Origin: Peptoclostridium acidaminophilum DSM 3953
GTDB lineage: Bacteria > Bacillota > Clostridia > Peptostreptococcales > Peptostreptococcaceae
Direction: 5' to 3'
NCBI RefSeq assembly: GCF_000597865.1
Contig: NZ_CP007452.1
Span: forward strand, 124,001-188,000
DNA length: 64,000 nt
Shown here: positions 1-64,000 of the stretch, in pieces
Numbering within the stretch: the stretch's first letter is position 1
Layout: every line of letters begins with the position of its first letter
Translations under genes and position numbers: made by a program
The notes under the pieces: generated by a model
Database searches by the model: none
What the model was told of the DNA's origin: nothing
Seen by the model: the letters and a program-made list of their open reading frames with translations, nothing else

Positions 1-8
1 TCAAGGTA

Positions 9-37
9 TTGACTTTATAATGAGCCAATAGTAAAAT
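9..37 (+). promoter_or_regulatory. Promoter for tRNA-Thr and tuf
   Basis: TTGACT (9-14), a 17 nt spacer and TAAAAT (32-37) form a near-consensus vegetative promoter 15 nt before the tRNA. No terminator separates the tRNA from tuf, so both may be transcribed from it. Confidence 0.75.
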
Positions 38-51
38 ATTAAAGATAGTGC

Positions 52-127
52 GCCCACGTGGCTCAGTCGGTAGAGCGTCGCCTTGGTAAGGCGGAGGTCG
101 GCGGTTCGAGTCCGCTCGTGGGCTCCA
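52..127 (+). tRNA. tRNA-Thr, anticodon GGT
   Basis: The sequence folds as a full cloverleaf. The acceptor stem is 52-58 with 117-123, the D stem GCTC/GAGC, the anticodon stem 78-82 with 90-94, and the loop TTGGTAA carries anticodon GGT at 85-87. The T arm has the loop TTCGAGT. TCCA at 124-127 shows that the 3' CCA is encoded. The tRNA reads ACC and ACU codons. It lies 64 nt upstream of tuf, an arrangement also known from E. coli thrT-tufB. Confidence 0.97.
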
Positions 128-190
128 AAAGAGAAAGCTATAAAATATTGAACGCATGAAGCGGTTTTAATAAGAAGGAGGAAGAATAAA

Positions 191-1384
191 ATGGCAAAAG
201 CTAAATTTGAAAGAACTAAACCACACGTTAACATTGGAACAATAGGACACGTTGACCACGGTAAAACAACACTAACAGCAGCAATAACATACACACTGCA
301 CTCAAGATACGGAACAGGTGAAGCAGTAGACTTTGCAAACATAGACAAGGCACCAGAGGAAAGAGAAAGAGGAATCACAATATCAACATCACACGTAGAG
401 TATGAGACACCAAACAGACACTACGCGCACGTTGACTGCCCAGGCCACGCCGACTATGTTAAGAACATGATAACAGGAGCAGCGCAAATGGACGGAGCGA
501 TACTAGTAGTATCAGCAGCAGACGGTCCAATGCCACAAACAAGAGAGCACATACTTCTATCAAGACAGGTTGGAGTACCATACATCGTAGTATTCATGAA
601 CAAGTGCGACATGGTAGACGACGAAGAGCTTCTTGAGCTAGTAGAAATGGAAATAAGAGATCTTCTAAGCGAGTACGACTTCCCAGGAGATGACACTCCA
701 ATAATAAAAGGATCAGCCCTAAAGGCACTAGAAGATCCAAGCAGCAAGTGGGGAGATGCAATAATAGAGCTATTCGAAGCTATAGACAGCTACATTCCAC
801 AGCCAGAAAGAGCGGTTGACAAGCCATTCCTAATGCCAGTAGAGGACGTATTCTCTATAACAGGAAGAGGAACAGTTGCAACAGGAAGAGTTGAAAGAGG
901 AATAGTAAAAGTACAAGACGAGGTAGAAATAGTTGGACTATCAGAAGAGCCAAGAAAAGTAATAGTAACAGGCGTAGAGATGTTCAGAAAACTTCTTGAT
1001 GAGGCACAAGCAGGAGACAACATAGGAGTGCTTCTAAGAGGAGTTCAAAGAGACGAGATAGAAAGAGGCCAGGTACTAGCTAAGGCTGGAACAATAAAGC
1101 CGCACACAAAATTCAAGTCAGAGGTATACGTTCTTAAGAAGGAAGAGGGCGGAAGACACACTCCATTCTTCAACGGATACAGACCACAGTTCTACTTCAG
1201 AACAACAGACATAACAGGATCAATCGGACTACCAGAAGGCGTAGAGATGGTAATGCCAGGAGACAACATAGCTATGGAAGTTGAGCTAATAGCACCAATA
1301 GCTATAGAAGAGGGACTAAGATTCGCCATAAGAGAAGGCGGAAGAACAGTAGGAGCAGGAGTAGTTGCTTCTATAGTAGAGTAA
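191..1384 (+). CDS. tuf: Elongation factor Tu, copy 1
   Basis: EF-Tu is the GTPase that brings aminoacyl-tRNA to the ribosomal A site. The 397 residues match the family's usual length. The G1 loop GHVDHGKT is at residues 19-26, followed by the DCPGH and NKCD GTP-binding motifs and then beta-barrel domains 2 and 3. The ATG is preceded by AAGGAGGA (175-182). The protein is identical to the copy at 16150, and the genes differ at only six synonymous positions (400, 718, 805, 1000, 1303, 1357). Codons end in A far more often than in neighbouring genes (CTA, CCA, ACA, GCA, ATA). The position before rpmG-secE-nusG corresponds to E. coli tufB. Confidence 0.98.
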
Positions 1385-1406
1385 TAAATTCTCATAAAGA
1401 AGGCAT

Positions 1407-1439
1407 AAAAGAGAAGGAATACTTTTCCTTCTCTTTTTT
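1407..1439 (+). terminator. Intrinsic terminator after tuf copy 1
   Basis: AAAAGAGAAGGA pairs with TCCTTCTCTTTT around a short loop and runs into a T tract. The same hairpin follows the second tuf gene. Confidence 0.9.
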
Positions 1440-1494
1440 AACTTATATTCAAGCACTTCGAGATTTGAATGCCAAAAATAATCGAAGCTAAAGA

Positions 1495-1523
1495 TTGACA
1501 CGAGGTTAAAAATATGGTAGATT
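1495..1523 (+). promoter_or_regulatory. Promoter for rpmG-secE-nusG
   Basis: TTGACA (1495-1500), a 17 nt spacer and TAGATT (1518-1523) lie about 100 nt before rpmG and after the tuf terminator. A second -10-like TATAAT at 1539-1544 has no clear -35. Confidence 0.65.
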
Positions 1524-1625
1524 TTATGGGTAGCGTTTTATAATGGCATATATAGTGGTCAGAAAAAAATAGATACTAGACAAACAAACTAGGGTTTAGC
1601 GGCAGAAAGTTAGGAGGTGCTTTAC

Positions 1626-1775
1626 ATGAGAGTTAAAATAACTTTAGCTTGTACTGAGTGCAAGCAGAGAAACTATAACACTACGAAGAACAAAAAGAAC
1701 AACCCAGACAGAATGGAAATGAGCAAGTACTGCAAATTCTGCAGGAAGCATACTCTTCACAAAGAAACAAAATAA
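1626..1775 (+). CDS. rpmG: 50S ribosomal protein L33, zinc form
   Basis: A 49-residue basic protein of the large subunit near the E site. Cysteine pairs CTEC (9-12) and CKFC (36-39) form the zinc ribbon, which marks this as the zinc-binding (C+) paralogue. TTAGGAGGTGC lies before the ATG. It opens the usual rpmG-secE-nusG trio, with 13 nt to secE. Confidence 0.95.
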
Positions 1776-1788
1776 GGATGTGAACAAT

Positions 1789-2001
1789 ATGGCAGCCCAG
1801 GTTAAAACTGGCAACAGTGAGTCCGGAGCCGGATTCATCAAGGAAGTAAGAGCTGAGCTGAGTAGAGTTCACTGGCCAAATAAGAGGGAACTTACCAGAT
1901 ATACTACTGTTGTACTTATGGTAAGTACATTCATAAGCCTTGTCGTTTGGTTGCTCGACTCGGGATTGGGCTTTTTATTGAAATTCATAGTGAAGCAATA
2001 G
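1789..2001 (+). CDS. secE: Preprotein translocase subunit SecE
   Basis: SecE is the small tail-anchored subunit that clamps SecY in the SecYEG channel. The roughly 70-residue protein has a hydrophilic N-terminus, the conserved amphipathic stretch EVRAELSRVHWPNKREL and one C-terminal membrane helix, which is the short single-span form of Gram-positive bacteria. ATG 1789 is chosen because AAGGATG (1774-1780) lies 8 nt before it; an in-frame GTG at 1780 overlaps that site. It sits between rpmG and nusG. Confidence 0.95.
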   Translation: MAAQVKTGNSESGAGFIKEVRAELSRVHWPNKRELTRYTTVVLMVSTFISLVVWLLDSGLGFLLKFIVKQ

Positions 2002-2038
2002 TAACTAAAAGGAAAGAAGTCGCCTTTTAGGAGAAAGG

Positions 2039-2578
2039 ATGACTAGTATTATGCCTAATAATGAGGAAAAAGCTAAATGGTATGTCGTGCACACATATTC
2101 AGGGCACGAAAACAAGGTAAAGGCAACCATTGAAAAGACAGTAAAGACCAGAAACATGGAGGACTATATACATGATGTAGTCGTACCTACTGAAGAGGTT
2201 GTAGAGATAAAGGATGGCAAGAAAAAGATTAAGTCCAAGAAGAAATTTCCTGGATACGTGATGGTTAAGATGCTTATCACCGACGAATCTTGGTATATAG
2301 TAAGAAACACAAAGGGAGTGACAGGTTTTGTCGGCCCCGGTTCCAAGCCAGTGCCTCTTTCTGATGAAGAAGTCGCAGCTATGGGTGTGGAAAAGATAAT
2401 GCCAAAGATAGATGTTGAAGTGGGAGATGTCGTATCCGTCAAAAATGGACCTTTTGAAGGCTTCATGGGCAATATTCAAGAGATCAATTTTGAAAGACAT
2501 GCAGTTAAAGTCCTTATCTCAATGTTTGGTAGAGAGACTCCGGTAGAACTGGGGTTTGACCAAATAGAAAAAATGTAA
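2039..2578 (+). CDS. nusG: Transcription termination/antitermination factor NusG
   Basis: NusG binds elongating RNA polymerase and affects pausing, termination and coupling to translation. The 179 residues contain the NGN domain, beginning KWYVVHTYSGHE, and a C-terminal KOW domain around VGDVVSVKNGPFEGFMG. The start ATG at 2039 has AGGAG 5 nt upstream; an in-frame ATG at 2051 is a less likely alternative. It is followed directly by rplK. Confidence 0.96.
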   Translation: MTSIMPNNEEKAKWYVVHTYSGHENKVKATIEKTVKTRNMEDYIHDVVVPTEEVVEIKDGKKKIKSKKKFPGYVMVKMLITDESWYIVRNTKGVTGFVGPGSKPVPLSDEEVAAMGVEKIMPKIDVEVGDVVSVKNGPFEGFMGNIQEINFERHAVKVLISMFGRETPVELGFDQIEKM

Positions 2579-2623
2579 GCAATAATTAATTAATTAATAA
2601 TTCGATACAGGGAGGTGTACTAA

Positions 2624-3049
2624 ATGGCTAAAAAAGTAATTGGTCAGATAAAATTGCAAATACCTGCAGGCAAAGCGACTCCAGCACCACCAGTTGGTCC
2701 AGCTCTAGGACAGCATGGTGTTAACATAATGCAGTTCACAAAAGAGTTCAATGCCAAGACTGCAGATCAGGCTGGTCTTATAATTCCTGTTGTAATATCA
2801 GTTTATCAGGACAGATCATTCTCATTCATAACAAAGACTCCGCCGGCTGCAGTACTTATAAAGAAGGCGTGCAAGATAGAGTCTGGTTCAGGCGAACCTA
2901 ACAAGAAAAAGGTTGCAAAGATAACAACAGCACAAATAAGAGAAATAGCTGAACTTAAAATGCCAGATCTTAATGCTACTGACGTAGAAGCGGCTATGAG
3001 CATGATAGCTGGAACTGCAAGAAGCATGGGCGTTGAAGTTATAGACTAG
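2624..3049 (+). CDS. rplK: 50S ribosomal protein L11
   Basis: L11 forms the GTPase-associated centre with 23S rRNA and L10/L7-L12. The 141 residues have the usual length. The N-terminal domain has the proline-rich [21 protein letters not shown] segment, known in the family for thiopeptide and RelA-linked functions, and the C-terminal domain binds RNA. GGGAGGTG precedes the ATG. It is paired with rplA. Confidence 0.97.
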
Positions 3050-3062
3050 TTTTATCTATAGT

Positions 3063-3091
3063 GTGGGAGGCTAACAAACCGCTATTACCAC
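3063..3091 (+). promoter_or_regulatory. Candidate L1 binding site in rplK-rplA spacer
   Basis: GTGGGAGG (3063-3070) and CCAC (3088-3091) can close a short stem with an asymmetric GAG-side loop, just before the rplA ribosome binding site. As I recall, similar GTGGGAGG...ACCAC elements occur before rplA in other Firmicutes. The fold resembles L1 sites on rRNA and mRNA, so L1 feedback on translation is plausible but inferred. Confidence 0.45.
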
Positions 3092-3106
3092 AAGGAGGAA
3101 TATAAA

Positions 3107-3805
3107 ATGGCTAAAAAAGGCAAGAAGTATATAGAAGCAATTAAAAAGTTTGACAAAAACACTTACTATGACGCTTCTGAAGCTCTTCAAATAGTTCTTG
3201 ATTGTGCAAGTGCTAAATTTGACGAGACTGTAGAAGTTCACCTTAAGCTCGGCGTTGACTCAAGACACGCAGACCAACAGGTAAGAGGAGCTGTAGTGCT
3301 TCCTCATGGAACAGGTAGAGTTAAGAAGGTGCTTGTGTTTGCAAAGGGAGAAAAAGCCAAAGAGGCTGAAGCTGCCGGAGCAGATTTTGTTGGAGAAATG
3401 GACCTTGTAAACAAGATACAAGGCGAAAACTGGTTTGACTTTGATGTAATAGTTGCTACTCCTGACATGATGGGTCTTGTAGGTAGACTTGGTAGAGTTC
3501 TTGGACCAAAAGGCCTTATGCCAAACCCAAAATCAGGTACAGTTACATTCGACGTTGCAGCTGCAGTTAACGACATTAAAGCTGGTAAGGTTGAATATAG
3601 ATTGGATAAGACTAATATAATCCACGTTCCTATAGGAAAAGTTTCATTCGGCAAGGAAAAACTGTTCGAGAACTTTGAAGTTCTGGCTGATGCAGTTATA
3701 AAAGCCAAGCCATCCGCTGCAAAGGGACAGTACATGAGATCAACTACTGTATCTAGCACAATGGGACCTGGAGTAAGAATAAATCCAAACAAGATAGCAG
3801 AATAA
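3107..3805 (+). CDS. rplA: 50S ribosomal protein L1
   Basis: L1 forms the mobile L1 stalk at the E site and in many bacteria represses its own mRNA. The 232 residues show the family signature around [28 protein letters not shown]. Start ATG follows AAGGAGGAA. Transcription of rplJ-rplL probably restarts at a separate promoter just after the stop codon. Confidence 0.97.
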
Positions 3806-3808
3806 TTG

Positions 3809-3837
3809 TTGACAAGCGAAAAATACTATAGTATACT
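3809..3837 (+). promoter_or_regulatory. Strong promoter for rplJ-rplL
   Basis: TTGACA (3809-3814) and TATACT (3832-3837) with a 17 nt spacer are an almost perfect vegetative promoter. It starts 4 nt after the rplA stop codon, and the L10 leader lies about 40 nt downstream. Confidence 0.85.
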
Positions 3838-3880
3838 TCATTTGTTAAACAGTTAAATATTTTCAAATATATATTCAAAT

Positions 3881-3930
3881 GCCGCAGACAGCAGGTGCAT
3901 ACGCTTAAACATGCCTGCCGAGGAAGATAG
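3881..3930 (+). ncRNA. L10 leader (autoregulatory mRNA element)
   Basis: The segment contains the pattern GCAGACAGCAGGTGCATA...GCTTAA...ATGCCTGCCGAGG, with CAGG(T)/(C)CTG arms and an internal loop. This matches the L10 leader known from Firmicutes rplJ-rplL operons, to which the L10(L7/L12) complex binds. It is followed at once by a terminator hairpin, which suggests attenuation by ligand binding. Confidence 0.85.
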
Positions 3931-3955
3931 TTTTGATACTAGATATTGAAATTAT

Positions 3956-3991
3956 AGCCCTTGTATGTCTGTGTGCATGCAAGGGCTTTTA
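3956..3991 (+). terminator. Terminator hairpin of the L10 leader
   Basis: AGCCCTTGTATG pairs with CATGCAAGGGCT around TCTGTGTG and is followed by TTTATAATT. It lies between the L10 leader and rplJ and is probably conditional. Confidence 0.8.
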
Positions 3992-4000
3992 TAATTAAAA

Positions 4001-4020
4001 CGGCAAAGCTTGCTTTGCCG
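4001..4020 (+). other. Short hairpin just before rplJ ribosome binding site
   Basis: CGGCAAAGC and GCTTTGCCG are separated by two bases. The stem lies 9 nt before the AAAGGAGGTGG site of rplJ and could protect or modulate translation start. Its function is unknown. Confidence 0.6.
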
Positions 4021-4046
4021 GAGTAGCCAAAGGAGGTGGACGGTTA

Positions 4047-4556
4047 GTGTCTAAATCAGCAGTGGAAATCAAAGCAAAAGTAGTAAGCGAAATAACAGAG
4101 AAATTCAAAGAGGCATCTTCACTAGTAGTAGTTGACTATAGAGGGCTTAAGGTTGAAGAGGCTAATGAACTAAGAGCCAAATTCAAAGAAGCTGGATGCG
4201 ACTACAAGGTTTACAAGAATACTCTTGTAAGAAGAGCTGCAAAAGAGCTTGGATATGACCAACTTGATGAGGTGAATCTAGTGGGTCCAAACGCTATAGC
4301 TTTCGGCTATGCAGATCCAGTTGCACCTGCAAGAATACTAAGTGACTTCATGAAAACTCATCCTGCGATAGAGCTTAAGATGGGTATAGTTGAAGGTGAA
4401 TTCTACGATGCGGAAAAAGTTAAAGCCCTGTCGGAAGTACCTTCAAGAGAAGTGCTTATTGCAAAACTTCTTGGAAGCTTCAAGGCTCCGCTATCAAACT
4501 TTGCATATCTTTTGGATGCAGTTGCAAAGCAAAAGGCGGAAGCAGGCGAGCAATAA
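4047..4556 (+). CDS. rplJ: 50S ribosomal protein L10
   Basis: L10 anchors L7/L12 dimers to the ribosomal stalk. The 169-residue protein has the N-terminal rRNA/L11-binding domain (SSLVVVDYRGLKVEEANELR) and a C-terminal helix that binds L7/L12. The start codon is GTG, preceded by a strong AAGGAGGTGG at 4030-4039. Its mRNA carries its own promoter, L10 leader and leader terminator, so feedback by L10(L7/L12) is expected. Confidence 0.96.
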   Translation: MSKSAVEIKAKVVSEITEKFKEASSLVVVDYRGLKVEEANELRAKFKEAGCDYKVYKNTLVRRAAKELGYDQLDEVNLVGPNAIAFGYADPVAPARILSDFMKTHPAIELKMGIVEGEFYDAEKVKALSEVPSREVLIAKLLGSFKAPLSNFAYLLDAVAKQKAEAGEQ

Positions 4557-4629
4557 TTGCCGCTTGAGATTGATGCATGTTTTACCAAACTAATAATTTA
4601 AATGAAAATTTAATCGGAGGTGTCTTTAA

Positions 4630-4992
4630 ATGACTATAGAACAAATACTAGAAGCTATAGAGAACATGAAAGTACTTGAGCTTAACGAGTTAGTTAAGGC
4701 TGCAGAAGAAAAATTCGGAGTATCTGCTGCTGCTCCAGTAGCTGTTGCAGGAGCTGTTGCTGCTGAGGCTGCTGAAGAGAAGACAGAATTTGATGTAATA
4801 CTTGCTGATGCTGGTGCTCAAAAGGTTAAAGTTATAAAGGTTGTTAGAGAGCTTACTGGTCTTGGACTGAAAGAAGCTAAGGATCTTGTTGACGGAGCGC
4901 CAAAAGCAGTTAAAGAAGGAGCTTCTAAAGATGAAGCTGAAGATATGAAAGCTAAGCTTGAAGAAGTAGGAGCTAAAGTAGAAGTTAAGTAG
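4630..4992 (+). CDS. rplL: 50S ribosomal protein L7/L12
   Basis: This stalk protein recruits translational GTPases. The 120 residues comprise the N-terminal dimerisation helices, an Ala-rich hinge (about residues 35-52) and the globular C-terminal domain with [21 protein letters not shown]. It is followed by a strong terminator, so rpoB mostly depends on its own promoter. Confidence 0.97.
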
Positions 4993-5005
4993 TGAATATT
5001 AAATT

Positions 5006-5042
5006 AAAAAGGTGCCTTAACATTAAGTTGGCACCTTTTTTT
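5006..5042 (+). terminator. Terminator after rplL
   Basis: AAAAAGGTGCC and GGCACCTTTTTTT flank a 13 nt loop and end in a T run. Confidence 0.92.
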
Positions 5043-5050
5043 ATTCCAGT

Positions 5051-5107
5051 AAAATTCAAAGTGCGTCTCTAATTGCAAACGCTTGATGGAGACGCACTTT
5101 GAATTTT
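5051..5107. repeat. Perfect 19 bp inverted repeat before rpoB
   Basis: AAAATTCAAAGTGCGTCTC (5051-5069) is matched exactly by its reverse complement at 5089-5107 across a 19 nt loop. There is no T tract on the plus side after it. It lies between the rplL terminator and the rpoB promoter. Its role is unknown; an RNase III-type processing site, a second barrier to read-through or a small repeat remnant are possible. Confidence 0.9.
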
Positions 5108-5133
5108 GCCGGGAAATAAAAAATAAAAACGTG

Positions 5134-5162
5134 TTGACTTGTCGCGCGGGATATGATAACAT
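5134..5162 (+). promoter_or_regulatory. Promoter for rpoB-rpoC
   Basis: TTGACT (5134-5139), a 17 nt spacer and TAACAT (5157-5162) preceded by TGA, an extended -10. It lies about 90 nt before rpoB. Confidence 0.65.
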
Positions 5163-5251
5163 GTTTTAATGCGTACAATGGATAATTCTGTCGTAAATCA
5201 TGCATGCAAAATATTAACATAGATTTATTTATTAGGAGAGGTGAAAAATTG

Positions 5252-8974
<3,723 letters not shown>

Positions 8975-9014
8975 TTAACCCCAAGTCAATCTATCATAGA
9001 AGGGAGAGAACTCC

Positions 9015-12000
9015 TTGTTTGAATTAGGTAATTTCGAGTCGATGAAAATAGGTTTAGCTTCGCCAGAAAAGATAAGGCAATGGTCTAGAGGAGAAGTCAA
9101 AAAACCTGAAACCATAAACTACAGGACTCTCAAGCCGGAAAGGGACGGTCTTTTCTGCGAAAGGATATTCGGACCGCAGAAGGACTGGGAGTGTCACTGC
9201 GGAAAATACAAGAGAGTAAGATACAAAGGCGTCGTTTGTGACAGATGTGGAGTTGAGGTCACAAAGGCCAAGGTAAGACGTGAGAGGATGGGCCATATAG
9301 AGCTGGCGGCGCCAGTTTCTCACATATGGTATTTCAAGGGCATTCCGTCCAGAATGGGACTGTTGCTTGACATGTCACCGCGTTCTCTTGAAAAGGTTCT
9401 GTATTTTGCATCGTATATAGTGACAGATTCAGGCAGCACTTCACTAAGCGAAAAGCAGCTGCTTACAGAAAAAGAGTACAGAGATGCAGTGGAAAAGCAT
9501 GGGAATGCATTCAAGGCGGGAATGGGGGCAGAGGCCGTAATGGCTCTGCTTGAAAAGATAGATCTTGAGCTGCTCTCAAAAGAGCTTAGGGGAAAACTGA
9601 AAGACAGCACAGGCCAAAAGAGGATAAGGACTATCAGAAGGCTGGAGGTTGTAGAAGCTTTCAAAAAGTCTGGCAACAGACCGGAGTGGATGATTTTAGA
9701 TGCCATACCGGTAATACCTCCTGATCTTAGGCCTATGGTTCAGCTTGACGGAGGAAGGTTTGCAACATCAGATCTCAACGATCTTTACAGAAGAGTTATA
9801 AACAGAAACAACAGGCTTAAAAGACTGCTTGAGCTTGGAGCGCCTGATATAATAGTCCGAAACGAAAAAAGAATGCTTCAGGAAGCCGTAGACGCGTTAA
9901 TAGACAACGGCAGAAGGGGAAGACCTGTTACCGGACCAGGAAACAGACCGCTTAAGTCACTTTCAGACATGCTAAAGGGTAAGCAGGGACGTTTCCGTCA
10001 GAACCTACTCGGAAAGCGTGTTGACTACTCTGGACGTTCGGTTATAGTAGTAGGACCTGAGCTTAAATTCTACCAGTGCGGACTTCCAAAGAAGATGGCT
10101 CTGGAGCTTTTCAAGCCGTTTGTAATGAATGCCCTTGTTGAAAAGGGCCATGCTCACAATATAAAGAGCGCTAAGAGGATGGTCGAGAAGGTGAAGCCTG
10201 AGGTATGGGATGTGCTTGAAGATGTCATAAAAGGCCACCCGGTGCTCCTAAACCGTGCACCTACGCTTCACAGACTGGGCATACAGGCGTTCGAGCCGGT
10301 GCTTGTTGAAGGAAAGGCTATAAAGCTTCACCCGCTTGTATGTACGGCGTACAACGCCGACTTTGACGGCGACCAGATGGCTGTCCACCTTCCGCTGTCG
10401 GTGGAGGCACAGGCGGAATGCAGATTCCTGATGCTTTCAGTAAACAACATCCTGGCGCCAAAAGACGGATCTTCAATAACAACGCCAAGCCAGGATATGG
10501 TGCTTGGAAGCTACTATCTTACAATCGAGATAGAAGGCGTAAAGGGCGAGGGCATGATGTTCAAGGATTACAACGAGATGCTGCTTGCATACACTAACAA
10601 GGCAGTAGACCTTCATGCAAGGGTTAAAGTCAAAAAAGTGCTATCTGACGGAGCTATAGTTTTTGTTGAAAGCACAGTGGGCAGATTCATATTCAACGAA
10701 AACCTTCCTCAGGACATTGGCTTTGTTGATAGGAAAAAAGACCCGCATTCGCTTGAAGTTGATTTCCTTGTAGACAAGAAAAAGCTGGGGCAGATAATAG
10801 ACAAATGTTTCAGAAAGCACGGAAACACTATAACAGCCATCATGCTCGACACTATAAAGGAGCTGGGCTTCAAGTTCTCCACAAGAGGGGCGATAACAGT
10901 TTCGATAGCCGACATGGAGATACCGCAGGAAAAATACAAGCTTATATCTGACGCAGAAACAAAGGTTGCAAAATATGAAAAGGCGTTCAGAAGAGGTCTT
11001 ATCTCAAATGAAGAGAGAAAAGAAAGAGTTATAGACACTTGGACTGAGACAACGGAGAAAGTTACCGAAGCTCTTATGAACAATCTTGGAAGGCTAAACA
11101 ACATATTCATAATGGCGCACTCTGGAGCGAGGGGAAGTAAAAACCAGATAAGACAGCTTGCGGGAATGCGTGGACTTATGGCTGATGCGACAGGTGAAAC
11201 GGTAGAACTTCCAGTTAAGTCTAACTTCCGTGAAGGCCTTTCGGTTCTTGAGTACTTCATATCTTCACACGGAGCCAGAAAAGGACTTGCGGATACAGCC
11301 CTTCGTACAGCGGACTCGGGATACCTCACGAGAAGACTTGTTGACGTGTCTCAGGATGTTATAATAAGGGAAGAGGACTGCGGAACAACTGAAGGAATAG
11401 AAGTAAAAGCCTTTAAAGACGGCAATGAAGTAATAGAGGAGCTCTACGACAGAATAGTCGGAAGGTATATATCCAGCGATATAGTGAATCCGGAAACGGG
11501 AGAACTGATTCTCTCTGCAAACGACCTCATTACCGAAGAGAAGGCAGAAGAAATTGTGTCATCAGGAGTGAAGAAAGTCTATATCAGATCGGCGCTTAGC
11601 TGCAGAACTCAGCACGGTGTATGTGCCAAGTGCTACGGCAGGGATCTCGCAACGGGCAAGAATGTAAACGTAGGCGAAGCTGTCGGCATAATAGCGGCAC
11701 AGTCGATAGGTGAGCCTGGAACGCAGCTTACGATGCGTACATTCCACACCGGCGGAGTTGCGGGCGGCGATATAACTCAGGGTCTTCCAAGGGTTGAAGA
11801 GCTTTTTGAGGCTAGAAAGCCTAAAGGCCTTGCGATAATAAGTGAAATGGACGGCTCTGTGCACATCAAGGAAAGCGGCAACAAGAGAGAAATCGTCATA
11901 ACTGATGAAGCGGGCGAAGCCAAGACATACCTGATACCATACGGTTCGAGGATAAAGGCAAAGGAAGGCCAGTTTGTAGAGGCCGGAGATCCTATAACCG

Positions 12001-12503
12001 AAGGTTCAATAAACCCTCATGACATACTAAGGGTCAAGGATGTAGTTGGAGTTCAAAACTACATTGTCCAAGAAGTTCAAAGGGTTTATAGAATGCAGGG
12101 CGTTGATATAAATGACAAGCATATAGAAATAATAGTAAGGCAGATGCTCTCTAAGGTAAGAGTTGAAGAAGAGGGAGACACTGAATTCCTTCCAGGAGGA
12201 CTTGTAGACATACTTGAATTTGGCGATGAAAATGAAAGAGTTGTAGCTGAAGGCGGCGAAGTAGCAACTTCAAAAAGAGTTCTGCTGGGAATAACAAAAG
12301 CCTCACTTGCAACAGAATCATTCCTGTCAGCTGCATCGTTCCAGGAGACTACAAGAGTTCTTACCGAAGCAGCAATAAAAGGAAAAGAAGACAAGCTAAT
12401 AGGTCTTAAGGAAAATGTAATAATAGGAAAGCTCATACCTGCAGGTACAGGAATGAAAAGATACAAGGACTTGGCAATCCAAAGACCGGATCAAGAGAGT
12501 TAG
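9015..12503 (+). CDS. rpoC: RNA polymerase subunit beta'
   Basis: This is the catalytic subunit of RNA polymerase. Its 1162 residues start at a TTG with GGGAGAG 8 nt upstream. The N-terminal zinc ribbon [19 protein letters not shown] binds Zn. NADFDGDQM (447-455) carries Asp449, Asp451 and Asp453, which chelate the catalytic Mg. The trigger loop region and a second cysteine cluster ([13 protein letters not shown]) follow. The length is typical of Clostridia, which lack the large lineage inserts of proteobacteria. Confidence 0.98.
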
Positions 12504-12538
12504 AATTGGCGTTAACAATGTTAAACATCTAAATTCTA

Positions 12539-12568
12539 TTGACACTAAATGTTGTGAAGTGATAAAAT
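12539..12568 (+). promoter_or_regulatory. Promoter of the str operon
   Basis: TTGACA (12539-12544), an 18 nt spacer and TAAAAT (12563-12568) with the extended TGA. It lies about 75 nt before the L7Ae-like gene and is the only clear promoter before rpsL, rpsG and fusA. Confidence 0.75.
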
Positions 12569-12644
12569 GTTTGAGTGTGTAAAATAGAAAGTGGACTTTT
12601 TGGTATCTGGCAATTGTTGGATATTTAAAAGGGAGGAAACTTTT

Positions 12645-12890
12645 ATGAAAATTGAAGAAGTGAAAAATCTCGACAAAGTAATAGGGACAAAGCAGACAAT
12701 ACGAGCGCTCAAAGAAGACAAGTTGAAACTCGTGCTTATTGCAAAAGATGCAGATGAGCACATAATAAAGAATACACAAGAGATTGCTGCACAGAAAAAT
12801 GTTGAGATAAACTACGTTGAATCCATGCAGCAGCTCGGAATCGCCTGCGGTATACAGGTGGGAGCTGCTACAGTTGGGATACTAAAATAA
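12645..12890 (+). CDS. L7Ae-family ribosomal/K-turn RNA-binding protein
   Basis: An 81-residue protein of the L7Ae/L30e family, the equivalent of B. subtilis YbxF (RplGB), whose members bind kink-turn RNA. The fold motifs are [24 protein letters not shown] and a C-terminal [20 protein letters not shown] 12645 has GGGAGG 8 nt upstream. Its place between rpoC and rpsL is conserved in Firmicutes. The cellular role is not settled. Confidence 0.9.
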
Positions 12891-12919
12891 GTTCAAATAT
12901 TTGGAAGGAGGTGCACTTT

Positions 12920-13342
12920 ATGCCAACTATAAACCAGCTAGTGCGTAAAGGAAGAGCTAAGATTGAAAAGAAATCTACTGCTCCAGCTTTGCAAAGAAGC
13001 TTCAACACTCTTAGAAAAGAGGCGGTAGAAATGAACGCGCCACAAAAGAGGGGAGTTTGTACGTCTGTTAAGACTGTCACTCCAAAGAAGCCGAACTCAG
13101 CCCTTAGAAAAGTTGCAAGGGTAAGACTTACTAACGGAATAGAGGTTACATCATATATTCCAGGAGAAGGCCACAATCTTCAAGAGCACAGTGTTGTTCT
13201 TATAAGAGGAGGAAGGGTTAAAGACCTTCCGGGAGTTAGATACCACATAGTAAGGGGAACTCTTGATACGGCTGGAGTCGAAAAGAGAGCTCAAAGTAGA
13301 TCTAAGTACGGTACTAAGAAACCTAAGGCAGCTAAGAAGTAA
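12920..13342 (+). CDS. rpsL: 30S ribosomal protein S12
   Basis: S12 lies at the decoding centre and contributes to accuracy; streptomycin resistance maps to it. The 140 residues start with [12 protein letters not shown], with AAGGAGGTG 6 nt before the ATG. The [11 protein letters not shown] loop keeps the lysines that are normal in streptomycin-sensitive strains. It is the first classical gene of the str operon. Confidence 0.97.
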
Positions 13343-13360
13343 CATACCACAGCGTACGGT

Positions 13361-13382
13361 CCTTTAACATAGATTTTAAAGG
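13361..13382 (+). other. Hairpin in rpsL-rpsG spacer
   Basis: CCTTTAA pairs with TTAAAGG across an 8 nt loop in a 102 nt spacer. In E. coli the same spacer carries the S7 operator. Here the resemblance is positional only, so S7 regulation is a guess. Confidence 0.35.
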
Positions 13383-13444
13383 CACCCACGGCAGTAAATC
13401 TGTCGAGTACCTATGAGTTACAATTTAATAAGGAGGGAAGCACA

Positions 13445-13915
13445 GTGCCAAGAAAAGGTAATGTTCCAAAAAGAATTATAACTCCGGACCCTTTATACAA
13501 CAGCCAGCTAGTATCAAAGCTTATAAACAGCATAATGGTAGATGGCAAGAAAGGTAAGGCGCAAAACATAGTATATGGAGCGCTTGACATGATAAAGGAA
13601 AAAACAGGAGAAGAACCAATAGAGGTATTTGAAAAGGCTATGAACAACATAATGCCAGTTCTAGAAGTAAAGGCAAGACGTGTGGGTGGAGCTAACTATC
13701 AGGTTCCAGTTGAAGTAAGACCTGAAAGAAGAGTTACACTTGGACTAAGATGGCTTGTGGGATATTCTAGAGCCCGTGGCGAAAAAGGCATGACTGAAAG
13801 ACTTGCCAAAGAACTAATGGATGCTGCAAACAGCTCTGGAGCTGCAGTCAAGAAAAAAGAAGATACGCATAAGATGGCTGAAGCTAACAAGGCGTTTGCA
13901 CACTACAGATGGTAG
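13445..13915 (+). CDS. rpsG: 30S ribosomal protein S7
   Basis: S7 organises the 3' major domain of 16S rRNA and contacts E-site tRNA. The 156 residues begin at a GTG (PRKGNVPKR) with AAGGAGGGA upstream. The conserved [17 protein letters not shown] and RWLV motifs are present. A GC-rich hairpin follows the stop codon. Confidence 0.97.
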
Positions 13916-13939
13916 AATTGAATTAGATACAATAATCCA

Positions 13940-13963
13940 CCTCGCCCCTTTAAAGGGGCGAGG
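13940..13963 (+). other. GC-rich palindrome between rpsG and fusA
   Basis: CCTCGCCCCTTT and AAAGGGGCGAGG form a perfect palindrome. It is followed by ATTAATTAATTAATTATT rather than a T run, so it is more likely a processing or stabilising stem, or a weak terminator. Confidence 0.7.
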
Positions 13964-14000
13964 ATTAATTAATTAATTATTGGAATGGAGGCACAAAATA

Positions 14001-16070
14001 GTGGCTAGACAGTTCCCATTGGAAAGAACTAGAAACATCGGTATAATGGCGCACATAGATGCCGGTAAAACAACCACTACTGAGCGTATACTGTACTATA
14101 CAGGACGTATCCACAAAATAGGCGAGACTCACGAGGGTGGAGCCCAGATGGACTGGATGGAGCAGGAAAAAGAAAGAGGTATAACAATAACCTCTGCTGC
14201 GACTACTGCTCAGTGGAAAGAAAATAGAATAAACATAATCGACACGCCAGGGCACGTAGACTTTACGGTTGAGGTTGAAAGATCTCTTCGTGTGCTTGAC
14301 GGAGCCGTGGCTGTATTCTGCGCTAAGGGCGGGGTTGAGCCTCAGTCTGAAAACGTATGGAGACAAGCTAACAAATATAATGTTCCAAGAATAGCGTTTG
14401 TAAACAAAATGGACATAACAGGAGCCAACTTCATTCGTGTTGTAGACATGATGAAAGACAGGCTTTCTGCAAATGCGGTTGCTATGCAGCTTCCGATAGG
14501 CGCAGAGGATACTTTCAAGGGTATAATAGACCTTCTTGAAATGAAAGCCATAATGTACATGGACGACCTTGGAAACGAAATAGAGATAGTAGACATACCA
14601 GAAGATATGGTTGCTCTTGCTGAGGAACGCAGAGAAATGCTCGTAGAAGCAGCAGTTGAATCTGATGAAGAGCTTACTATGAAATATCTTGAAGGTGAAG
14701 AGATTACTATCGACGAGATAAAGTCAGGAGTCAGAAAAGGCGTTATAGCATGTACTCTAAACCCTGTGTTCTGCGGCTCAGCGTACAAGAACAAGGGAGT
14801 GCCGCTGCTGCTTGACGCAGTAGTTGCATATATGCCATCACCACTTGATGTACCTGCAATACAAGGAATTACAATGGATGGAGAAGAAGATCAAAGACCT
14901 TCTTCAGATTCAGAGCCTTTCTCAGCTCTTGCATTCAAGATAATGACAGACCCATTCGTAGGAAAGCTTGCTTTCTTCAGGGTTTACTCAGGAGTACTTG
15001 AGTCAGGATCATACGTTCTAAACTCTACAAAAGACAAGAAAGAGAGAATCGGACGTATACTTCAGATGCATGCCAACTCAAGAGAAGAGATAACTCACGT
15101 TTACTCGGGAGATATAGCTGCTGCAGTTGGACTTAAAAGCACTACTACAGGAGACACTCTGTGCGACATGGACAAACCGATAATACTCGAGTCTATGGAG
15201 TTCCCGGAGCCTGTTATACACGTTGCAATAGAGCCAAAATCAAAGGCTGCACAGGAAAAAATGGGTGTTGCTCTTCAAAAGCTTGCTGAAGAGGACCCTA
15301 CATTCAGAGTCAGAACTGACGAAGAGACTGGACAGACTATAATAGGCGGTATGGGTGAGCTTCACCTTGAGATAATAGTAGACAGGCTTCTAAGGGAATT
15401 CAAAGTAGAAGCTAACGTTGGAGCTCCACAGGTTGCCTACAGAGAGACTATAACTCAGGGTGCTGACATAGACAACAAGTATGCCAAGCAGTCGGGCGGT
15501 AGAGGACAGTACGGTCACGTTAAGATCAGAATGATTCCTAACGAGCCTGGAAAAGGCTATGAGTTCAAGAATCAGACTGTCGGTGGATCTATTCCAAGAG
15601 AATATATCGGACCAATCGATGCTGGTCTTCAGTCTGCTATGGAAGCAGGTATTGTTGCAGGATACCCTGTTGTAGACGTAATAGTAGAGCTTTACGATGG
15701 ATCTTACCACGAGGTAGACTCTTCGGAAATGGCGTTTAAAGTTGCAGCGTCTATGGCCTTCAAGGAAGGTATGAAAAAAGGAAACTCAGTACTTCTTGAG
15801 CCATACTTCAAGGTTGAGGTAGTAACTCCAGAGGACTACATGGGAGACGTTATGGGAGACCTTAACTCTAGACGTGGAAGAATAGAGGGAATGGAAGCTC
15901 AAACTGGAGCTCAGGTTATAAGATCGCTAGTTCCGCTTTCGGAAATGTTTGGATATTCAACTCAGCTTAGATCTATGTCTCAGGGAAGAGCGACATATAC
16001 AATGATATTCGATCACTATGAGCAAGTTCCTGCAAGCATAGCTAAGAAGATAATGGAGCAAGGCAGATAA
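14001..16070 (+). CDS. fusA: Elongation factor G
   Basis: EF-G is the GTPase that drives translocation and, with RRF, ribosome recycling. GTG 14001 is chosen because ATGGAGG lies 9 nt upstream and the protein then starts [14 protein letters not shown]. The 689 residues have the usual length. Seen are the P-loop [10 protein letters not shown], the DTPGHVDF and NKMD motifs, and the domain IV sequence [13 protein letters not shown] hairpin without a T run separates it from tuf copy 2. Confidence 0.98.
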
Positions 16071-16087
16071 TAACTGTTATAAATATA

Positions 16088-16110
16088 AGAGGGCAGCACG
16101 ACTGCCCTCT
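16088..16110 (+). other. Hairpin between fusA and tuf copy 2
   Basis: AGAGGGCAG pairs perfectly with CTGCCCTCT around CACGA. The following bases are GAAATAAAATTG, so it lacks a terminator T tract and may set mRNA stability or partial termination. Confidence 0.7.
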
Positions 16111-16149
16111 GAAATAAAATTGTGACATCAGTGAAGGAGGAAGAATAAA

Positions 16150-17343
16150 ATGGCAAAAGCTAAATTTGAAAGAACTAAACCACACGTTAACATTGGAACA
16201 ATAGGACACGTTGACCACGGTAAAACAACACTAACAGCAGCAATAACATACACACTGCACTCAAGATACGGAACAGGTGAAGCAGTAGACTTTGCAAACA
16301 TAGACAAGGCACCAGAGGAAAGAGAAAGAGGAATCACAATATCAACATCACACGTAGAATATGAGACACCAAACAGACACTACGCGCACGTTGACTGCCC
16401 AGGCCACGCCGACTATGTTAAGAACATGATAACAGGAGCAGCGCAAATGGACGGAGCGATACTAGTAGTATCAGCAGCAGACGGTCCAATGCCACAAACA
16501 AGAGAGCACATACTTCTATCAAGACAGGTTGGAGTACCATACATCGTAGTATTCATGAACAAGTGCGACATGGTAGACGACGAAGAGCTTCTTGAGCTAG
16601 TAGAAATGGAAATAAGAGATCTTCTAAGCGAGTACGACTTCCCAGGAGATGACACTCCAATAATAAAAGGATCAGCACTAAAGGCACTAGAAGATCCAAG
16701 CAGCAAGTGGGGAGATGCAATAATAGAGCTATTCGAAGCTATAGACAGCTACATTCCACAGCCTGAAAGAGCGGTTGACAAGCCATTCCTAATGCCAGTA
16801 GAGGACGTATTCTCTATAACAGGAAGAGGAACAGTTGCAACAGGAAGAGTTGAAAGAGGAATAGTAAAAGTACAAGACGAGGTAGAAATAGTTGGACTAT
16901 CAGAAGAGCCAAGAAAAGTAATAGTAACAGGCGTAGAGATGTTCAGAAAACTTCTTGACGAGGCACAAGCAGGAGACAACATAGGAGTGCTTCTAAGAGG
17001 AGTTCAAAGAGACGAGATAGAAAGAGGCCAGGTACTAGCTAAGGCTGGAACAATAAAGCCGCACACAAAATTCAAGTCAGAGGTATACGTTCTTAAGAAG
17101 GAAGAGGGCGGAAGACACACTCCATTCTTCAACGGATACAGACCACAGTTCTACTTCAGAACAACAGACATAACAGGATCAATCGGACTACCAGAAGGCG
17201 TAGAGATGGTAATGCCAGGAGACAACATAGCTATGGAAGTTGAGCTAATAGCACCAATAGCGATAGAAGAGGGACTAAGATTCGCCATAAGAGAAGGCGG
17301 AAGAACAGTAGGAGCGGGAGTAGTTGCTTCTATAGTAGAGTAA
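16150..17343 (+). CDS. tuf: Elongation factor Tu, copy 2
   Basis: The protein is identical in all 397 residues to the product of the gene at 191. The two DNA copies differ at six third-codon positions only. The homology extends 17 nt upstream through the ribosome binding site (GAAGGAGGAAGAATAAA) and downstream through the terminator, which points to recent gene conversion. This copy ends the str operon (rpsL-rpsG-fusA-tuf), the position of E. coli tufA. Confidence 0.98.
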
Positions 17344-17371
17344 TAAATTCTCATAGTAATAAATTCTCATA
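17340..17371 (+). repeat. 16 bp tandem duplication at the end of tuf copy 2
   Basis: GTAATAAATTCTCATA occurs twice in tandem (17340-17355 and 17356-17371), overlapping the tuf stop region. The first tuf gene has a single copy at 1381-1396. It is the only indel between the duplicated segments and looks like replication slippage. Confidence 0.9.
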
Positions 17372-17381
17372 AAGAAGGCAT

Positions 17382-17412
17382 AAAAGAGAAGGAATACTTT
17401 TCCTTCTCTTTT
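17382..17412 (+). terminator. Intrinsic terminator after tuf copy 2
   Basis: It has the same hairpin as after tuf copy 1 (AAAAGAGAAGGA / TCCTTCTCTTTT), with a shorter T tract ending in TTTTAG. Confidence 0.88.
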
Positions 17413-17493
17413 AGTCTTGAATAGTCTGGTGTTCAGGCTGTTGTCATAGTTAATAGATAATTCATAGATTAATAAAAAAATAAATAAAAAAGC

Positions 17494-17520
17494 TTGTAAA
17501 ACAGACACTATTGTTATAAA
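17494..17520 (+). promoter_or_regulatory. Possible promoter before the S10 leader
   Basis: TTGTAA (17494-17499) with a short 15 nt spacer to TATAAA (17515-17520), which has an extended TGT. A second -10-like TATACT follows at 17522-17527. The -35 match is weak. Confidence 0.4.
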
Positions 17521-17529
17521 CTATACTAG

Positions 17530-17734
17530 TGTGATTTTTGAATGCGATGAAGCAAGAGGTTGCTGGCGGCCTTAAAATACAAGGCTTTTCAGGTAATTCT
17601 GGCTGAGTATGTCTCGATCTATGAATCGGGCGACTAGATATCGTGAAAATCTGTTTCCTTGACACAAAACGCAACACGCCAGGAACAGTGTATCGATGTC
17701 GAGTTGCGCGTAGAAAAACTAAAAACGTGCGATT
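17530..17734 (+). promoter_or_regulatory. Structured leader of the S10 operon (candidate)
   Basis: About 200 nt lie between the likely promoter and the rpsJ ribosome binding site, with no convincing gene. Several pairings are visible: GCCTT/AAGGC near 17570-17590, TTGACA/TGTCGA and CGCAAC/GTTGCG near 17660-17715. A segment with GAAGCAAGAGGTTGCTGG lies at its start. An r-protein feedback site such as an L4 target is possible but not shown. Confidence 0.45.
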
Positions 17735-17749
17735 AAGGAGGTAAAACAC

Positions 17750-18058
17750 ATGTCAAATCAAAAAATAAGAATAAGACTTAAGTCTTACGATCACAAGATT
17801 CTCGATCAATCAGCTCAAAAAATAGTTGAAACTGCGAAGAAAACTAATGCCACAGTATCGGGTCCGGTTCCGCTTCCAACAGAAAAGCAGATAATAACTA
17901 TACTAAGGGCTGTTCACAAGTATAAGGACTCTAGAGAGCAGTTCGAAATAAGAACTCACAAGAGGCTTATAGACATAACAAACCCAACACCTAAAACAGT
18001 AGACTCTCTTATGAGACTTGATCTGCCAGCTGGTGTTGATATAGAAATAAAACTGTAA
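17750..18058 (+). CDS. rpsJ: 30S ribosomal protein S10
   Basis: S10 is a 3'-domain protein of the 30S subunit and also the NusE partner of NusB in antitermination. The 102 residues have the usual length, with the loop region [38 protein letters not shown] precedes the ATG. First gene of the S10 operon. Confidence 0.97.
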
Positions 18059-18156
18059 AAAAACTTTAAAGCTAAGCTAGGGACATAGATGTACCTTATC
18101 TTAGTATGATTGCGGCGAGAGCTGCAATCCGCTGTAAGATTATGGGAGGTGTAATA

Positions 18157-18789
18157 ATGAAAGGAATACTAGGAACAAAACTAGGAATGACTCAGGTTTT
18201 TACAGAAACAGGTGCTTGCGTTCCAGTAACTGTTGTACAGGCTGGACCTGTCTACGTTACTCAAATCAAGACTGTTGAAAAAGACGGCTACAATGCGCTT
18301 CAAGTTGCATTTGCAGACAAGAAGGAAAGCAGAGTAAACAAGCCTCTTAAAGGACATTTTGAAAAAGCTGGCGTTTCTTGCAAGAGACATATAGCTGAGT
18401 TCAGAGTTGACAGTGTTGAAGGCTTCGAGCTTGGACAAGAGATAAAAGCTGATGTCTTTGCTGCTGGAGAAAAGGTTGACGTATCCGCAACATCTAAAGG
18501 TAAAGGATTCCAGGGTGTTATAAAAAGACACGGACAGAGCAGAGGACCTGAAGCGCACGGCTCTAGATATCACAGAAGACCGGGTTCGATGGGTGCTTGT
18601 TCGTCTCCTTCAAGAGTATTCAAAGGCAAGAATCTTCCGGGACATATGGGTAGCGTTAGCGTTACAATACAAAACCTGGAAGTAGTAAAAGTAGACACAG
18701 AAAAGAACCTGCTACTCATAAAAGGTGCAGTTCCAGGGCCTAAGAAGGGGTTAGTTGAAATAAACACAGCGGTAAAGGCTGTTAGATAA
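18157..18789 (+). CDS. rplC: 50S ribosomal protein L3
   Basis: L3 binds near the 3' end of 23S rRNA and reaches to the peptidyl-transferase centre. ATG 18157 gives [14 protein letters not shown], the family's standard start, with GGGAGGTG upstream; in-frame codons before it are leader. The 210 residues include the conserved [12 protein letters not shown] and HRRPGSMG segments. Confidence 0.97.
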
Positions 18790-18817
18790 TGATTTTCATC
18801 AGGAAGGAGGAAGTTAA

Positions 18818-19441
18818 ATGCCAAAAATAGATGTTTTGAATATAAAAGGTGAAAAGGTTGAAGAGATAACTCTTTCGGATAACATATTCGGCGTGGAAGT
18901 TAACGAACACGTCCTTTATGAAGTTGTAAAAAACCATCTTGCTAACAGAAGACAGGGAACTCAGTCTGCAAAGACAAGAGCTGAAGTAAGAGGCGGAGGA
19001 AGAAAGCCTTGGAAACAAAAAGGAACTGGTAGAGCGAGACAGGGAAGCATAAGATCTCCTCAATGGATAGGCGGTGGAGTTGTATTCGCTCCAAAGCCAA
19101 GAGACTACAGCTACAGCCTTCCTAAGAAGGTAAAGAGACTTGCTATGAAGAGTGCTCTTACTTCAAAGCTTCAGAACGGAGAAATAATAGTGCTTGACAG
19201 CCTTGCGATGGAAATGCCAAAAACTAAGGAGTTCAAGGCTATAGTAAGCAACCTTAAGCTCGAGAAAAAGGCGCTTTTCGTAATGGCTGAGAAGAACGAC
19301 AGTGTTGTAAAATCAGCAAGAAACATACCTGGAGTTAAAACTGCGCTAGTTAATACTCTTAATGTATATGACATACTAAATCACAATGCTTTCGTAATAA
19401 CGAAGGCCGCTGTTGAGAAAGTAGAGGAGGTGTACGAATAA
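18818..19441 (+). CDS. rplD: 50S ribosomal protein L4
   Basis: L4 lines the exit tunnel with a long loop. The 207 residues include [31 protein letters not shown], the tunnel extension, which is intact at the usual macrolide-related positions as far as can be judged. In gamma-proteobacteria L4 also represses the S10 operon. Its stop codon overlaps the rplW start by one base. Confidence 0.97.
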
Positions 19442-19731
19442 TGACTAATGCACATGATATAATCATAAAGCCAATAGTAACTGAAAAAAGCATGAGCGAA
19501 ATGTCTGACAAAAAGTACACATTTGTAGTGGCTAAAAATACAAACAAAACCGAAGTTAAAAAAGCTGTTGAAAGCATATTCGGTGTTAAAGTTGAAAAAG
19601 TAAACACTATAAATTATGACGGCAAAAAGAAAAGAATGGGCAAGCATGAAGGAACTACTGCTAGCTATTCAAAAGCCGTAGTGAAACTTACTGCGGACAG
19701 CAAGGAAATAGAATTCTTTGCAGGAGTTTAG
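19441..19731 (+). CDS. rplW: 50S ribosomal protein L23
   Basis: L23 sits at the tunnel exit and is a docking site for trigger factor and SRP. The 96 residues start [14 protein letters not shown] and carry the basic loop [14 protein letters not shown]. It overlaps rplD by one nucleotide (TAATG), which implies translational coupling; GAGGAGGTG lies inside the end of rplD. Confidence 0.97.
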
Positions 19732-19762
19732 TTAAAAAGCACTAAAGAAGGAGGGAAAACAG

Positions 19763-20593
19763 ATGGCTATAAAAAAGTTTAAACCAACATCTCCTGGTAT
19801 GAGACACGTTACAGTGCTTGTATCAGATGAGATAACAAAGCATGAGCCGGAAAAATCACTTCTAACCCCACTAAAAAAGAACGCGGGAAGAAACTCGCAA
19901 GGTAAAATAACAATCCGTCATAGAGGCGGCGGGGCAAGAAGAAAATATAGACTTATCGACTTCAAGAGAAACAAGGATGGAATACCTGCGAAGGTTGCAG
20001 GAATAGAGTACGATCCAAACAGAACTTCCAACATAGCACTTCTTGTGTATGCGGATGGAGAAAAAAGATACATCCTTTCACCTGTAGGACTCAAGGTTGG
20101 AGACGTTATAATGTCTGGAGAAACAGCTGACATAAAAGTTGGAAACTCTCTGAAACTTAAGGACATGCCTGTTGGTACAACTGTACACAACATAGAGCTT
20201 AAAACTGGCAAAGGCGGACAGCTTGTAAGATCTGCGGGAACAGGTGCGCAGCTTATGGCCAAAGAAGGAAAAAATGCGCTTCTTAGACTTCCATCGGGAG
20301 AAATGAGATACGTAAACATAGAGTGTAAGGCTACGGTTGGACAAGTTGGAAACATTGAGCATTTCAACGTTACAATAGGTAAGGCCGGAAGAAAAAGACA
20401 CATGGGCATAAGACCAACAGTAAGAGGATCTGTAATGAACCCATGCGATCACCCACACGGTGGTGGAGAAGGTAGAGCTCCAATAGGTAGATCAGGACCA
20501 GTAACTCCATGGGGTAAACCTGCACTAGGATACAAAACTCGTAAGAAAAACAAGGCTTCAGACAAGCTGATAGTTTCTAAGAGGAAAAAATAA
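19763..20593 (+). CDS. rplB: 50S ribosomal protein L2
   Basis: L2 is essential for subunit association and peptidyl transfer. The 276 residues show [26 protein letters not shown] near the N-terminus and the conserved [19 protein letters not shown] segment, with the functionally important histidine, near the C-terminus. Confidence 0.98.
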
Positions 20594-20638
20594 TAACGGT
20601 TGATATATATTTAGAAGCTTTCGAAAGGAGGAAAGTAA

Positions 20639-20920
20639 ATGTCAAGATCAACTAAAAAAGGACCTTTTATACACAAAGGACTTCTTTCAAAGATAGAGGC
20701 AATGAATGAGAAAAACGAGAAGAAGGTTATAAAAACATGGTCGAGATCATCGACTATATACCCTCAATTGATAGGACACACGCTAGCTGTGCATGACGGA
20801 AGAAAGCATGTGCCGGTATATGTGACTGAAGATATGGTTGGACATAAACTAGGTGAATTCGTACTAACTAGAACATTCAAAGGACACAAAGGCGAAGATA
20901 GAACTTCTAAGAAAAAATAA
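20639..20920 (+). CDS. rpsS: 30S ribosomal protein S19
   Basis: S19 lies in the 30S head and contacts the A-site tRNA region together with S13. The 93 residues begin [16 protein letters not shown]. The strong site AAAGGAGGAAAG precedes the ATG. The C-terminal tail is typically basic ([12 protein letters not shown]). Confidence 0.97.
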
Positions 20921-20951
20921 CGAGTCCTTTAAGCGGAAGGAGGTAATTTAA

Positions 20952-21284
20952 GTGCAAGCAAAAGCAATCGCGAAATTTGTTCGTGTAAGTCCAAGAAAAG
21001 CAACCCAGGTGGCTGGCCTTGTAAGAGGAAAAAAGGTGAATGAGGCTTTGGCAATACTAAAGTATACTCCTCAAAAGCCTGCCGGCATACTGGCTAAGGT
21101 TATAGAGTCTGCAATAGCAAATGCGGAAAACAACCATGAGATGGACAAAGAAAAGCTATACGTAGCTGAAATATATGCAAACCAAGGACCAACAATAAAA
21201 AGGTTCAGACCAAGAGCGATGGGAAGAGCCACTTCTATAAGAAAGAGAACAAGCCATATAGGAGTTGTTCTTAAAGAAAAATAG
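20952..21284 (+). CDS. rplV: 50S ribosomal protein L22
   Basis: L22 lines the exit tunnel opposite L4 with a beta-hairpin. The 110 residues include [23 protein letters not shown] and the hairpin sequence [25 protein letters not shown]. The start codon is GTG after GGAAGGAGG. The hairpin shows no insertion or deletion of the kind linked to macrolide resistance. Confidence 0.97.
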
Positions 21285-21300
21285 GACAAGGAGGGACATT

Positions 21301-22065
21301 ATGGGACAGAAGGTTAATCCTCACGGACTAAGAGTCGGTATAATAAAAGACTGGGATTCAAGATGGTATGCCAATAAGAAGGATTTCTCGATACTTCTTC
21401 GTGAAGATTTCGAAATCCGTAAGCATCTTAAGAAAAAGCTTTATATCGCTGGCGTTTCTAAAATAGAAATAGAAAGAGCTGCTAAGAAGATAAAGCTTAA
21501 CATATACGCTGCAAAACCTGGAATAGTAATAGGCAGAGGTGGAGCCGGCATTGAAGAAATAAAAGCTGAAATAGAAAAAATGACTCAAAAGAGCGTTATG
21601 ATAAACATAGTTGAAGTTAAAAGACCGGAGAAGGACGCTCAGCTTATAGCTGAAAACATAGCTCAGGCTATCGAGAGAAGGGTAGCTTTCAGAAGAGCAA
21701 TGAAGCAAGCTATACAAAGAGCAATGAAGTCTGGAGTTAAAGGCATAAAGGTACTTGCGGCAGGCAGACTTGGCGGCGCAGAGATGGCAAGAGACGAAGG
21801 CTACAGCGAAGGCAACGTTCCTCTGTCAACTCTAAGAGCAGACATAAACTATGGATTTGCTGAAGCTGACACTACTTACGGCAAGATAGGAATAAAAGTT
21901 TGGGTAAACCATGGCGAAGTACTTCCTACTAGCAAAAGAGCCGGAGCAGAAGTAGAAGAGAAAAAAGACTTCAACAGGGATTTCAAAAAAAGAGACAAAA
22001 AATTCGACAATAAAAAAGGCTTCAGAAAACCAGATAGCAGAAGATCGGATAGAAGCGAAAATTAA
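21301..22065 (+). CDS. rpsC: 30S ribosomal protein S3 with basic C-terminal tail
   Basis: S3 forms part of the mRNA entry channel with S4 and S5. ATG 21301 gives [21 protein letters not shown] lies upstream. A KH RNA-binding domain ([17 protein letters not shown]) is followed by the S3 C-terminal domain. The 254 residues exceed the common 210-225: the last 35 or so form a low-complexity charged tail rich in Lys, Arg and Asp, probably disordered. Confidence 0.96.
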
Positions 22066-22096
22066 TAAGCAGCACACGGGAAGGAGGAAATAAGAT

Positions 22097-22540
22097 ATGT
22101 TAATGCCTAAAAGAGTTAAACGTCGTAGAGTTCATAGATGCAGATTCAAAGGCAAGGCTCAAAAAGGAAACACTGTGACTTACGGAGATTACGGTCTAGT
22201 TGCTCTTGAGCCTAGCAGAATCACAGCTAATCAGATAGAAGCTGCCAGGATAGCAATAAACAGGTATATTAAAAGAGGCGGTAAAGTGTGGATAAAAATA
22301 TTCCCACACATGCCAATAACTCAAAAGCCTGCAGAAACTCGTATGGGAGCCGGAAAAGGTTCACCAGAATATTGGGTGGCAATAGTTAAGCCTGGAAGAG
22401 TTATGTTCGAGCTTTCAGGAGTAAACGAAGAAGTGGCAAGAGAAGCAATGAGACTTGCTGCCAACAAGCTGCCTGTAAAATGCAAGTTTGTTAAGAAAGA
22501 GGATTTCGAAGTAAAGGGTGGTGAAGCTAGTGAAAGCTAA
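22097..22540 (+). CDS. rplP: 50S ribosomal protein L16
   Basis: L16 helps shape the A site of the 50S subunit. The 147 residues begin [14 protein letters not shown] and include [18 protein letters not shown] and [25 protein letters not shown] 22097 is spaced 9 nt from GAAGGAGG, while the ATG at 22103 is too far. Its 3' end overlaps the rpmC start. Confidence 0.96.
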
Positions 22541-22733
22541 AGATTTGAAAGAAATGACAACCCAAGAACTTAGTGGAAAGCTTAATGAATTAAAAGGTGA
22601 GCTATTTAACATAAGATTTCAACTAGCTACTGGACAGCTTGAAAACCCTATGAAAATAAAGTTCGTTAAGAAAGACATAGCGAGAGTACAAACTGTCATA
22701 AGGGAAAGAGAAATAAACGAAGCTAGAGCTTAA
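22530..22733 (+). CDS. rpmC: 50S ribosomal protein L29
   Basis: A small helical hairpin protein at the tunnel exit next to L23. GTG 22530 gives [18 protein letters not shown], the typical L29 start, with 67 residues. Alternative in-frame GTGs at 22518 and 22521 would add up to four residues. It overlaps the end of rplP by 11 nt, which suggests coupled translation, and its own binding site (AAAGGGTGG) is weak. Confidence 0.93.
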
Positions 22734-22756
22734 TGAGAAAGGAGGCCAAAGGCACA

Positions 22757-23011
22757 ATGGAAAGAGGAAGCAGAAAAGTCAGAATAGGTCGTGTAGTAAG
22801 CGACAAGATGGACAAGACCATAACCGTTGCTGTTGAAGAGTTCGTACGTCATCCGCTGTATGGGAAGGCAGTTAAGAGAACTAAAAAATTCAAGGCACAT
22901 GACGAAGAAAATACGTGCAAAATTGGCGATAAAGTTAAAATAATGGAAACCAGACCTTTGTCTAAAGACAAGAGATGGAGACTTGTAGATATACTAGAGA
23001 AAGCTAAGTAA
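22757..23011 (+). CDS. rpsQ: 30S ribosomal protein S17
   Basis: S17 is an OB-fold primary 16S-binding protein. ATG 22757 ([24 protein letters not shown]) lies 11 nt after AAAGGAGG; an in-frame ATG at 22733 lies before that site and is rejected. The 84 residues match the family length. Confidence 0.95.
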
Positions 23012-23042
23012 AGTTAAAAGGAATTGAAAGGAGGTTCTGCAA

Positions 23043-23411
23043 ATGGTACAACAGGAAACTCGTTTAAAGGTTGCAGATAATACAGGTGCTAAAGAATTGC
23101 TTTGCATCCGTGTTCTAGGCGGCAGCGGAAGAAAGTATGCTAATATCGGAGATGTAATAGTTGCCACTGTTAAAAGCGCAACACCAGGAGGCGTTGTTAA
23201 AAAGGGCAAGGTTGTTAAAGCCGTAGTTGTAAGAACTACTCAAGGTATAAGACGTAAAGACGGCAGCTACCTAAAATTCGATGAAAATGCTGCAGTTATA
23301 ATAAAGGACGATAAGACTCCTACGGGAACTCGTATATTCGGACCGGTAGCTAGAGAACTAAGAGATAAGCAGTACATGAAGATTATCTCACTAGCCCCAG
23401 AAGTTTTATAA
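23043..23411 (+). CDS. rplN: 50S ribosomal protein L14
   Basis: L14 forms an intersubunit bridge with L19. The 122 residues start [33 protein letters not shown], a highly conserved pattern. AAAGGAGG lies upstream, and rplX follows after 14 nt. Confidence 0.97.
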
Positions 23412-23425
23412 GGAGGTGGAAGTGA

Positions 23426-23737
23426 ATGAGACATGTTAAAAAAGGAGATACGGTTGTAGTTATAACTGGTAAAGATAAAGGCAAAAAGGGAAAGATACTT
23501 CAAGTTATGCCTGAGGCGAGCAGAGTTCTGGTTGAAGGTGTCAACATGGTTACTAAGCACAAGAAACCAACTCCTCAAGTACAGCAAGGCGGAATAATCC
23601 ACCAAGAGGCTCCTATTCACATATCGAACGTAATGCTGTTTGATGCAAAAGCAGGAAAAGGAGTAAGAGTTGGATTCAAGACTCTTGATAATGGCAAAAA
23701 AGTAAGAGTATCGAGAAAATCAGGCGAACAAATATAA
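23426..23737 (+). CDS. rplX: 50S ribosomal protein L24
   Basis: An assembly-initiator protein of the 50S subunit. The 103 residues contain a KOW motif ([23 protein letters not shown]) and the C-terminal [19 protein letters not shown]. The site AGGAGGTGG starts at the last base of the rplN stop codon. Confidence 0.97.
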
Positions 23738-23760
23738 CTTGAGAAAGGAGGCCGAGCACA

Positions 23761-24303
23761 GTGGCATCTAGATTAAAAGATAAATACCAAAATGAAATAA
23801 TGAAAGCTCTTGTAGAGAAGTTTGAATATAAGAACATAATGCAAGTGCCAAAGCTTGAAAAAGTAGTAATAAACATGGGTATCGGCGATGCGAGAGAAAA
23901 CCCTAAAGGGCTTGAAAAAGCTGTTGAGGAGCTCACTATAATAGCCGGACAAAAGCCTCTAGTAACTAAAGCTAAAAAATCGGTTGCTAACTTCAAGCTA
24001 AGAGAAGGCATGTCAATAGGTGCAAAGGTTACACTTAGAGGTGATATGATGTATCACTTTGTTGACAAGCTTGTAAACATATCTCTTCCAAGGGTAAGGG
24101 ACTTCGCTGGAGTTAATCCTAACTCATTCGATGGAAGAGGCAACTATGCCCTAGGAGTAAAAGAGCAGCTTATATTCCCGGAAATCGAGTACGATAAGAT
24201 AGACAAGATAAGAGGAATGGACATAATATTCGTTACTACGGCAAAGTCAGATGAGGAGTCTCGTGAACTTCTAAGGCTTATGGGCATGCCGTTTAGAAAG
24301 TAA
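23761..24303 (+). CDS. rplE: 50S ribosomal protein L5
   Basis: L5 binds 5S rRNA in the central protuberance and touches P-site tRNA. The 180 residues begin at a GTG ([20 protein letters not shown]) after AAAGGAGG. Conserved motifs [15 protein letters not shown] and [18 protein letters not shown] are present. Confidence 0.97.
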
Positions 24304-24322
24304 AAAGGAGGCGATTGGTCAG

Positions 24323-24508
24323 ATGGCTAAAAAATCAATGGTAGTTAAGCAACAGAGAGGACATAAGTATAGCAGCAGAGAGTACACAAGATGCAGCATA
24401 TGCGGAAGGCCACACTCTGTGCTTAAGAAATTTGGTATATGCCGTATATGTTTTAGAGAACTGGCTTACAAGGGTCAAATACCTGGTGTAAGGAAAGCCA
24501 GCTGGTAA
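24323..24508 (+). CDS. rpsN: 30S ribosomal protein S14, zinc form
   Basis: The short (61-residue) type Z S14 with a zinc finger made by CSICGRPH and CRICFRELA. This is the form encoded in the spc operon of most Firmicutes; the zinc-free paralogue, if any, is not in this window. AAAAGGAGGCG precedes the ATG. Confidence 0.96.
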
Positions 24509-24541
24509 GAGAGCTAAATAGCGGAAGGAGGTTTACGCCAC

Positions 24542-24940
24542 ATGACAATGACAGATCCAATAGCAGATATGCTGACACGTGTGAGAAATGCTAACTCAAT
24601 AAAGCGTGATACTGTTGACATACCTGCTTCAAATATAAAGAAAGAAATAGCAAGAATCCTTCTTGAGGAAGGGTTTGTAAAAGGCTATGATGTAATCGAG
24701 GACGGAAAGCAAGGAATAATAAGAATACAGCTTAAATACTCAGCGGACGGAAGCAGAGTAATGAGCGGAATAAAGAGAATATCAAAGCCAGGAATGAGAG
24801 TTTATGCTGGAAAATATGACATTCCAAAGGTGCTTAACGGACTTGGAATCTCTATAATATCTACATCAAACGGAATACTGACTGACAAGCAAGCAAGAAA
24901 CGAGGGCGTTGGTGGAGAAGTTATCTGCTACGTTTGGTAA
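24542..24940 (+). CDS. rpsH: 30S ribosomal protein S8
   Basis: S8 binds helix 21 of 16S rRNA and in E. coli also represses the spc operon. The 132 residues start [18 protein letters not shown] and end with [26 protein letters not shown], both diagnostic. AAGGAGG precedes the ATG. Confidence 0.97.
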
Positions 24941-24965
24941 TTAAGGCGTATAAGGAGGTGCAAAA

Positions 24966-25505
24966 ATGTCAAGAATAGGTTTCAAACCAATAGATGTGCC
25001 AGCAGGCGTTGAAATAAACATCGATGAAAACAACGTTGTAACTGTCAAAGGACCTAAAGGACAATTGTCTGAAGCGATTGACAGCGCAATGAAAATAGCT
25101 ATAAATGAAAACGTACTGGTAGTTGAAAGACCTACTGAAAACAAGAAGCACAAATCTCTTCACGGACTTTCAAGAACTCTTATATCAAACATGGTTGAAG
25201 GCGTTACTAAAGGATATGAGAAGAAGCTTGAAATAGTTGGCGTAGGTTACAGGGTTCAAAAGCAAGGGAAAAAACTTGTCCTAAGCCTTGGCTTCTCTCA
25301 CCCAGTTGAAATGGAAGATCCAGCGGGAATAGAAACAGAAGCTCCAACTCAAACTGAGATAATAGTAAGAGGAATAAACAAGCAGCTTGTAGGCAACTAT
25401 GCTGCCAAGATAAGAGACTGGAGAAGACCGGAGCCATACAAAGGCAAAGGAATCAGATACTCTGGTGAGAATGTAAGACGTAAAGAAGGTAAAACAGGTA
25501 AATAG
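24966..25505 (+). CDS. rplF: 50S ribosomal protein L6
   Basis: L6 lies near the sarcin-ricin loop and GTPase centre. The 179 residues form two similar halves; the second holds [31 protein letters not shown], the RNA-binding signature. AAGGAGGTG is 7 nt before the ATG. Confidence 0.97.
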
Positions 25506-25523
25506 GTGAAAGGAGGAGTTTAG

Positions 25524-25892
25524 GTGTTTAAAAAGGCAAGCAAAAACGAAGCTAGGCTAAAAAGACACAAAAGAGTTCGCGCAAAAGTAGCTGGAACTCC
25601 TGAAAGACCTAGACTAAGCGTATTTAGAAGTCTTAATAACATATATGTTCAAATTATAGATGACGTAGCTGGAAACACTCTAGTATCAGCTTCTTCTCTT
25701 GATAAAGAAATAAAAGACAGCGCTGAGTCAACAGGCAACAAGGCAGCTGCTAAGCTTGTTGGACAACTTGCAGCTAAGAAGGCTCTTGAAAAGGGCATAT
25801 CGGAAGTTGTATTTGACCGTGGCGGATATATTTATCACGGAAGAGTTCAGGAAGTAGCAGAGGGAGCAAGAGAAGGCGGCCTCAAGTTTTAA
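25524..25892 (+). CDS. rplR: 50S ribosomal protein L18
   Basis: L18 binds 5S rRNA with L5. The 122 residues start at a GTG ([35 protein letters not shown]) and end with [17 protein letters not shown], the usual C-terminus. AAAGGAGG is just upstream. Confidence 0.96.
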
Positions 25893-25910
25893 TAAGAAGG
25901 AGGGGAAAAA

Positions 25911-26417
25911 ATGGCTCGCAACTTTATAGATGCAAGACAGCTTGACATGAAAGAAAAAGTAATCGAAATAAGACGTGTTACTAAAGTTGTTAAAGGCGGT
26001 AGAAACTTTAGATTTGCTGCTCTTGTAGTAGTAGGAGACGAAAACGGAAAAGTTGGAATGGGTACTGGAAAAGCAATGGAAGTGCCTGAAGCAATAAGAA
26101 AAGCAATAGAGGATGCAAAGAGAAACCTTATTGAAGTGCCAATAGTTGGAACTACAATCCCTCACGATGTTGTAGGTCACTTCGGCGCAGGAAAGGTTCT
26201 TATAATGCCAGCAAGAGAAGGTACAGGAGTTATATCTGGAGGACCTGTTCGTGCGGTTCTCGAACTTGCAGGACTTAAAGACGTTAGAGCAAAATCACTT
26301 GGATCGAACAACTCTAGAAACATGGTAAATGCAACCATGGATGGACTTAAGCAGCTAAAGACTGTTGAGCAGATAGCTACGCTTAGGGGCAAAAAGGTTG
26401 AAGATCTTCTAGGATAG
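25911..26417 (+). CDS. rpsE: 30S ribosomal protein S5
   Basis: S5 forms the mRNA entry site with S3 and S4 and influences accuracy; spectinomycin resistance maps to its N-terminal loop. The 168 residues hold the double-stranded RNA-binding-like domain ([24 protein letters not shown]), with no deletion in the loop, and the C-terminal [16 protein letters not shown] segment. Confidence 0.97.
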
Positions 26418-26428
26418 GAGTGAAGATT

Positions 26429-26608
26429 ATGGCTAACTTGAATATAAAATTAGTTAAGAGTGCAATAGGAACTAAACCTAATCAGAAAAAAACTATAGAA
26501 GCTCTTGGATTCAAAAAGAGAGAGCAGGTAGTTGTAAAACCTGATAACGCACAAATAAGAGGAATGATAAACGTAGTTAAGCATTTAGTTGAAGTTACAG
26601 AAGCATAA
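26429..26608 (+). CDS. rpmD: 50S ribosomal protein L30
   Basis: A 59-residue protein of the ferredoxin-like L30 family ([23 protein letters not shown]). ATG 26429 has AGGAG 8 nt upstream, inside and after the rpsE stop; a GTG at 26420 lies within that site. Typical bacterial length. Confidence 0.94.
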
Positions 26609-26630
26609 GTTAAAGTAAGGAGGTGTAACT

Positions 26631-27077
26631 ATGAAACTACATGAACTCAAGCCGGCGGAAGGTGCAGTAAAGAGCAAGAAAAGAGTTGGTAGAGGTACTG
26701 GTTCTGGACACGGCAAGACAGCAACTCGTGGTCAGAAAGGACAAAATTCTCGTTCTGGCGGAGGCGTAAGGCCAGGATTCGAGGGAGGTCAGATGCCTCT
26801 ATTCAGAAGACTTCCAAAGCGTGGATTCAACAACAGCGTGTTCGAAAAAGTATATTCAATAATTAATGTTGATAAACTAAACGGATTTGAAGACGGAACT
26901 GAAGTTACTCCAGCGCTACTTGTAGAGAGCGGAGTAATAAGAAAACTTGAAAAAGACGGAGTTAAAATACTAGGCAACGGAAAGCTTGAAAAGAACGTGA
27001 GCGTGAAAGCTAGTAAGTTCACTAAGTCTGCTGTTGAGAAAATAGAAGCGGCTGGTGGAAAAGCTGAGGTGATCTAA
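26631..27077 (+). CDS. rplO: 50S ribosomal protein L15
   Basis: A late-assembly 50S protein with an extended basic Gly-rich N-terminus ([51 protein letters not shown]) and a globular C-terminal domain. 148 residues. Its stop codon is immediately followed by the secY TTG start, so the two are probably translationally coupled. Confidence 0.96.
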
Positions 27078-28346
27078 TTGCTTTCTACCTTGAAAAATGC
27101 TTGGAAGATTCCTGATCTGAGAAAAAGACTGTTGTATACACTTATGATGATAGTGATATTCAGGATAGGTGCTTCAATACCAGTGCCTGGCATAAACATA
27201 GATTATGTAAGGCAGGTAGTTGAAAACGCCGGCATACTCTCGTTCTACGATCTGGTTGCCGGAGGAGCATTTTCAAACTTTACAATATTCGCACTCGGTG
27301 TAACACCATATATTACTGCGTCAATCATAATGCAGCTGCTTACAATAGCCCTGCCAAGCGTTGAAGAAATGGCTAAGTCGGGCGAAGAAGGCAGAAAAAA
27401 GATGGCGCAGTTCACAAGATATGGAACAATAGTGCTTGCACTCATGCAGGCGGTAGGCATAAGCGTCGGACTTTTCAGGAACGCGCTTATAAGCCCCGAC
27501 TTTTTCTCTACACTAGTAGTAATATTAACGCTCACAGCGGGAACAGCCTTCCTTATGTGGCTTGGAGAAAAGGTTACTGAAAACGGAATCGGAAACGGCA
27601 TGTCTTTAATAATATTCATAGGTATAATTTCTAGAGCTCCGGGTGCTATACTTAACAGCTTACAGCTTGTTAAAAGCGGAGAGCTCAATCCAATAAAACT
27701 AGTAGTATTTGCTGTACTAGCGTTGGCTATTATAGTTTCTGTAATAGCTATTCAGCAGGGACAAAGAAGAATTCCTGTCCAATACGCTAAAAGAGTCGTA
27801 GGAAGAAAGATGTATGGTGGACAAAGTACACACATACCTATCAAGGTAAACCAAGCGGGTGTTATACCGGTAATATTCGCAGTGTCTGTTCTTTATTTTC
27901 CACAAACAATAGCCTTGTTTGTGAAAGGTGGATTCCAGGAGTTCATAACCAAATGGTTCTCGCCAGCAGCGAGCCCCGGAGTTTGGATATACATTTCATT
28001 TGAAGCATTGCTTATAATATTCTTCACATATTTCTACACGGCTATAATGTTTAATCCGGTAGATGTTGCAAATAACATGAAAAACAACGGAGGATTTATT
28101 CCGGGCATAAGGCCAGGAAAGCCGACTGCGGACTTTCTGCAAGGCGTATCAAGCAGGCTTACTTTTGCAGGGGCGATATTCCTAGCACTTGTTGCGGCTC
28201 TGCCTTCGATGATGATACAGTTTGGAAACCTTCCATTTCAGTTTGGAGGAACATCGCTTCTGATAGTTGTCGGAGTTGCACTTGAGACAATGAAGCAAGT
28301 TGAGCAGCAAATGCTAATGAGACACTATCAGGGATTCTTGAAATAA
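27078..28346 (+). CDS. secY: Preprotein translocase subunit SecY
   Basis: SecY is the channel-forming subunit of the Sec translocon in the cytoplasmic membrane. The 422 residues have about ten membrane helices and the plug-proximal motif SIPVPGINIDY near the N-terminus, and end with the typical QQMLMRHYQGFLK. The start is a TTG abutting the rplO stop, with GAGGTGATC as binding site. adk and map follow, as in other Firmicutes spc operons. Confidence 0.97.
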   Translation: MLSTLKNAWKIPDLRKRLLYTLMMIVIFRIGASIPVPGINIDYVRQVVENAGILSFYDLVAGGAFSNFTIFALGVTPYITASIIMQLLTIALPSVEEMAKSGEEGRKKMAQFTRYGTIVLALMQAVGISVGLFRNALISPDFFSTLVVILTLTAGTAFLMWLGEKVTENGIGNGMSLIIFIGIISRAPGAILNSLQLVKSGELNPIKLVVFAVLALAIIVSVIAIQQGQRRIPVQYAKRVVGRKMYGGQSTHIPIKVNQAGVIPVIFAVSVLYFPQTIALFVKGGFQEFITKWFSPAASPGVWIYISFEALLIIFFTYFYTAIMFNPVDVANNMKNNGGFIPGIRPGKPTADFLQGVSSRLTFAGAIFLALVAALPSMMIQFGNLPFQFGGTSLLIVVGVALETMKQVEQQMLMRHYQGFLK

Positions 28347-28406
28347 CAATACTGCTCGAGGGGATGCATATCCCCTTGCAGTCAAAACACTTAGGGAGAT
28401 GATGGA

Positions 28407-29057
28407 ATGAGATTGGTACTTTTAGGCCCTCCGGGTGCAGGTAAGGGTACACAAGCTTTAAGCATAGTTCAAAAATATGACATTCCTCATATTTCAACAG
28501 GCGATATATTTAGAAAGAATATAAAAGAGGGAACTGAACTTGGAAAGCAGGCGAAAGACTACATGGACAAGGGACTGTTGGTTCCAGATGAGCTTGTAGT
28601 TGAAATCGTGAAGTCAAGGCTTATGGAGGATGACTGCAAGGCCGGATTCCTGCTTGATGGATTTCCAAGGACAGTAAACCAGGCTGACGAACTGGACAAG
28701 GTTCTAGGCGGAATGAACATGAATCTCGACAAGGTAGTCAACATAGAAGTTGACAAGAGCATATTGATAGGCAGAGCCGTGGGAAGAAGAATGTGCAGAA
28801 ATTGCGGAGCAGCCTTCCACATAGAGTTCAACCCTTCAAAAGAAGCTGGAAAATGCGACATTTGCGGTGGAGAGCTCTACCTGAGAGATGATGATAATGA
28901 AGAGACAGTGACAAAGAGGATAGAGGTTTATCTTGATCAGACCACTCCTCTTGTAGAATACTATACTCAAAAAGGAATACTAGTCAATATAGACGGACAG
29001 CAGTCTATAGGCAAGGTGCTTGAAGATATAGTTAAGGCTTTAGGAAGTGAAGCTTAA
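28407..29057 (+). CDS. adk: Adenylate kinase, zinc-lid form
   Basis: Converts AMP and ATP to two ADP and keeps adenylate energy balance. The 216 residues begin [17 protein letters not shown] (P-loop at residues 7-15). The AMP site ISTGDIFR and DGFPRTVNQ are present. The LID domain has CRNCGAAF and CDICGG, a four-cysteine zinc site typical of Gram-positive enzymes. Its TAA overlaps the map ATG by one base. Confidence 0.97.
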
Positions 29058-29809
29058 TGATTGTAATAAAGTCGCCAAATGAAATAGAGCTTATGGCGGA
29101 TGCAGGCAGGATTGTGGCCGAAGTGCATGAGCTTTTACGAGAACGCATAAAGCCTGGTATAACCACAATTGAACTCGATGAAATTGCGGAAAAACATATA
29201 AGAGGCTGCGGAGCAGAACCTTCCTTCAAAGGATACGGAGGATTTCCATCTAGCATATGCGCATCTGTGAACGAGCAGGTGGTTCATGGATTTCCAAGTA
29301 CAAGAGCACTTGAAGAGGGCGATATAATAAGCCTTGATATAGGAGCTTACTACAAGGGTTATCATGGCGATGCGGCAAAGACCCATGGCGTCGGAAACAT
29401 AAGTGATGAAGACAAGCGGCTTATCGAGGTCACAAGACAAAGCTTTTACGAAGGCTTGAAATTTGCAAAAGTCGGATTCAGGCTTTCGGATATGTCTCAT
29501 GCAGTTCAAGCATATGTTGAGGCAAACGGATTTTCTGTTGTCAGAGATTTTGTAGGACACGGAGTGGGCGCAAATCTCCATGAAGATCCGCAAATACCCA
29601 ACTATGGCCCTCCTGGAAAAGGCCCAAGGCTTCAGGAAGGTATGGTGCTTGCACTAGAACCTATGGTGAATGCAGGCAGCTATCATGTAAGAGTTTTAGG
29701 CGACGGCTGGACGGCGGTAACGGTTGATGGGAAGAAGTCATCCCATTATGAACACACTATCGCAATTACAAAGGACGAACCCAGGCTTTTAACTTGCATA
29801 AGCAGGTAA
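29057..29809 (+). CDS. map: Methionine aminopeptidase, type I
   Basis: Removes the N-terminal Met from nascent proteins. The 250 residues show the pita-bread fold motifs: the metal ligands lie in [37 protein letters not shown] and [11 protein letters not shown] clear ribosome binding site is not apparent and the gene overlaps adk by one base, so coupled translation is likely. Confidence 0.97.
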
Positions 29810-29837
29810 GCCAGTCAAAGAGGTGACTTTTTTGAAC

Positions 29838-30116
29838 ATGGAAAACAATGAATTCAAAGTGGGACAAGCAGTAAAATCTAAGGCCGGACGCGATAAAGGC
29901 AGCATATTCTTTGTAATTAGAGTAGTTGATGAAAACTATGTCATGGTAGCTGATGGAGACATGAGACGCATTGACAATCCTAAGCTTAAAAAAGTAAAGC
30001 ATATAGTAAAGCTGAGTACTTTCTCAGACGAGCTAGCCAAAAGGTTGTCAGGCGGCGATAAGATAAATAACGCATTTTTACGAAGAGAACTCGAAAAATT
30101 AGGCCTTAGATCCTAA
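29838..30116 (+). CDS. KOW-domain RNA-binding protein (L14e-like)
   Basis: A small basic protein of about 92 residues with a KOW-type segment (FKVGQAVKSKAGRDKGSIFFVIRVVDENYVMVADGDMR), related to eukaryotic L14e and to the YbzG-type protein found between map and infA in Bacillus. GAGGTGAC lies at 29820-29827; the start may be this ATG or the in-frame TTG at 29832. It probably binds RNA or ribosomes. No specific function is established. Confidence 0.8.
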   Translation: MENNEFKVGQAVKSKAGRDKGSIFFVIRVVDENYVMVADGDMRRIDNPKLKKVKHIVKLSTFSDELAKRLSGGDKINNAFLRRELEKLGLRS

Positions 30117-30140
30117 TCCAAATGGGAGGTAAGTTGCTTA

Positions 30141-30359
30141 ATGGCCAAAAAAGATGTAATTGAACTTGAAGGAACCGTTGTTGAGTCTTTGCCGAATGCA
30201 ATGTTCAAGGTAAAGCTGGAGAACGATCATGTTGTTCTTGCACATATCTCGGGAAAACTAAGAATGAACTTTATAAGGATACTTCCGGGAGATAAAGTTA
30301 CCATAGAAATGTCTCCTTACGACCTTACAAGGGGAAGGATAGTATGGCGCAAGAAGTAG
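30141..30359 (+). CDS. infA: Translation initiation factor IF-1
   Basis: IF-1 is an S1/OB-fold protein that occupies the 30S A site during initiation. The 72 residues begin [30 protein letters not shown] and end with RGRIVWRKK, the exact family pattern. GGGAGGTAAG precedes it. rpmJ follows after 17 nt. Confidence 0.98.
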
Positions 30360-30364
30360 TCTAA

Positions 30365-30490
<126 letters not shown>

Positions 30491-30614
30491 CAAATATAAA
30501 TATAGCAATTTGGGTTTTAATGTATTATAATACTTAGTTGTGGCATTTATGCAGTTTATGATAAATTAAAGCCTACGCTATAAAACGGTTATTATGTAGG
30601 AGGTGTAAAACAGC

Positions 30615-30986
30615 ATGGCGAGAATCGCTGGAGTCGATCTACCAAGAGATAAGAGAGTGGAAATCGGTCTAACTTATATATACGGTGTCGGAAGAAATAC
30701 TTCAAACAAGATAATATCAGCTGCTGGAATAAATGCTGATACTCGAATCAAGGATCTTACTGAAGATGAAGTAAACACACTAAGAAGAATAATAGACGAA
30801 GATTATGTTGTTGAGGGCGATCTGAGAAGAGAAATAGCGCTTAACATCAAGAGACTTAAAGATATCAAATGTTACAGAGGAATTCGTCACATTAAGGGTC
30901 TTCCTTTGAGAGGTCAAAAGACTAAGACTAATGCAAGGACTAGAAAAGGACCTAAGAGAACTGTTTCTCGTAAAAAGAAAAAATAG
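30615..30986 (+). CDS. rpsM: 30S ribosomal protein S13
   Basis: S13 is in the 30S head and contacts P-site tRNA and the 50S subunit. The 123 residues start [26 protein letters not shown] and end in a basic tail ([24 protein letters not shown]). TAGGAGGTG precedes the ATG. First gene of the alpha operon segment. Confidence 0.97.
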
Positions 30987-31008
30987 TAGGTAAGGAGGGA
31001 AAACAGTA

Positions 31009-31404
31009 ATGGCTAAGCCAAAAAAGGTTTCACGTGTAAAGAGAAGAGAGCGTAAAAACATCGAACGTGGACATGCTCACGTAAAATCTACATTCAACAA
31101 CACAATAGTGTCTCTTACAGACGTAAAGGGAAATGTCATATCATGGGCGACTGCAGGACAAGTTGGATTCAAGGGATCTAGAAAGTCGACTCCTTTTGCT
31201 GCTCAAATGTGCGCAGAAGAAGCTGCAAAAGCTGCAATGATTCATGGCCTTAAGTCTATCGAAGTATTTGTTAAAGGACCAGGAGCCGGACGTGAAGCAG
31301 CGATAAGATCTCTTCAAGCGGCTGGACTTGAGATAACAATGATAAAAGACGTTACGCCAATTCCTCACAATGGATGTAGGCCACCAAAGAGAAGAAGAGT
31401 CTAG
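31009..31404 (+). CDS. rpsK: 30S ribosomal protein S11
   Basis: A platform protein near the E site and the Shine-Dalgarno helix. The 131 residues include [18 protein letters not shown] and the C-terminal [18 protein letters not shown], which is diagnostic. Spacing to rpsM is 22 nt. Confidence 0.97.
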
Positions 31405-31426
31405 TAGAAACAGGAGGTGTAAATTA

Positions 31427-32047
31427 ATGGCAAGATATACGGAAGCATCGTGCAGACTTTGCCGTAGAGAAGGAATGAAACTATTCCTTAAAGGCGACAG
31501 ATGCTATACAGATAAATGTGCAATGAAGAGAAGCTATCCGCCGGGACAGCACGGACAAGGCAGAAAAAAATCATCTGAATATGGTATACAGCTAAGAGAG
31601 AAGCAAAAGGTTAAGAGGATATACGGAATTCTTGAGACTCAGTTCAGAAATCTTTTTGAAAAAGCTGAAAAGATGAACGGAATGGCTGGTGAAAACCTAC
31701 TTAGCCTTCTTGAAAGAAGACTAGACAACGTGGTTTACAGAATGGGCCTTGCTAACTCAAGAAAAGAAGCGAGACAATTAGTTAGACACGGACACTTCAC
31801 AATGAACGGACATAAGGCAAACATTCCGTCAATGGTTGTTGAAGTAGGCGATGTTATAGCTGTTAAAGAAAGGTCAAGATCGTCAGCAAAGCTTAAGTCA
31901 CTTGTTGAAAACTTTACAAGAGTTGTTCCAAACTGGCTGGAAGTTAACGTAGAAGCAATGTCAGGAAAAGTTGTTTCTCTTCCAACTAGAGAAGATATAG
32001 ACCTGGAAATAGCAGAACATCTAATTGTAGAGCTATACTCTAAGTAA
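31427..32047 (+). CDS. rpsD: 30S ribosomal protein S4, cysteine-containing form
   Basis: S4 is a primary 16S assembly protein and part of the mRNA entry channel. ATG 31427 ([26 protein letters not shown]) follows CAGGAGGTG. The four cysteines near the N-terminus form the zinc-type knuckle. An S4 RNA-binding domain ([29 protein letters not shown]) follows. In this genome rpsD lies inside the alpha operon before rpoA, unlike B. subtilis, where it is elsewhere and autoregulated. Confidence 0.97.
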
Positions 32048-32104
32048 TAAAGTGGCGATATGGCTACCCTCGAAGCATTTAAACCTAATAAGGAGGGGCA
32101 TTAG

Positions 32105-33052
32105 ATGATTGAAATAGAAAAACCCAAAGTGGAAATTGTCGAGCTCAGCCAGGATGGAAAGTACGGCACGTTCGTAGTAGAACCTTTGGAAAGAGGTTAT
32201 GGAATCACAATAGGCAATGCCCTAAGAAGAATACTGCTTTCTTCACTTCCTGGAGTTGCAGTAACATCTGCAAAGATAGACGGAGTTCTTCATGAATTTT
32301 CGACTATACCCGGAGTAAAAGAGGATGTAACAGAAATGATACTTTCCCTAAAGGAGCTTTCGGCTAAGATTGACGGTGACGGACCAAGGACGCTCATAAT
32401 CGACGCTGAAGGAGAAGGAGTTATAACTGCGGGCGACATAATATGTCCTCCGGATGTTGAGATACTCAACTCCGACTTGCATATAGCGACTATGGAAAAA
32501 GGCTCTAAACTCTACATGGAAATCAATGTGGACAAGGGAAGAGGCTATGTATCTGCAGAAAACAACAAAACAAGCAGCATGCCAATAGGTGTAATACCTA
32601 TAGATTCAATATACACACCTGTTGAAAAGGTAAGCTATAAGGTTGAAAATACAAGAGTCGGTCAGATAACTGACTATGACAAGCTCATACTCGAGGTATG
32701 GACTAATGGCAGCATAAACCCTCAGGAAGGGATTTCGCTGGCGGCAAAAATTCTTGTGGAGCACCTCAATCTGTTCATAGACCTTACTCAGCATGTGGGT
32801 AATGTTGAAATAATGGTGGAAAAAGAAGAGGACAAGAAAGAAAAGGTTCTTGAGATGACAATAGAGGAGCTTGATCTTTCAGTAAGATCGTACAACTGCC
32901 TCAAGAGGGCTGGAATCAATACTGTGGAAGAGCTCACATCAAAGACAGAAGAAGATATGATGAAGGTTAGAAACTTAGGAAAGAAATCGCTTGAAGAGGT
33001 TGATAGAAAGCTTTTAGAGCTTGGCCTGGGTCTCAAACCGAGTGAAGATTAG
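32105..33052 (+). CDS. rpoA: RNA polymerase subunit alpha
   Basis: Alpha dimers nucleate polymerase assembly; the C-terminal domain binds UP elements and regulators. The 315 residues contain the N-terminal dimerisation domain ([21 protein letters not shown]) and, after a linker, the helix-hairpin-helix C-terminal domain ([20 protein letters not shown]). AAGGAGGGG precedes the ATG. Confidence 0.98.
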
Positions 33053-33069
33053 GCGAAGGAGGTATAGTC

Positions 33070-33411
33070 ATGGCTAAAGAGCGTAAGCTAGGTCGTGTTA
33101 CAGCTCATAGAAATCTCATGCTTAGAAACCTTGTTACGGACCTTCTAAGAAGTGGAAGAATACAGACTACAGAGACAAGAGCAAAGGAAGTTCGTAGAGT
33201 GGCTGAGAAGATGATTACTCTTGGCAAAAGGGGAGACCTTCATGCTAAGCGTCAAGCACTTGCATATGTGCTAGACAGAGCGGTTGTTACAAAGCTTTTC
33301 GACGAAATAGCAAAGAATTACACTGAAAGAAACGGTGGATATACAAGAATAATGAAAGTTGGTCCAAGAAGAGGCGATGCAGCTGAAATGGCCATCATAG
33401 AGCTAGTATAA
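33070..33411 (+). CDS. rplQ: 50S ribosomal protein L17
   Basis: L17 is near the tunnel exit. The 113 residues have the usual bacterial length ([36 protein letters not shown]). It ends the long ribosomal block; two overlapping hairpins follow, the second with a T run. Confidence 0.97.
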
Positions 33412-33417
33412 CATCCA

Positions 33418-33443
33418 GGGAATTAGGCGCATGCTTAATTCCC
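33418..33443 (+). other. Upstream hairpin competing with the rplQ terminator
   Basis: GGGAATTA (33418-33425) pairs with TAATTCCC (33436-33443). Seven of these last bases (33437-33443) also belong to the left arm of the next, larger hairpin, so the two stems exclude each other. Confidence 0.75.
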
Positions 33444-33495
33444 ATTTTTGTAATGCATGAAGAAATTCATACATTACAAAAGTGGGAATTTTTAT
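33437..33495 (+). terminator. Long GAAA-capped terminator after rplQ
   Basis: AATTCCCATTTTTGTAATG (33437-33455) pairs with 33472-33490 over 19 positions with one G-T pair. The loop itself folds as ATGAA-GAAA-TTCAT. The right arm ends in TTTTTAT. It separates the ribosomal operon from ecfA1. Confidence 0.88.
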
Positions 33496-33587
33496 ATGAA
33501 GGTATATTTTAAAATGCCTTTTATTTTTATATAATGGAAATTGAACGTTACTAATGAGCTTATAATACTACACTGGAGAGAATACAC

Positions 33588-34418
33588 ATGGAAAATATAA
33601 TAAGCGTTGAAGGCGTTGAGTTTGAATATGCAAAAGAGGATGGAACGCTAAAGGCTCTTGATGGCATAGACATGGGCATAAGCAGCGGCGAATTCATAGC
33701 TGTAATCGGGCATAACGGTTCCGGCAAGTCAACACTCGCAAAGCATCTTAACGCAATACTCAAGCCGACTAGAGGAACTGTAACAGTCAAGGGCATGGAT
33801 ACAAGAGACGACTCGAGGCTTTGGGATATAAGACAGGCTGCGGGTATGGTATTCCAGAATCCTGACAATCAGATAGTGGCCACTGTAGTCGAGGAGGATG
33901 TAGCCTTTGGACCTGAGAACCTGGGAATAGAGTCCGGCGAGATCAGAAGGCGTGTCAAGGAAGCTCTTGAAGCTGTCGACATGTACGAATTTAGAGAAAA
34001 AGGGCCACATCTGCTCTCGGGAGGACAAAAACAAAGGGTGGCAATAGCTGGAGTAATTGCTATGAAGCCGGACTGCATAATATTTGACGAGTCAACCGCA
34101 ATGCTCGATCCTTCCGGCAGAATAGAGGTAATGAGCACAATAAGGAAACTCAACAAGCAGGAAGGGATTACTATAATACACATAACTCACTTCATGGAGG
34201 AGGCGGTAGACGCCGACCGGGTCATAGTTATGGAGGAAGGACGCATAGTGATGCAAGGAAGGCCGCGCGAGATATTCGTACAGGTAGAGAAGTTAAAGGG
34301 CCTGGGGCTTGACGTTCCGTTCATGACGGAGCTTGCGTACGAGCTGGGCAAGGCCGGAATAAAAATTGACAGTGACATACTTACTGTAGATGAGATGGTG
34401 AACAGCTTATGTCTATAA
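33588..34418 (+). CDS. ecfA1: ECF transporter ATPase EcfA1
   Basis: One of the two ATPases of the energy-coupling factor module that powers uptake of vitamins and metal ions via separate S-components. The 276 residues have Walker [10 protein letters not shown] (41-49), Q-loop QNPDNQ, signature LLSGGQKQR and Walker [13 protein letters not shown]. It overlaps ecfA2 by 10 nt. The order rplQ-ecfA1-ecfA2-ecfT-truA is conserved in Firmicutes. No S-component gene is nearby. Confidence 0.95.
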
Positions 34419-35272
34419 TAGTTAAGGATTTAGTCCACATATACAACCCCAAAAGCCCTTTTGAAAGCAGGGCCCTCGACGGGGTTAACCTCGAGATCGA
34501 AAAGGGAGAGTTCATAGGCCTTATAGGCCACACTGGCTCAGGTAAATCAACGCTCATACAGCATCTGAACGGTCTTTTGAAGCCATCTTCAGGCAGCATA
34601 GAGATAAACGGCCTTGACATAACTGCTCAGGGAGTGAACCTTACGAATGTAAGAAAAAAGGTAGGATTAGTATTCCAGTATCCCGAATACCAGCTATTCG
34701 AGGAGACTGTGCAAAAGGATATAGCATTCGGCCCTGCAAATTTGGGAATATCGGAAGAGGAAATAGGAGAGCGTGTAAAGGAAGCAATGGAGATTGTGGG
34801 CCTTGATTATGAAGAGTTAAAGGACAGATCGCCTTTTGAGCTCTCGGGAGGGCAAAGAAGAAGGGTTGCCATAGCAGGAGTAATCGCTATGAAGCCGGAA
34901 GTGCTTATACTCGATGAGCCCACTGCAGGACTCGACCCTAGGGGGAGAGACGAAATATTCTCGCAGATAAAGGCTCTTCACAAAAAATACGCTACGACAA
35001 TAATAGTAGTGTCGCACAGCATGGAGGACATGGCCAAGCTTGTGGACAGAATAATAGTGATGAACAGAGGTAATGTGGAAATATCGGGAACTCCGCGAGA
35101 TGTGTTCAAGTATGAGGATAGACTCAAGGAAATTGGACTAGGAGTCCCGTCTGTGCTTGAGCTTGTCAACAGACTAAGAGAACGGGGCTTTGACATAAGG
35201 CCTGACATAATAACATTGCAGGAGGCAAGGGACGAGATAGTAAAATACATGAAGGAGCGCGGCAAGCTATGA
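34409..35272 (+). CDS. ecfA2: ECF transporter ATPase EcfA2
   Basis: Second ATPase of the shared ECF module. The 287 residues include Walker [22 protein letters not shown] after the Q-loop, signature ELSGGQRRR and Walker [14 protein letters not shown], plus a C-terminal region longer than in EcfA1. It overlaps ecfA1 upstream and ecfT downstream (ATGA), so the three are translationally coupled. Confidence 0.95.
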
Positions 35273-36069
35273 TTAAAGACATCACAATAGGACAATACTA
35301 CCCTTGTGAATCATTGCTTCACAGGCTTGATCCAAGGGTTAAGATAATAAGCACGTTTGCATTCATGGCATCACTTTTTGTAATAGACTCGTTCATTCCC
35401 TATATTGCAGTGTTTGTTTTCTTGGGACTTGCCATAGGGCTCTCGAAAATCCCTCCCGGATATATACTCAAAGGGCTAAAGCCGCTGCTTCCGCTGCTGT
35501 TGCTTACGCTCGTAATAAACGTATTTTTGACTCCCGGCAGAATTATTTGGGAGGCGGGAATATTCAAAATCAGCGAGGAGGGAACAAGGCAGGGATTATT
35601 CATGGTCATAAGGCTAATGCTGCTAATAGTGGGAACATCCCTGCTTACGCTTGCGACATCGCCCATACAGCTTACTGACGGCATTGAAATACTCCTGAAT
35701 CCGTTCAAGAAAATCGGGGTACCTGCGCACGAGCTTGCGATGATGATGACAATAGCCTTAAGATTCATACCGACACTGCTCGATGAGACAGACAAGATAA
35801 TGAAAGCACAGATGGCAAGAGGGGCTGACTTTGAAGGCAAGAATCTTGTAAGCAGGGCAAAAAACATGATACCGCTGCTTGTGCCGCTGTTCATAAGCGC
35901 ATTTCGAAGGGCAGACGAGCTTGCAATGGCAATGGAGGCAAGGTGCTATAGGGGCGGAGAAAACAGGACAAGGATGAAGCAGCTTGTGATGGAAAAGCGC
36001 GACTATGTGGCATACGCGTTTATGGGCGTATATATTGCGTTCATAGTGGCGTCCAGATGGATATGGTAG
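35269..36069 (+). CDS. ecfT: ECF transporter transmembrane subunit EcfT
   Basis: EcfT scaffolds the two ATPases and docks exchangeable substrate-binding S-components. The 266 residues begin [23 protein letters not shown] and have about five or six membrane helices. Coupling-helix motifs lie in [10 protein letters not shown] and [14 protein letters not shown] (Ala-Arg-Gly type signatures). The start overlaps the ecfA2 stop. Confidence 0.95.
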
Positions 36070-36075
36070 GCGATC

Positions 36076-36810
36076 ATGAAGAATTTAAGACTAATACTCG
36101 AATACAGGGGAACTAGATACGCCGGATGGCAAAAACAAAACAATGCCGTAACTATCCAGGGAAAGCTGGAGGAGGCGATAGAGAAGATTACCGGGGAACG
36201 GCCCAAAATATATTCAAGCTCCCGCACCGATGCGGGCGTTCATGCGCTCGGATTGTGTGTCAGCTTTAAAACAAGTACAAAAGTGCCTATGGAAAAGCTG
36301 CCGCTGGCATTAAACAGCGTGTTACCGCATGACATTGCAGTTGTCAGCGCTGCTGAGGCGGATATGGATTTCCACGCCAGGTTTAGTGCAAAGGGCAAGA
36401 AGTATATATACAAAATCCACAGCAGGGCTGCAAGGTCGCCTATACACAGGGGCTTTGCATGGCATGTGCCGCGAAGACTTGATTTTGAGGCGATGCAGGA
36501 GGCTGCTGCGCATTTTGTGGGAAAGCACGATTTTAGCGCATTTAAATCTACTGGTGGATCTGAAAATACGAGCATCAGGACAATACATTCAGCAGAGCTA
36601 ATAAAATCAGGCGATATTCTGGAGCTGCACATCAGCGGAGACGGATTTCTCTACAACATGGTAAGGATAATTGCGGGAACGCTTGTATATGTGGGGCTTG
36701 GCAAGATTGAGCCGCAAGAAATCCCAGACATAATAAGCTCGGGGGACAGGACGAGGGCAGGCAAGACTGCGCCGCCGGAGGGACTTTTTTTGAGCGAAGT
36801 GTATTACTAA
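36076..36810 (+). CDS. truA: tRNA pseudouridine synthase A
   Basis: Makes pseudouridine at positions 38-40 of the tRNA anticodon arm. The 244 residues contain the catalytic segment YSSSRTDAGVHA with the essential Asp, and GDGFLYNMVRIIAGTLVYVG near the C-terminus. It lies 6 nt after ecfT and just before the rplM promoter, the normal Firmicutes order. Confidence 0.96.
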   Translation: MKNLRLILEYRGTRYAGWQKQNNAVTIQGKLEEAIEKITGERPKIYSSSRTDAGVHALGLCVSFKTSTKVPMEKLPLALNSVLPHDIAVVSAAEADMDFHARFSAKGKKYIYKIHSRAARSPIHRGFAWHVPRRLDFEAMQEAAAHFVGKHDFSAFKSTGGSENTSIRTIHSAELIKSGDILELHISGDGFLYNMVRIIAGTLVYVGLGKIEPQEIPDIISSGDRTRAGKTAPPEGLFLSEVYY

Positions 36811-36817
36811 TTTTTTC

Positions 36818-36846
36818 TTGACATGTATGCAATGATATATTAAAAT
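36818..36846 (+). promoter_or_regulatory. Promoter for rplM-rpsI
   Basis: TTGACA (36818-36823), a 17 nt spacer and TAAAAT (36841-36846). It starts 7 nt after the truA stop. Confidence 0.8.
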
Positions 36847-36849
36847 AAT

Positions 36850-36935
36850 ATGGTATGTTATTATAATAGACCACACAGCCCCGGAAGCTATTATATATAA
36901 TGATAAAATGAGTATCATTAGGAATGTAAGTAAGG
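36850..36935 (+). promoter_or_regulatory. rplM leader region, possible L13 leader
   Basis: The 5' untranslated region of about 90 nt contains CCACACAGCCCCGGAAGC and a hairpin AATGATA/TATCATT (36899-36919) before TAAGGAGGG. Firmicutes rplM mRNAs often carry an L13 leader here. I cannot match the consensus with confidence. Confidence 0.35.
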
Positions 36936-36945
36936 AGGGAAATGT

Positions 36946-37374
36946 ATGAAATCTTATGTAGCTAAGCCAAGCGAAGTTCAAAGAAAATGGTACGTAGTTG
37001 ACGCTAAGGGAAAGACTCTTGGACGTCTTACTTCTCAAATAGCAATGGTACTAATGGGAAAAAACAAGCCGACATACACTCCGCATGTTGATGGAGGAGA
37101 CTTTGTAATAGTTCTCAATGCGGGTGAAGTTAAGCTTACTGGTAAAAAGCTTGATCAGAAGCTTTACAGATACCACACAGGCTATGTTGGAAACCTTCAG
37201 GAAATACCATACAGAAGAATGATGGCAGAAAAGCCTGAAGAAGTCATAATGCACGCAGTTAAAGGAATGCTTCCAAAGAATAAGCTTAGAAGCAGAATGA
37301 TGACAAGACTTAGAGTTTATACAGGCTCGGTTCACGATCACGAAGCTCAAAAGCCAGAAGCACTAAACATATAG
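36946..37374 (+). CDS. rplM: 50S ribosomal protein L13
   Basis: An early-assembly 50S protein. The 142 residues begin MKSYVAKPSEVQRKWYVVDAKGKTLGRL and contain GDFVIVLNAGEVKLTGKKLDQKLYRYHTGY, typical of the family. It is co-transcribed with rpsI from the promoter at 36818. Confidence 0.97.
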   Translation: MKSYVAKPSEVQRKWYVVDAKGKTLGRLTSQIAMVLMGKNKPTYTPHVDGGDFVIVLNAGEVKLTGKKLDQKLYRYHTGYVGNLQEIPYRRMMAEKPEEVIMHAVKGMLPKNKLRSRMMTRLRVYTGSVHDHEAQKPEALNI

Positions 37375-37409
37375 TTGCAGATTTTTGCGGAAGAAGGGAG
37401 GACTTTTAG

Positions 37410-37802
37410 ATGGCAAGCGTACAATTTTACGGAACTGGAAGAAGAAAGCATGCAGTTGCTAGGGTTAGACTTATTCCAGGCGAAGGAAAAATAACAATAA
37501 ATAAAAGAGATTTGGATGAGTATTTCGATTATGAAACGCTTAAGACTGAAGTTAAGCAGCCTCTAGTAATAACTGAAACGGAAGGAAAATATGACATATT
37601 CGTTACAGTAGAAGGCGGCGGATTTACAGGACAGGCAGGTGCTGTAAGACACGGACTGTCTAGAGCTCTTTTAAAGGCAGATGCTGAGCTTAGACCAGTA
37701 CTTAAGGAGGCTGGATTCCTAACTAGGGATGCTAGAATGAAGGAAAGAAAGAAATACGGACTCAAAGCAGCAAGAAGAGCTCCGCAGTTCTCAAAGAGAT
37801 AA
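37410..37802 (+). CDS. rpsI: 30S ribosomal protein S9
   Basis: S9 reaches the P-site tRNA anticodon arm with its C-terminal tail. The 130 residues start [18 protein letters not shown] and end with [16 protein letters not shown], the tRNA-contacting Ser-Lys-Arg end. A terminator follows, then the DnaA-box region. Confidence 0.97.
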
Positions 37803-37815
37803 TATGCTCTATATG

Positions 37816-37844
37816 GACCCCAATAGTATTGGGGTCTTTTTTAT
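37816..37844 (+). terminator. Terminator after rpsI
   Basis: GACCCCAA pairs with TTGGGGTC (outermost stem, could extend further) and is followed by TTTTTTATT. Confidence 0.93.
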
Positions 37845-37919
37845 TGCCTTTGTTTCCAAATAGAGGTACTATAATAGAGATGTGTCATGTAGATATATTG
37901 ATAAAATCCCACAAAAGAC

Positions 37920-38010
37920 TGTGGATAATGTGGATAACATCCATAGAGATAAGCATTTGGAATATGTCTAAGTGCCAGTGCCTCCGAACTTATCCACATT
38001 ATTTTCCACA
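37920..38010. promoter_or_regulatory. DnaA-box cluster upstream of the thymidylate-kinase-like gene
   Basis: Three perfect DnaA boxes (TTATCCACA) occur: two adjacent on the minus strand (TGTGGATAA at 37920-37928 and 37929-37937) and one on the plus strand (37990-37998). A fourth, TTTTCCACA (38002-38010), matches the looser consensus. The inner boxes lie in an 11 bp inverted repeat AATGTGGATAA/TTATCCACATT. A TATAAT at 37870-37875 lies upstream and an AT-rich stretch follows to about 38060. DnaA binding is inferred; the role may be control of the downstream genes or titration of DnaA. Confidence 0.8.
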
Positions 38011-38074
38011 CAGGACAGATTTTTCAAGATATGAATATATTCTAAATGTATTTTATGATTTGATGGAGGGAAAA

Positions 38075-38761
38075 ATGAAGGGAAAACTCTTTGTGATAGA
38101 AAGCGGAACGGATTCTAGCGGGAAGGCCACGCAGACGCTTAGGCTCTTTGAAAGGCTCCTGGCGGAAGGCTTCAACGTAAGGAAGGTAGAATACCCAGAC
38201 TACGAGAGCGACTCGTCAGCGCTTATCAAGATGTATCTTAAAGGGGAGTTCGGCGATAGGCCCGAGGATGTCAACTGCTATGCGGCGTCGGCATTTTATG
38301 CTGTGGATAGATACGCTTCATTCCAGAAAAACTGGAGGGAGTTCTATGAGGCCGGTGGGATAGTCATAGCCGACAGGTACACCACGTCGAACATGGTTCA
38401 CCAGGCTTCAAAGATAGAGGATGAGGCCGAAAAGGAAGAGTATCTTGAGTGGCTTGTGGATTTTGAGTTTGAAAAATTCAGGCTGCCTGAGCCTGACGAG
38501 GTGATTTTTCTTGATATGCCCCCGAGCGTGAGCATCGAGCTCATGAGGGAGAGAAATAACAAGTTCACGGGCGAGTCTGAAAAGGACATCCATGAAAAAA
38601 GCTGTGACTATCTTGTAAAGACATATGAAAATGCACGCCAAATAGCAAGCAAATACGGCTGGAAGTCTGTAGACTGCGTCAGGGAAGGTAATCTAAGGAC
38701 CATAGATGAAATACACGATGAAATATACAGCTGCATAATAGAAGCTATACATAAGGCTTAG
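38075..38761 (+). CDS. Thymidylate kinase-like deoxynucleotide kinase
   Basis: The 228-residue protein resembles the thymidylate kinase family (dTMP to dTDP). The P-loop ESGTDSSGKATQT (residues 9-21) has Ala where Thr or Ser normally binds Mg-ATP after the Lys. The DRY-type motif is ADRYTTSNMVHQ, and the LID region lies near RERNNKFTGESEKDIHE. ATG 38075 follows GGAGGG closely; reading frame extends far upstream through the DnaA boxes, but without a binding site. It occupies the B. subtilis tmk position before holB. The substrate is inferred. Confidence 0.82.
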   Translation: MKGKLFVIESGTDSSGKATQTLRLFERLLAEGFNVRKVEYPDYESDSSALIKMYLKGEFGDRPEDVNCYAASAFYAVDRYASFQKNWREFYEAGGIVIADRYTTSNMVHQASKIEDEAEKEEYLEWLVDFEFEKFRLPEPDEVIFLDMPPSVSIELMRERNNKFTGESEKDIHEKSCDYLVKTYENARQIASKYGWKSVDCVREGNLRTIDEIHDEIYSCIIEAIHKA

Positions 38762-38798
38762 GCTGCTGATTTTAAGCAGATATTTATATGTAAACTTA

Positions 38799-38807
38799 TG
38801 ATATAAT
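38799..38807 (+). promoter_or_regulatory. Extended -10 promoter for holB
   Basis: TGA directly before TATAAT (38802-38807), with no recognisable -35. It lies in the 88 nt gap before holB. Confidence 0.5.
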
Positions 38808-38849
38808 AGAGAGTAAAATGCATGCAATTTGTTGGAGGAAACAGTTCAA

Positions 38850-39791
38850 ATGAGCTTTGATACTATTTTGGGTCAGGAAACTGCCAAGAGGTTTATAATA
38901 AATTCGGTTGAAAAAGGCAGGATTAGCCATGCATATCTATTTGAAGGCCCATCGGGGATAGGAAAGAAGACATTTGCCCTGGAGTACGCCAGGCTGCTGC
39001 TCGAAGGCAAGGAGCCTGGCAATAGCCCGGACTTTTGCATGCTAGAGCCTGACGGGGCGTCCTTCAAGATAGCTCAGATAAGGAGCCTGTGCCAGGACAT
39101 ACTTATAAGGCCGTATGGGAAAAGAAAGGTGTATTTGCTTGATGAGGCAGACAAGATGACAATTCAGGCGCAAAACAGCCTTTTGAAGTCTCTTGAAGAG
39201 CCTCCTGAATACGCAGTTATAATATTGCTGTGCAAAAACTCGTCGGTGCTGCTGCCTACAGTGGCTTCGCGATGCGAACTTGTGAGATTTTTTCCTCTCT
39301 CACAAAAGCAGGTGCAGGGATATCTGGTTGAATCCAAGCAGCTCTCCTGCGAGAGAGCTCATGCAATAGCGGCGTTTTCAAACGGGATTCTTTCAAGGGC
39401 TCTCAACCTCATAGAGTCACAGGAATTTTCGGATTTCAGGGAAAAGACAGAACGGCTCATAGAAACATTACTGGCAGGGAATACGGTCAATATATTTTCG
39501 CTCTCATCATTTTTTGAAAGCAACAAAGACGGTGCAGACGAGATACTAGACATAATAGCCACATATTTCAGAGATATGGCACTTATAAAGATGGATTGCG
39601 ACAAAGATTTCATAATAAATCTCGACAGACGAGATTTTATCGACAGCGTGGGGGACAAATTTTCAACAGGTCAGATACTTCGAATAATAGAAGAATTGGA
39701 CAACTGTAAAAAGAGGCTTAGGAGTAACTGCAACCTTGCCATTAGTGTCCAGGCCATGCTTTTAAATATACAAGAGGTGATAAGATGGTAA
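38850..39791 (+). CDS. holB: DNA polymerase III subunit delta'
   Basis: A clamp-loader subunit that works with DnaX and HolA to load the sliding clamp. ATG 38850 has TTGGAGGAA about 10 nt upstream. The 313 residues begin SFDTILGQETAKRFI; the P-loop-like GPSGIGKKT is at 33-41, followed by YLLDEADKMTIQAQNSLLKSLEEPP and the sensor SRC motif. The zinc module between them, normally with four cysteines, is shortened to about ten residues and retains one Cys at most. Its stop overlaps the ricT start. Confidence 0.93.
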   Translation: MSFDTILGQETAKRFIINSVEKGRISHAYLFEGPSGIGKKTFALEYARLLLEGKEPGNSPDFCMLEPDGASFKIAQIRSLCQDILIRPYGKRKVYLLDEADKMTIQAQNSLLKSLEEPPEYAVIILLCKNSSVLLPTVASRCELVRFFPLSQKQVQGYLVESKQLSCERAHAIAAFSNGILSRALNLIESQEFSDFREKTERLIETLLAGNTVNIFSLSSFFESNKDGADEILDIIATYFRDMALIKMDCDKDFIINLDRRDFIDSVGDKFSTGQILRIIEELDNCKKRLRSNCNLAISVQAMLLNIQEVIRW

Positions 39792-40669
39792 AAGTCGTTG
39801 GAATAAGATTCAAAAAAGCCGGCAAAATATATTATTTTGACCCTAATGAATTCGAGCCGCTTGAGGGCCAGCATGTTATAGTTGAGACTGTCAGGGGCCT
39901 TGAGTTTGGTAAAATAGTCGTGGGTGTCAAGGAGGTTGAGGATTCTGAAATAATATCTCCTCTCAAACCAATAATAAGGATAGCCACAGACGAAGACATA
40001 TATGCAAATCAAAAGAACAAGGAAGATGCCATGCTGGCATTCCAGGTTTGCAACGATAAGGTAAAAAGCCATAAGCTTGACATGTACCTTATAGACTCTG
40101 AATATACATTTGACAGAAACAAGCTCATATTCTATTTCACGGCTGAAGGCAGGGTGGATTTTAGAGAACTCGTTAAAGATCTTGCCGCTGTATTCAAAAC
40201 CAGAATAGAGCTAAGGCAGATTGGCGTAAGGGACGAGGCAAAATCATTGGGAGGCCTTGGCTGCTGCGGAAGGTCGCTTTGCTGTGCGACATGGCTTGGC
40301 GATTTTCAGCCGGTATCCATCAAGATGGCCAAGGATCAGAGTCTTTCACTCAACCCAACCAAGATATCGGGAGTCTGCGGCAGGCTGTTTTGCTGCCTCA
40401 ACTACGAGCATGCGACATATGAGGAAACACTCGGTAAAATTCCTCCTGTAAATTCAATAGTAATGACTCCTTTTGGAAAGGGAGTCGTATCAGCTGTGGA
40501 TATACTGGGAGAAAGGCTCAATGTATTTCTGGACGAAGCAAAGGAGCTTAGGAAATTCGAGCTTCATGAAATAAAGCTGATAGAAGCGCCTAAAAAGAGC
40601 AAGGGCAAGCAGGATTCAATTGATGCGGAGCTTGCAAAAGAGCTGAAGCAGCTTGAGAGCGATAAATAA
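39785..40669 (+). CDS. ricT: RicT (PSP1/YaaT family) regulator
   Basis: In B. subtilis RicT works with RicA and RicF in an iron-sulfur complex that stimulates RNase Y and affects sporulation and competence. The 294 residues carry the PSP1 domain with a cysteine cluster (GGLGCCGRSLCCATW and GVCGRLFCCLNYEH). It overlaps holB by 7 nt (ATGGTAA), an old pairing in Firmicutes. Membership is clear; the RNase Y link here is inferred from the family. Confidence 0.92.
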   Translation: MVKVVGIRFKKAGKIYYFDPNEFEPLEGQHVIVETVRGLEFGKIVVGVKEVEDSEIISPLKPIIRIATDEDIYANQKNKEDAMLAFQVCNDKVKSHKLDMYLIDSEYTFDRNKLIFYFTAEGRVDFRELVKDLAAVFKTRIELRQIGVRDEAKSLGGLGCCGRSLCCATWLGDFQPVSIKMAKDQSLSLNPTKISGVCGRLFCCLNYEHATYEETLGKIPPVNSIVMTPFGKGVVSAVDILGERLNVFLDEAKELRKFELHEIKLIEAPKKSKGKQDSIDAELAKELKQLESDK

Positions 40670-40674
40670 TTCAT

Positions 40675-40700
40675 AAAAAAGCGGTCATGCCGCTTTTTTT
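40675..40700 (+). terminator. Terminator after ricT
   Basis: AAAAAAGCGG pairs with CCGCTTTTTTT around TCATG. In B. subtilis this position is occupied by yabA. Confidence 0.92.
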
Positions 40701-40792
40701 AATTGAATTTGAATATTGTCTGGATTAAAATTTTATGGAGGCGTGTATGGCCATTTAAAGGCTGGATATGCCATCAATATTATGGAGTAGAT

Positions 40793-41551
40793 ATGGACAT
40801 GGATATAGAGATTAAGGATAACGAGAGAATAGACGACCTGCAGGTAAACGGCCTGCGGATAATACAGGATACCGGCGGATTTTGCTTTGGCGTTGATGCC
40901 GTGCTGCTTGCCAATTTTACAAAGGCAAAAGCAGGCGAGAGAGTTGTTGACCTTGGAACGGGCACAGGCATAATACCGATACTAATAGCGGGAAAAAGCA
41001 GTGCCGCGAGCGTTTTGGGCGTGGAGATTCAAGCGGAGGTAGCAGACATGGCAAGGCGCTCTGTGGAGCTAAACGGCCTTGAGGAGCGAGTTGAAATAAT
41101 AAATATGGATATTAAGGACATACCAACGCGCCTGCAGCTCAATACGTTCCATGTGGTAACATCGAACCCCCCGTATATGCATCCTGCCGGTGTGAAGAAT
41201 CCGAATGATAAGAAGGCCATATCGAGGCATGAGATAATGTGCTCGCTCGAGGATGTCATCTGCATGGCGTCAAGGCTCTTAATGAGCGGAGGCAAGTTTT
41301 TTATGGTTCACAGGCCTACAAGGCTGGCGGATATAATATGCCTTGCCAGAAGCTATAAGCTGGAACCAAAGCAGATAAGGTTTGTGCATCCGAGTGCCGG
41401 CAAGAGTCCCAACATGATGCTGATTCAATTTACAAAGGGAGGCAAGCCGGAGCTAAAGATACTCGAGCCTCTTTATATTTATGAAGCCTCAGGCGAATAT
41501 ACCCGCCAGATAAGGGACATATATTCAAGTGAGAGCATAGGGGTGATATAG
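40793..41551 (+). CDS. TrmN6-like N6-adenine methyltransferase
   Basis: A SAM-dependent methyltransferase of the TrmN6/YabB family, predicted to modify A37 of tRNA-Val or a similar RNA. The SAM motif DLGTGTGIIPILIA and the N6-amino-methylase motif SNPPYM are both visible. About 252 residues. ATG 40793 follows TATGGAGTA; an ATG two codons later is the alternative. rsmI begins 2 nt after the stop codon. Confidence 0.88.
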   Translation: MDMDIEIKDNERIDDLQVNGLRIIQDTGGFCFGVDAVLLANFTKAKAGERVVDLGTGTGIIPILIAGKSSAASVLGVEIQAEVADMARRSVELNGLEERVEIINMDIKDIPTRLQLNTFHVVTSNPPYMHPAGVKNPNDKKAISRHEIMCSLEDVICMASRLLMSGGKFFMVHRPTRLADIICLARSYKLEPKQIRFVHPSAGKSPNMMLIQFTKGGKPELKILEPLYIYEASGEYTRQIRDIYSSESIGVI

Positions 41552-41553
41552 AT

Positions 41554-42393
41554 ATGAACGGCAAACTTTATATATGCGCAACACCAATTGGAAATCTGGA
41601 GGACATAACCCTGAGAACATTGAATGTACTCAAGGAGGTCGACATAATAGCAGCAGAGGATACAAGAAGGACAATAAGGCTGCTTAATCACTATGGCATA
41701 TCGAAGCCACTTATGAGCTATCACGAGCACAACAAGTTCTCTAAGGGAAGCGAAATGATTGCAAAGCTACTTGAAGGCCAGAATATCGCGCTTGTATCGG
41801 ATGCGGGTATGCCCGGGATATCTGATCCGGGAGAAGACGCTGTGAGGCTTGCAATAGAAAATGGAATAGAAGTCGAGGTGCTTCCCGGTGCCAGTGCGTT
41901 TGTGACCGCGCTTGTAGGCTCAGGACTTCCAACAGGAAGGTTTCTTTTCTTTGGATTTTTGAGCAGGGACAAAAAGGAAAGAAGAGCGCAGCTAGAAGAG
42001 CTCCGATATGAAAAAGCCACAGTGATATTATACGAGGCTCCTCACAGGCTTTTGCACACGCTTTCCGACATGCTTGAAGGCTTGGGCAACAGAAGGGTAT
42101 GCATATCAAGGGAGCTAACTAAGTTGCATGAAGAAAATATCAGAACCAGCCTGCAGGATGCAATCGGGCATTTTTCGAAAAATCAGCCGCGGGGTGAATT
42201 TGTACTCATAGTGGAGGGGTCTAAAGAGGAAAAAAAGATTGAAGATGACATTACTGAAGGCATGGGCCACAGGGAGTATGTAGAGTATCTAATGGATGCA
42301 CAGGGTATGGACAAAAAAGAAGCGATAAAAACTGTCGCAAAAAAAAGAGGAATTGCAAAAAATGATGTATATAAGGAAGTGCACGATATATAG
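41554..42393 (+). CDS. rsmI: 16S rRNA (cytidine1402-2'-O)-methyltransferase
   Basis: RsmI methylates the ribose of C1402 at the P-site of 16S rRNA. The 279 residues have the tetrapyrrole-methylase fold: GKLYICATPIGNLEDITLRTLNVLKEVDIIAAEDTRRT at the N-terminus, SDAGMPGISDPGE and PGASAFVTALVGSGLPTGRFLFFGFL. It is closely linked to the methyltransferase upstream. Confidence 0.96.
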   Translation: MNGKLYICATPIGNLEDITLRTLNVLKEVDIIAAEDTRRTIRLLNHYGISKPLMSYHEHNKFSKGSEMIAKLLEGQNIALVSDAGMPGISDPGEDAVRLAIENGIEVEVLPGASAFVTALVGSGLPTGRFLFFGFLSRDKKERRAQLEELRYEKATVILYEAPHRLLHTLSDMLEGLGNRRVCISRELTKLHEENIRTSLQDAIGHFSKNQPRGEFVLIVEGSKEEKKIEDDITEGMGHREYVEYLMDAQGMDKKEAIKTVAKKRGIAKNDVYKEVHDI

Positions 42394-42457
42394 AACGCAC
42401 GGAAAATTTAAACCATATTATAACCGCCACTTTACAAAATGAATTGAAAAGCGAAAT

Positions 42458-42487
42458 AAAAAAGGCAGACAAGCGTCTGCCTTTTTT
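42458..42487. terminator. Bidirectional terminator between rsmI and abrB
   Basis: AAAAAAGGCAGAC and GTCTGCCTTTTTT are a perfect 13 bp stem around AAGC, with T runs on both strands. It serves the convergent rsmI and abrB. Confidence 0.95.
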
Positions 42488-42730
42488 CTACAGATTTGAA
42501 ATGTTGTTTAGACATTCAGGGCATATATTCTTGCCCTGGTATACCTTTATGTCCTTTGCATTTCCGCAGAAAATGCAGGCTGGCTCATACTTTTTAAGTA
42601 TTATTGACTCTCCGTCAACGTAGATTTCAAGAGCGTCCTTTTCTGCAATTGACAGATTTCTTCTAAGCTCTATTGGTATTACTATTCTTCCCAGTTCGTC
42701 TACTTTTCTTACAACTCCTGTAGATTTCAA
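42488..42730 (-). CDS. abrB: AbrB-family transition-state regulator
   Basis: A DNA-binding swapped-hairpin protein that in Bacillus represses post-exponential genes. The start is taken as the TTG at 42730, giving MKSTGVVRKVDELGRIVIPIELRRNL, with GAGGAGGG 7 nt upstream; an ATG further up lies on the other side of that site. The 80 residues end in CIFCG and CPEC, a probable small zinc ribbon in place of the Bacillus C-terminal dimerisation region. It stands between rsmI and metG as in Bacillus. Confidence 0.92.
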   Translation of the reverse strand: MKSTGVVRKVDELGRIVIPIELRRNLSIAEKDALEIYVDGESIILKKYEPACIFCGNAKDIKVYQGKNICPECLNNISNL

Positions 42731-42781
42731 ATTAAAACCCTCCTCATGATATAGCATTTTTCGACAAAATAAGCTAATTAA

Positions 42782-42810
42782 ATAATAACAATATTGGCAA
42801 TAAAAGTCAA
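42782..42810 (-). promoter_or_regulatory. Promoter of abrB
   Basis: On the minus strand TTGACT (42810-42805), a 17 nt spacer and TATTAT (42787-42782), about 50 nt before the TTG start. Confidence 0.7.
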
Positions 42811-42865
42811 CATTTATTTTATAATTGCCATAATTTTATTTGAAAATTTTATTAACAAACTGACG

Positions 42866-44296
42866 TTATTCTCCCTTTGAGTCGTGGAGCATCTGTCTTT
42901 TGAGAAGCCAGAGCTTGTTTGAAAGGTCTACCTTGTATGTTTCAGGTGAGGATATGCGCTTGTAATGTGCGCCCAAGGTTTCCATTTCGCTTTTTACAAA
43001 ATCACGTATCTCCATAACGCGGCGTTTCTTGTAGGTGCATTTGCCGCCGACAAAGAGGGGTTTTAGAAGTTCGCGCACGGAGTAATTGGTGAACGTCTTC
43101 TTTTTCCAGTTGTACACAGGATGGAATATGGTAAGAGGCTTCTTGGTATCTATTTCTTCGTCTTCAAGCATTATAAGGTCAGCCTCTGCCTGGCCTTCGC
43201 CTGTGAATATCCGCACAACCTTTTTGAACCCCGGATTCGTAATCTTCTCGGGGTCTTCCGATATTTTTATCTTTGGAACCAGTTTTTCTCCGTCAGATGC
43301 AGCGCAAAGCTTGTAAACTCCGCCCAGTGAAGGGCAGTCGCTAGAGGTTATTAGCTTTGTGCCAACACCCCAGGAATTAATGTCACAGCCCATATTTTTG
43401 AGCTCCTGCACCCTGTATTCGTCAAGGTCATTTGATGCGGTTATCGAAATGTCGCTGTAGCCTGCCTGAGAAAGCATAAGCCTGGACATCCTGGAAAGAT
43501 AAGCCAGGTCGCCCGAGTCTATTCTTATGCCCATTGGCTTGTGGCCTTGCTTTGTTATCTCGTCGAATACCTTTATTGCATTCGGAAGTCCGCTGCTGAG
43601 CACGTCGTATGTGTCTACGAGCAGCATTGCCTTGTCCGGATAAGAGCGCGCATAAGCCATAAAGGCGTCATATTCGGAGTCGAATTTTTGTATCCAGCTG
43701 TGAGCATGCGTTCCGGCTACTGGTACGTCAAACATCTTGCCGGCAAGCACATTGGAGGTTCCGTTGCAGCCGCCTATGATTGCGGCGCGGGATCCGTATA
43801 TGCCGGCATCCGGACCCTGAGCTCTTCTAAGACCAAACTCCAATACGGGATCACCCTGGGCTGCATGGCATACCCTGGAGGCCTTTGTGGCAATAAGCGA
43901 CTGAAAGTTGATTATGTTGAGCAGCGTTGTTTCGATCAGCTGAGCCTGGAAGAGAGGAGCCTTTACCCGTATTATGGGTTCTCCGGGGAACATGAATGTG
44001 CCTTCCTCTACTGCGTATATGTCACCTGTAAATTCGAAGTTCTCAAGCATGTCGAGGAATTCGGGAGTAAAAAGACCAAGTTCTCTTAGGTATTTTATAT
44101 CTTCAGGGTTGAAATGAATCCCATTTATGTAGTCCACAAGCTGCTCTATACCGCAAACTATTGTATAGCCTCCCGAGGATGGGTTTCGTCTGAAAAACAT
44201 GTCAAAGACAACGATGTCGTCTTGAATGCCTTCATTGAGATAACCATTCATCATGGTGAGTTGATAAAGATCGGTAAGAAGTGTTAGATTTTTCAT
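42866..44296 (-). CDS. pncB: Nicotinate phosphoribosyltransferase
   Basis: Makes nicotinate mononucleotide from nicotinate and PRPP, the salvage entry to NAD. The 476 residues start MKNLTLLTDLYQLTMMNGY; AAAGGTGG lies upstream of this ATG. FGLRRAQGPDAG, GTHAHSWIQ (the His that is phosphorylated in the family) and RIDSGDLAYLS are present. This gene is not part of the B. subtilis abrB-metS interval, so it is an insertion, together with the divergent HAD gene. Confidence 0.95.
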   Translation of the reverse strand: MKNLTLLTDLYQLTMMNGYLNEGIQDDIVVFDMFFRRNPSSGGYTIVCGIEQLVDYINGIHFNPEDIKYLRELGLFTPEFLDMLENFEFTGDIYAVEEGTFMFPGEPIIRVKAPLFQAQLIETTLLNIINFQSLIATKASRVCHAAQGDPVLEFGLRRAQGPDAGIYGSRAAIIGGCNGTSNVLAGKMFDVPVAGTHAHSWIQKFDSEYDAFMAYARSYPDKAMLLVDTYDVLSSGLPNAIKVFDEITKQGHKPMGIRIDSGDLAYLSRMSRLMLSQAGYSDISITASNDLDEYRVQELKNMGCDINSWGVGTKLITSSDCPSLGGVYKLCAASDGEKLVPKIKISEDPEKITNPGFKKVVRIFTGEGQAEADLIMLEDEEIDTKKPLTIFHPVYNWKKKTFTNYSVRELLKPLFVGGKCTYKKRRVMEIRDFVKSEMETLGAHYKRISSPETYKVDLSNKLWLLKRQMLHDSKGE

Positions 44297-44357
44297 GAGC
44301 ACCACCTTTGTAAATTTGCTCGATAATTATTTTTATGTCAAAAAAACATACAAAGTC

Positions 44358-44363
44358 ATTATA
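44358..44363 (-). promoter_or_regulatory. Extended -10 promoter of pncB
   Basis: On the minus strand TGT-TATAAT, about 60 nt before the start, with only a poor -35. Confidence 0.45.
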
Positions 44364-44449
44364 ACACAAAAAGCAAAATTCAATTAAACCAATGTGTGAG
44401 GCGTCATTATATTGCTCAAAGAGGTCAACGCACAAAAAGGCCAGCTTGA

Positions 44450-44477
44450 TTGTTTTTCAAGATGAGTGTGATATAAT
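44450..44477 (+). promoter_or_regulatory. Promoter of the HAD phosphatase gene
   Basis: TTGTTT (44450-44455), a 16 nt spacer and TATAAT (44472-44477) with the extended TGA. It is divergent from the pncB promoter. Confidence 0.6.
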
Positions 44478-44511
44478 ATAAACGAGAGAATGCAGCGCAG
44501 GAGTGATTGAT

Positions 44512-45171
44512 GTGGATTATATTGTAGTTTGTGATTTCGACGGTACGATTACGCTGAAGGATACATGCTTCGAGCTTGTTAAAAGCTATGCAGTGGATGA
44601 CTGGAGGGCGCTTGACAGGCTCTGGCAGGAGGGCATACATGATGCAAGTCATATAAGCCAGATGCTGCTTGACATGATAAAAATAACGCCGGCTGAGCTC
44701 GAGAGATTTTCAAGAAGCATGGAAATTGATCCTTACTTCAAGGAGTTCAAGGATGAGCTTGCCTCTGCCGGAATAGAGCTGTATATTGTAAGCGACGGGT
44801 ACGACCTGCTGATAGATCCCGTGCTTTTGCAAAACGATCTGGCAGGAATAGAATGCTTTTCAAATCAGATAAAATTCGAGCCTTCGGGGCTTAAAGGATA
44901 TTTTCCAAACAAAGGCAGGAATTGCAGCAAATGCGGGAGCTGCAAGTTTGAAATAATTAAACTCCTAAAGACCGGCAGGAAGGTTATATACGTGGGAGAT
45001 GGTCATTCAGACAGATGCGCAGGACTAGTTGCAGACATAATATACGCCAAGGGAGACCTGGCAAGTCTGCTAAAGGAGCAAGGCATTGCCTTTGTGGAAT
45101 ATAGCGATTTTTCGGATGTTCTGAGCCATATGAGGGCCAATATTTTAAAGCTGCTTATTGACATAGAATAA
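44512..45171 (+). CDS. HAD-superfamily phosphatase, MtnX-like
   Basis: A 219-residue HAD hydrolase of subclass IB with the nucleophile motif CDFDGTIT (Asp8 and Asp10), IVSDGYD as motif II and VGDGHSDRCAG as motif IV. A cysteine motif NCSKCGSCK in the cap-side region resembles MtnX-type and related small-molecule phosphatases. GTG 44512 lies 8 nt after AGGAG; an in-frame GTG at 44503 is possible. The substrate is unknown; its divergence from pncB does not identify it. Confidence 0.8.
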   Translation: MDYIVVCDFDGTITLKDTCFELVKSYAVDDWRALDRLWQEGIHDASHISQMLLDMIKITPAELERFSRSMEIDPYFKEFKDELASAGIELYIVSDGYDLLIDPVLLQNDLAGIECFSNQIKFEPSGLKGYFPNKGRNCSKCGSCKFEIIKLLKTGRKVIYVGDGHSDRCAGLVADIIYAKGDLASLLKEQGIAFVEYSDFSDVLSHMRANILKLLIDIE

Positions 45172-45186
45172 AAAATGCTATAACAT
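45158..45186 (+). promoter_or_regulatory. Promoter of the metG T-box transcript
   Basis: TTGACA (45158-45163), a 17 nt spacer and TAACAT (45181-45186). The -35 lies inside the last codons of the HAD gene. Confidence 0.75.
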
Positions 45187-45194
45187 TTTAGAAA

Positions 45195-45448
45195 GCAATA
45201 AAACAAGAAAAGGCAGTGAAGGGAAGAGTAGGCAGGCAAGTCCTTTATAAGAGAGCCGGATAAGGTGAAAGCCGGCAAGGAACTATATGCTGAATATGGC
45301 CCCGGAGCCCTCCGCCCGAGATGATTCAGGGCGGAACGCATAAGGCACGTTATAGCCTGATTGAGGCTTTTGGGCAATGCCCAAACAGCAAATAGGGTGG
45401 TACCGCGGAGAATATTCGCCCCTGGACATTGTTCAGGGGCGTTTTTTA
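45195..45448 (+). promoter_or_regulatory. T-box riboswitch of metG
   Basis: The 250 nt leader shows the T-box signature AGGGTGGTACCGCG (45394-45407), the stem I motif GGGAAGAGTAGG and distal stem CCGG...GCCGG. It ends in a terminator CGCCCCTG/CAGGGGCG followed by TTTTTT (45417-45447). An ATG triplet at 45287-45289, or the one at 45295-45297, could be the Met specifier. Uncharged tRNA would favour the antiterminator and switch on metG. Confidence 0.92.
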
Positions 45449-45531
45449 TTGAACAAATCAGAATATACAATTTGACAATAAAGGATTTAGGGTAAGTAGT
45501 GACTAAGTTGATTTTTAAAGGAGGAGCAAAA

Positions 45532-47478
45532 ATGAGCAATAAGACTTTTTATGTAACAACGCCAATATACTATCCAAGCGGCAAGCTTCACATAGGGCAC
45601 ACATACACCACGGTAGCTGCAGACGCAATTGCCAGATTCAAAAGGTTCACAGGATATGATGTAAGGTTCCTTACGGGCACTGACGAGCACGGACAGAAGA
45701 TACAAAAGACAGCGGAGGCGCAGGGTCTTGAGCCGCAGGCATATCTTGACGGGATGGTTGAAGACATCAAGAGGCTCTGGAACAGGATGGAGATATCTTA
45801 TGACGATTTTATAAGAACTACAGAGGACAGGCACAAGGTAGCCGTCCAAAAGATATTCGAAAAGCTGTATGCAAAAGGAGACATATACAAGAGTGAATAC
45901 GAAGGCTGGTATTGCACGCCTTGCGAGAGTTTCTGGACACAGACTCAGCTGCTTGAAGGCAACAAGTGTCCTGACTGCGGAAGGGAAGCCCAGCTTGCAA
46001 AGGAAGAGGCCTATTTCTTCAGGCTTTCAAACTACAAGGACAGGCTGATAGAGCACTTTAAGAGCAATCCAAAGTTCTGCTACCCGGAGGCCAGAAAAAA
46101 TGAGATGCTCAGCAACTTCCTGAATGAAAATCTTGAGGACCTTTGCGTATCCAGAACAACTTTCGACTGGGGAATAAAGGTGCCTTTCGATACAAAACAC
46201 GTTGTATATGTGTGGCTTGACGCGCTGTGCAACTATATAACGGCGCTGGGTTTCATGTCTGACGACGATAGCGAATACCAGAAATACTGGCCGGCAAATG
46301 TGCAGCTTGTAGGCAAGGAGATAGTTAGGTTCCACTCAATAATATGGCCGGCTATACTGATGGCTCTTGATGTTCCGCTGCCCCAGCAGGTCTTCGGCCA
46401 CGGCTGGATACTGTTTGGGGACGACAAGATGTCAAAATCAAAGGGCAACATAGTATATCCTGAACCGCTGATAGAAAGATATGGAATAGATGCCCTCAAA
46501 TATTTCCTCCTGAGAGAATTCACATTCGGCAAGGACGGCAGCTATACAAACAGGAATTTCCTTGGCAGGCTCAACTCCGACCTTGCAAACGACCTTGGAA
46601 ACCTTGTGAGCAGAACAGTGACAATGATAGAAAAATACAGCGACTCTGAAGTGCCATCTCCAAAGGTAAAGGGCGGGGTGCACGACGAGCTCTCTATCGA
46701 GGCAATACGTGCATACTCGGAATTTGAGGGTCAAATGGACGAGCTGCAGTTCAGCGAAGGGCTAGAGAGTATATGGAAGCTCATAAGAAGGACGAACAAA
46801 TATATCGACGAGACTATGCCTTGGGCGCTGGCAAAGGAAGAAGGCAAGAAGGACGAGCTTGACACAGTGCTCTACAATCTCGCCGAGGCAATAAGGATAG
46901 TCGGGGTGCTAATTAGCCCTCTAATGCATGTGACTTCAAAGAAGATATTCGAGCAGCTGGGAATAACAGGGCAGCAGGAGCTTCTGACTTGGGAGAGTGT
47001 TCAGGAGTTTGGAAAGCTAACGCCAGGCACACGCGTATCAAAAGGCGAGATACTGTTCCCAAGGCTTGATATCGACAGCGAAATAGCCGCTCTTGAAGAG
47101 ATATTTGCGCCAAAGGGCGAAGAGGCGGGGCAAAAGCCACTCGAGCACAAGGAAGAAATAACTATAGACGACTTTGACAAGCTAGAGCTCAGAGTGGGCG
47201 AGATAGTGGATGCCCAGAAGCATCCAAAGGCCGATAAGCTCCTTGTATTGCAAATCAAGCTTGGCAGCGAAAAGAGGCAGATAGTGTCGGGAATCTCGAA
47301 GCACTACAAGCCAGAGGAGCTTATAGGCAAGCATGTGGTTGTGGTTTGCAACCTAAAGCCAGTCAAGTTAAGGGGAATCGACTCCCAGGGCATGATACTT
47401 GCGGCGGTAAATGACGACGAGAATAAGCTTGTGCTGCCTGCGGTAGAAGGAATAGAAAGCGGATGCGAGGTGTCTTAA
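45532..47478 (+). CDS. metG: Methionyl-tRNA synthetase
   Basis: Charges tRNA-Met. ATG 45532 follows AAAGGAGGAGC. The 648 residues have the catalytic HIGH motif (KLHIGHTYTT), a zinc knuckle CTPCESFW...CPDC, KMSKS (DKMSKSKGN), an anticodon-binding helical domain and a C-terminal EMAP/tRNA-binding domain (KLELRVGEIVDAQKHPKADKL) that allows dimer formation. It is preceded by a T-box and followed without gap by tatD. Confidence 0.98.
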   Translation: MSNKTFYVTTPIYYPSGKLHIGHTYTTVAADAIARFKRFTGYDVRFLTGTDEHGQKIQKTAEAQGLEPQAYLDGMVEDIKRLWNRMEISYDDFIRTTEDRHKVAVQKIFEKLYAKGDIYKSEYEGWYCTPCESFWTQTQLLEGNKCPDCGREAQLAKEEAYFFRLSNYKDRLIEHFKSNPKFCYPEARKNEMLSNFLNENLEDLCVSRTTFDWGIKVPFDTKHVVYVWLDALCNYITALGFMSDDDSEYQKYWPANVQLVGKEIVRFHSIIWPAILMALDVPLPQQVFGHGWILFGDDKMSKSKGNIVYPEPLIERYGIDALKYFLLREFTFGKDGSYTNRNFLGRLNSDLANDLGNLVSRTVTMIEKYSDSEVPSPKVKGGVHDELSIEAIRAYSEFEGQMDELQFSEGLESIWKLIRRTNKYIDETMPWALAKEEGKKDELDTVLYNLAEAIRIVGVLISPLMHVTSKKIFEQLGITGQQELLTWESVQEFGKLTPGTRVSKGEILFPRLDIDSEIAALEEIFAPKGEEAGQKPLEHKEEITIDDFDKLELRVGEIVDAQKHPKADKLLVLQIKLGSEKRQIVSGISKHYKPEELIGKHVVVVCNLKPVKLRGIDSQGMILAAVNDDENKLVLPAVEGIESGCEVS

Positions 47479-48249
47479 TTGCTGTTTGATACTCACGCCC
47501 ATATTACCGACGAGAAATACGATGCGGACAGAGATGATTTGCTTGAAAGGCTGGGGCAATCAGATGTTAAATATATAGTAAATCCGGGAGTCGATATACC
47601 ATCGTCTGTGAAAGCCATAGATCTGGCTAAAAGATACGAGTTCCTATATGCCGCCATAGGGATACATCCTCATGAGGCCGCAGGCGCAGACGAAGAGAGC
47701 ATGAATGTGTTAAGGGAGCTTTCCAAATGCGAAAAGGTGGTTGCGATAGGGGAGATAGGGCTCGACTACTACTACGAGTTTTCCCCGAAGGATATTCAAA
47801 AGGAAGTGTTCAAAAGGCAAATTGAGCTTGCAAATGAAACCGGACTGCCTATAATAGTTCATGATCGCGACGCGCATGCCGACACTTTTTCAATCATAAA
47901 AAAATACAAGGCTCCGGGCACAGGCTGCGTGCTACATTGCTACTCTGGAAGCAAGGAGATGGCCCTTGAATACGTAAAGCTTGGATGTTATATTTCAATA
48001 GCAGGGCCTGTTACGTTCAAGGGGAACAACAAGACGGCAGAAGTGGTCAGAGAAATCCCGCTTGAGAGACTTTTAATCGAGACGGATTCGCCGTATCTCA
48101 CTCCCGTACCGTTCAGGGGCAAGCGCAACGATCCCACCAAGGTCGAGCACGTTGCGGCCATGATAGCTCAGATAAGAGGGCTGTCATACGAGCAAGTATG
48201 CCAGAAGACGAGTGAAAATGCTCTTAGATTCTTCAATATAAAGAAATAA
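47479..48249 (+). CDS. tatD: TatD-family metal-dependent DNase
   Basis: A TIM-barrel hydrolase (YabD in B. subtilis) with DNase activity in the family. The 256 residues start LFDTHAHITDEKYDADRD, with the metal ligands HAH, AIGEIGLDYY, IVHDRDAHAD and ETDSPYL. The TTG start abuts the metG stop codon, so translation is probably coupled. Confidence 0.93.
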   Translation: MLFDTHAHITDEKYDADRDDLLERLGQSDVKYIVNPGVDIPSSVKAIDLAKRYEFLYAAIGIHPHEAAGADEESMNVLRELSKCEKVVAIGEIGLDYYYEFSPKDIQKEVFKRQIELANETGLPIIVHDRDAHADTFSIIKKYKAPGTGCVLHCYSGSKEMALEYVKLGCYISIAGPVTFKGNNKTAEVVREIPLERLLIETDSPYLTPVPFRGKRNDPTKVEHVAAMIAQIRGLSYEQVCQKTSENALRFFNIKK

Positions 48250-48270
48250 TAAGAATATGGCATAAAAGCC

Positions 48271-48328
48271 AAAAAGGGCTGTTGCAAAACCAACATATAG
48301 AGTCGGTTAGCAGCAGCCCTTTATATTT
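48271..48328. terminator. Terminator between tatD and the minus-strand gene
   Basis: GGGCTGTTGC (48276-48285) pairs with GCAGCAGCCC (48310-48319), with AAA on the left and TTTATATTT on the right. It may work in both directions for the convergent genes. Confidence 0.8.
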
Positions 48329-48349
48329 AATAAGTGGTAGCAAAGCAAA

Positions 48350-48826
48350 TTAATAAGCGTTGATCTTGGATGGTGAGAATTTTTCGATAACACCAGTTAT
48401 TTTTTCAAGCTCATCATCAGGACATTCTACTATAAGCATAAGCTGTCCTCTCTTGCCCTCTTCAGAAATCCTCTCCTTCTCATCAAGCTTATGGTTTGCC
48501 ACGAGGAATCCGGCAAGGCTTCCGGTTGCAGCGAATGCTATAAGTAGTACAACAATTGAGTTGTGTACAGCTTCGAAAAGCCCCTGTGTATATCCTACAG
48601 ACACAAGCACTCCTACAGCTATACCTGCAAGAGATCCTATTTTGATAGCTGTTCTGCGCCTTTCATCTTTTTTTACCTGTACCTCGTCCTTGTCTTTTGT
48701 GTATTCATGCTGAGCAACAGTATAAGCCTTTGTGTTTTTTGAAGCCACCTTTCTAATTTCTGCTAGGCACTTTGACGCTTTTTCTGGTTCATCAAAGAAT
48801 GCTAAGATGTTCGACATATTGGCCAT
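48350..48826 (-). CDS. Membrane protein resembling general stress proteins
   Basis: A 158-residue protein of unknown function. An N-terminal soluble segment (NILAFFDEPEKASKCLAEIRKV) is followed by a charged linker, two hydrophobic helices (about 63-85 and 88-109) separated by a short turn, then LMLIVECPDDELEKITGVIEKFSPSKINAY. The split alpha/beta domain flanking two glycine-rich helices resembles the YflT/17M general-stress architecture. AGGGGGG precedes the ATG. A sigma-B-like promoter lies upstream. The assignment is tentative. Confidence 0.7.
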   Translation of the reverse strand: MANMSNILAFFDEPEKASKCLAEIRKVASKNTKAYTVAQHEYTKDKDEVQVKKDERRRTAIKIGSLAGIAVGVLVSVGYTQGLFEAVHNSIVVLLIAFAATGSLAGFLVANHKLDEKERISEEGKRGQLMLIVECPDDELEKITGVIEKFSPSKINAY

Positions 48827-48869
48827 GTGATTTCCCCCCTATATTTTATATCTCCCACATTTCAAAAAT

Positions 48870-48894
48870 ATACCCATATATACAAAATGAAAAC
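48870..48894 (-). promoter_or_regulatory. Sigma-B-like promoter before the stress-type gene
   Basis: On the minus strand GTTTTC (48894-48889), a 13 nt spacer and GGGTAT (48875-48870), about 45 nt before the start. A second, weaker copy, GTTTTT-15-GGGTAT, lies at 49058-49032. The sigma-B consensus is GTTTAA-N12-15-GGGTAT. Confidence 0.5.
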
Positions 48895-49067
48895 ATCAAT
48901 AAAAATATCAAATTATAAAAATAAAACAATACAACATTCTAAAGGCTATTTCAGACCCTTCTTAAATCAATGAAAAAATCCGGAATTAGTGGGGTATAGC
49001 GCTTCCCCTTTTGTGGTGGCTTATGATAATTATACCCACATTTTGAAAAATAAAAAACCATTTCGGT

Positions 49068-49096
49068 TTGACAAGGCGTAAAAAATGAAATAAAAT
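49068..49096 (+). promoter_or_regulatory. Promoter of the YabE-like gene
   Basis: TTGACA (49068-49073), a 17 nt spacer and TAAAAT (49091-49096). The rest of the 300 nt gap 48827-49128 is AT-rich with the sigma-B-like sites and the hairpin-like CGCTTCCCC region; I see no gene in it. Confidence 0.8.
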
Positions 49097-49128
49097 GAGT
49101 CAAGGCCTATATATCAGGAGGTGATTAT

Positions 49129-50142
49129 ATGAAGTCAAGACTTGACATGCTAAAAAAATGGCATGTATGTGTGTTGGCAGTAGTGCTCCTTTTATCGATT
49201 TCTATAGGGATATATGACCTAAGCAACAAAAAGGTTACAATAATAGTCGACGATAAAAAAATCGAAGCATCAACTTTTTCAAAAGATGTAGCGGGTCTTT
49301 TGGAGGAAAAGGGAGTAAAGCTTTCAAAAAATGACAAGGTAAGCCCATCACTCGATGAAAAACTTTCAGACGGAATGGACGTTAAGGTTTACAGAGCGTT
49401 TGAGGTCACGCTCAGCATTGATGGGAAGACAAATGCGGTATACACTGCGGCAGACACAGTAGAAAAGTTCATAAGGCAGCAGAATATAAAGCTGGGAGAA
49501 AAGGACAAGGTTGATCCGTCGCTTGGGAGCAGCTTGAAGCCGGGCTCATCGGTTAAGATAGTAAGAGTTGAGATGAAGCAGGTTCAAGAGAGCAAGGAGA
49601 TACCATACAAGGTTACTGTCGTGGGAGATGATTCCCTGGAGGCTGGCAAAACAAAGGTAGTGCAAAAAGGCAAGGCCGGCCAAAAGAGCGTAACTTACGA
49701 AATTGTGCTTGAAGACGGAGTTGAAGTCGACAAGAGACTTGTTGGCGAAAAGGTGGTTTCGATGCCTTCGGAGGAGCTTGTGAAGCGAGGGACAAAAAGC
49801 TTTGTACTCACATCGAGGGGAGAAAGCAGGGACTTCAAAAGAGTCATAAACATGGTGGCCAGCGCATATACGGCAGGCTATGAAAGCACAGGGAAAAACC
49901 CTGGCGACAGAAATTATGGAATAACAAGGAGCGGAACACGGGTAAGGCCAGGAGTAGTTTCCGTGGATCCAAGAGTAATACCGCTAGGTTCAAGGCTCTA
50001 TATAGAGCCAATGGGAATTTATTGCATTGCAGAGGACACAGGCAGCGCAATAAAGGGGAACCGAATTGACATATACATGGAGAATCTGAGCGATGCGAGA
50101 AGCTTCGGAAAGAGAAATGTAACAGTCTATTTGCTTAAATAA
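49129..50142 (+). CDS. YabE-like G5 and 3D domain cell-wall protein
   Basis: A predicted exported cell-wall hydrolase related to YabE/RpfB. The 337 residues have an N-terminal signal anchor (about 11-29), two DUF348 units (VTIIVDDKKIEASTFSKDVAGLLEEKGVKL and a second from about residue 91), a G5 domain (about 155-230) and a C-terminal 3D domain, with GVVSVDPRVIPLGSRLYIEPMG, AEDTGSAIKGNRIDIY. The 3D Asp residues are present. It lies between tatD and rnmV exactly as yabE does. It lacks the lysozyme-like domain of actinobacterial RpfB. Confidence 0.9.
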   Translation: MKSRLDMLKKWHVCVLAVVLLLSISIGIYDLSNKKVTIIVDDKKIEASTFSKDVAGLLEEKGVKLSKNDKVSPSLDEKLSDGMDVKVYRAFEVTLSIDGKTNAVYTAADTVEKFIRQQNIKLGEKDKVDPSLGSSLKPGSSVKIVRVEMKQVQESKEIPYKVTVVGDDSLEAGKTKVVQKGKAGQKSVTYEIVLEDGVEVDKRLVGEKVVSMPSEELVKRGTKSFVLTSRGESRDFKRVINMVASAYTAGYESTGKNPGDRNYGITRSGTRVRPGVVSVDPRVIPLGSRLYIEPMGIYCIAEDTGSAIKGNRIDIYMENLSDARSFGKRNVTVYLLK

Positions 50143-50144
50143 TA

Positions 50145-50172
50145 TTGATGCAAGGCTAAAAAATGTTATAAT
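50145..50172 (+). promoter_or_regulatory. Promoter of rnmV-rsmA
   Basis: TTGATG (50145-50150), a 16 nt spacer and TATAAT (50167-50172) with the extended TGT, starting right after the YabE-like gene. Confidence 0.6.
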
Positions 50173-50192
50173 TAACTCTATAGAAAAGGATG

Positions 50193-50214
50193 TGGAAAGG
50201 CTCAGGCCTTTCCA
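50193..50214 (+). other. Hairpin in the rnmV leader
   Basis: TGGAAAGGC pairs with GCCTTTCCA around TCAG and is followed by TTTCTATTG. It lies between the promoter and rnmV, so it may act as an attenuator or a leftover terminator of the gene upstream. Confidence 0.65.
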
Positions 50215-50238
50215 TTTCTATTGTTAAGAGGTGGTTTT

Positions 50239-50778
50239 TTGATAAAGGAAATAATAGTGGTAGAGGGCAAGTCCGATATATGCGCCGTAAGAAGGGCTGT
50301 AGAGGCAGAGCTTATAGCAACAGGCGGATTTGGATTTCCAAGCGGAGTGGAAGAGCGTATAAGGGCGGCTGCAAACAGTAGGGGCATAATAGTGTTTACA
50401 GACCCCGACTTTGCAGGTGAGAAGATAAGAAAGAGAGTTTCGAAAATAGCGCCAGGCTGCAAGCATGCATTCCTTCCGAGAGAAGAGGCCACATATAATG
50501 GCGATATTGGAATAGAAAACGCCTCCCCCCAGAGCATACTAAGGGCTCTTTCAAAGGTCAGAAGTGAGCTTGAAACCCCGGGGAGCGAGTTTTCGAGGAT
50601 GGACCTGCTGCGCAGTGGTCTCGATGGAGATGCAAATGCATCCGCAAGGCGAGACAGGCTGGGTGCGGTTCTTGGGATAGGCTATGGCAATGCAAAGCAG
50701 TTTTTAAACAGACTAAACAGCTATGGAATAAAGCGGGAAGAGTTTGAGCTTGCCATGTTTGAGCTCGGGGAGGAGTAG
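50239..50778 (+). CDS. rnmV: Ribonuclease M5
   Basis: RNase M5 is a TOPRIM endonuclease that matures 5S rRNA with L18. TTG 50239 follows AAGAGGTGG. The 179 residues start IKEIIVVEGKSD (the first TOPRIM acidic motif), and IVFTDPDFAGEKIR gives the DxD motif. The stop codon is one base before the rsmA ATG. Confidence 0.94.
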   Translation: MIKEIIVVEGKSDICAVRRAVEAELIATGGFGFPSGVEERIRAAANSRGIIVFTDPDFAGEKIRKRVSKIAPGCKHAFLPREEATYNGDIGIENASPQSILRALSKVRSELETPGSEFSRMDLLRSGLDGDANASARRDRLGAVLGIGYGNAKQFLNRLNSYGIKREEFELAMFELGEE

Positions 50779-50779
50779 T

Positions 50780-51658
50780 ATGGACAGGCTTTCTATGCCA
50801 AAGGTTACAAAGGATATAGTTCAAAAATACGGATTCAAGTTTTCAAAATCGCTCGGCCAGAATTTTCTTGTGGATTCAAACGTGCTTCTCAAGATTGTAG
50901 ACGGAGCCCAGATAGAAGAGGGCGACTGTGTTTTAGAAGTGGGCCCGGGCATAGGCACGCTCACAAGAGAGCTTTCAAAGCGCGCGGACAAGGTGATAGC
51001 TATTGAGATAGACAAGAATCTCATCCCGATACTCAGGGAGACTCTCTCGGACAGGGAAAACGTGGAGATAATAAATGAAGACATACTCAAGCTGGATATA
51101 AAAAAGCTCATAGAAGAAAAGTTCGAGGGCAAGAGGGTCAAGGTAGTAGCAAACCTTCCTTATTATATAACTACGCCTATAATAATGAGATTTCTTGAAG
51201 AGAATATACCTGTCAAATCGATCGTAGTAATGATACAAAAAGAGGTTGCCCTGAGGATGAACGCGCAGCCTTCGACTAAGGACTATGGTTCTCTTTCAGT
51301 GGCCATACAGTTCTACTGCACGACAAGTATTGTAGCAAATGTGCCCAAGACGGTATTCATGCCTCAGCCAAATGTGGACTCAACAGTAATAAGGCTCGAT
51401 CTGCTGGATGAACCTCCATGCAGCGTAAAAGACAGGGATATGTTCTTTCGTGTGGTCAAGGCCTCTTTCTCGAAGAGGAGGAAGACGCTTCTTAACTGCA
51501 TTTCAAGCTCGGAGCTTGGAATATCAAAGGATGACGCATTTAAAGTGATATCCGGCGCAGGAATAGATGAAAAAAGAAGGGGTGAGACCCTTACAATACA
51601 CGAATTTGCAGCTCTCTCCAACGAAGTGTATGATTTCTTGGAGTCTGTAAAGCCATAA
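50780..51658 (+). CDS. rsmA: 16S rRNA dimethyladenosine transferase RsmA (KsgA)
   Basis: Dimethylates A1518 and A1519 in 16S rRNA helix 45 and checks 30S assembly. The 292 residues show KSLGQNFLVDSNV, the SAM site VLEVGPGIGTLT and the catalytic NLPY motif (VVANLPYYITTPI). ATG 50780 follows GGGGAGGAG closely; ATG 50795 is an alternative. It is adjacent to rnmV, a conserved pairing. Confidence 0.96.
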   Translation: MDRLSMPKVTKDIVQKYGFKFSKSLGQNFLVDSNVLLKIVDGAQIEEGDCVLEVGPGIGTLTRELSKRADKVIAIEIDKNLIPILRETLSDRENVEIINEDILKLDIKKLIEEKFEGKRVKVVANLPYYITTPIIMRFLEENIPVKSIVVMIQKEVALRMNAQPSTKDYGSLSVAIQFYCTTSIVANVPKTVFMPQPNVDSTVIRLDLLDEPPCSVKDRDMFFRVVKASFSKRRKTLLNCISSSELGISKDDAFKVISGAGIDEKRRGETLTIHEFAALSNEVYDFLESVKP

Positions 51659-51693
51659 AAAAAATGCCGAAAATTGATTTCGGCATTTTTTTT
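51657..51693. terminator. Bidirectional terminator between rsmA and murC
   Basis: A perfect 16 bp stem (AAAAAAAATGCCGAAA and its complement) around ATTGA, with A and T runs on both sides, serves the convergent rsmA and murC. Confidence 0.95.
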
Positions 51694-51699
51694 GGTAGT

Positions 51700-53067
51700 C
51701 TATTTGTCTTTGAATATTATGTCGTTTATCCTGTTGATATCTCCCGCACCCATTGTTATTACGATGTCGCCTTCGCTGGCATGTTCAAGCACATATGAAG
51801 CAATCTCTTCAAAGCTGGAGATATAATTGACGTTTTTATTCCTATCTGAAAGCCTCTTGAAAAGGTCGGTTGAGTGTATCTCTCCATTGTCAATCTCTCG
51901 GGCGGCGTATATGTCCGTTATTATTATATTGTCGGCGTCGTCAAAGGCGTTTGAAAATTCCTCGAGTAGCAGTTTTGTCCTGGTGTAGGTATGAGGTTGG
52001 AATATGCACCATATTTTACCCTGCGTGGCACGCCTTGCCGCCGAAAGTGTGGCCGTTATTTCGGTGGGGTGGTGGGCATAGTCGTCTATGAATTTTATGC
52101 CGCCTATTGAACCCATATGCTCAAATCTTCTGCCCACGCCGCTGTATACACCTATTGCAGAATTTATGTCGTCTGGAGCTATGCCGCATACATATGAAGT
52201 TATTATAGCAGCGCATGAATTGAGTACGTTGTGAACTCCAGGAACTCCAAGTGAGAATTTTCCCAGAATAGAACCTCTCAACGACAGCAAGAATGAGGCA
52301 CATCCATTATTGTCAAACTCAAGATCTGATATCACTGCGTTGTTTGACTTGTCAAAGCCATAGCTTATGATTTCGCCCCTGATTTTCAGGGAGTTTTCTG
52401 CAAGCATGTCACTTATGTTCTCGTCGTCACCGTTTACTATCACGTGGCCGCCTTCAGGCACTAGCGCAGCGAATTTTGCAAACGAGTCCTTTATATGGTC
52501 TATGTCCCTGAAATAGTCCAGGTGGTCGGCGTCTATGTTGGTTATTATGGCTATAGTCGGATGGAACTTGAGAAAGCTGTCCACATATTCGCAGGCCTCG
52601 GTTATAAAGTGCATGGAACCGCCCACGCGCACATTGCCGCCTATGTGGGGAAGGTTGCCGCCCACAAGTATTGTGGGGTCAAGATTGTTCATGTTGAATA
52701 CAACTGAAGTCATAGATGTCGTACTTGTCTTGCCGTGGGTTCCCGCTATGGCTATGCAGTTGGAAAAATCCTTCATTAAAAGACCAAGAAATTCAGCGCG
52801 ATCCATGGTTTCAATTCCAAGGCTCCGTGCTTCAACAAGCTCCTCGTTATCAGGCGATACGGCAGCAGTATATACTGCAATGTCAGTGCCTTCCTGGATG
52901 TTTTCAGATTTTTGACCTATGTATATTTTCGCTCCCGATCTTTCAAGACTAGCGGTGATGGCAGAGCTTTTAGAGTCGGAGCCGGATACCTCGTGGCCTC
53001 TTTTCAGGCAGATGAAGGCAAGTCCGCTCATGCCTATGCCGCCTATTCCAATGAAATGTATATGCAT
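51700..53067 (-). CDS. murC: UDP-N-acetylmuramate--L-alanine ligase
   Basis: First Mur ligase, adding L-Ala to UDP-MurNAc for peptidoglycan. ATG 53067 (MHIHFIGIGGIGMSGLA) has ATGGAGGTAA upstream; upstream in-frame codons are not needed. The 455 residues contain the Rossmann motif GIGGIGMSG, ATP loop AGTHGKTSTT and the C-terminal ligase domain (DDYAHHPTEI). It is reversed relative to its neighbours; in B. subtilis murC is located elsewhere. Confidence 0.97.
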   Translation of the reverse strand: MHIHFIGIGGIGMSGLAFICLKRGHEVSGSDSKSSAITASLERSGAKIYIGQKSENIQEGTDIAVYTAAVSPDNEELVEARSLGIETMDRAEFLGLLMKDFSNCIAIAGTHGKTSTTSMTSVVFNMNNLDPTILVGGNLPHIGGNVRVGGSMHFITEACEYVDSFLKFHPTIAIITNIDADHLDYFRDIDHIKDSFAKFAALVPEGGHVIVNGDDENISDMLAENSLKIRGEIISYGFDKSNNAVISDLEFDNNGCASFLLSLRGSILGKFSLGVPGVHNVLNSCAAIITSYVCGIAPDDINSAIGVYSGVGRRFEHMGSIGGIKFIDDYAHHPTEITATLSAARRATQGKIWCIFQPHTYTRTKLLLEEFSNAFDDADNIIITDIYAAREIDNGEIHSTDLFKRLSDRNKNVNYISSFEEIASYVLEHASEGDIVITMGAGDINRINDIIFKDK

Positions 53068-53292
53068 TTTAATTACCTCCATGAAATGATAAAAAGTGAA
53101 CATTGAAGCTTGAATGATGCTGAATTTTCGTATATAATGTAAAAGATTAATCTGGCTGCGGAATGTGCACTTTTTTGAGAACATACAAACAAGCACTTTA
53201 AATTATAGCACAATATAGCTTGAAAATATAACGAATTAAAATAAAGCGTTTTGTACACTTTCAACACCGGAATTACTTTAAGGAGGAAGCAT

Positions 53293-54105
53293 ATGAAATT
53301 CAAAAGGAATGAAAGGATCGGCGGAATAGTTAAAATTCTTTCCGACAGCCCAAATAGAATATTCACACTTAGCTATTTTACGCAAAAATTCAATGCGGCC
53401 AAGTCGACTATAAGTGAAGACATACTAATAGTTAAAAATGTATTTGAGAAGCTCAAGCTGGGCAAGGTCATAACTATAGCGGGAGCCGCAGGCGGAGTCA
53501 AGTATATACCGAAGGTTTCAAGCGAGGATGCAAGAGAGTTTTTGAGCGAACTTTGCGAGCAGATAAATGACCCGGAAAGAGTTCTGCCCGGCAAATTCCT
53601 CTACCTGATTGATATAATATACAGCCCGCAGGTGGTTTCCAAGGTTGGAAAGCTGTTTGCGACATATATAGATTACAGCTCTGCCGATTGCGTGGTTACA
53701 ATAGAGACCAAGGGCATACCTCTGGCGCTTGCCACGGCAAATGCAATGAATCTTCCTCTTGTAATAATAAGAAAGAACTCAAAGATATCCGAAGGCTCTT
53801 CGCTTAGCATAAACTATGTTTCGGCTTCGAATGAAAAGATACAGACGATGTCGCTTTCGCGAAAGTCGCTCAAGGAAGGCTCAAAGGTAATCATTATAGA
53901 CGATTTCATGAGGGGCGGAGGAACTCTAAAGGGCATGCAGGATCTAATGAGCGAATTCAAGGCTGAAGTGGTGGGCAAAGGAGTCCTCATATCGACAAAT
54001 GCTCCGGAGAAGAAATTAATTGAAGACTGCATCTCGCTTATGAAGCTTGTAAGGATTGATGCTGGAGAGGTAAAGACAATACCTAACGACGAAATAATTA
54101 AATAG
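53293..54105 (+). CDS. purR: Purine operon repressor PurR
   Basis: Firmicutes PurR, a PRPP-sensing repressor of purine genes. ATG 53293 follows AAGGAGGAAGC. The 270 residues have an N-terminal winged helix (FTLSYFTQKFNAAKSTISEDILIV) and a phosphoribosyltransferase-like domain with the PRPP motif VIIIDDFMRGGGT. It is next to spoVG and two genes before prs, which makes PRPP. Confidence 0.96.
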   Translation: MKFKRNERIGGIVKILSDSPNRIFTLSYFTQKFNAAKSTISEDILIVKNVFEKLKLGKVITIAGAAGGVKYIPKVSSEDAREFLSELCEQINDPERVLPGKFLYLIDIIYSPQVVSKVGKLFATYIDYSSADCVVTIETKGIPLALATANAMNLPLVIIRKNSKISEGSSLSINYVSASNEKIQTMSLSRKSLKEGSKVIIIDDFMRGGGTLKGMQDLMSEFKAEVVGKGVLISTNAPEKKLIEDCISLMKLVRIDAGEVKTIPNDEIIK

Positions 54106-54123
54106 ATAAAAACCACCAAGCAG

Positions 54124-54160
54124 CGCGGGCTCGTGAAACTAATAGGGCCTGCGTTTTTTC
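54124..54160 (+). terminator. Terminator after purR
   Basis: CGCGGGC pairs with GCCTGCG (one G-T pair) around a 16 nt loop and is followed by TTTTTT. Confidence 0.8.
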
Positions 54161-54192
54161 GCGCAAAAACTTCAGAAAATTTAGAAGTTTCT

Positions 54193-54220
54193 TGAAGATT
54201 TATGAGTTTTTATGTAGAAT
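54193..54220 (+). promoter_or_regulatory. Sigma-H-like promoter of spoVG
   Basis: TGAAGATTT (54193-54201), a 12 nt spacer and GTAGAAT (54214-54220). Against the sigma-H consensus RNAGGAWWW-N11-12-RNNGAAT the -35 has two mismatches and the -10 none. In B. subtilis spoVG is a classic sigma-H gene. Confidence 0.6.
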
Positions 54221-54292
54221 ATAGTTTAAGGCAGTTTAAATATACATATTTCAGCCGGGCATACATATGCTTTTTTGGAGGGAGTGGACAAA

Positions 54293-54583
54293 ATGCAAAT
54301 CACTGATATTAGAGTCAGAAAGGTTCTTGATGATGGCAAGATGAAAGGCGTAGTTTCGGTAACTTTCGACAACGAGTTTGTGATCCACGACATCAAGGTG
54401 ATAGAGGGGAAAAATGGCTTTTTTGTGGCAATGCCAAGCAAAAGGCTCAACGAGGGAGGGTTCAAAGACATAGCGCATCCTATAAATATTCAATCAAGGG
54501 AAAAATTGCAGGATGCGATACTGAGGGCATACGACGAGGCTAAATCGCTTGCCGAAGTCAGCGCTGACTTTGGCCTGGAATAA
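54293..54583 (+). CDS. spoVG: Regulatory RNA/DNA-binding protein SpoVG
   Basis: A small regulator that influences sporulation, division and capsule in different Firmicutes. The 96 residues begin [39 protein letters not shown], closely matching SpoVG. ATG 54293 lies 8 nt after GGAGGGAG. A terminator isolates it from glmU. Confidence 0.97.
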
Positions 54584-54600
54584 ATAATAAGGACGTGGAA

Positions 54601-54627
54601 AAGGAACCTGGCGAAGGTTCTTTTTTT
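54601..54627 (+). terminator. Terminator after spoVG
   Basis: GAACCT pairs with AGGTTC around GGCGA and is followed by TTTTTTT. Confidence 0.88.
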
Positions 54628-54649
54628 GTGTAAAAAGTCGATATATAAG

Positions 54650-54678
54650 TATACAATTCATTTAAAAAGTGCTATATT
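54650..54678 (+). promoter_or_regulatory. Possible promoter of glmU-prs
   Basis: TATACA (54650-54655), a 17 nt spacer and TATATT (54673-54678). Both boxes are imperfect. Confidence 0.4.
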
Positions 54679-54744
54679 AATTATGGAAATTGTAAATAAT
54701 GTTAAGACTATAAAACGTACATTATCATATAGGAGTGAACTCAA

Positions 54745-56118
54745 ATGGGCATAAAAGCAATCATACTTGCTGCTGGCAAAGGGACCAGAATGAAGTCAAA
54801 GCTTCCAAAGGTCCTGCACAAGGTGTGCGGCAAGGAGATGGTAAACCATGTAATAGATGCATCTCTTGAGGCCGGAGCCAAAAGCAACATCGTAGTGATA
54901 GGGCATGGCGGGGAAGCGGTCGGGAACTGTCTGCCCGAGGGAGTCGAGACGGTGGTTCAAGAGGAGCAGCTGGGGACTGGCCATGCGGTCATGATGGCAA
55001 ATAATTACATAGATGACAGCGATACCATAGTCATTCTGTGTGGAGACACGCCTCTTATAGAAGGTGAAACGATAAAGGCGCTTATTGAATTCCACAGGAA
55101 ATACGGTTTTGCTGTAAGCGTGCTTTCGGCGCTAATGGAAAATCCAAAGGGCTACGGCAGGATAATAAGGGGAGAAAGCAAGGAGCTAGTTGGAATAGTC
55201 GAGGAAAAGGATGCCAGCGAGGAGCAAAGACTTGTATGCGAAATAAACTCGGGGATGTACTGCTTTGAAGGCAAGGCTCTGCGCGAGGCTCTGCTTGAGA
55301 TAAGAAGCGACAACTCGCAGGGAGAATACTATCTTACGGATGCAGTCGAAATAATAAGAGGCAAGGGCATGACTGCCGGAGCTTTTGCGGGAGCAACGAG
55401 TGAGCAGATAATGGGAGTCAACAACAGGCTCCAGCTTTCGGAGGCCGAATGCCTCATGAAAAAGAGGATAAATGAATTCCATATGCTTAATGGTGTCACA
55501 CTGATAGACCCATTGGCTACTTATATAGAAAGCGGCGCGCTGATAGGCTCTGACACTATAATATATCCTGGAAGCCTAATAAAGGGCAACAGCGTAATAG
55601 GCGAAGGCTGCATAGTGGGGCCTGGATGCACTATTGACAGCTCAAGACTTGACGATGGCTGCGAGATTCAAAATTCGGTTATAGTAAAAAGTGCTGTAGG
55701 CAGTGGCTCCAAGGTAGGACCATTTGCGTACCTGAGGCCAAACAGCAATATTGGTAGAAATGTTAAGATAGGAGACTTTGTGGAGGTCAAGAACTCCAAC
55801 ATCGGAGACAACTCCAAGGCTTCTCACCTTTCATATATAGGAGACGCTGACGTAGGCGAGGATGTAAACATAGGCTGCGGCACTGTATTTGTCAACTATG
55901 ACGGCAAGAAAAAATCAAGGGCAAAGGTAGGCGACAGGAGCTTCATAGGCTGCAACACAAATCTGATCGCTCCTGTTGAGCTTGGCGAGAATTCATATAT
56001 AGCAGCAGGATCAACGATAACTGACAATGTGCCTGGGGATTCATTTGCCATAGCCAGACAGAGACAGACAACCAAGGAAGGTTACTTAAAAGGCGACAAA
56101 TGGGAAAAAAAAGACTAG
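54745..56118 (+). CDS. glmU: Bifunctional GlmU uridyltransferase/acetyltransferase
   Basis: Makes UDP-GlcNAc, the wall precursor, in two steps. The 457 residues have the N-terminal pyrophosphorylase domain (IKAIILAAGKGTRMKSKLPKVLHKV, with GTGHAVM), then a left-handed beta-helix domain of hexapeptide repeats (IGSDTIIYPGSLIKG and on to IAAGSTITDNVP) with acetyltransferase activity. It feeds MurC-type wall synthesis and is followed by prs as in Bacillus. Confidence 0.97.
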   Translation: MGIKAIILAAGKGTRMKSKLPKVLHKVCGKEMVNHVIDASLEAGAKSNIVVIGHGGEAVGNCLPEGVETVVQEEQLGTGHAVMMANNYIDDSDTIVILCGDTPLIEGETIKALIEFHRKYGFAVSVLSALMENPKGYGRIIRGESKELVGIVEEKDASEEQRLVCEINSGMYCFEGKALREALLEIRSDNSQGEYYLTDAVEIIRGKGMTAGAFAGATSEQIMGVNNRLQLSEAECLMKKRINEFHMLNGVTLIDPLATYIESGALIGSDTIIYPGSLIKGNSVIGEGCIVGPGCTIDSSRLDDGCEIQNSVIVKSAVGSGSKVGPFAYLRPNSNIGRNVKIGDFVEVKNSNIGDNSKASHLSYIGDADVGEDVNIGCGTVFVNYDGKKKSRAKVGDRSFIGCNTNLIAPVELGENSYIAAGSTITDNVPGDSFAIARQRQTTKEGYLKGDKWEKKD

Positions 56119-56175
56119 ACTGCTTGGAAAAATTATTGCTTTAATTTTTTATATAAATTTGGGAGGTTTTTTGAA

Positions 56176-57129
56176 ATGAATTTCAATAGTAGCGGAAATG
56201 AAATCAAGGTGTTTACCGGGAATTCCAATCCCGAGCTGGCGCAAAAGATTGCCAAGCTTGTGGGCGTTCCTGTGGGTGATGCTGTAGTTTCTAAGTTCAG
56301 TGATGGCGAGATTTCTGTCAATTTCAACGAATCTGTAAGAGGAAGAGACGTATTCCTTATTCAATCCACCAGCGCTCCTGTAAACACGCATATAATGGAG
56401 CTTCTTATAATGATAGACGCACTAAAAAGGGCGTCGGCTGGCAGAATAATTGCAGTAATTCCATACTATGGCTATGCAAGGCAAGACAGAAAGGCGAAGG
56501 CAAGAGATCCGATAACTGCAAAGCTTGTGGCCGATCTGCTTACTGCGGCAGGAGCGCAAAGAGTGCTCACAATGGATCTGCATGCAGCTCAGATACAGGG
56601 GTATTTCGACATACCGGTAGACCATCTCCTGGGTGTGCCGATACTTGCCCAGCACTTCAAGAATCAGGGGCTCAAGGATCTTGTGGTTGTATCGCCTGAC
56701 CTTGGAAGCGTTACAAGAGCAAGGAATTTCGCGAACCTGCTGGATGCGCCGCTGGCTATAATAGACAAGAGAAGGCCAAAGGCGAATGTTTGCGAAGTTA
56801 TGAATATAATAGGGGACATAAAGGACAAGAACGTAATACTAGTAGACGACATGATAGATACGGCCGGAACTATAACAAACGGAGCAAATGCTCTAAAGGA
56901 GCTTGGAGCAAGAGAAGTATATGCGGCCTGCACGCACCCTGTGCTTTCGGGGCCTGCGATAGAAAGAATAAGAGACTCGGCAATAAAGGAGCTTGTGGTG
57001 CTGGATACAATACCTCTGACTGACGACAAGAAGCTCGACAAGATAGTCGTTGAATCGGTTGCGCCTCTATTTGCAAAGGCTATAAAAAAGATATTCCTAA
57101 ATGAATCGGTAAGCAGACTGTTCGACTAG
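56176..57129 (+). CDS. prs: Ribose-phosphate pyrophosphokinase (PRPP synthase)
   Basis: Makes PRPP from ribose-5-phosphate and ATP for purines, pyrimidines, NAD and Trp/His. The 317 residues include the ATP loop [32 protein letters not shown] and the PRPP motif [23 protein letters not shown] precedes the ATG. Its product is the ligand of PurR and a PncB substrate, both encoded nearby. Confidence 0.98.
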
Positions 57130-57140
57130 AGTTTGAACTT

Positions 57141-57167
57141 GGCGGAGATATTAATTCTCCGCCTTTT
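57141..57167 (+). terminator. Weak terminator or stem after prs
   Basis: GGCGGAGA pairs with TCTCCGCC around a 7 nt loop, with only TTTT after it. In B. subtilis ctc lies between prs and pth; there is none here. Confidence 0.65.
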
Positions 57168-57204
57168 GTAGGTTATGGACAATATTGTAAGGAGGAAATT
57201 AAGA

Positions 57205-57765
57205 GTGTTTGTAATTGCAGGACTTGGAAACCCGGGAGGCCAGTACGAGTGTACGCGCCACAACGTGGGTTTTGACGTGATAGACATAATAGCCCATATG
57301 CACGGAATAAGCGTAAAAAAGCTAAAGCACAAGGCGCTTGTAGGAGAAGGGTTCATAGGCGGGCAGAAGGTTTTGCTTGTAAAGCCCCAGACCTACATGA
57401 ATCTGAGCGGGGATTCGCTTGCGGATATATTAAGCTACTATAAGGTGAGCCCGGAGGAGCTTATAGTTGTATACGATGATATAGATACGGATTTTGGCAG
57501 GATAAGGATAAGGAAAAAAGGGAGCGCCGGCACGCACAATGGCATGAAATCCATAATTTCTCGCCTTGGCTTTGAAGATTTCCCAAGAATCAGAATAGGA
57601 GTTGGAAGGCCATTTGACGGAAGAGATTTGGCCTCTTTTGTGCTTTCGAAATTCGCAAAGGAAGAGATGAAGGAGATTGCAGAAGCAGAAAAGCGTGCTG
57701 CAGAGGCTGCAGAGGCAATAATCAGTAGCGGTGTTGAAGCTGCAATGAACAAATATAACGGTTAA
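57205..57765 (+). CDS. pth: Peptidyl-tRNA hydrolase
   Basis: Releases tRNA from peptidyl-tRNA dropped by ribosomes. GTG 57205 ([23 protein letters not shown]) lies 10 nt after AAGGAGG; an in-frame ATG at 57175 is on the far side. The catalytic His in TRHNVG and Asp in [10 protein letters not shown] are present. 186 residues. mfd follows after 16 nt. Confidence 0.95.
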
Positions 57766-57781
57766 AATAGGAGGGCATTCA

Positions 57782-60700
57782 ATGGCTGATATTTTTTTGA
57801 GTCCCCTGAAACGATGCTATGAATTCAACCAGATAATTGAAAATGTCAAAGAAGGAAAAAGCCCTGTCCATGTGAATGGACTTGTGCAGAGTCAAAAGGC
57901 GCATTTTGGCGCGGGGCTTTTTAAATACAGCGGCATCAAGCAGGGACTGATAATAACCCACAGCGACCTGGAGGCCAAGAAAATATACGAAGACATGAGA
58001 TTTTATGCGGGCGAAGCCGCGGCATTTATGCCCTGCAGCGACATTTTTTTCTATTCGCTGGAGGCCAGGGACAGGAATGAGGAAGCCAAGCGGATAGATG
58101 TGCTAAGGAGACTTGCAAAAGGCGAGAGGATCATTCTTATAAGCAGCATAGACAATCTTATGAGGAAATACGTGCCCAAAAACATTTTTTTTGAGAGCCT
58201 GATAGAGGTGAATTCAAACGACACAGTAGACATCGAAGCGCTTTCAAGAAAGCTTGCTGCTTTGGGCTACGAAAGAGAGAGCAAGGTCGAGGGGGTAGGC
58301 CAGTTTAGCATAAGAGGCGGGATAATAGACATATTCTCGCCAGGCTTTGAAAACCCCGTCAGAATAGAGCTCTTTGGCGATGAGATTGACTCGATGAGAA
58401 CATTTGACTCACTAAGCCAAAAGTCGATTGAAAGAGTCGATTCTGTTACAATAGCGCCGGCCAGAGAGGTTATATATGCTCCTGGATTTGACCCGAAGCT
58501 TTCAGCAAATATACATGAAACAGCAGGGCTTTCTGAAGAATTATCGGGAAAAATGGAGAAGCTGTCTCAAAGAATTTATTTCGAAGGAATAGAAAACCAT
58601 ATAGACTATATATATGAAAGGCCGAGTACACTCCTTGACTACTTAGGCGCAGAATCGCTAGTCATTATGAATGAACCAGAGCGAGTTCTCCAGAGGGCAA
58701 AGAATTTTGCGAGCGAGTTCAGCGAGATATTCGTTGCAAGCCTTGAACGGGGAGAAGCCGGCAGTGAGCAGGGAAACCTTTTGTTTGCAATGGACGATAT
58801 TCAAGAACGTTTCGAAGGAAAAACGCTCCTGATGCTCGCCACGCTGCCAAAGGATGTCGAAGGCTTCAATAGAGCCTCGGCATACAGCTTTTCGGCAAGA
58901 GAGGTTCCAAGCTTTGGCGGCAAGCTTGAAATGGCCGCGGGTGAGATAAAATTTCTGAAGGAAAAGGGCCACAGCATACTAATATCAATAGGCAGCCCTG
59001 ACAAGGCCAAAGGTCTGCAGGAAATGCTGTCTTCACATTCCATAGAGTGCAGTGTTACAAGTGACAGAAGCTACGCCATAAGGCCTTCGCAGGTTGTAAT
59101 ATCTCCAGGCGATGTGAGCGCCGGCTTTTCTTACCTGGACTGCGCTTTCACACTAGTTACAGACACCGAGATACTCGGGGCTCACAAAAAAACATTCCAG
59201 AAGAAAAAGACAAGGTCCAAGAATGCCAGGCAGATTGAAAGCTTCATGGAGCTGGAGATTGGGGACTATGTGGTTCATGAAAGTCACGGAATAGGTAAAT
59301 ACGAGGGTATGAAGCAGCTTGTGGTGGGAGATGTCACAAAAGACTATCTGAGAATAGTATACTCCGCTGGTGACACTCTCTATGTCCCCACAGACCAGTT
59401 GGACAAGGTCCAAAAATATATAGGTGGCGAGGGTGAGAGAGTAAAGCTAAGCAAACTTGGGACAAGCGAGTGGAGCAAGGCCAAGGCCAAGGCGCAAAAG
59501 GCAGTCGAAGAGATGGCAAAAGAGCTCATTGAGCTTTATGCAAAACGAGAGGGCATGAAAGGCTATCAGTTCGGCGAAGACACTCCATGGCAGTTCGAAT
59601 TTGAAAACCTCTTTCCGCATGAAGAGACGCAGGATCAAAAAAGAGCCATTGAGGAAGTCAAAAAAGACATGGAGTCCGATGGTATTATGGACAGGCTCAT
59701 ATGCGGCGATGTAGGCTATGGCAAGACTGAGGTGGCCATAAGGGCCGTATTCAAGGCGTGCATGGAATCAAAGCAGGTTGTAGTGCTAGTTCCCACCACC
59801 ATACTTGCACAGCAGCACTACAACACCTTCAGGGAGAGATTTGAGAAATTCCCCATAAGGGTAGAAGTGTTAAGCAGGTTCAAGACTGAAAAAGAGCAAT
59901 CGCGCATAGCGGACGACATAAGAAGGGGTCTTGTGGATGTGGTGATAGGCACCCACAGGCTGCTGTCTGATGATATAAAATTCAAGGACCTGGGGCTGCT
60001 TGTTATAGACGAGGAGCAAAGGTTTGGCGTAAAGCATAAGGAAAAGATTAAAAGCCTGAAAGCGAGCGTAGACGTACTTGCCATGTCTGCAACGCCAATT
60101 CCGCGAACGCTTCACATGTCGCTTACAGGCATACGCGACATGAGTATAATAGAGGAGCCGCCCGAGGAAAGGCATCCAGTCCTGACGTTTGTTGTGGAAG
60201 CAAAAGAGAGTATAATTGCAGATGCTATAGAACGTGAAATTTCAAGAGGCGGACAGGTGTTTTTTGTATACAACAGGGTCGGCGGAATAGAGGATATGGC
60301 TGCCAGGATAAAAAAGCTTGTGCCTTCCGCGAGGATAGATTTAGGACACGGGCAGATGAGTGCAAGGCAGCTTGAGAATGTAATGATGCGCTTCCTTCAA
60401 AGGGAAACTGACGTGCTCGTATGCACCACAATTATCGAAACGGGAATGGACATAGCGAATGCAAACACAATGATAGTTTTCGATGCCGACAAGATGGGCC
60501 TCTCGCAGCTATACCAGCTAAGAGGCAGGGTGGGCCGGTCCTCGAGGCAGGGTTATGCATATTTCATATATGAAAAGGATAAGATGCTCACTGAAATCTC
60601 GGAAAAAAGACTAAAGGCGATAAAGGAGTTCACCGAGTTTGGCTCGGGTTTCAAAATTGCAATGAGGGACCTTGAAATCAGGGGAGCAGGGAACCTGCTG

Positions 60701-61162
60701 GGTTCACAGCAACACGGGCATATGTCTGCGATAGGCTACGATCTTTATGTAAAGATGCTCTCAGGTGCTATAAGAAGGCTAAAGGGAGAAGAGGAAAGGC
60801 CGGAAGTAGACACTGAAATAGAGTTGAAGTTAAATGCGTACATCCCGCAGGACTATATACAAGATGAGCTGGCGAAGATAGAAATATACAAGAAGATAGC
60901 ATCAATAGAATCAAAGGATGAAATGTATGAGATAGAAGAGGAAATAGAAGACAGATTCTCGGACATCCCGCTGCCTGTAAGAACTCTTATTATGACCGCA
61001 TACGTCAAGTCGATGGCTCAAAAACTTGGAGTAAAAGCCATAAAGCATCACAAGGAAAAGATATATATAGAGCCCTACTACATGTTCAAGCCCAAAGAGG
61101 AAAAAGAAGATTACAAATTGATTACAGAAATTGCTATGGTCATGGAAAAGATGTTACAATAA
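57782..61162 (+). CDS. mfd: Transcription-repair coupling factor Mfd
   Basis: Removes RNA polymerase stalled at DNA lesions and recruits UvrA. The 1126 residues contain, in order, the UvrB-like region (FSIRGGIIDIFSPG), the RNA-polymerase-interacting CarD-like domain (ELEIGDYVVHESHGIGKYEGM), the translocase domains with Walker A GDVGYGKTEVA, DEEQ (IDEEQRFG) and ATPIPRTL, and a C-terminal D7 domain. AGGAGGG precedes the ATG. Confidence 0.98.
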   Translation: MADIFLSPLKRCYEFNQIIENVKEGKSPVHVNGLVQSQKAHFGAGLFKYSGIKQGLIITHSDLEAKKIYEDMRFYAGEAAAFMPCSDIFFYSLEARDRNEEAKRIDVLRRLAKGERIILISSIDNLMRKYVPKNIFFESLIEVNSNDTVDIEALSRKLAALGYERESKVEGVGQFSIRGGIIDIFSPGFENPVRIELFGDEIDSMRTFDSLSQKSIERVDSVTIAPAREVIYAPGFDPKLSANIHETAGLSEELSGKMEKLSQRIYFEGIENHIDYIYERPSTLLDYLGAESLVIMNEPERVLQRAKNFASEFSEIFVASLERGEAGSEQGNLLFAMDDIQERFEGKTLLMLATLPKDVEGFNRASAYSFSAREVPSFGGKLEMAAGEIKFLKEKGHSILISIGSPDKAKGLQEMLSSHSIECSVTSDRSYAIRPSQVVISPGDVSAGFSYLDCAFTLVTDTEILGAHKKTFQKKKTRSKNARQIESFMELEIGDYVVHESHGIGKYEGMKQLVVGDVTKDYLRIVYSAGDTLYVPTDQLDKVQKYIGGEGERVKLSKLGTSEWSKAKAKAQKAVEEMAKELIELYAKREGMKGYQFGEDTPWQFEFENLFPHEETQDQKRAIEEVKKDMESDGIMDRLICGDVGYGKTEVAIRAVFKACMESKQVVVLVPTTILAQQHYNTFRERFEKFPIRVEVLSRFKTEKEQSRIADDIRRGLVDVVIGTHRLLSDDIKFKDLGLLVIDEEQRFGVKHKEKIKSLKASVDVLAMSATPIPRTLHMSLTGIRDMSIIEEPPEERHPVLTFVVEAKESIIADAIEREISRGGQVFFVYNRVGGIEDMAARIKKLVPSARIDLGHGQMSARQLENVMMRFLQRETDVLVCTTIIETGMDIANANTMIVFDADKMGLSQLYQLRGRVGRSSRQGYAYFIYEKDKMLTEISEKRLKAIKEFTEFGSGFKIAMRDLEIRGAGNLLGSQQHGHMSAIGYDLYVKMLSGAIRRLKGEEERPEVDTEIELKLNAYIPQDYIQDELAKIEIYKKIASIESKDEMYEIEEEIEDRFSDIPLPVRTLIMTAYVKSMAQKLGVKAIKHHKEKIYIEPYYMFKPKEEKEDYKLITEIAMVMEKMLQ

Positions 61163-61195
61163 TATGTCAGCATAAAAATAGAAAGGATGTTAGCT

Positions 61196-62191
61196 ATGAG
61201 GAAAATAATGAGCATTTTTATAATTGCCTTACTGTCTATTTCATTGGTTGCTTGCGGCTCTGGAAAATCAGGCGAAAATGTGGCTAAGGTAAATGGCAAG
61301 TTTATCACTGCGCAGGATTTTGAAAAGAACCTGGCGCTTACAAAAAAAGGCTATGAAGGACTCTACGGCGAGGAAATATGGACGAAGGACGCCGGAGATG
61401 GAAAGACATTCAACGAGCTCATAAAGGAACAGGTGCTTGAAACAATGATATCTGTCGAAGTGCTCTATCAGGAGGCACAAAAGCAAGGCGTAAAAGTTGA
61501 TGAGTCTGAGGTTGACAAAGCATTGAAGGAGTTCAAGGATAGTGTTGCGGCGAGTGCGGATATGAAGACATTCCTTGAGAAGAGCAAGATAGACGATGAA
61601 TTTATAAAAAACCAGCTGAGAAAAGAGCTTACAGTTTCGGGACTTGAAGAGAGTTTCAAAGCAGAGCTCAAGCTCACCGATGCAGACCTCGAGGATTACT
61701 TCGAAAAGAACAAGGAAAACTACAGGAATCAGCAAGTCAGGGCATCCCACATACTCATCAAGACTGTGGATGACAGCATGAATCCGCTTTCGGAGGACAA
61801 GATAAAAGAGCAGGAAAAGCTTGCAAACGAGGTGCTTCAAAAGGCCAAGGCGGGCGACGATTTTGCGGAGCTTGCCAAAACATACTCGCAGGATGAAGGC
61901 TCTGCAAAAAACGGCGGAGACCTGAATTTTTTCGGCAAGGGCGTAATGGTGCCTGAGTTCGAAGAGGCTGCGTTCAAGCTTGAAAAAGGCCAGATATCAG
62001 AGCTGGTAAAAAGCCAGTTCGGCTACCACATAATAAAGGTGACTGACAAGATAGACGAGATACCTGAGTTCGAAAAGCTTAAGGATTCGATAAAGAGCGA
62101 GATGGAACAGAGCAAATACAATCAGTTCGCGACTGAGCTCAACGAAAAGGCTAAGATTGAAAAGCTGCTAAAGGATGAAACGAAGAAGTAG
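61196..62191 (+). CDS. PrsA-like peptidyl-prolyl isomerase lipoprotein
   Basis: An extracytoplasmic foldase. ATG 61196 has AAAGGA 8 nt upstream (another ATG three codons earlier). The N-terminus is a lipoprotein signal with lipobox LVAC (Cys20). A SurA/PrsA-type N-terminal chaperone region is followed by a parvulin domain (VRASHILIKT..., GDDFAELAKTYSQDEGSAKNGGDLNFFGKG, FGYHIIKVTD). 331 residues. It probably helps fold secreted proteins at the membrane surface. Confidence 0.92.
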   Translation: MRKIMSIFIIALLSISLVACGSGKSGENVAKVNGKFITAQDFEKNLALTKKGYEGLYGEEIWTKDAGDGKTFNELIKEQVLETMISVEVLYQEAQKQGVKVDESEVDKALKEFKDSVAASADMKTFLEKSKIDDEFIKNQLRKELTVSGLEESFKAELKLTDADLEDYFEKNKENYRNQQVRASHILIKTVDDSMNPLSEDKIKEQEKLANEVLQKAKAGDDFAELAKTYSQDEGSAKNGGDLNFFGKGVMVPEFEEAAFKLEKGQISELVKSQFGYHIIKVTDKIDEIPEFEKLKDSIKSEMEQSKYNQFATELNEKAKIEKLLKDETKK

Positions 62192-62292
62192 ACTCAAATA
62201 GAATTGGTTTTTCAATGACTGAATAAACGGCTCGGGCGCTTGTCCGGGCCTGAACAGTTTTAAACAGGGAAAAGATCTGGGAGGAAATATTT

Positions 62293-63897
62293 ATGAAAAA
62301 GGATTCCTTTTTAAAGGGAGCTTTCATACTGGGGATAGCAGGCATAATCGTCAAGGTCATGGGAGCGTTCTTCAGGATACCGCTTACAAACATAATAAGT
62401 TCAGAGGGTATAGGCTACTATTCTACGGCATATCCAATGTACGTGCTGCTGCTTGTAATATCCACGGCTGGATTTCCAACAGCCATATCAAAGCTTGTAT
62501 CGGAAAAGGTTGCACTTGGAGACAGAAGAGGAGCCCATAAGATATTCAAGACATCATTCACCGCACTCATATCTGTAGGGGTACTAAGCTCGCTGCTACT
62601 GTATTTTGGTTCGGATTTTCTGGTTAGCAGCTGGTTTAAGAATCCAAAGGCGGAGTATTCTATGAAGGCAATTGCACCGGCGCTTTTTTTTGTGTCGATT
62701 ATGTCATCCTATAGAGGATATTTCCAGGGGCTACAGGATATGAAGCCTACGGCTATATCGCAGATAATAGAGCAGTTTTTCAGGGTTGGGCTTGGACTGT
62801 TTCTCGCTGTATTTCTGCTTGATAAAGGCAAGGAGTATGCTGCGGCGGGAGCGTCGTTTGGAGCTACTGCGGGAGCAGTTTTCGGAGCGCTGTTCATGTT
62901 GTATATATACATGAAGAGCAAAAAAAGCATACATAGCGAAATAGAGAGAAACCCCGGGAATCACAGCGAAGAATCATCGTCTGAAATCATTAAAAAGCTT
63001 CTGAATATTGCTGTGCCTATAACTATAGGCGCTGGGATAATACCGATAATGACATTTATAGATACGGCTATAGTCATGAGAAGGCTTCAGGACATTGGAT
63101 TTAGCGTTGAAGAGTCATCAAGCCTTTACGGCCAGCTTACAGGAATGGCGGCAACGCTTGTAAACCTCCCGCAAGTGCTTACTGTGGCGCTTTCGATGAG
63201 TCTTGTGCCGCTGATATCTCAGTGTATGGCGCAAAAGAATATAGATGCAGCGAAGGAATACACTCAAATATCAGTCAAGGTTTCGAGCGTGGCCTCATTT
63301 CCAGCTGCATTCGGGCTTGCCGTGCTATCTGTCCCTATAATGAAGTTGCTGTTTCCAAATGAGCCTGCATCTGCCGGTGACATACTGCTTTATCTTTCGC
63401 TGGGAGTTGTTTTTCTCGGCTACACACAGACCTTCACGGGCATATTCCAGGGTTTGGGCAGGGCGTATGTTCCGGTGAAGAACCTGGCTATAGGAGCTGT
63501 GTTCAAGATAGGTATAAGCTACGTTCTGACGGGAATACCGTCAATCAACGTTAAAGGGGCGGCGTTGGGAACGGTGGTTGCATATGGAGTGGCTGCTGTG
63601 CTCAACTTCGTATATATAAAGAAATATATTAACATAAAATTTGAGATAATGGATTCTGTAGTGAAGCCTATGCTGGCATCGCTTATAATGGCAGGAGTTG
63701 TATGGGTTTCGTTTGCTGCAGTAGTAGGCAGCCTTGGAAACAATCTCTCGTGCGCAGTCTCGATATGTATAGGTATGGCTGCTTATATAGTGCTGCTTTT
63801 TAGAGTCGGCATAATAAAGGAGTCGGAGATACTTGTAATTCCAAGAGGCAAAAAGCTTGTTGGAATACTCAAAAAAACAAGGCTGCTAAAGGCATAA
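62293..63897 (+). CDS. SpoVB/MurJ-like polysaccharide (lipid) flippase
   Basis: A 534-residue MOP-family membrane protein with about 14 helices (KGAFILGIAGIIVKVMGAFFRIPLTNIISSEGIGYYSTAYPMY). It is closest to the SpoVB/YabM group thought to flip lipid-linked wall precursors. The position after mfd agrees with Bacillus yabM. No spoVT-like gene lies between mfd and it. Substrate is inferred. Confidence 0.9.
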   Translation: MKKDSFLKGAFILGIAGIIVKVMGAFFRIPLTNIISSEGIGYYSTAYPMYVLLLVISTAGFPTAISKLVSEKVALGDRRGAHKIFKTSFTALISVGVLSSLLLYFGSDFLVSSWFKNPKAEYSMKAIAPALFFVSIMSSYRGYFQGLQDMKPTAISQIIEQFFRVGLGLFLAVFLLDKGKEYAAAGASFGATAGAVFGALFMLYIYMKSKKSIHSEIERNPGNHSEESSSEIIKKLLNIAVPITIGAGIIPIMTFIDTAIVMRRLQDIGFSVEESSSLYGQLTGMAATLVNLPQVLTVALSMSLVPLISQCMAQKNIDAAKEYTQISVKVSSVASFPAAFGLAVLSVPIMKLLFPNEPASAGDILLYLSLGVVFLGYTQTFTGIFQGLGRAYVPVKNLAIGAVFKIGISYVLTGIPSINVKGAALGTVVAYGVAAVLNFVYIKKYINIKFEIMDSVVKPMLASLIMAGVVWVSFAAVVGSLGNNLSCAVSICIGMAAYIVLLFRVGIIKESEILVIPRGKKLVGILKKTRLLKA

Positions 63898-63930
63898 ATA
63901 AGTAATGAATGAAAGGGTACTTGAATTGAG

Positions 63931-63975
63931 GCCGCCTGCATTTGGTGATTCGACAAAATGCAGGTGGCTTTTTAT
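63931..63975 (+). terminator. Terminator after the flippase gene
   Basis: GCCGCCTGCATTT (63931-63943) pairs with AAATGCAGGTGGC (63956-63968) and is followed by TTTTTAT. A long GC-rich stem with one G-T pair. Confidence 0.93.
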
Positions 63976-64000
63976 CTTTCAAAGCTGTATTGTGTGGTTT

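Follow-up and report, generated by a model that had tools for sequence, protein, structure and literature searches.

Why does a compact group of DnaA boxes stand in front of a thymidylate-kinase-like gene, well away from dnaA? The group was noticed in a window of 64,000 nucleotides from Peptoclostridium acidaminophilum DSM 3953, which is the whole stretch of DNA analysed here (C1:124001-188000). The genome has 3.06 Mb in two contigs, C1 (2.25 Mb) and C2 (0.81 Mb). The initial annotation, which was made from the letters of the window, had described two adjacent perfect boxes, one further perfect box and one near-perfect box within 91 bp. All four were found again, and they lie between the rpsI gene and the tmk-like gene:

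37920..37928, minus strand: DnaA box 1, perfect (box scan)
37929..37937, minus strand: DnaA box 2, perfect, abutting box 1 (box scan)
37938..37989, no strand assigned: spacer of 52 bp, its length kept but its sequence poorly conserved (30/52 positions the same in the congener)
37990..37998, plus strand: DnaA box 3, perfect, in inverted orientation at an offset of 61 bp to box 2 (box scan, offset recounted)
38002..38010, plus strand: DnaA box 4, TTTTCCACA, one mismatch (box scan)

The inverted repeat around the inner boxes had been put at 11 bp; it is present and is in fact a perfect repeat of 13 bp (37925-37937 and 37990-38002). The AT-rich stretch mentioned in the same description is real but modest, as 37846-38074 is 67% AT in a window of 57% AT.

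Is such a cluster expected by chance? Perfect boxes occur 29 times in the genome and the reversed pattern occurs 27 times, that is, there is no enrichment, and thus single boxes mean little. The looser motif TTWTNCACA is mildly enriched (323 versus 239 for its reverse). The window has 21 boxes with at most one mismatch, while 14.6 are expected and 6 of 100 shuffles reach 21. Since this total is only mildly above chance, the signal lies in the clustering. At the observed density, a genome would be expected to have about 1e-5 groups of three perfect boxes in 91 bp. None of 200 simulated windows had four boxes (at most one mismatch) in 100 bp; the maximum was three boxes and was reached once. A genome-wide search for clusters of at least three perfect boxes, proposed earlier as a check, was made with all 29 perfect boxes and the tandem pairs, and the site before tmk alone has three of them within 100 bp. 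Thus, although lone box-like 9-mers are common, a functionless accident is very improbable, given this low expectation and the retention of the boxes in place in two relatives, as described below. The DnaA sequence of this species has a GGRDHTTV stretch, which I take to be a stretch of the DnaA DNA-binding domain. It is very likely that DnaA binds the cluster.

It had also been suggested that the cluster could be part of a chromosomal origin, although no dnaA was in view. In clostridia, origins are usually linked to dnaA. The dnaA match lies at C1:147-1436 and the cluster at C1:161920-162010, so that the two are about 160 kb apart and the cluster is outside oriC. Boxes flank dnaA on both sides. 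The upstream ones are at the end of C1, and on the downstream side GCGCC and TAC-type triplets resembling a DnaA-trio come after a TTTTCCACA box. A run of three TA-type triplets is present after dnaA; the two strands of 37846-38074 have none. The several perfect boxes of the cluster and its AT-rich stretch would suit an origin, but the box arrays and the triplets stand at dnaA and the triplet run is missing from the cluster. The origin reading was rejected as extremely unlikely. The dnaA region of this species resembles the bipartite origin of Clostridioides difficile with a trio downstream of dnaA, as described in the accessible part of PMC7561715. Contig C2 carries, in non-coding DNA (L004:1740-1777), a pair of perfect boxes in inverted orientation, 29 bp apart. 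This pair lies about 5 kb from a ParA-like helix-turn-helix gene and is perhaps the origin of the 0.81-Mb replicon. Seven equal-scoring frames of 257 amino acids in the genome also match the DnaA-family model (e.g., C1:436081-436383 and C2:140315-140617); they probably represent the ATPase gene of an insertion element present in several copies.

The genes around the cluster are as follows:

37410..37802, plus strand: rpsI (ribosomal protein S9), the upstream neighbour (NCBIfam NF001099, above cut-off)
37815..37845, plus strand: terminator-like hairpin of rpsI with a T run (terminator scan: 10 pairs, 5 of them G-C)
37870..37875, plus strand: TATAAT, a putative -10 element of a tmk promoter (read from the sequence; no good -35 element)
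38075..38761, plus strand: tmk-like gene (the only match to PF02223, thymidylate kinase, in the genome; below the NCBIfam dTMP kinase cut-offs)
38829..39791, plus strand: holB-like gene, DNA polymerase III delta prime (PF13177 and PF09115; NCBIfam delta prime models below cut-offs)
39785..40669, plus strand: ricT (yaaT) gene (NF041131, above cut-off)
40703..41551, plus strand: methyltransferase gene (profile match)
41554..42393, plus strand: rsmI, a 16S rRNA methyltransferase gene (profile match)

The downstream genes are thus indeed thymidylate-kinase-like and holB-like. As judged by strand and spacing, the methyltransferase and rsmI genes (40703..42393) are likely to form the end of a tmk-holB operon. 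The gap between ricT and the methyltransferase gene is only 34 bp; yabA of B. subtilis is presumably located between these two genes. Since the rpsI hairpin carries a T run, tmk should need its own promoter downstream of it. About 230 bp upstream of position 38075 are available for that promoter, and the cluster occupies 91 of them. The TATAAT sequence is identical in the congener (L007), and a TATAAT sequence is found nearby in P. litorale (L033). A promoter scan of the region upstream of tmk gave two sites against a shuffle mean of 1.7, the TATAAT at 37870-37875 not being among them, and placed no promoter in the interval with the boxes, from the rpsI terminator to tmk. Elsewhere in the window, a T-box leader (45207-45426) and a ribosomal protein L10 leader (3864-4001) are of the ordinary kind.

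Is the cluster conserved? Two species besides P. acidaminophilum were compared, a congeneric Peptoclostridium sp. (G001, locus L007) and P. litorale DSM 5388 (G019, locus L033). In the congener, 35/36 box positions are unchanged, against 119/179 other intergenic positions (Fisher P 3e-5). The values for P. litorale are 27/36 and 87/179 (P 0.003). The left pair of P. litorale is the same at 17 of 18 positions. Its right pair has diverged, with 10 of 18 aligned positions in agreement, but can still be read as ATATCCACA and TTATCAACA. The variant boxes of both relatives, namely TTGTCCACA, TTATTCACA, ATATCCACA and TTATCAACA, are also present in the oriC stretches of P. acidaminophilum itself. Hairpins similar to the rpsI terminator-like one align at the same place in both relatives. 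Close relatives with the genes in place but without the boxes had been named as a point against the cluster; all three lineages with rpsI-tmk adjacency, two of them other species, retain four boxes, whose order and orientation are unchanged.

At the other loci that were read, the two genes go without the cluster. A tmk match was found in 36 of 61 genomes, and of 30 loci read, three have the cluster, all after rpsI, while 27 do not. With 27 tmk loci of the family and the order lacking the cluster, DnaA control of tmk is not general. The rpsI gene was found in 40 of 41 genomes, and the cluster is present at three of 30 loci read, in the same lineages, where rpsI adjoins tmk. In a further set of 27 loci taken from genome contigs, two have the cluster, both from assemblies among the three, and 25 have no or one box. 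Two simpler rules were rejected on these counts. A cluster bound to tmk wherever the gene is placed is contradicted by 27/30 tmk loci with 0-2 boxes in 400 bp, and one bound to rpsI by 27/30 rpsI loci with 0-3 boxes in 500 bp; the three boxes of one rpsI locus (L075) are scattered. In the search of relatives, 25 of 61 genomes gave no tmk match at E 1e-20.

The same alignments bear on the possibility that the inverted repeat is transcribed and folds as an RNA hairpin, in a leader or a small RNA, with no protein site involved. The repeat of 13 bp, a single-strand folding better than that of shuffled sequences (z -3.38) and a weak minus-strand site resembling a terminator (37925-37908) would fit such an RNA. 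However, an Rfam search gave no match at the cluster. The P. litorale arms, TGTGAATAA and ATATCCACA, mismatch at two of nine positions without compensation, and both are still box-like. The arms of a related layout upstream of hpf, described below, are box-like too, and their complementarity is incomplete. The RNA element is thus very unlikely and was rejected as the main reading.

As far as the sequence tells, the site before tmk is a real, conserved DnaA-box cluster of the B. subtilis type, at a gene outside the B. subtilis regions of Table 1 in PMC4447404, and not an origin. The extra-origin clusters of B. subtilis (sda-yqeG, ywlC, ywcI-vpr, gcp-ydiF, trmE and yydA) likewise have several boxes, are intergenic and lie away from oriC. 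According to Table 1 in the accessible portion of PMC4447404, the strongest DnaA-binding regions of B. subtilis have 4 to 12 sites per 300 bp; the present cluster, with four boxes at one mismatch, is at the low end. It also differs in its genes, tmk-holB, since the name tmk is absent from the accessible text of PMC4447404, including the regions of Table 1. A further feature of the tmk cluster is its fixed layout, in which an abutting pair faces inverted boxes; the box maps of B. subtilis lie outside this comparison. A precedent for a DNA-precursor gene is nrdAB of E. coli, which has three boxes in its promoter region and is regulated by DnaA, according to the part of PMC8203912 at hand. The target here would be a dTMP kinase and a clamp loader in place of a ribonucleotide reductase. 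The non-coding box sites datA, DARS1 and DARS2 of E. coli are likewise outside oriC and bear on DnaA availability, as stated in the excerpted text of PMC13220808, where B. subtilis is said to lack IHF, datA, DARS1 and DARS2; datA requires IHF, according to the accessible sections of PMC5295017. A search of a limited literature collection returned nothing on DnaA together with sda, ywlC and yclN, nor on DnaA boxes with holB and tmk, with hibernation promoting factor, or in a C. difficile regulon, although this does not prove their absence from print.

What might the cluster do? I consider it somewhat probable that this extra-origin DnaA-box cluster doubles as the operator region of tmk-holB-ricT and holds DnaA near oriC. 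DnaA probably controls the tmk-holB genes or is held in reserve there. A DnaA link between replication start and these genes, or titration, had been proposed in the initial annotation together with the origin alternative; the former fits a conserved non-origin cluster, while the latter has fallen. In the proposed mechanism, DnaA bound cooperatively at the abutting boxes 1 and 2 would contact DnaA at boxes 3 and 4, which are inverted and lie about six helical turns off. The resulting bent or looped complex would sit between the rpsI terminator and tmk; a bend or loop is suggested because the spacing is kept while the spacer sequence is free to change. The complex may tune tmk-holB transcription according to the level or the nucleotide state of DnaA, most likely by repression. 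In B. subtilis, some extra-origin clusters act on transcription, and DnaA is an activator of sda and apparently a repressor of several genes (PMC4447404, in its accessible part). In addition, the site, about 160 kb from oriC, would be copied early and might take up DnaA soon after initiation. The cluster is a conserved candidate target in clostridia, and, if the proposal is true, it would link replication start to thymidylate supply and clamp loading.

Is this layout found at other genes? The abutting pair TGTGGAYAATGTGRATAA was found in 41 of 198 genomes of the order, and the reversed control gave none. The 30 pair loci fetched from these 41 genomes have 3 to 8 boxes (at most one mismatch) per 350 bp, with the pair counted. 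A search for the pair together with an inverted box, in which the spacing was left free from 38 to 68 (offsets of 46-76 allowed), then covered 71 genomes of the family. This layout was found in 29 of the 71 genomes, with 30 matches, against 0 for the reversed control. The geometry of the abutting pair and the inverted box is unusually fixed: the offsets from the inner box to the inverted box are 51-52 (3 matches), 60-62 (25 matches) and 71-72 (2 matches), so that all 30 fall into groups about one helical turn apart. Three of the matches lie before tmk, and the others have the following neighbours:

L147-L158, L162-L167 and L171-L175: upstream of hpf, 23 matches
L160 and L176: between dnaB and purA, 2 matches
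L159: beside dnaA, 1 match
L161: tentatively, near a methyltransferase gene, 1 match

The 23 hpf matches were counted as one homologous locus, with two length variants, L149 and L175, which are longer and shorter, respectively, by about 10 bp. In most of the matches, another conserved sequence, TGTTAATAA, follows the pair at 12 bp. No likeness between the tmk and hpf spacers was seen by eye. The abutting pair is on the gene-near side at hpf and on the farther side at tmk, and the distances to the gene differ. These differences in orientation and distance favour a role of the layout that is independent of any single promoter arrangement. A search of the class with a pattern stricter than that used for the family gave matches in 6 of 391 genomes. 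The five class-level matches outside the family have offsets of 72, 68, 69, 49 and 74, of which the first alone fits the 10-bp spacing. For the phasing, P is 0.029 on five loci taken as independent, 0.0013 with the two hpf length variants and 0.053 with the five class-level matches added; as the independent loci were chosen after the offsets were known, helical phasing of the layout is suggestive. The near-fixed spacing in the family predicts a DnaA loop.

The recurrence of the layout also raises another reading, in which the cluster sequesters or converts DnaA, acts on replication timing, like the B. subtilis clusters jointly or like datA and the DARS sites, and stands before tmk incidentally. 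The same layout at unrelated genes of the family, in differing orientation to the gene, and the closeness of the cluster to oriC speak for it. In B. subtilis, the removal of six clusters leads to early initiation, and the return of one of them, at various locations, relieves this partly, as described in the accessible part of PMC5295017. On the other hand, that account, so far as it is accessible, was also counted against a timing element, and because of it the titration part of the preferred explanation is weakened as well. Moreover, three lineages have kept the cluster between the terminator and tmk, and no tmk or rpsI locus that was read has it in any other setting. A pure timing element is thus rather unlikely, though it deserves more weight than the origin, RNA and chance readings.

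Beyond the preferred reading, an operator of tmk-holB-ricT that also holds DnaA, the family layout invites a wider and more tentative proposal. It is possible, though I would not count on it, that abutting boxes facing an inverted box on one helix face form a portable DnaA module, which would act as a looping switch at hpf, tmk-holB, dnaB-purA and dnaA. The state of DnaA would then set ribosome hibernation in many genera and the supply of dTTP and clamp loader in Peptoclostridium. The hpf version, if true, would tie DnaA to ribosome hibernation. In Peptoclostridium, no box was found in the 1 kb upstream of the hpf domain in P. acidaminophilum, G001 and G019 (L141, L139 and L136, respectively). 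A 30-bp cluster, identical in P. acidaminophilum (G000:C1:307470-307499, or L002:4471-4500) and in the congener (G001:C7:17780-17809), lies after fliS and flgN, about 9.4 kb before hpf. It consists of an abutting pair, in which one of the boxes is altered, and of a third box at a distance of 12 bp; an inverted box was sought at the expected place and was not found. In Peptoclostridium, the full module is thus seen at tmk; at hpf it was not found. The genes after the 30-bp cluster are putatively V-type ATPase-like by eye.

Abutting-pair clusters were observed at several other places. Three genomes have one between dnaB, which encodes the replicative helicase, and purA (L115, L160 and L176). In other families of the order, such clusters lie just downstream of tsaD (L098, L109, and L127 together with L097), and that of L098 lies opposite an ABC-type gene. 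From a test of the longest frame of each locus, which was not always tsaD, L127 alone was used. L099, L100 and L111 look like further tsaD-side loci by gene size. If gcp is tsaD, as I presume, the tsaD-side clusters (L098, L109, and L127 with L097) occupy the same kind of place as the gcp-ydiF region of B. subtilis. Another cluster lies beside recU (L095), and L096 is similar by gene size. In P. acidaminophilum itself, a small cluster (G000:C1:2210889-2210929, or L006:3890-3930) is flanked on one side by a histidine kinase gene, at its 3′ end, and on the other by a frame of 161 amino acids without a Pfam match, and this small cluster is also present in the congener (G001, C25:91942).
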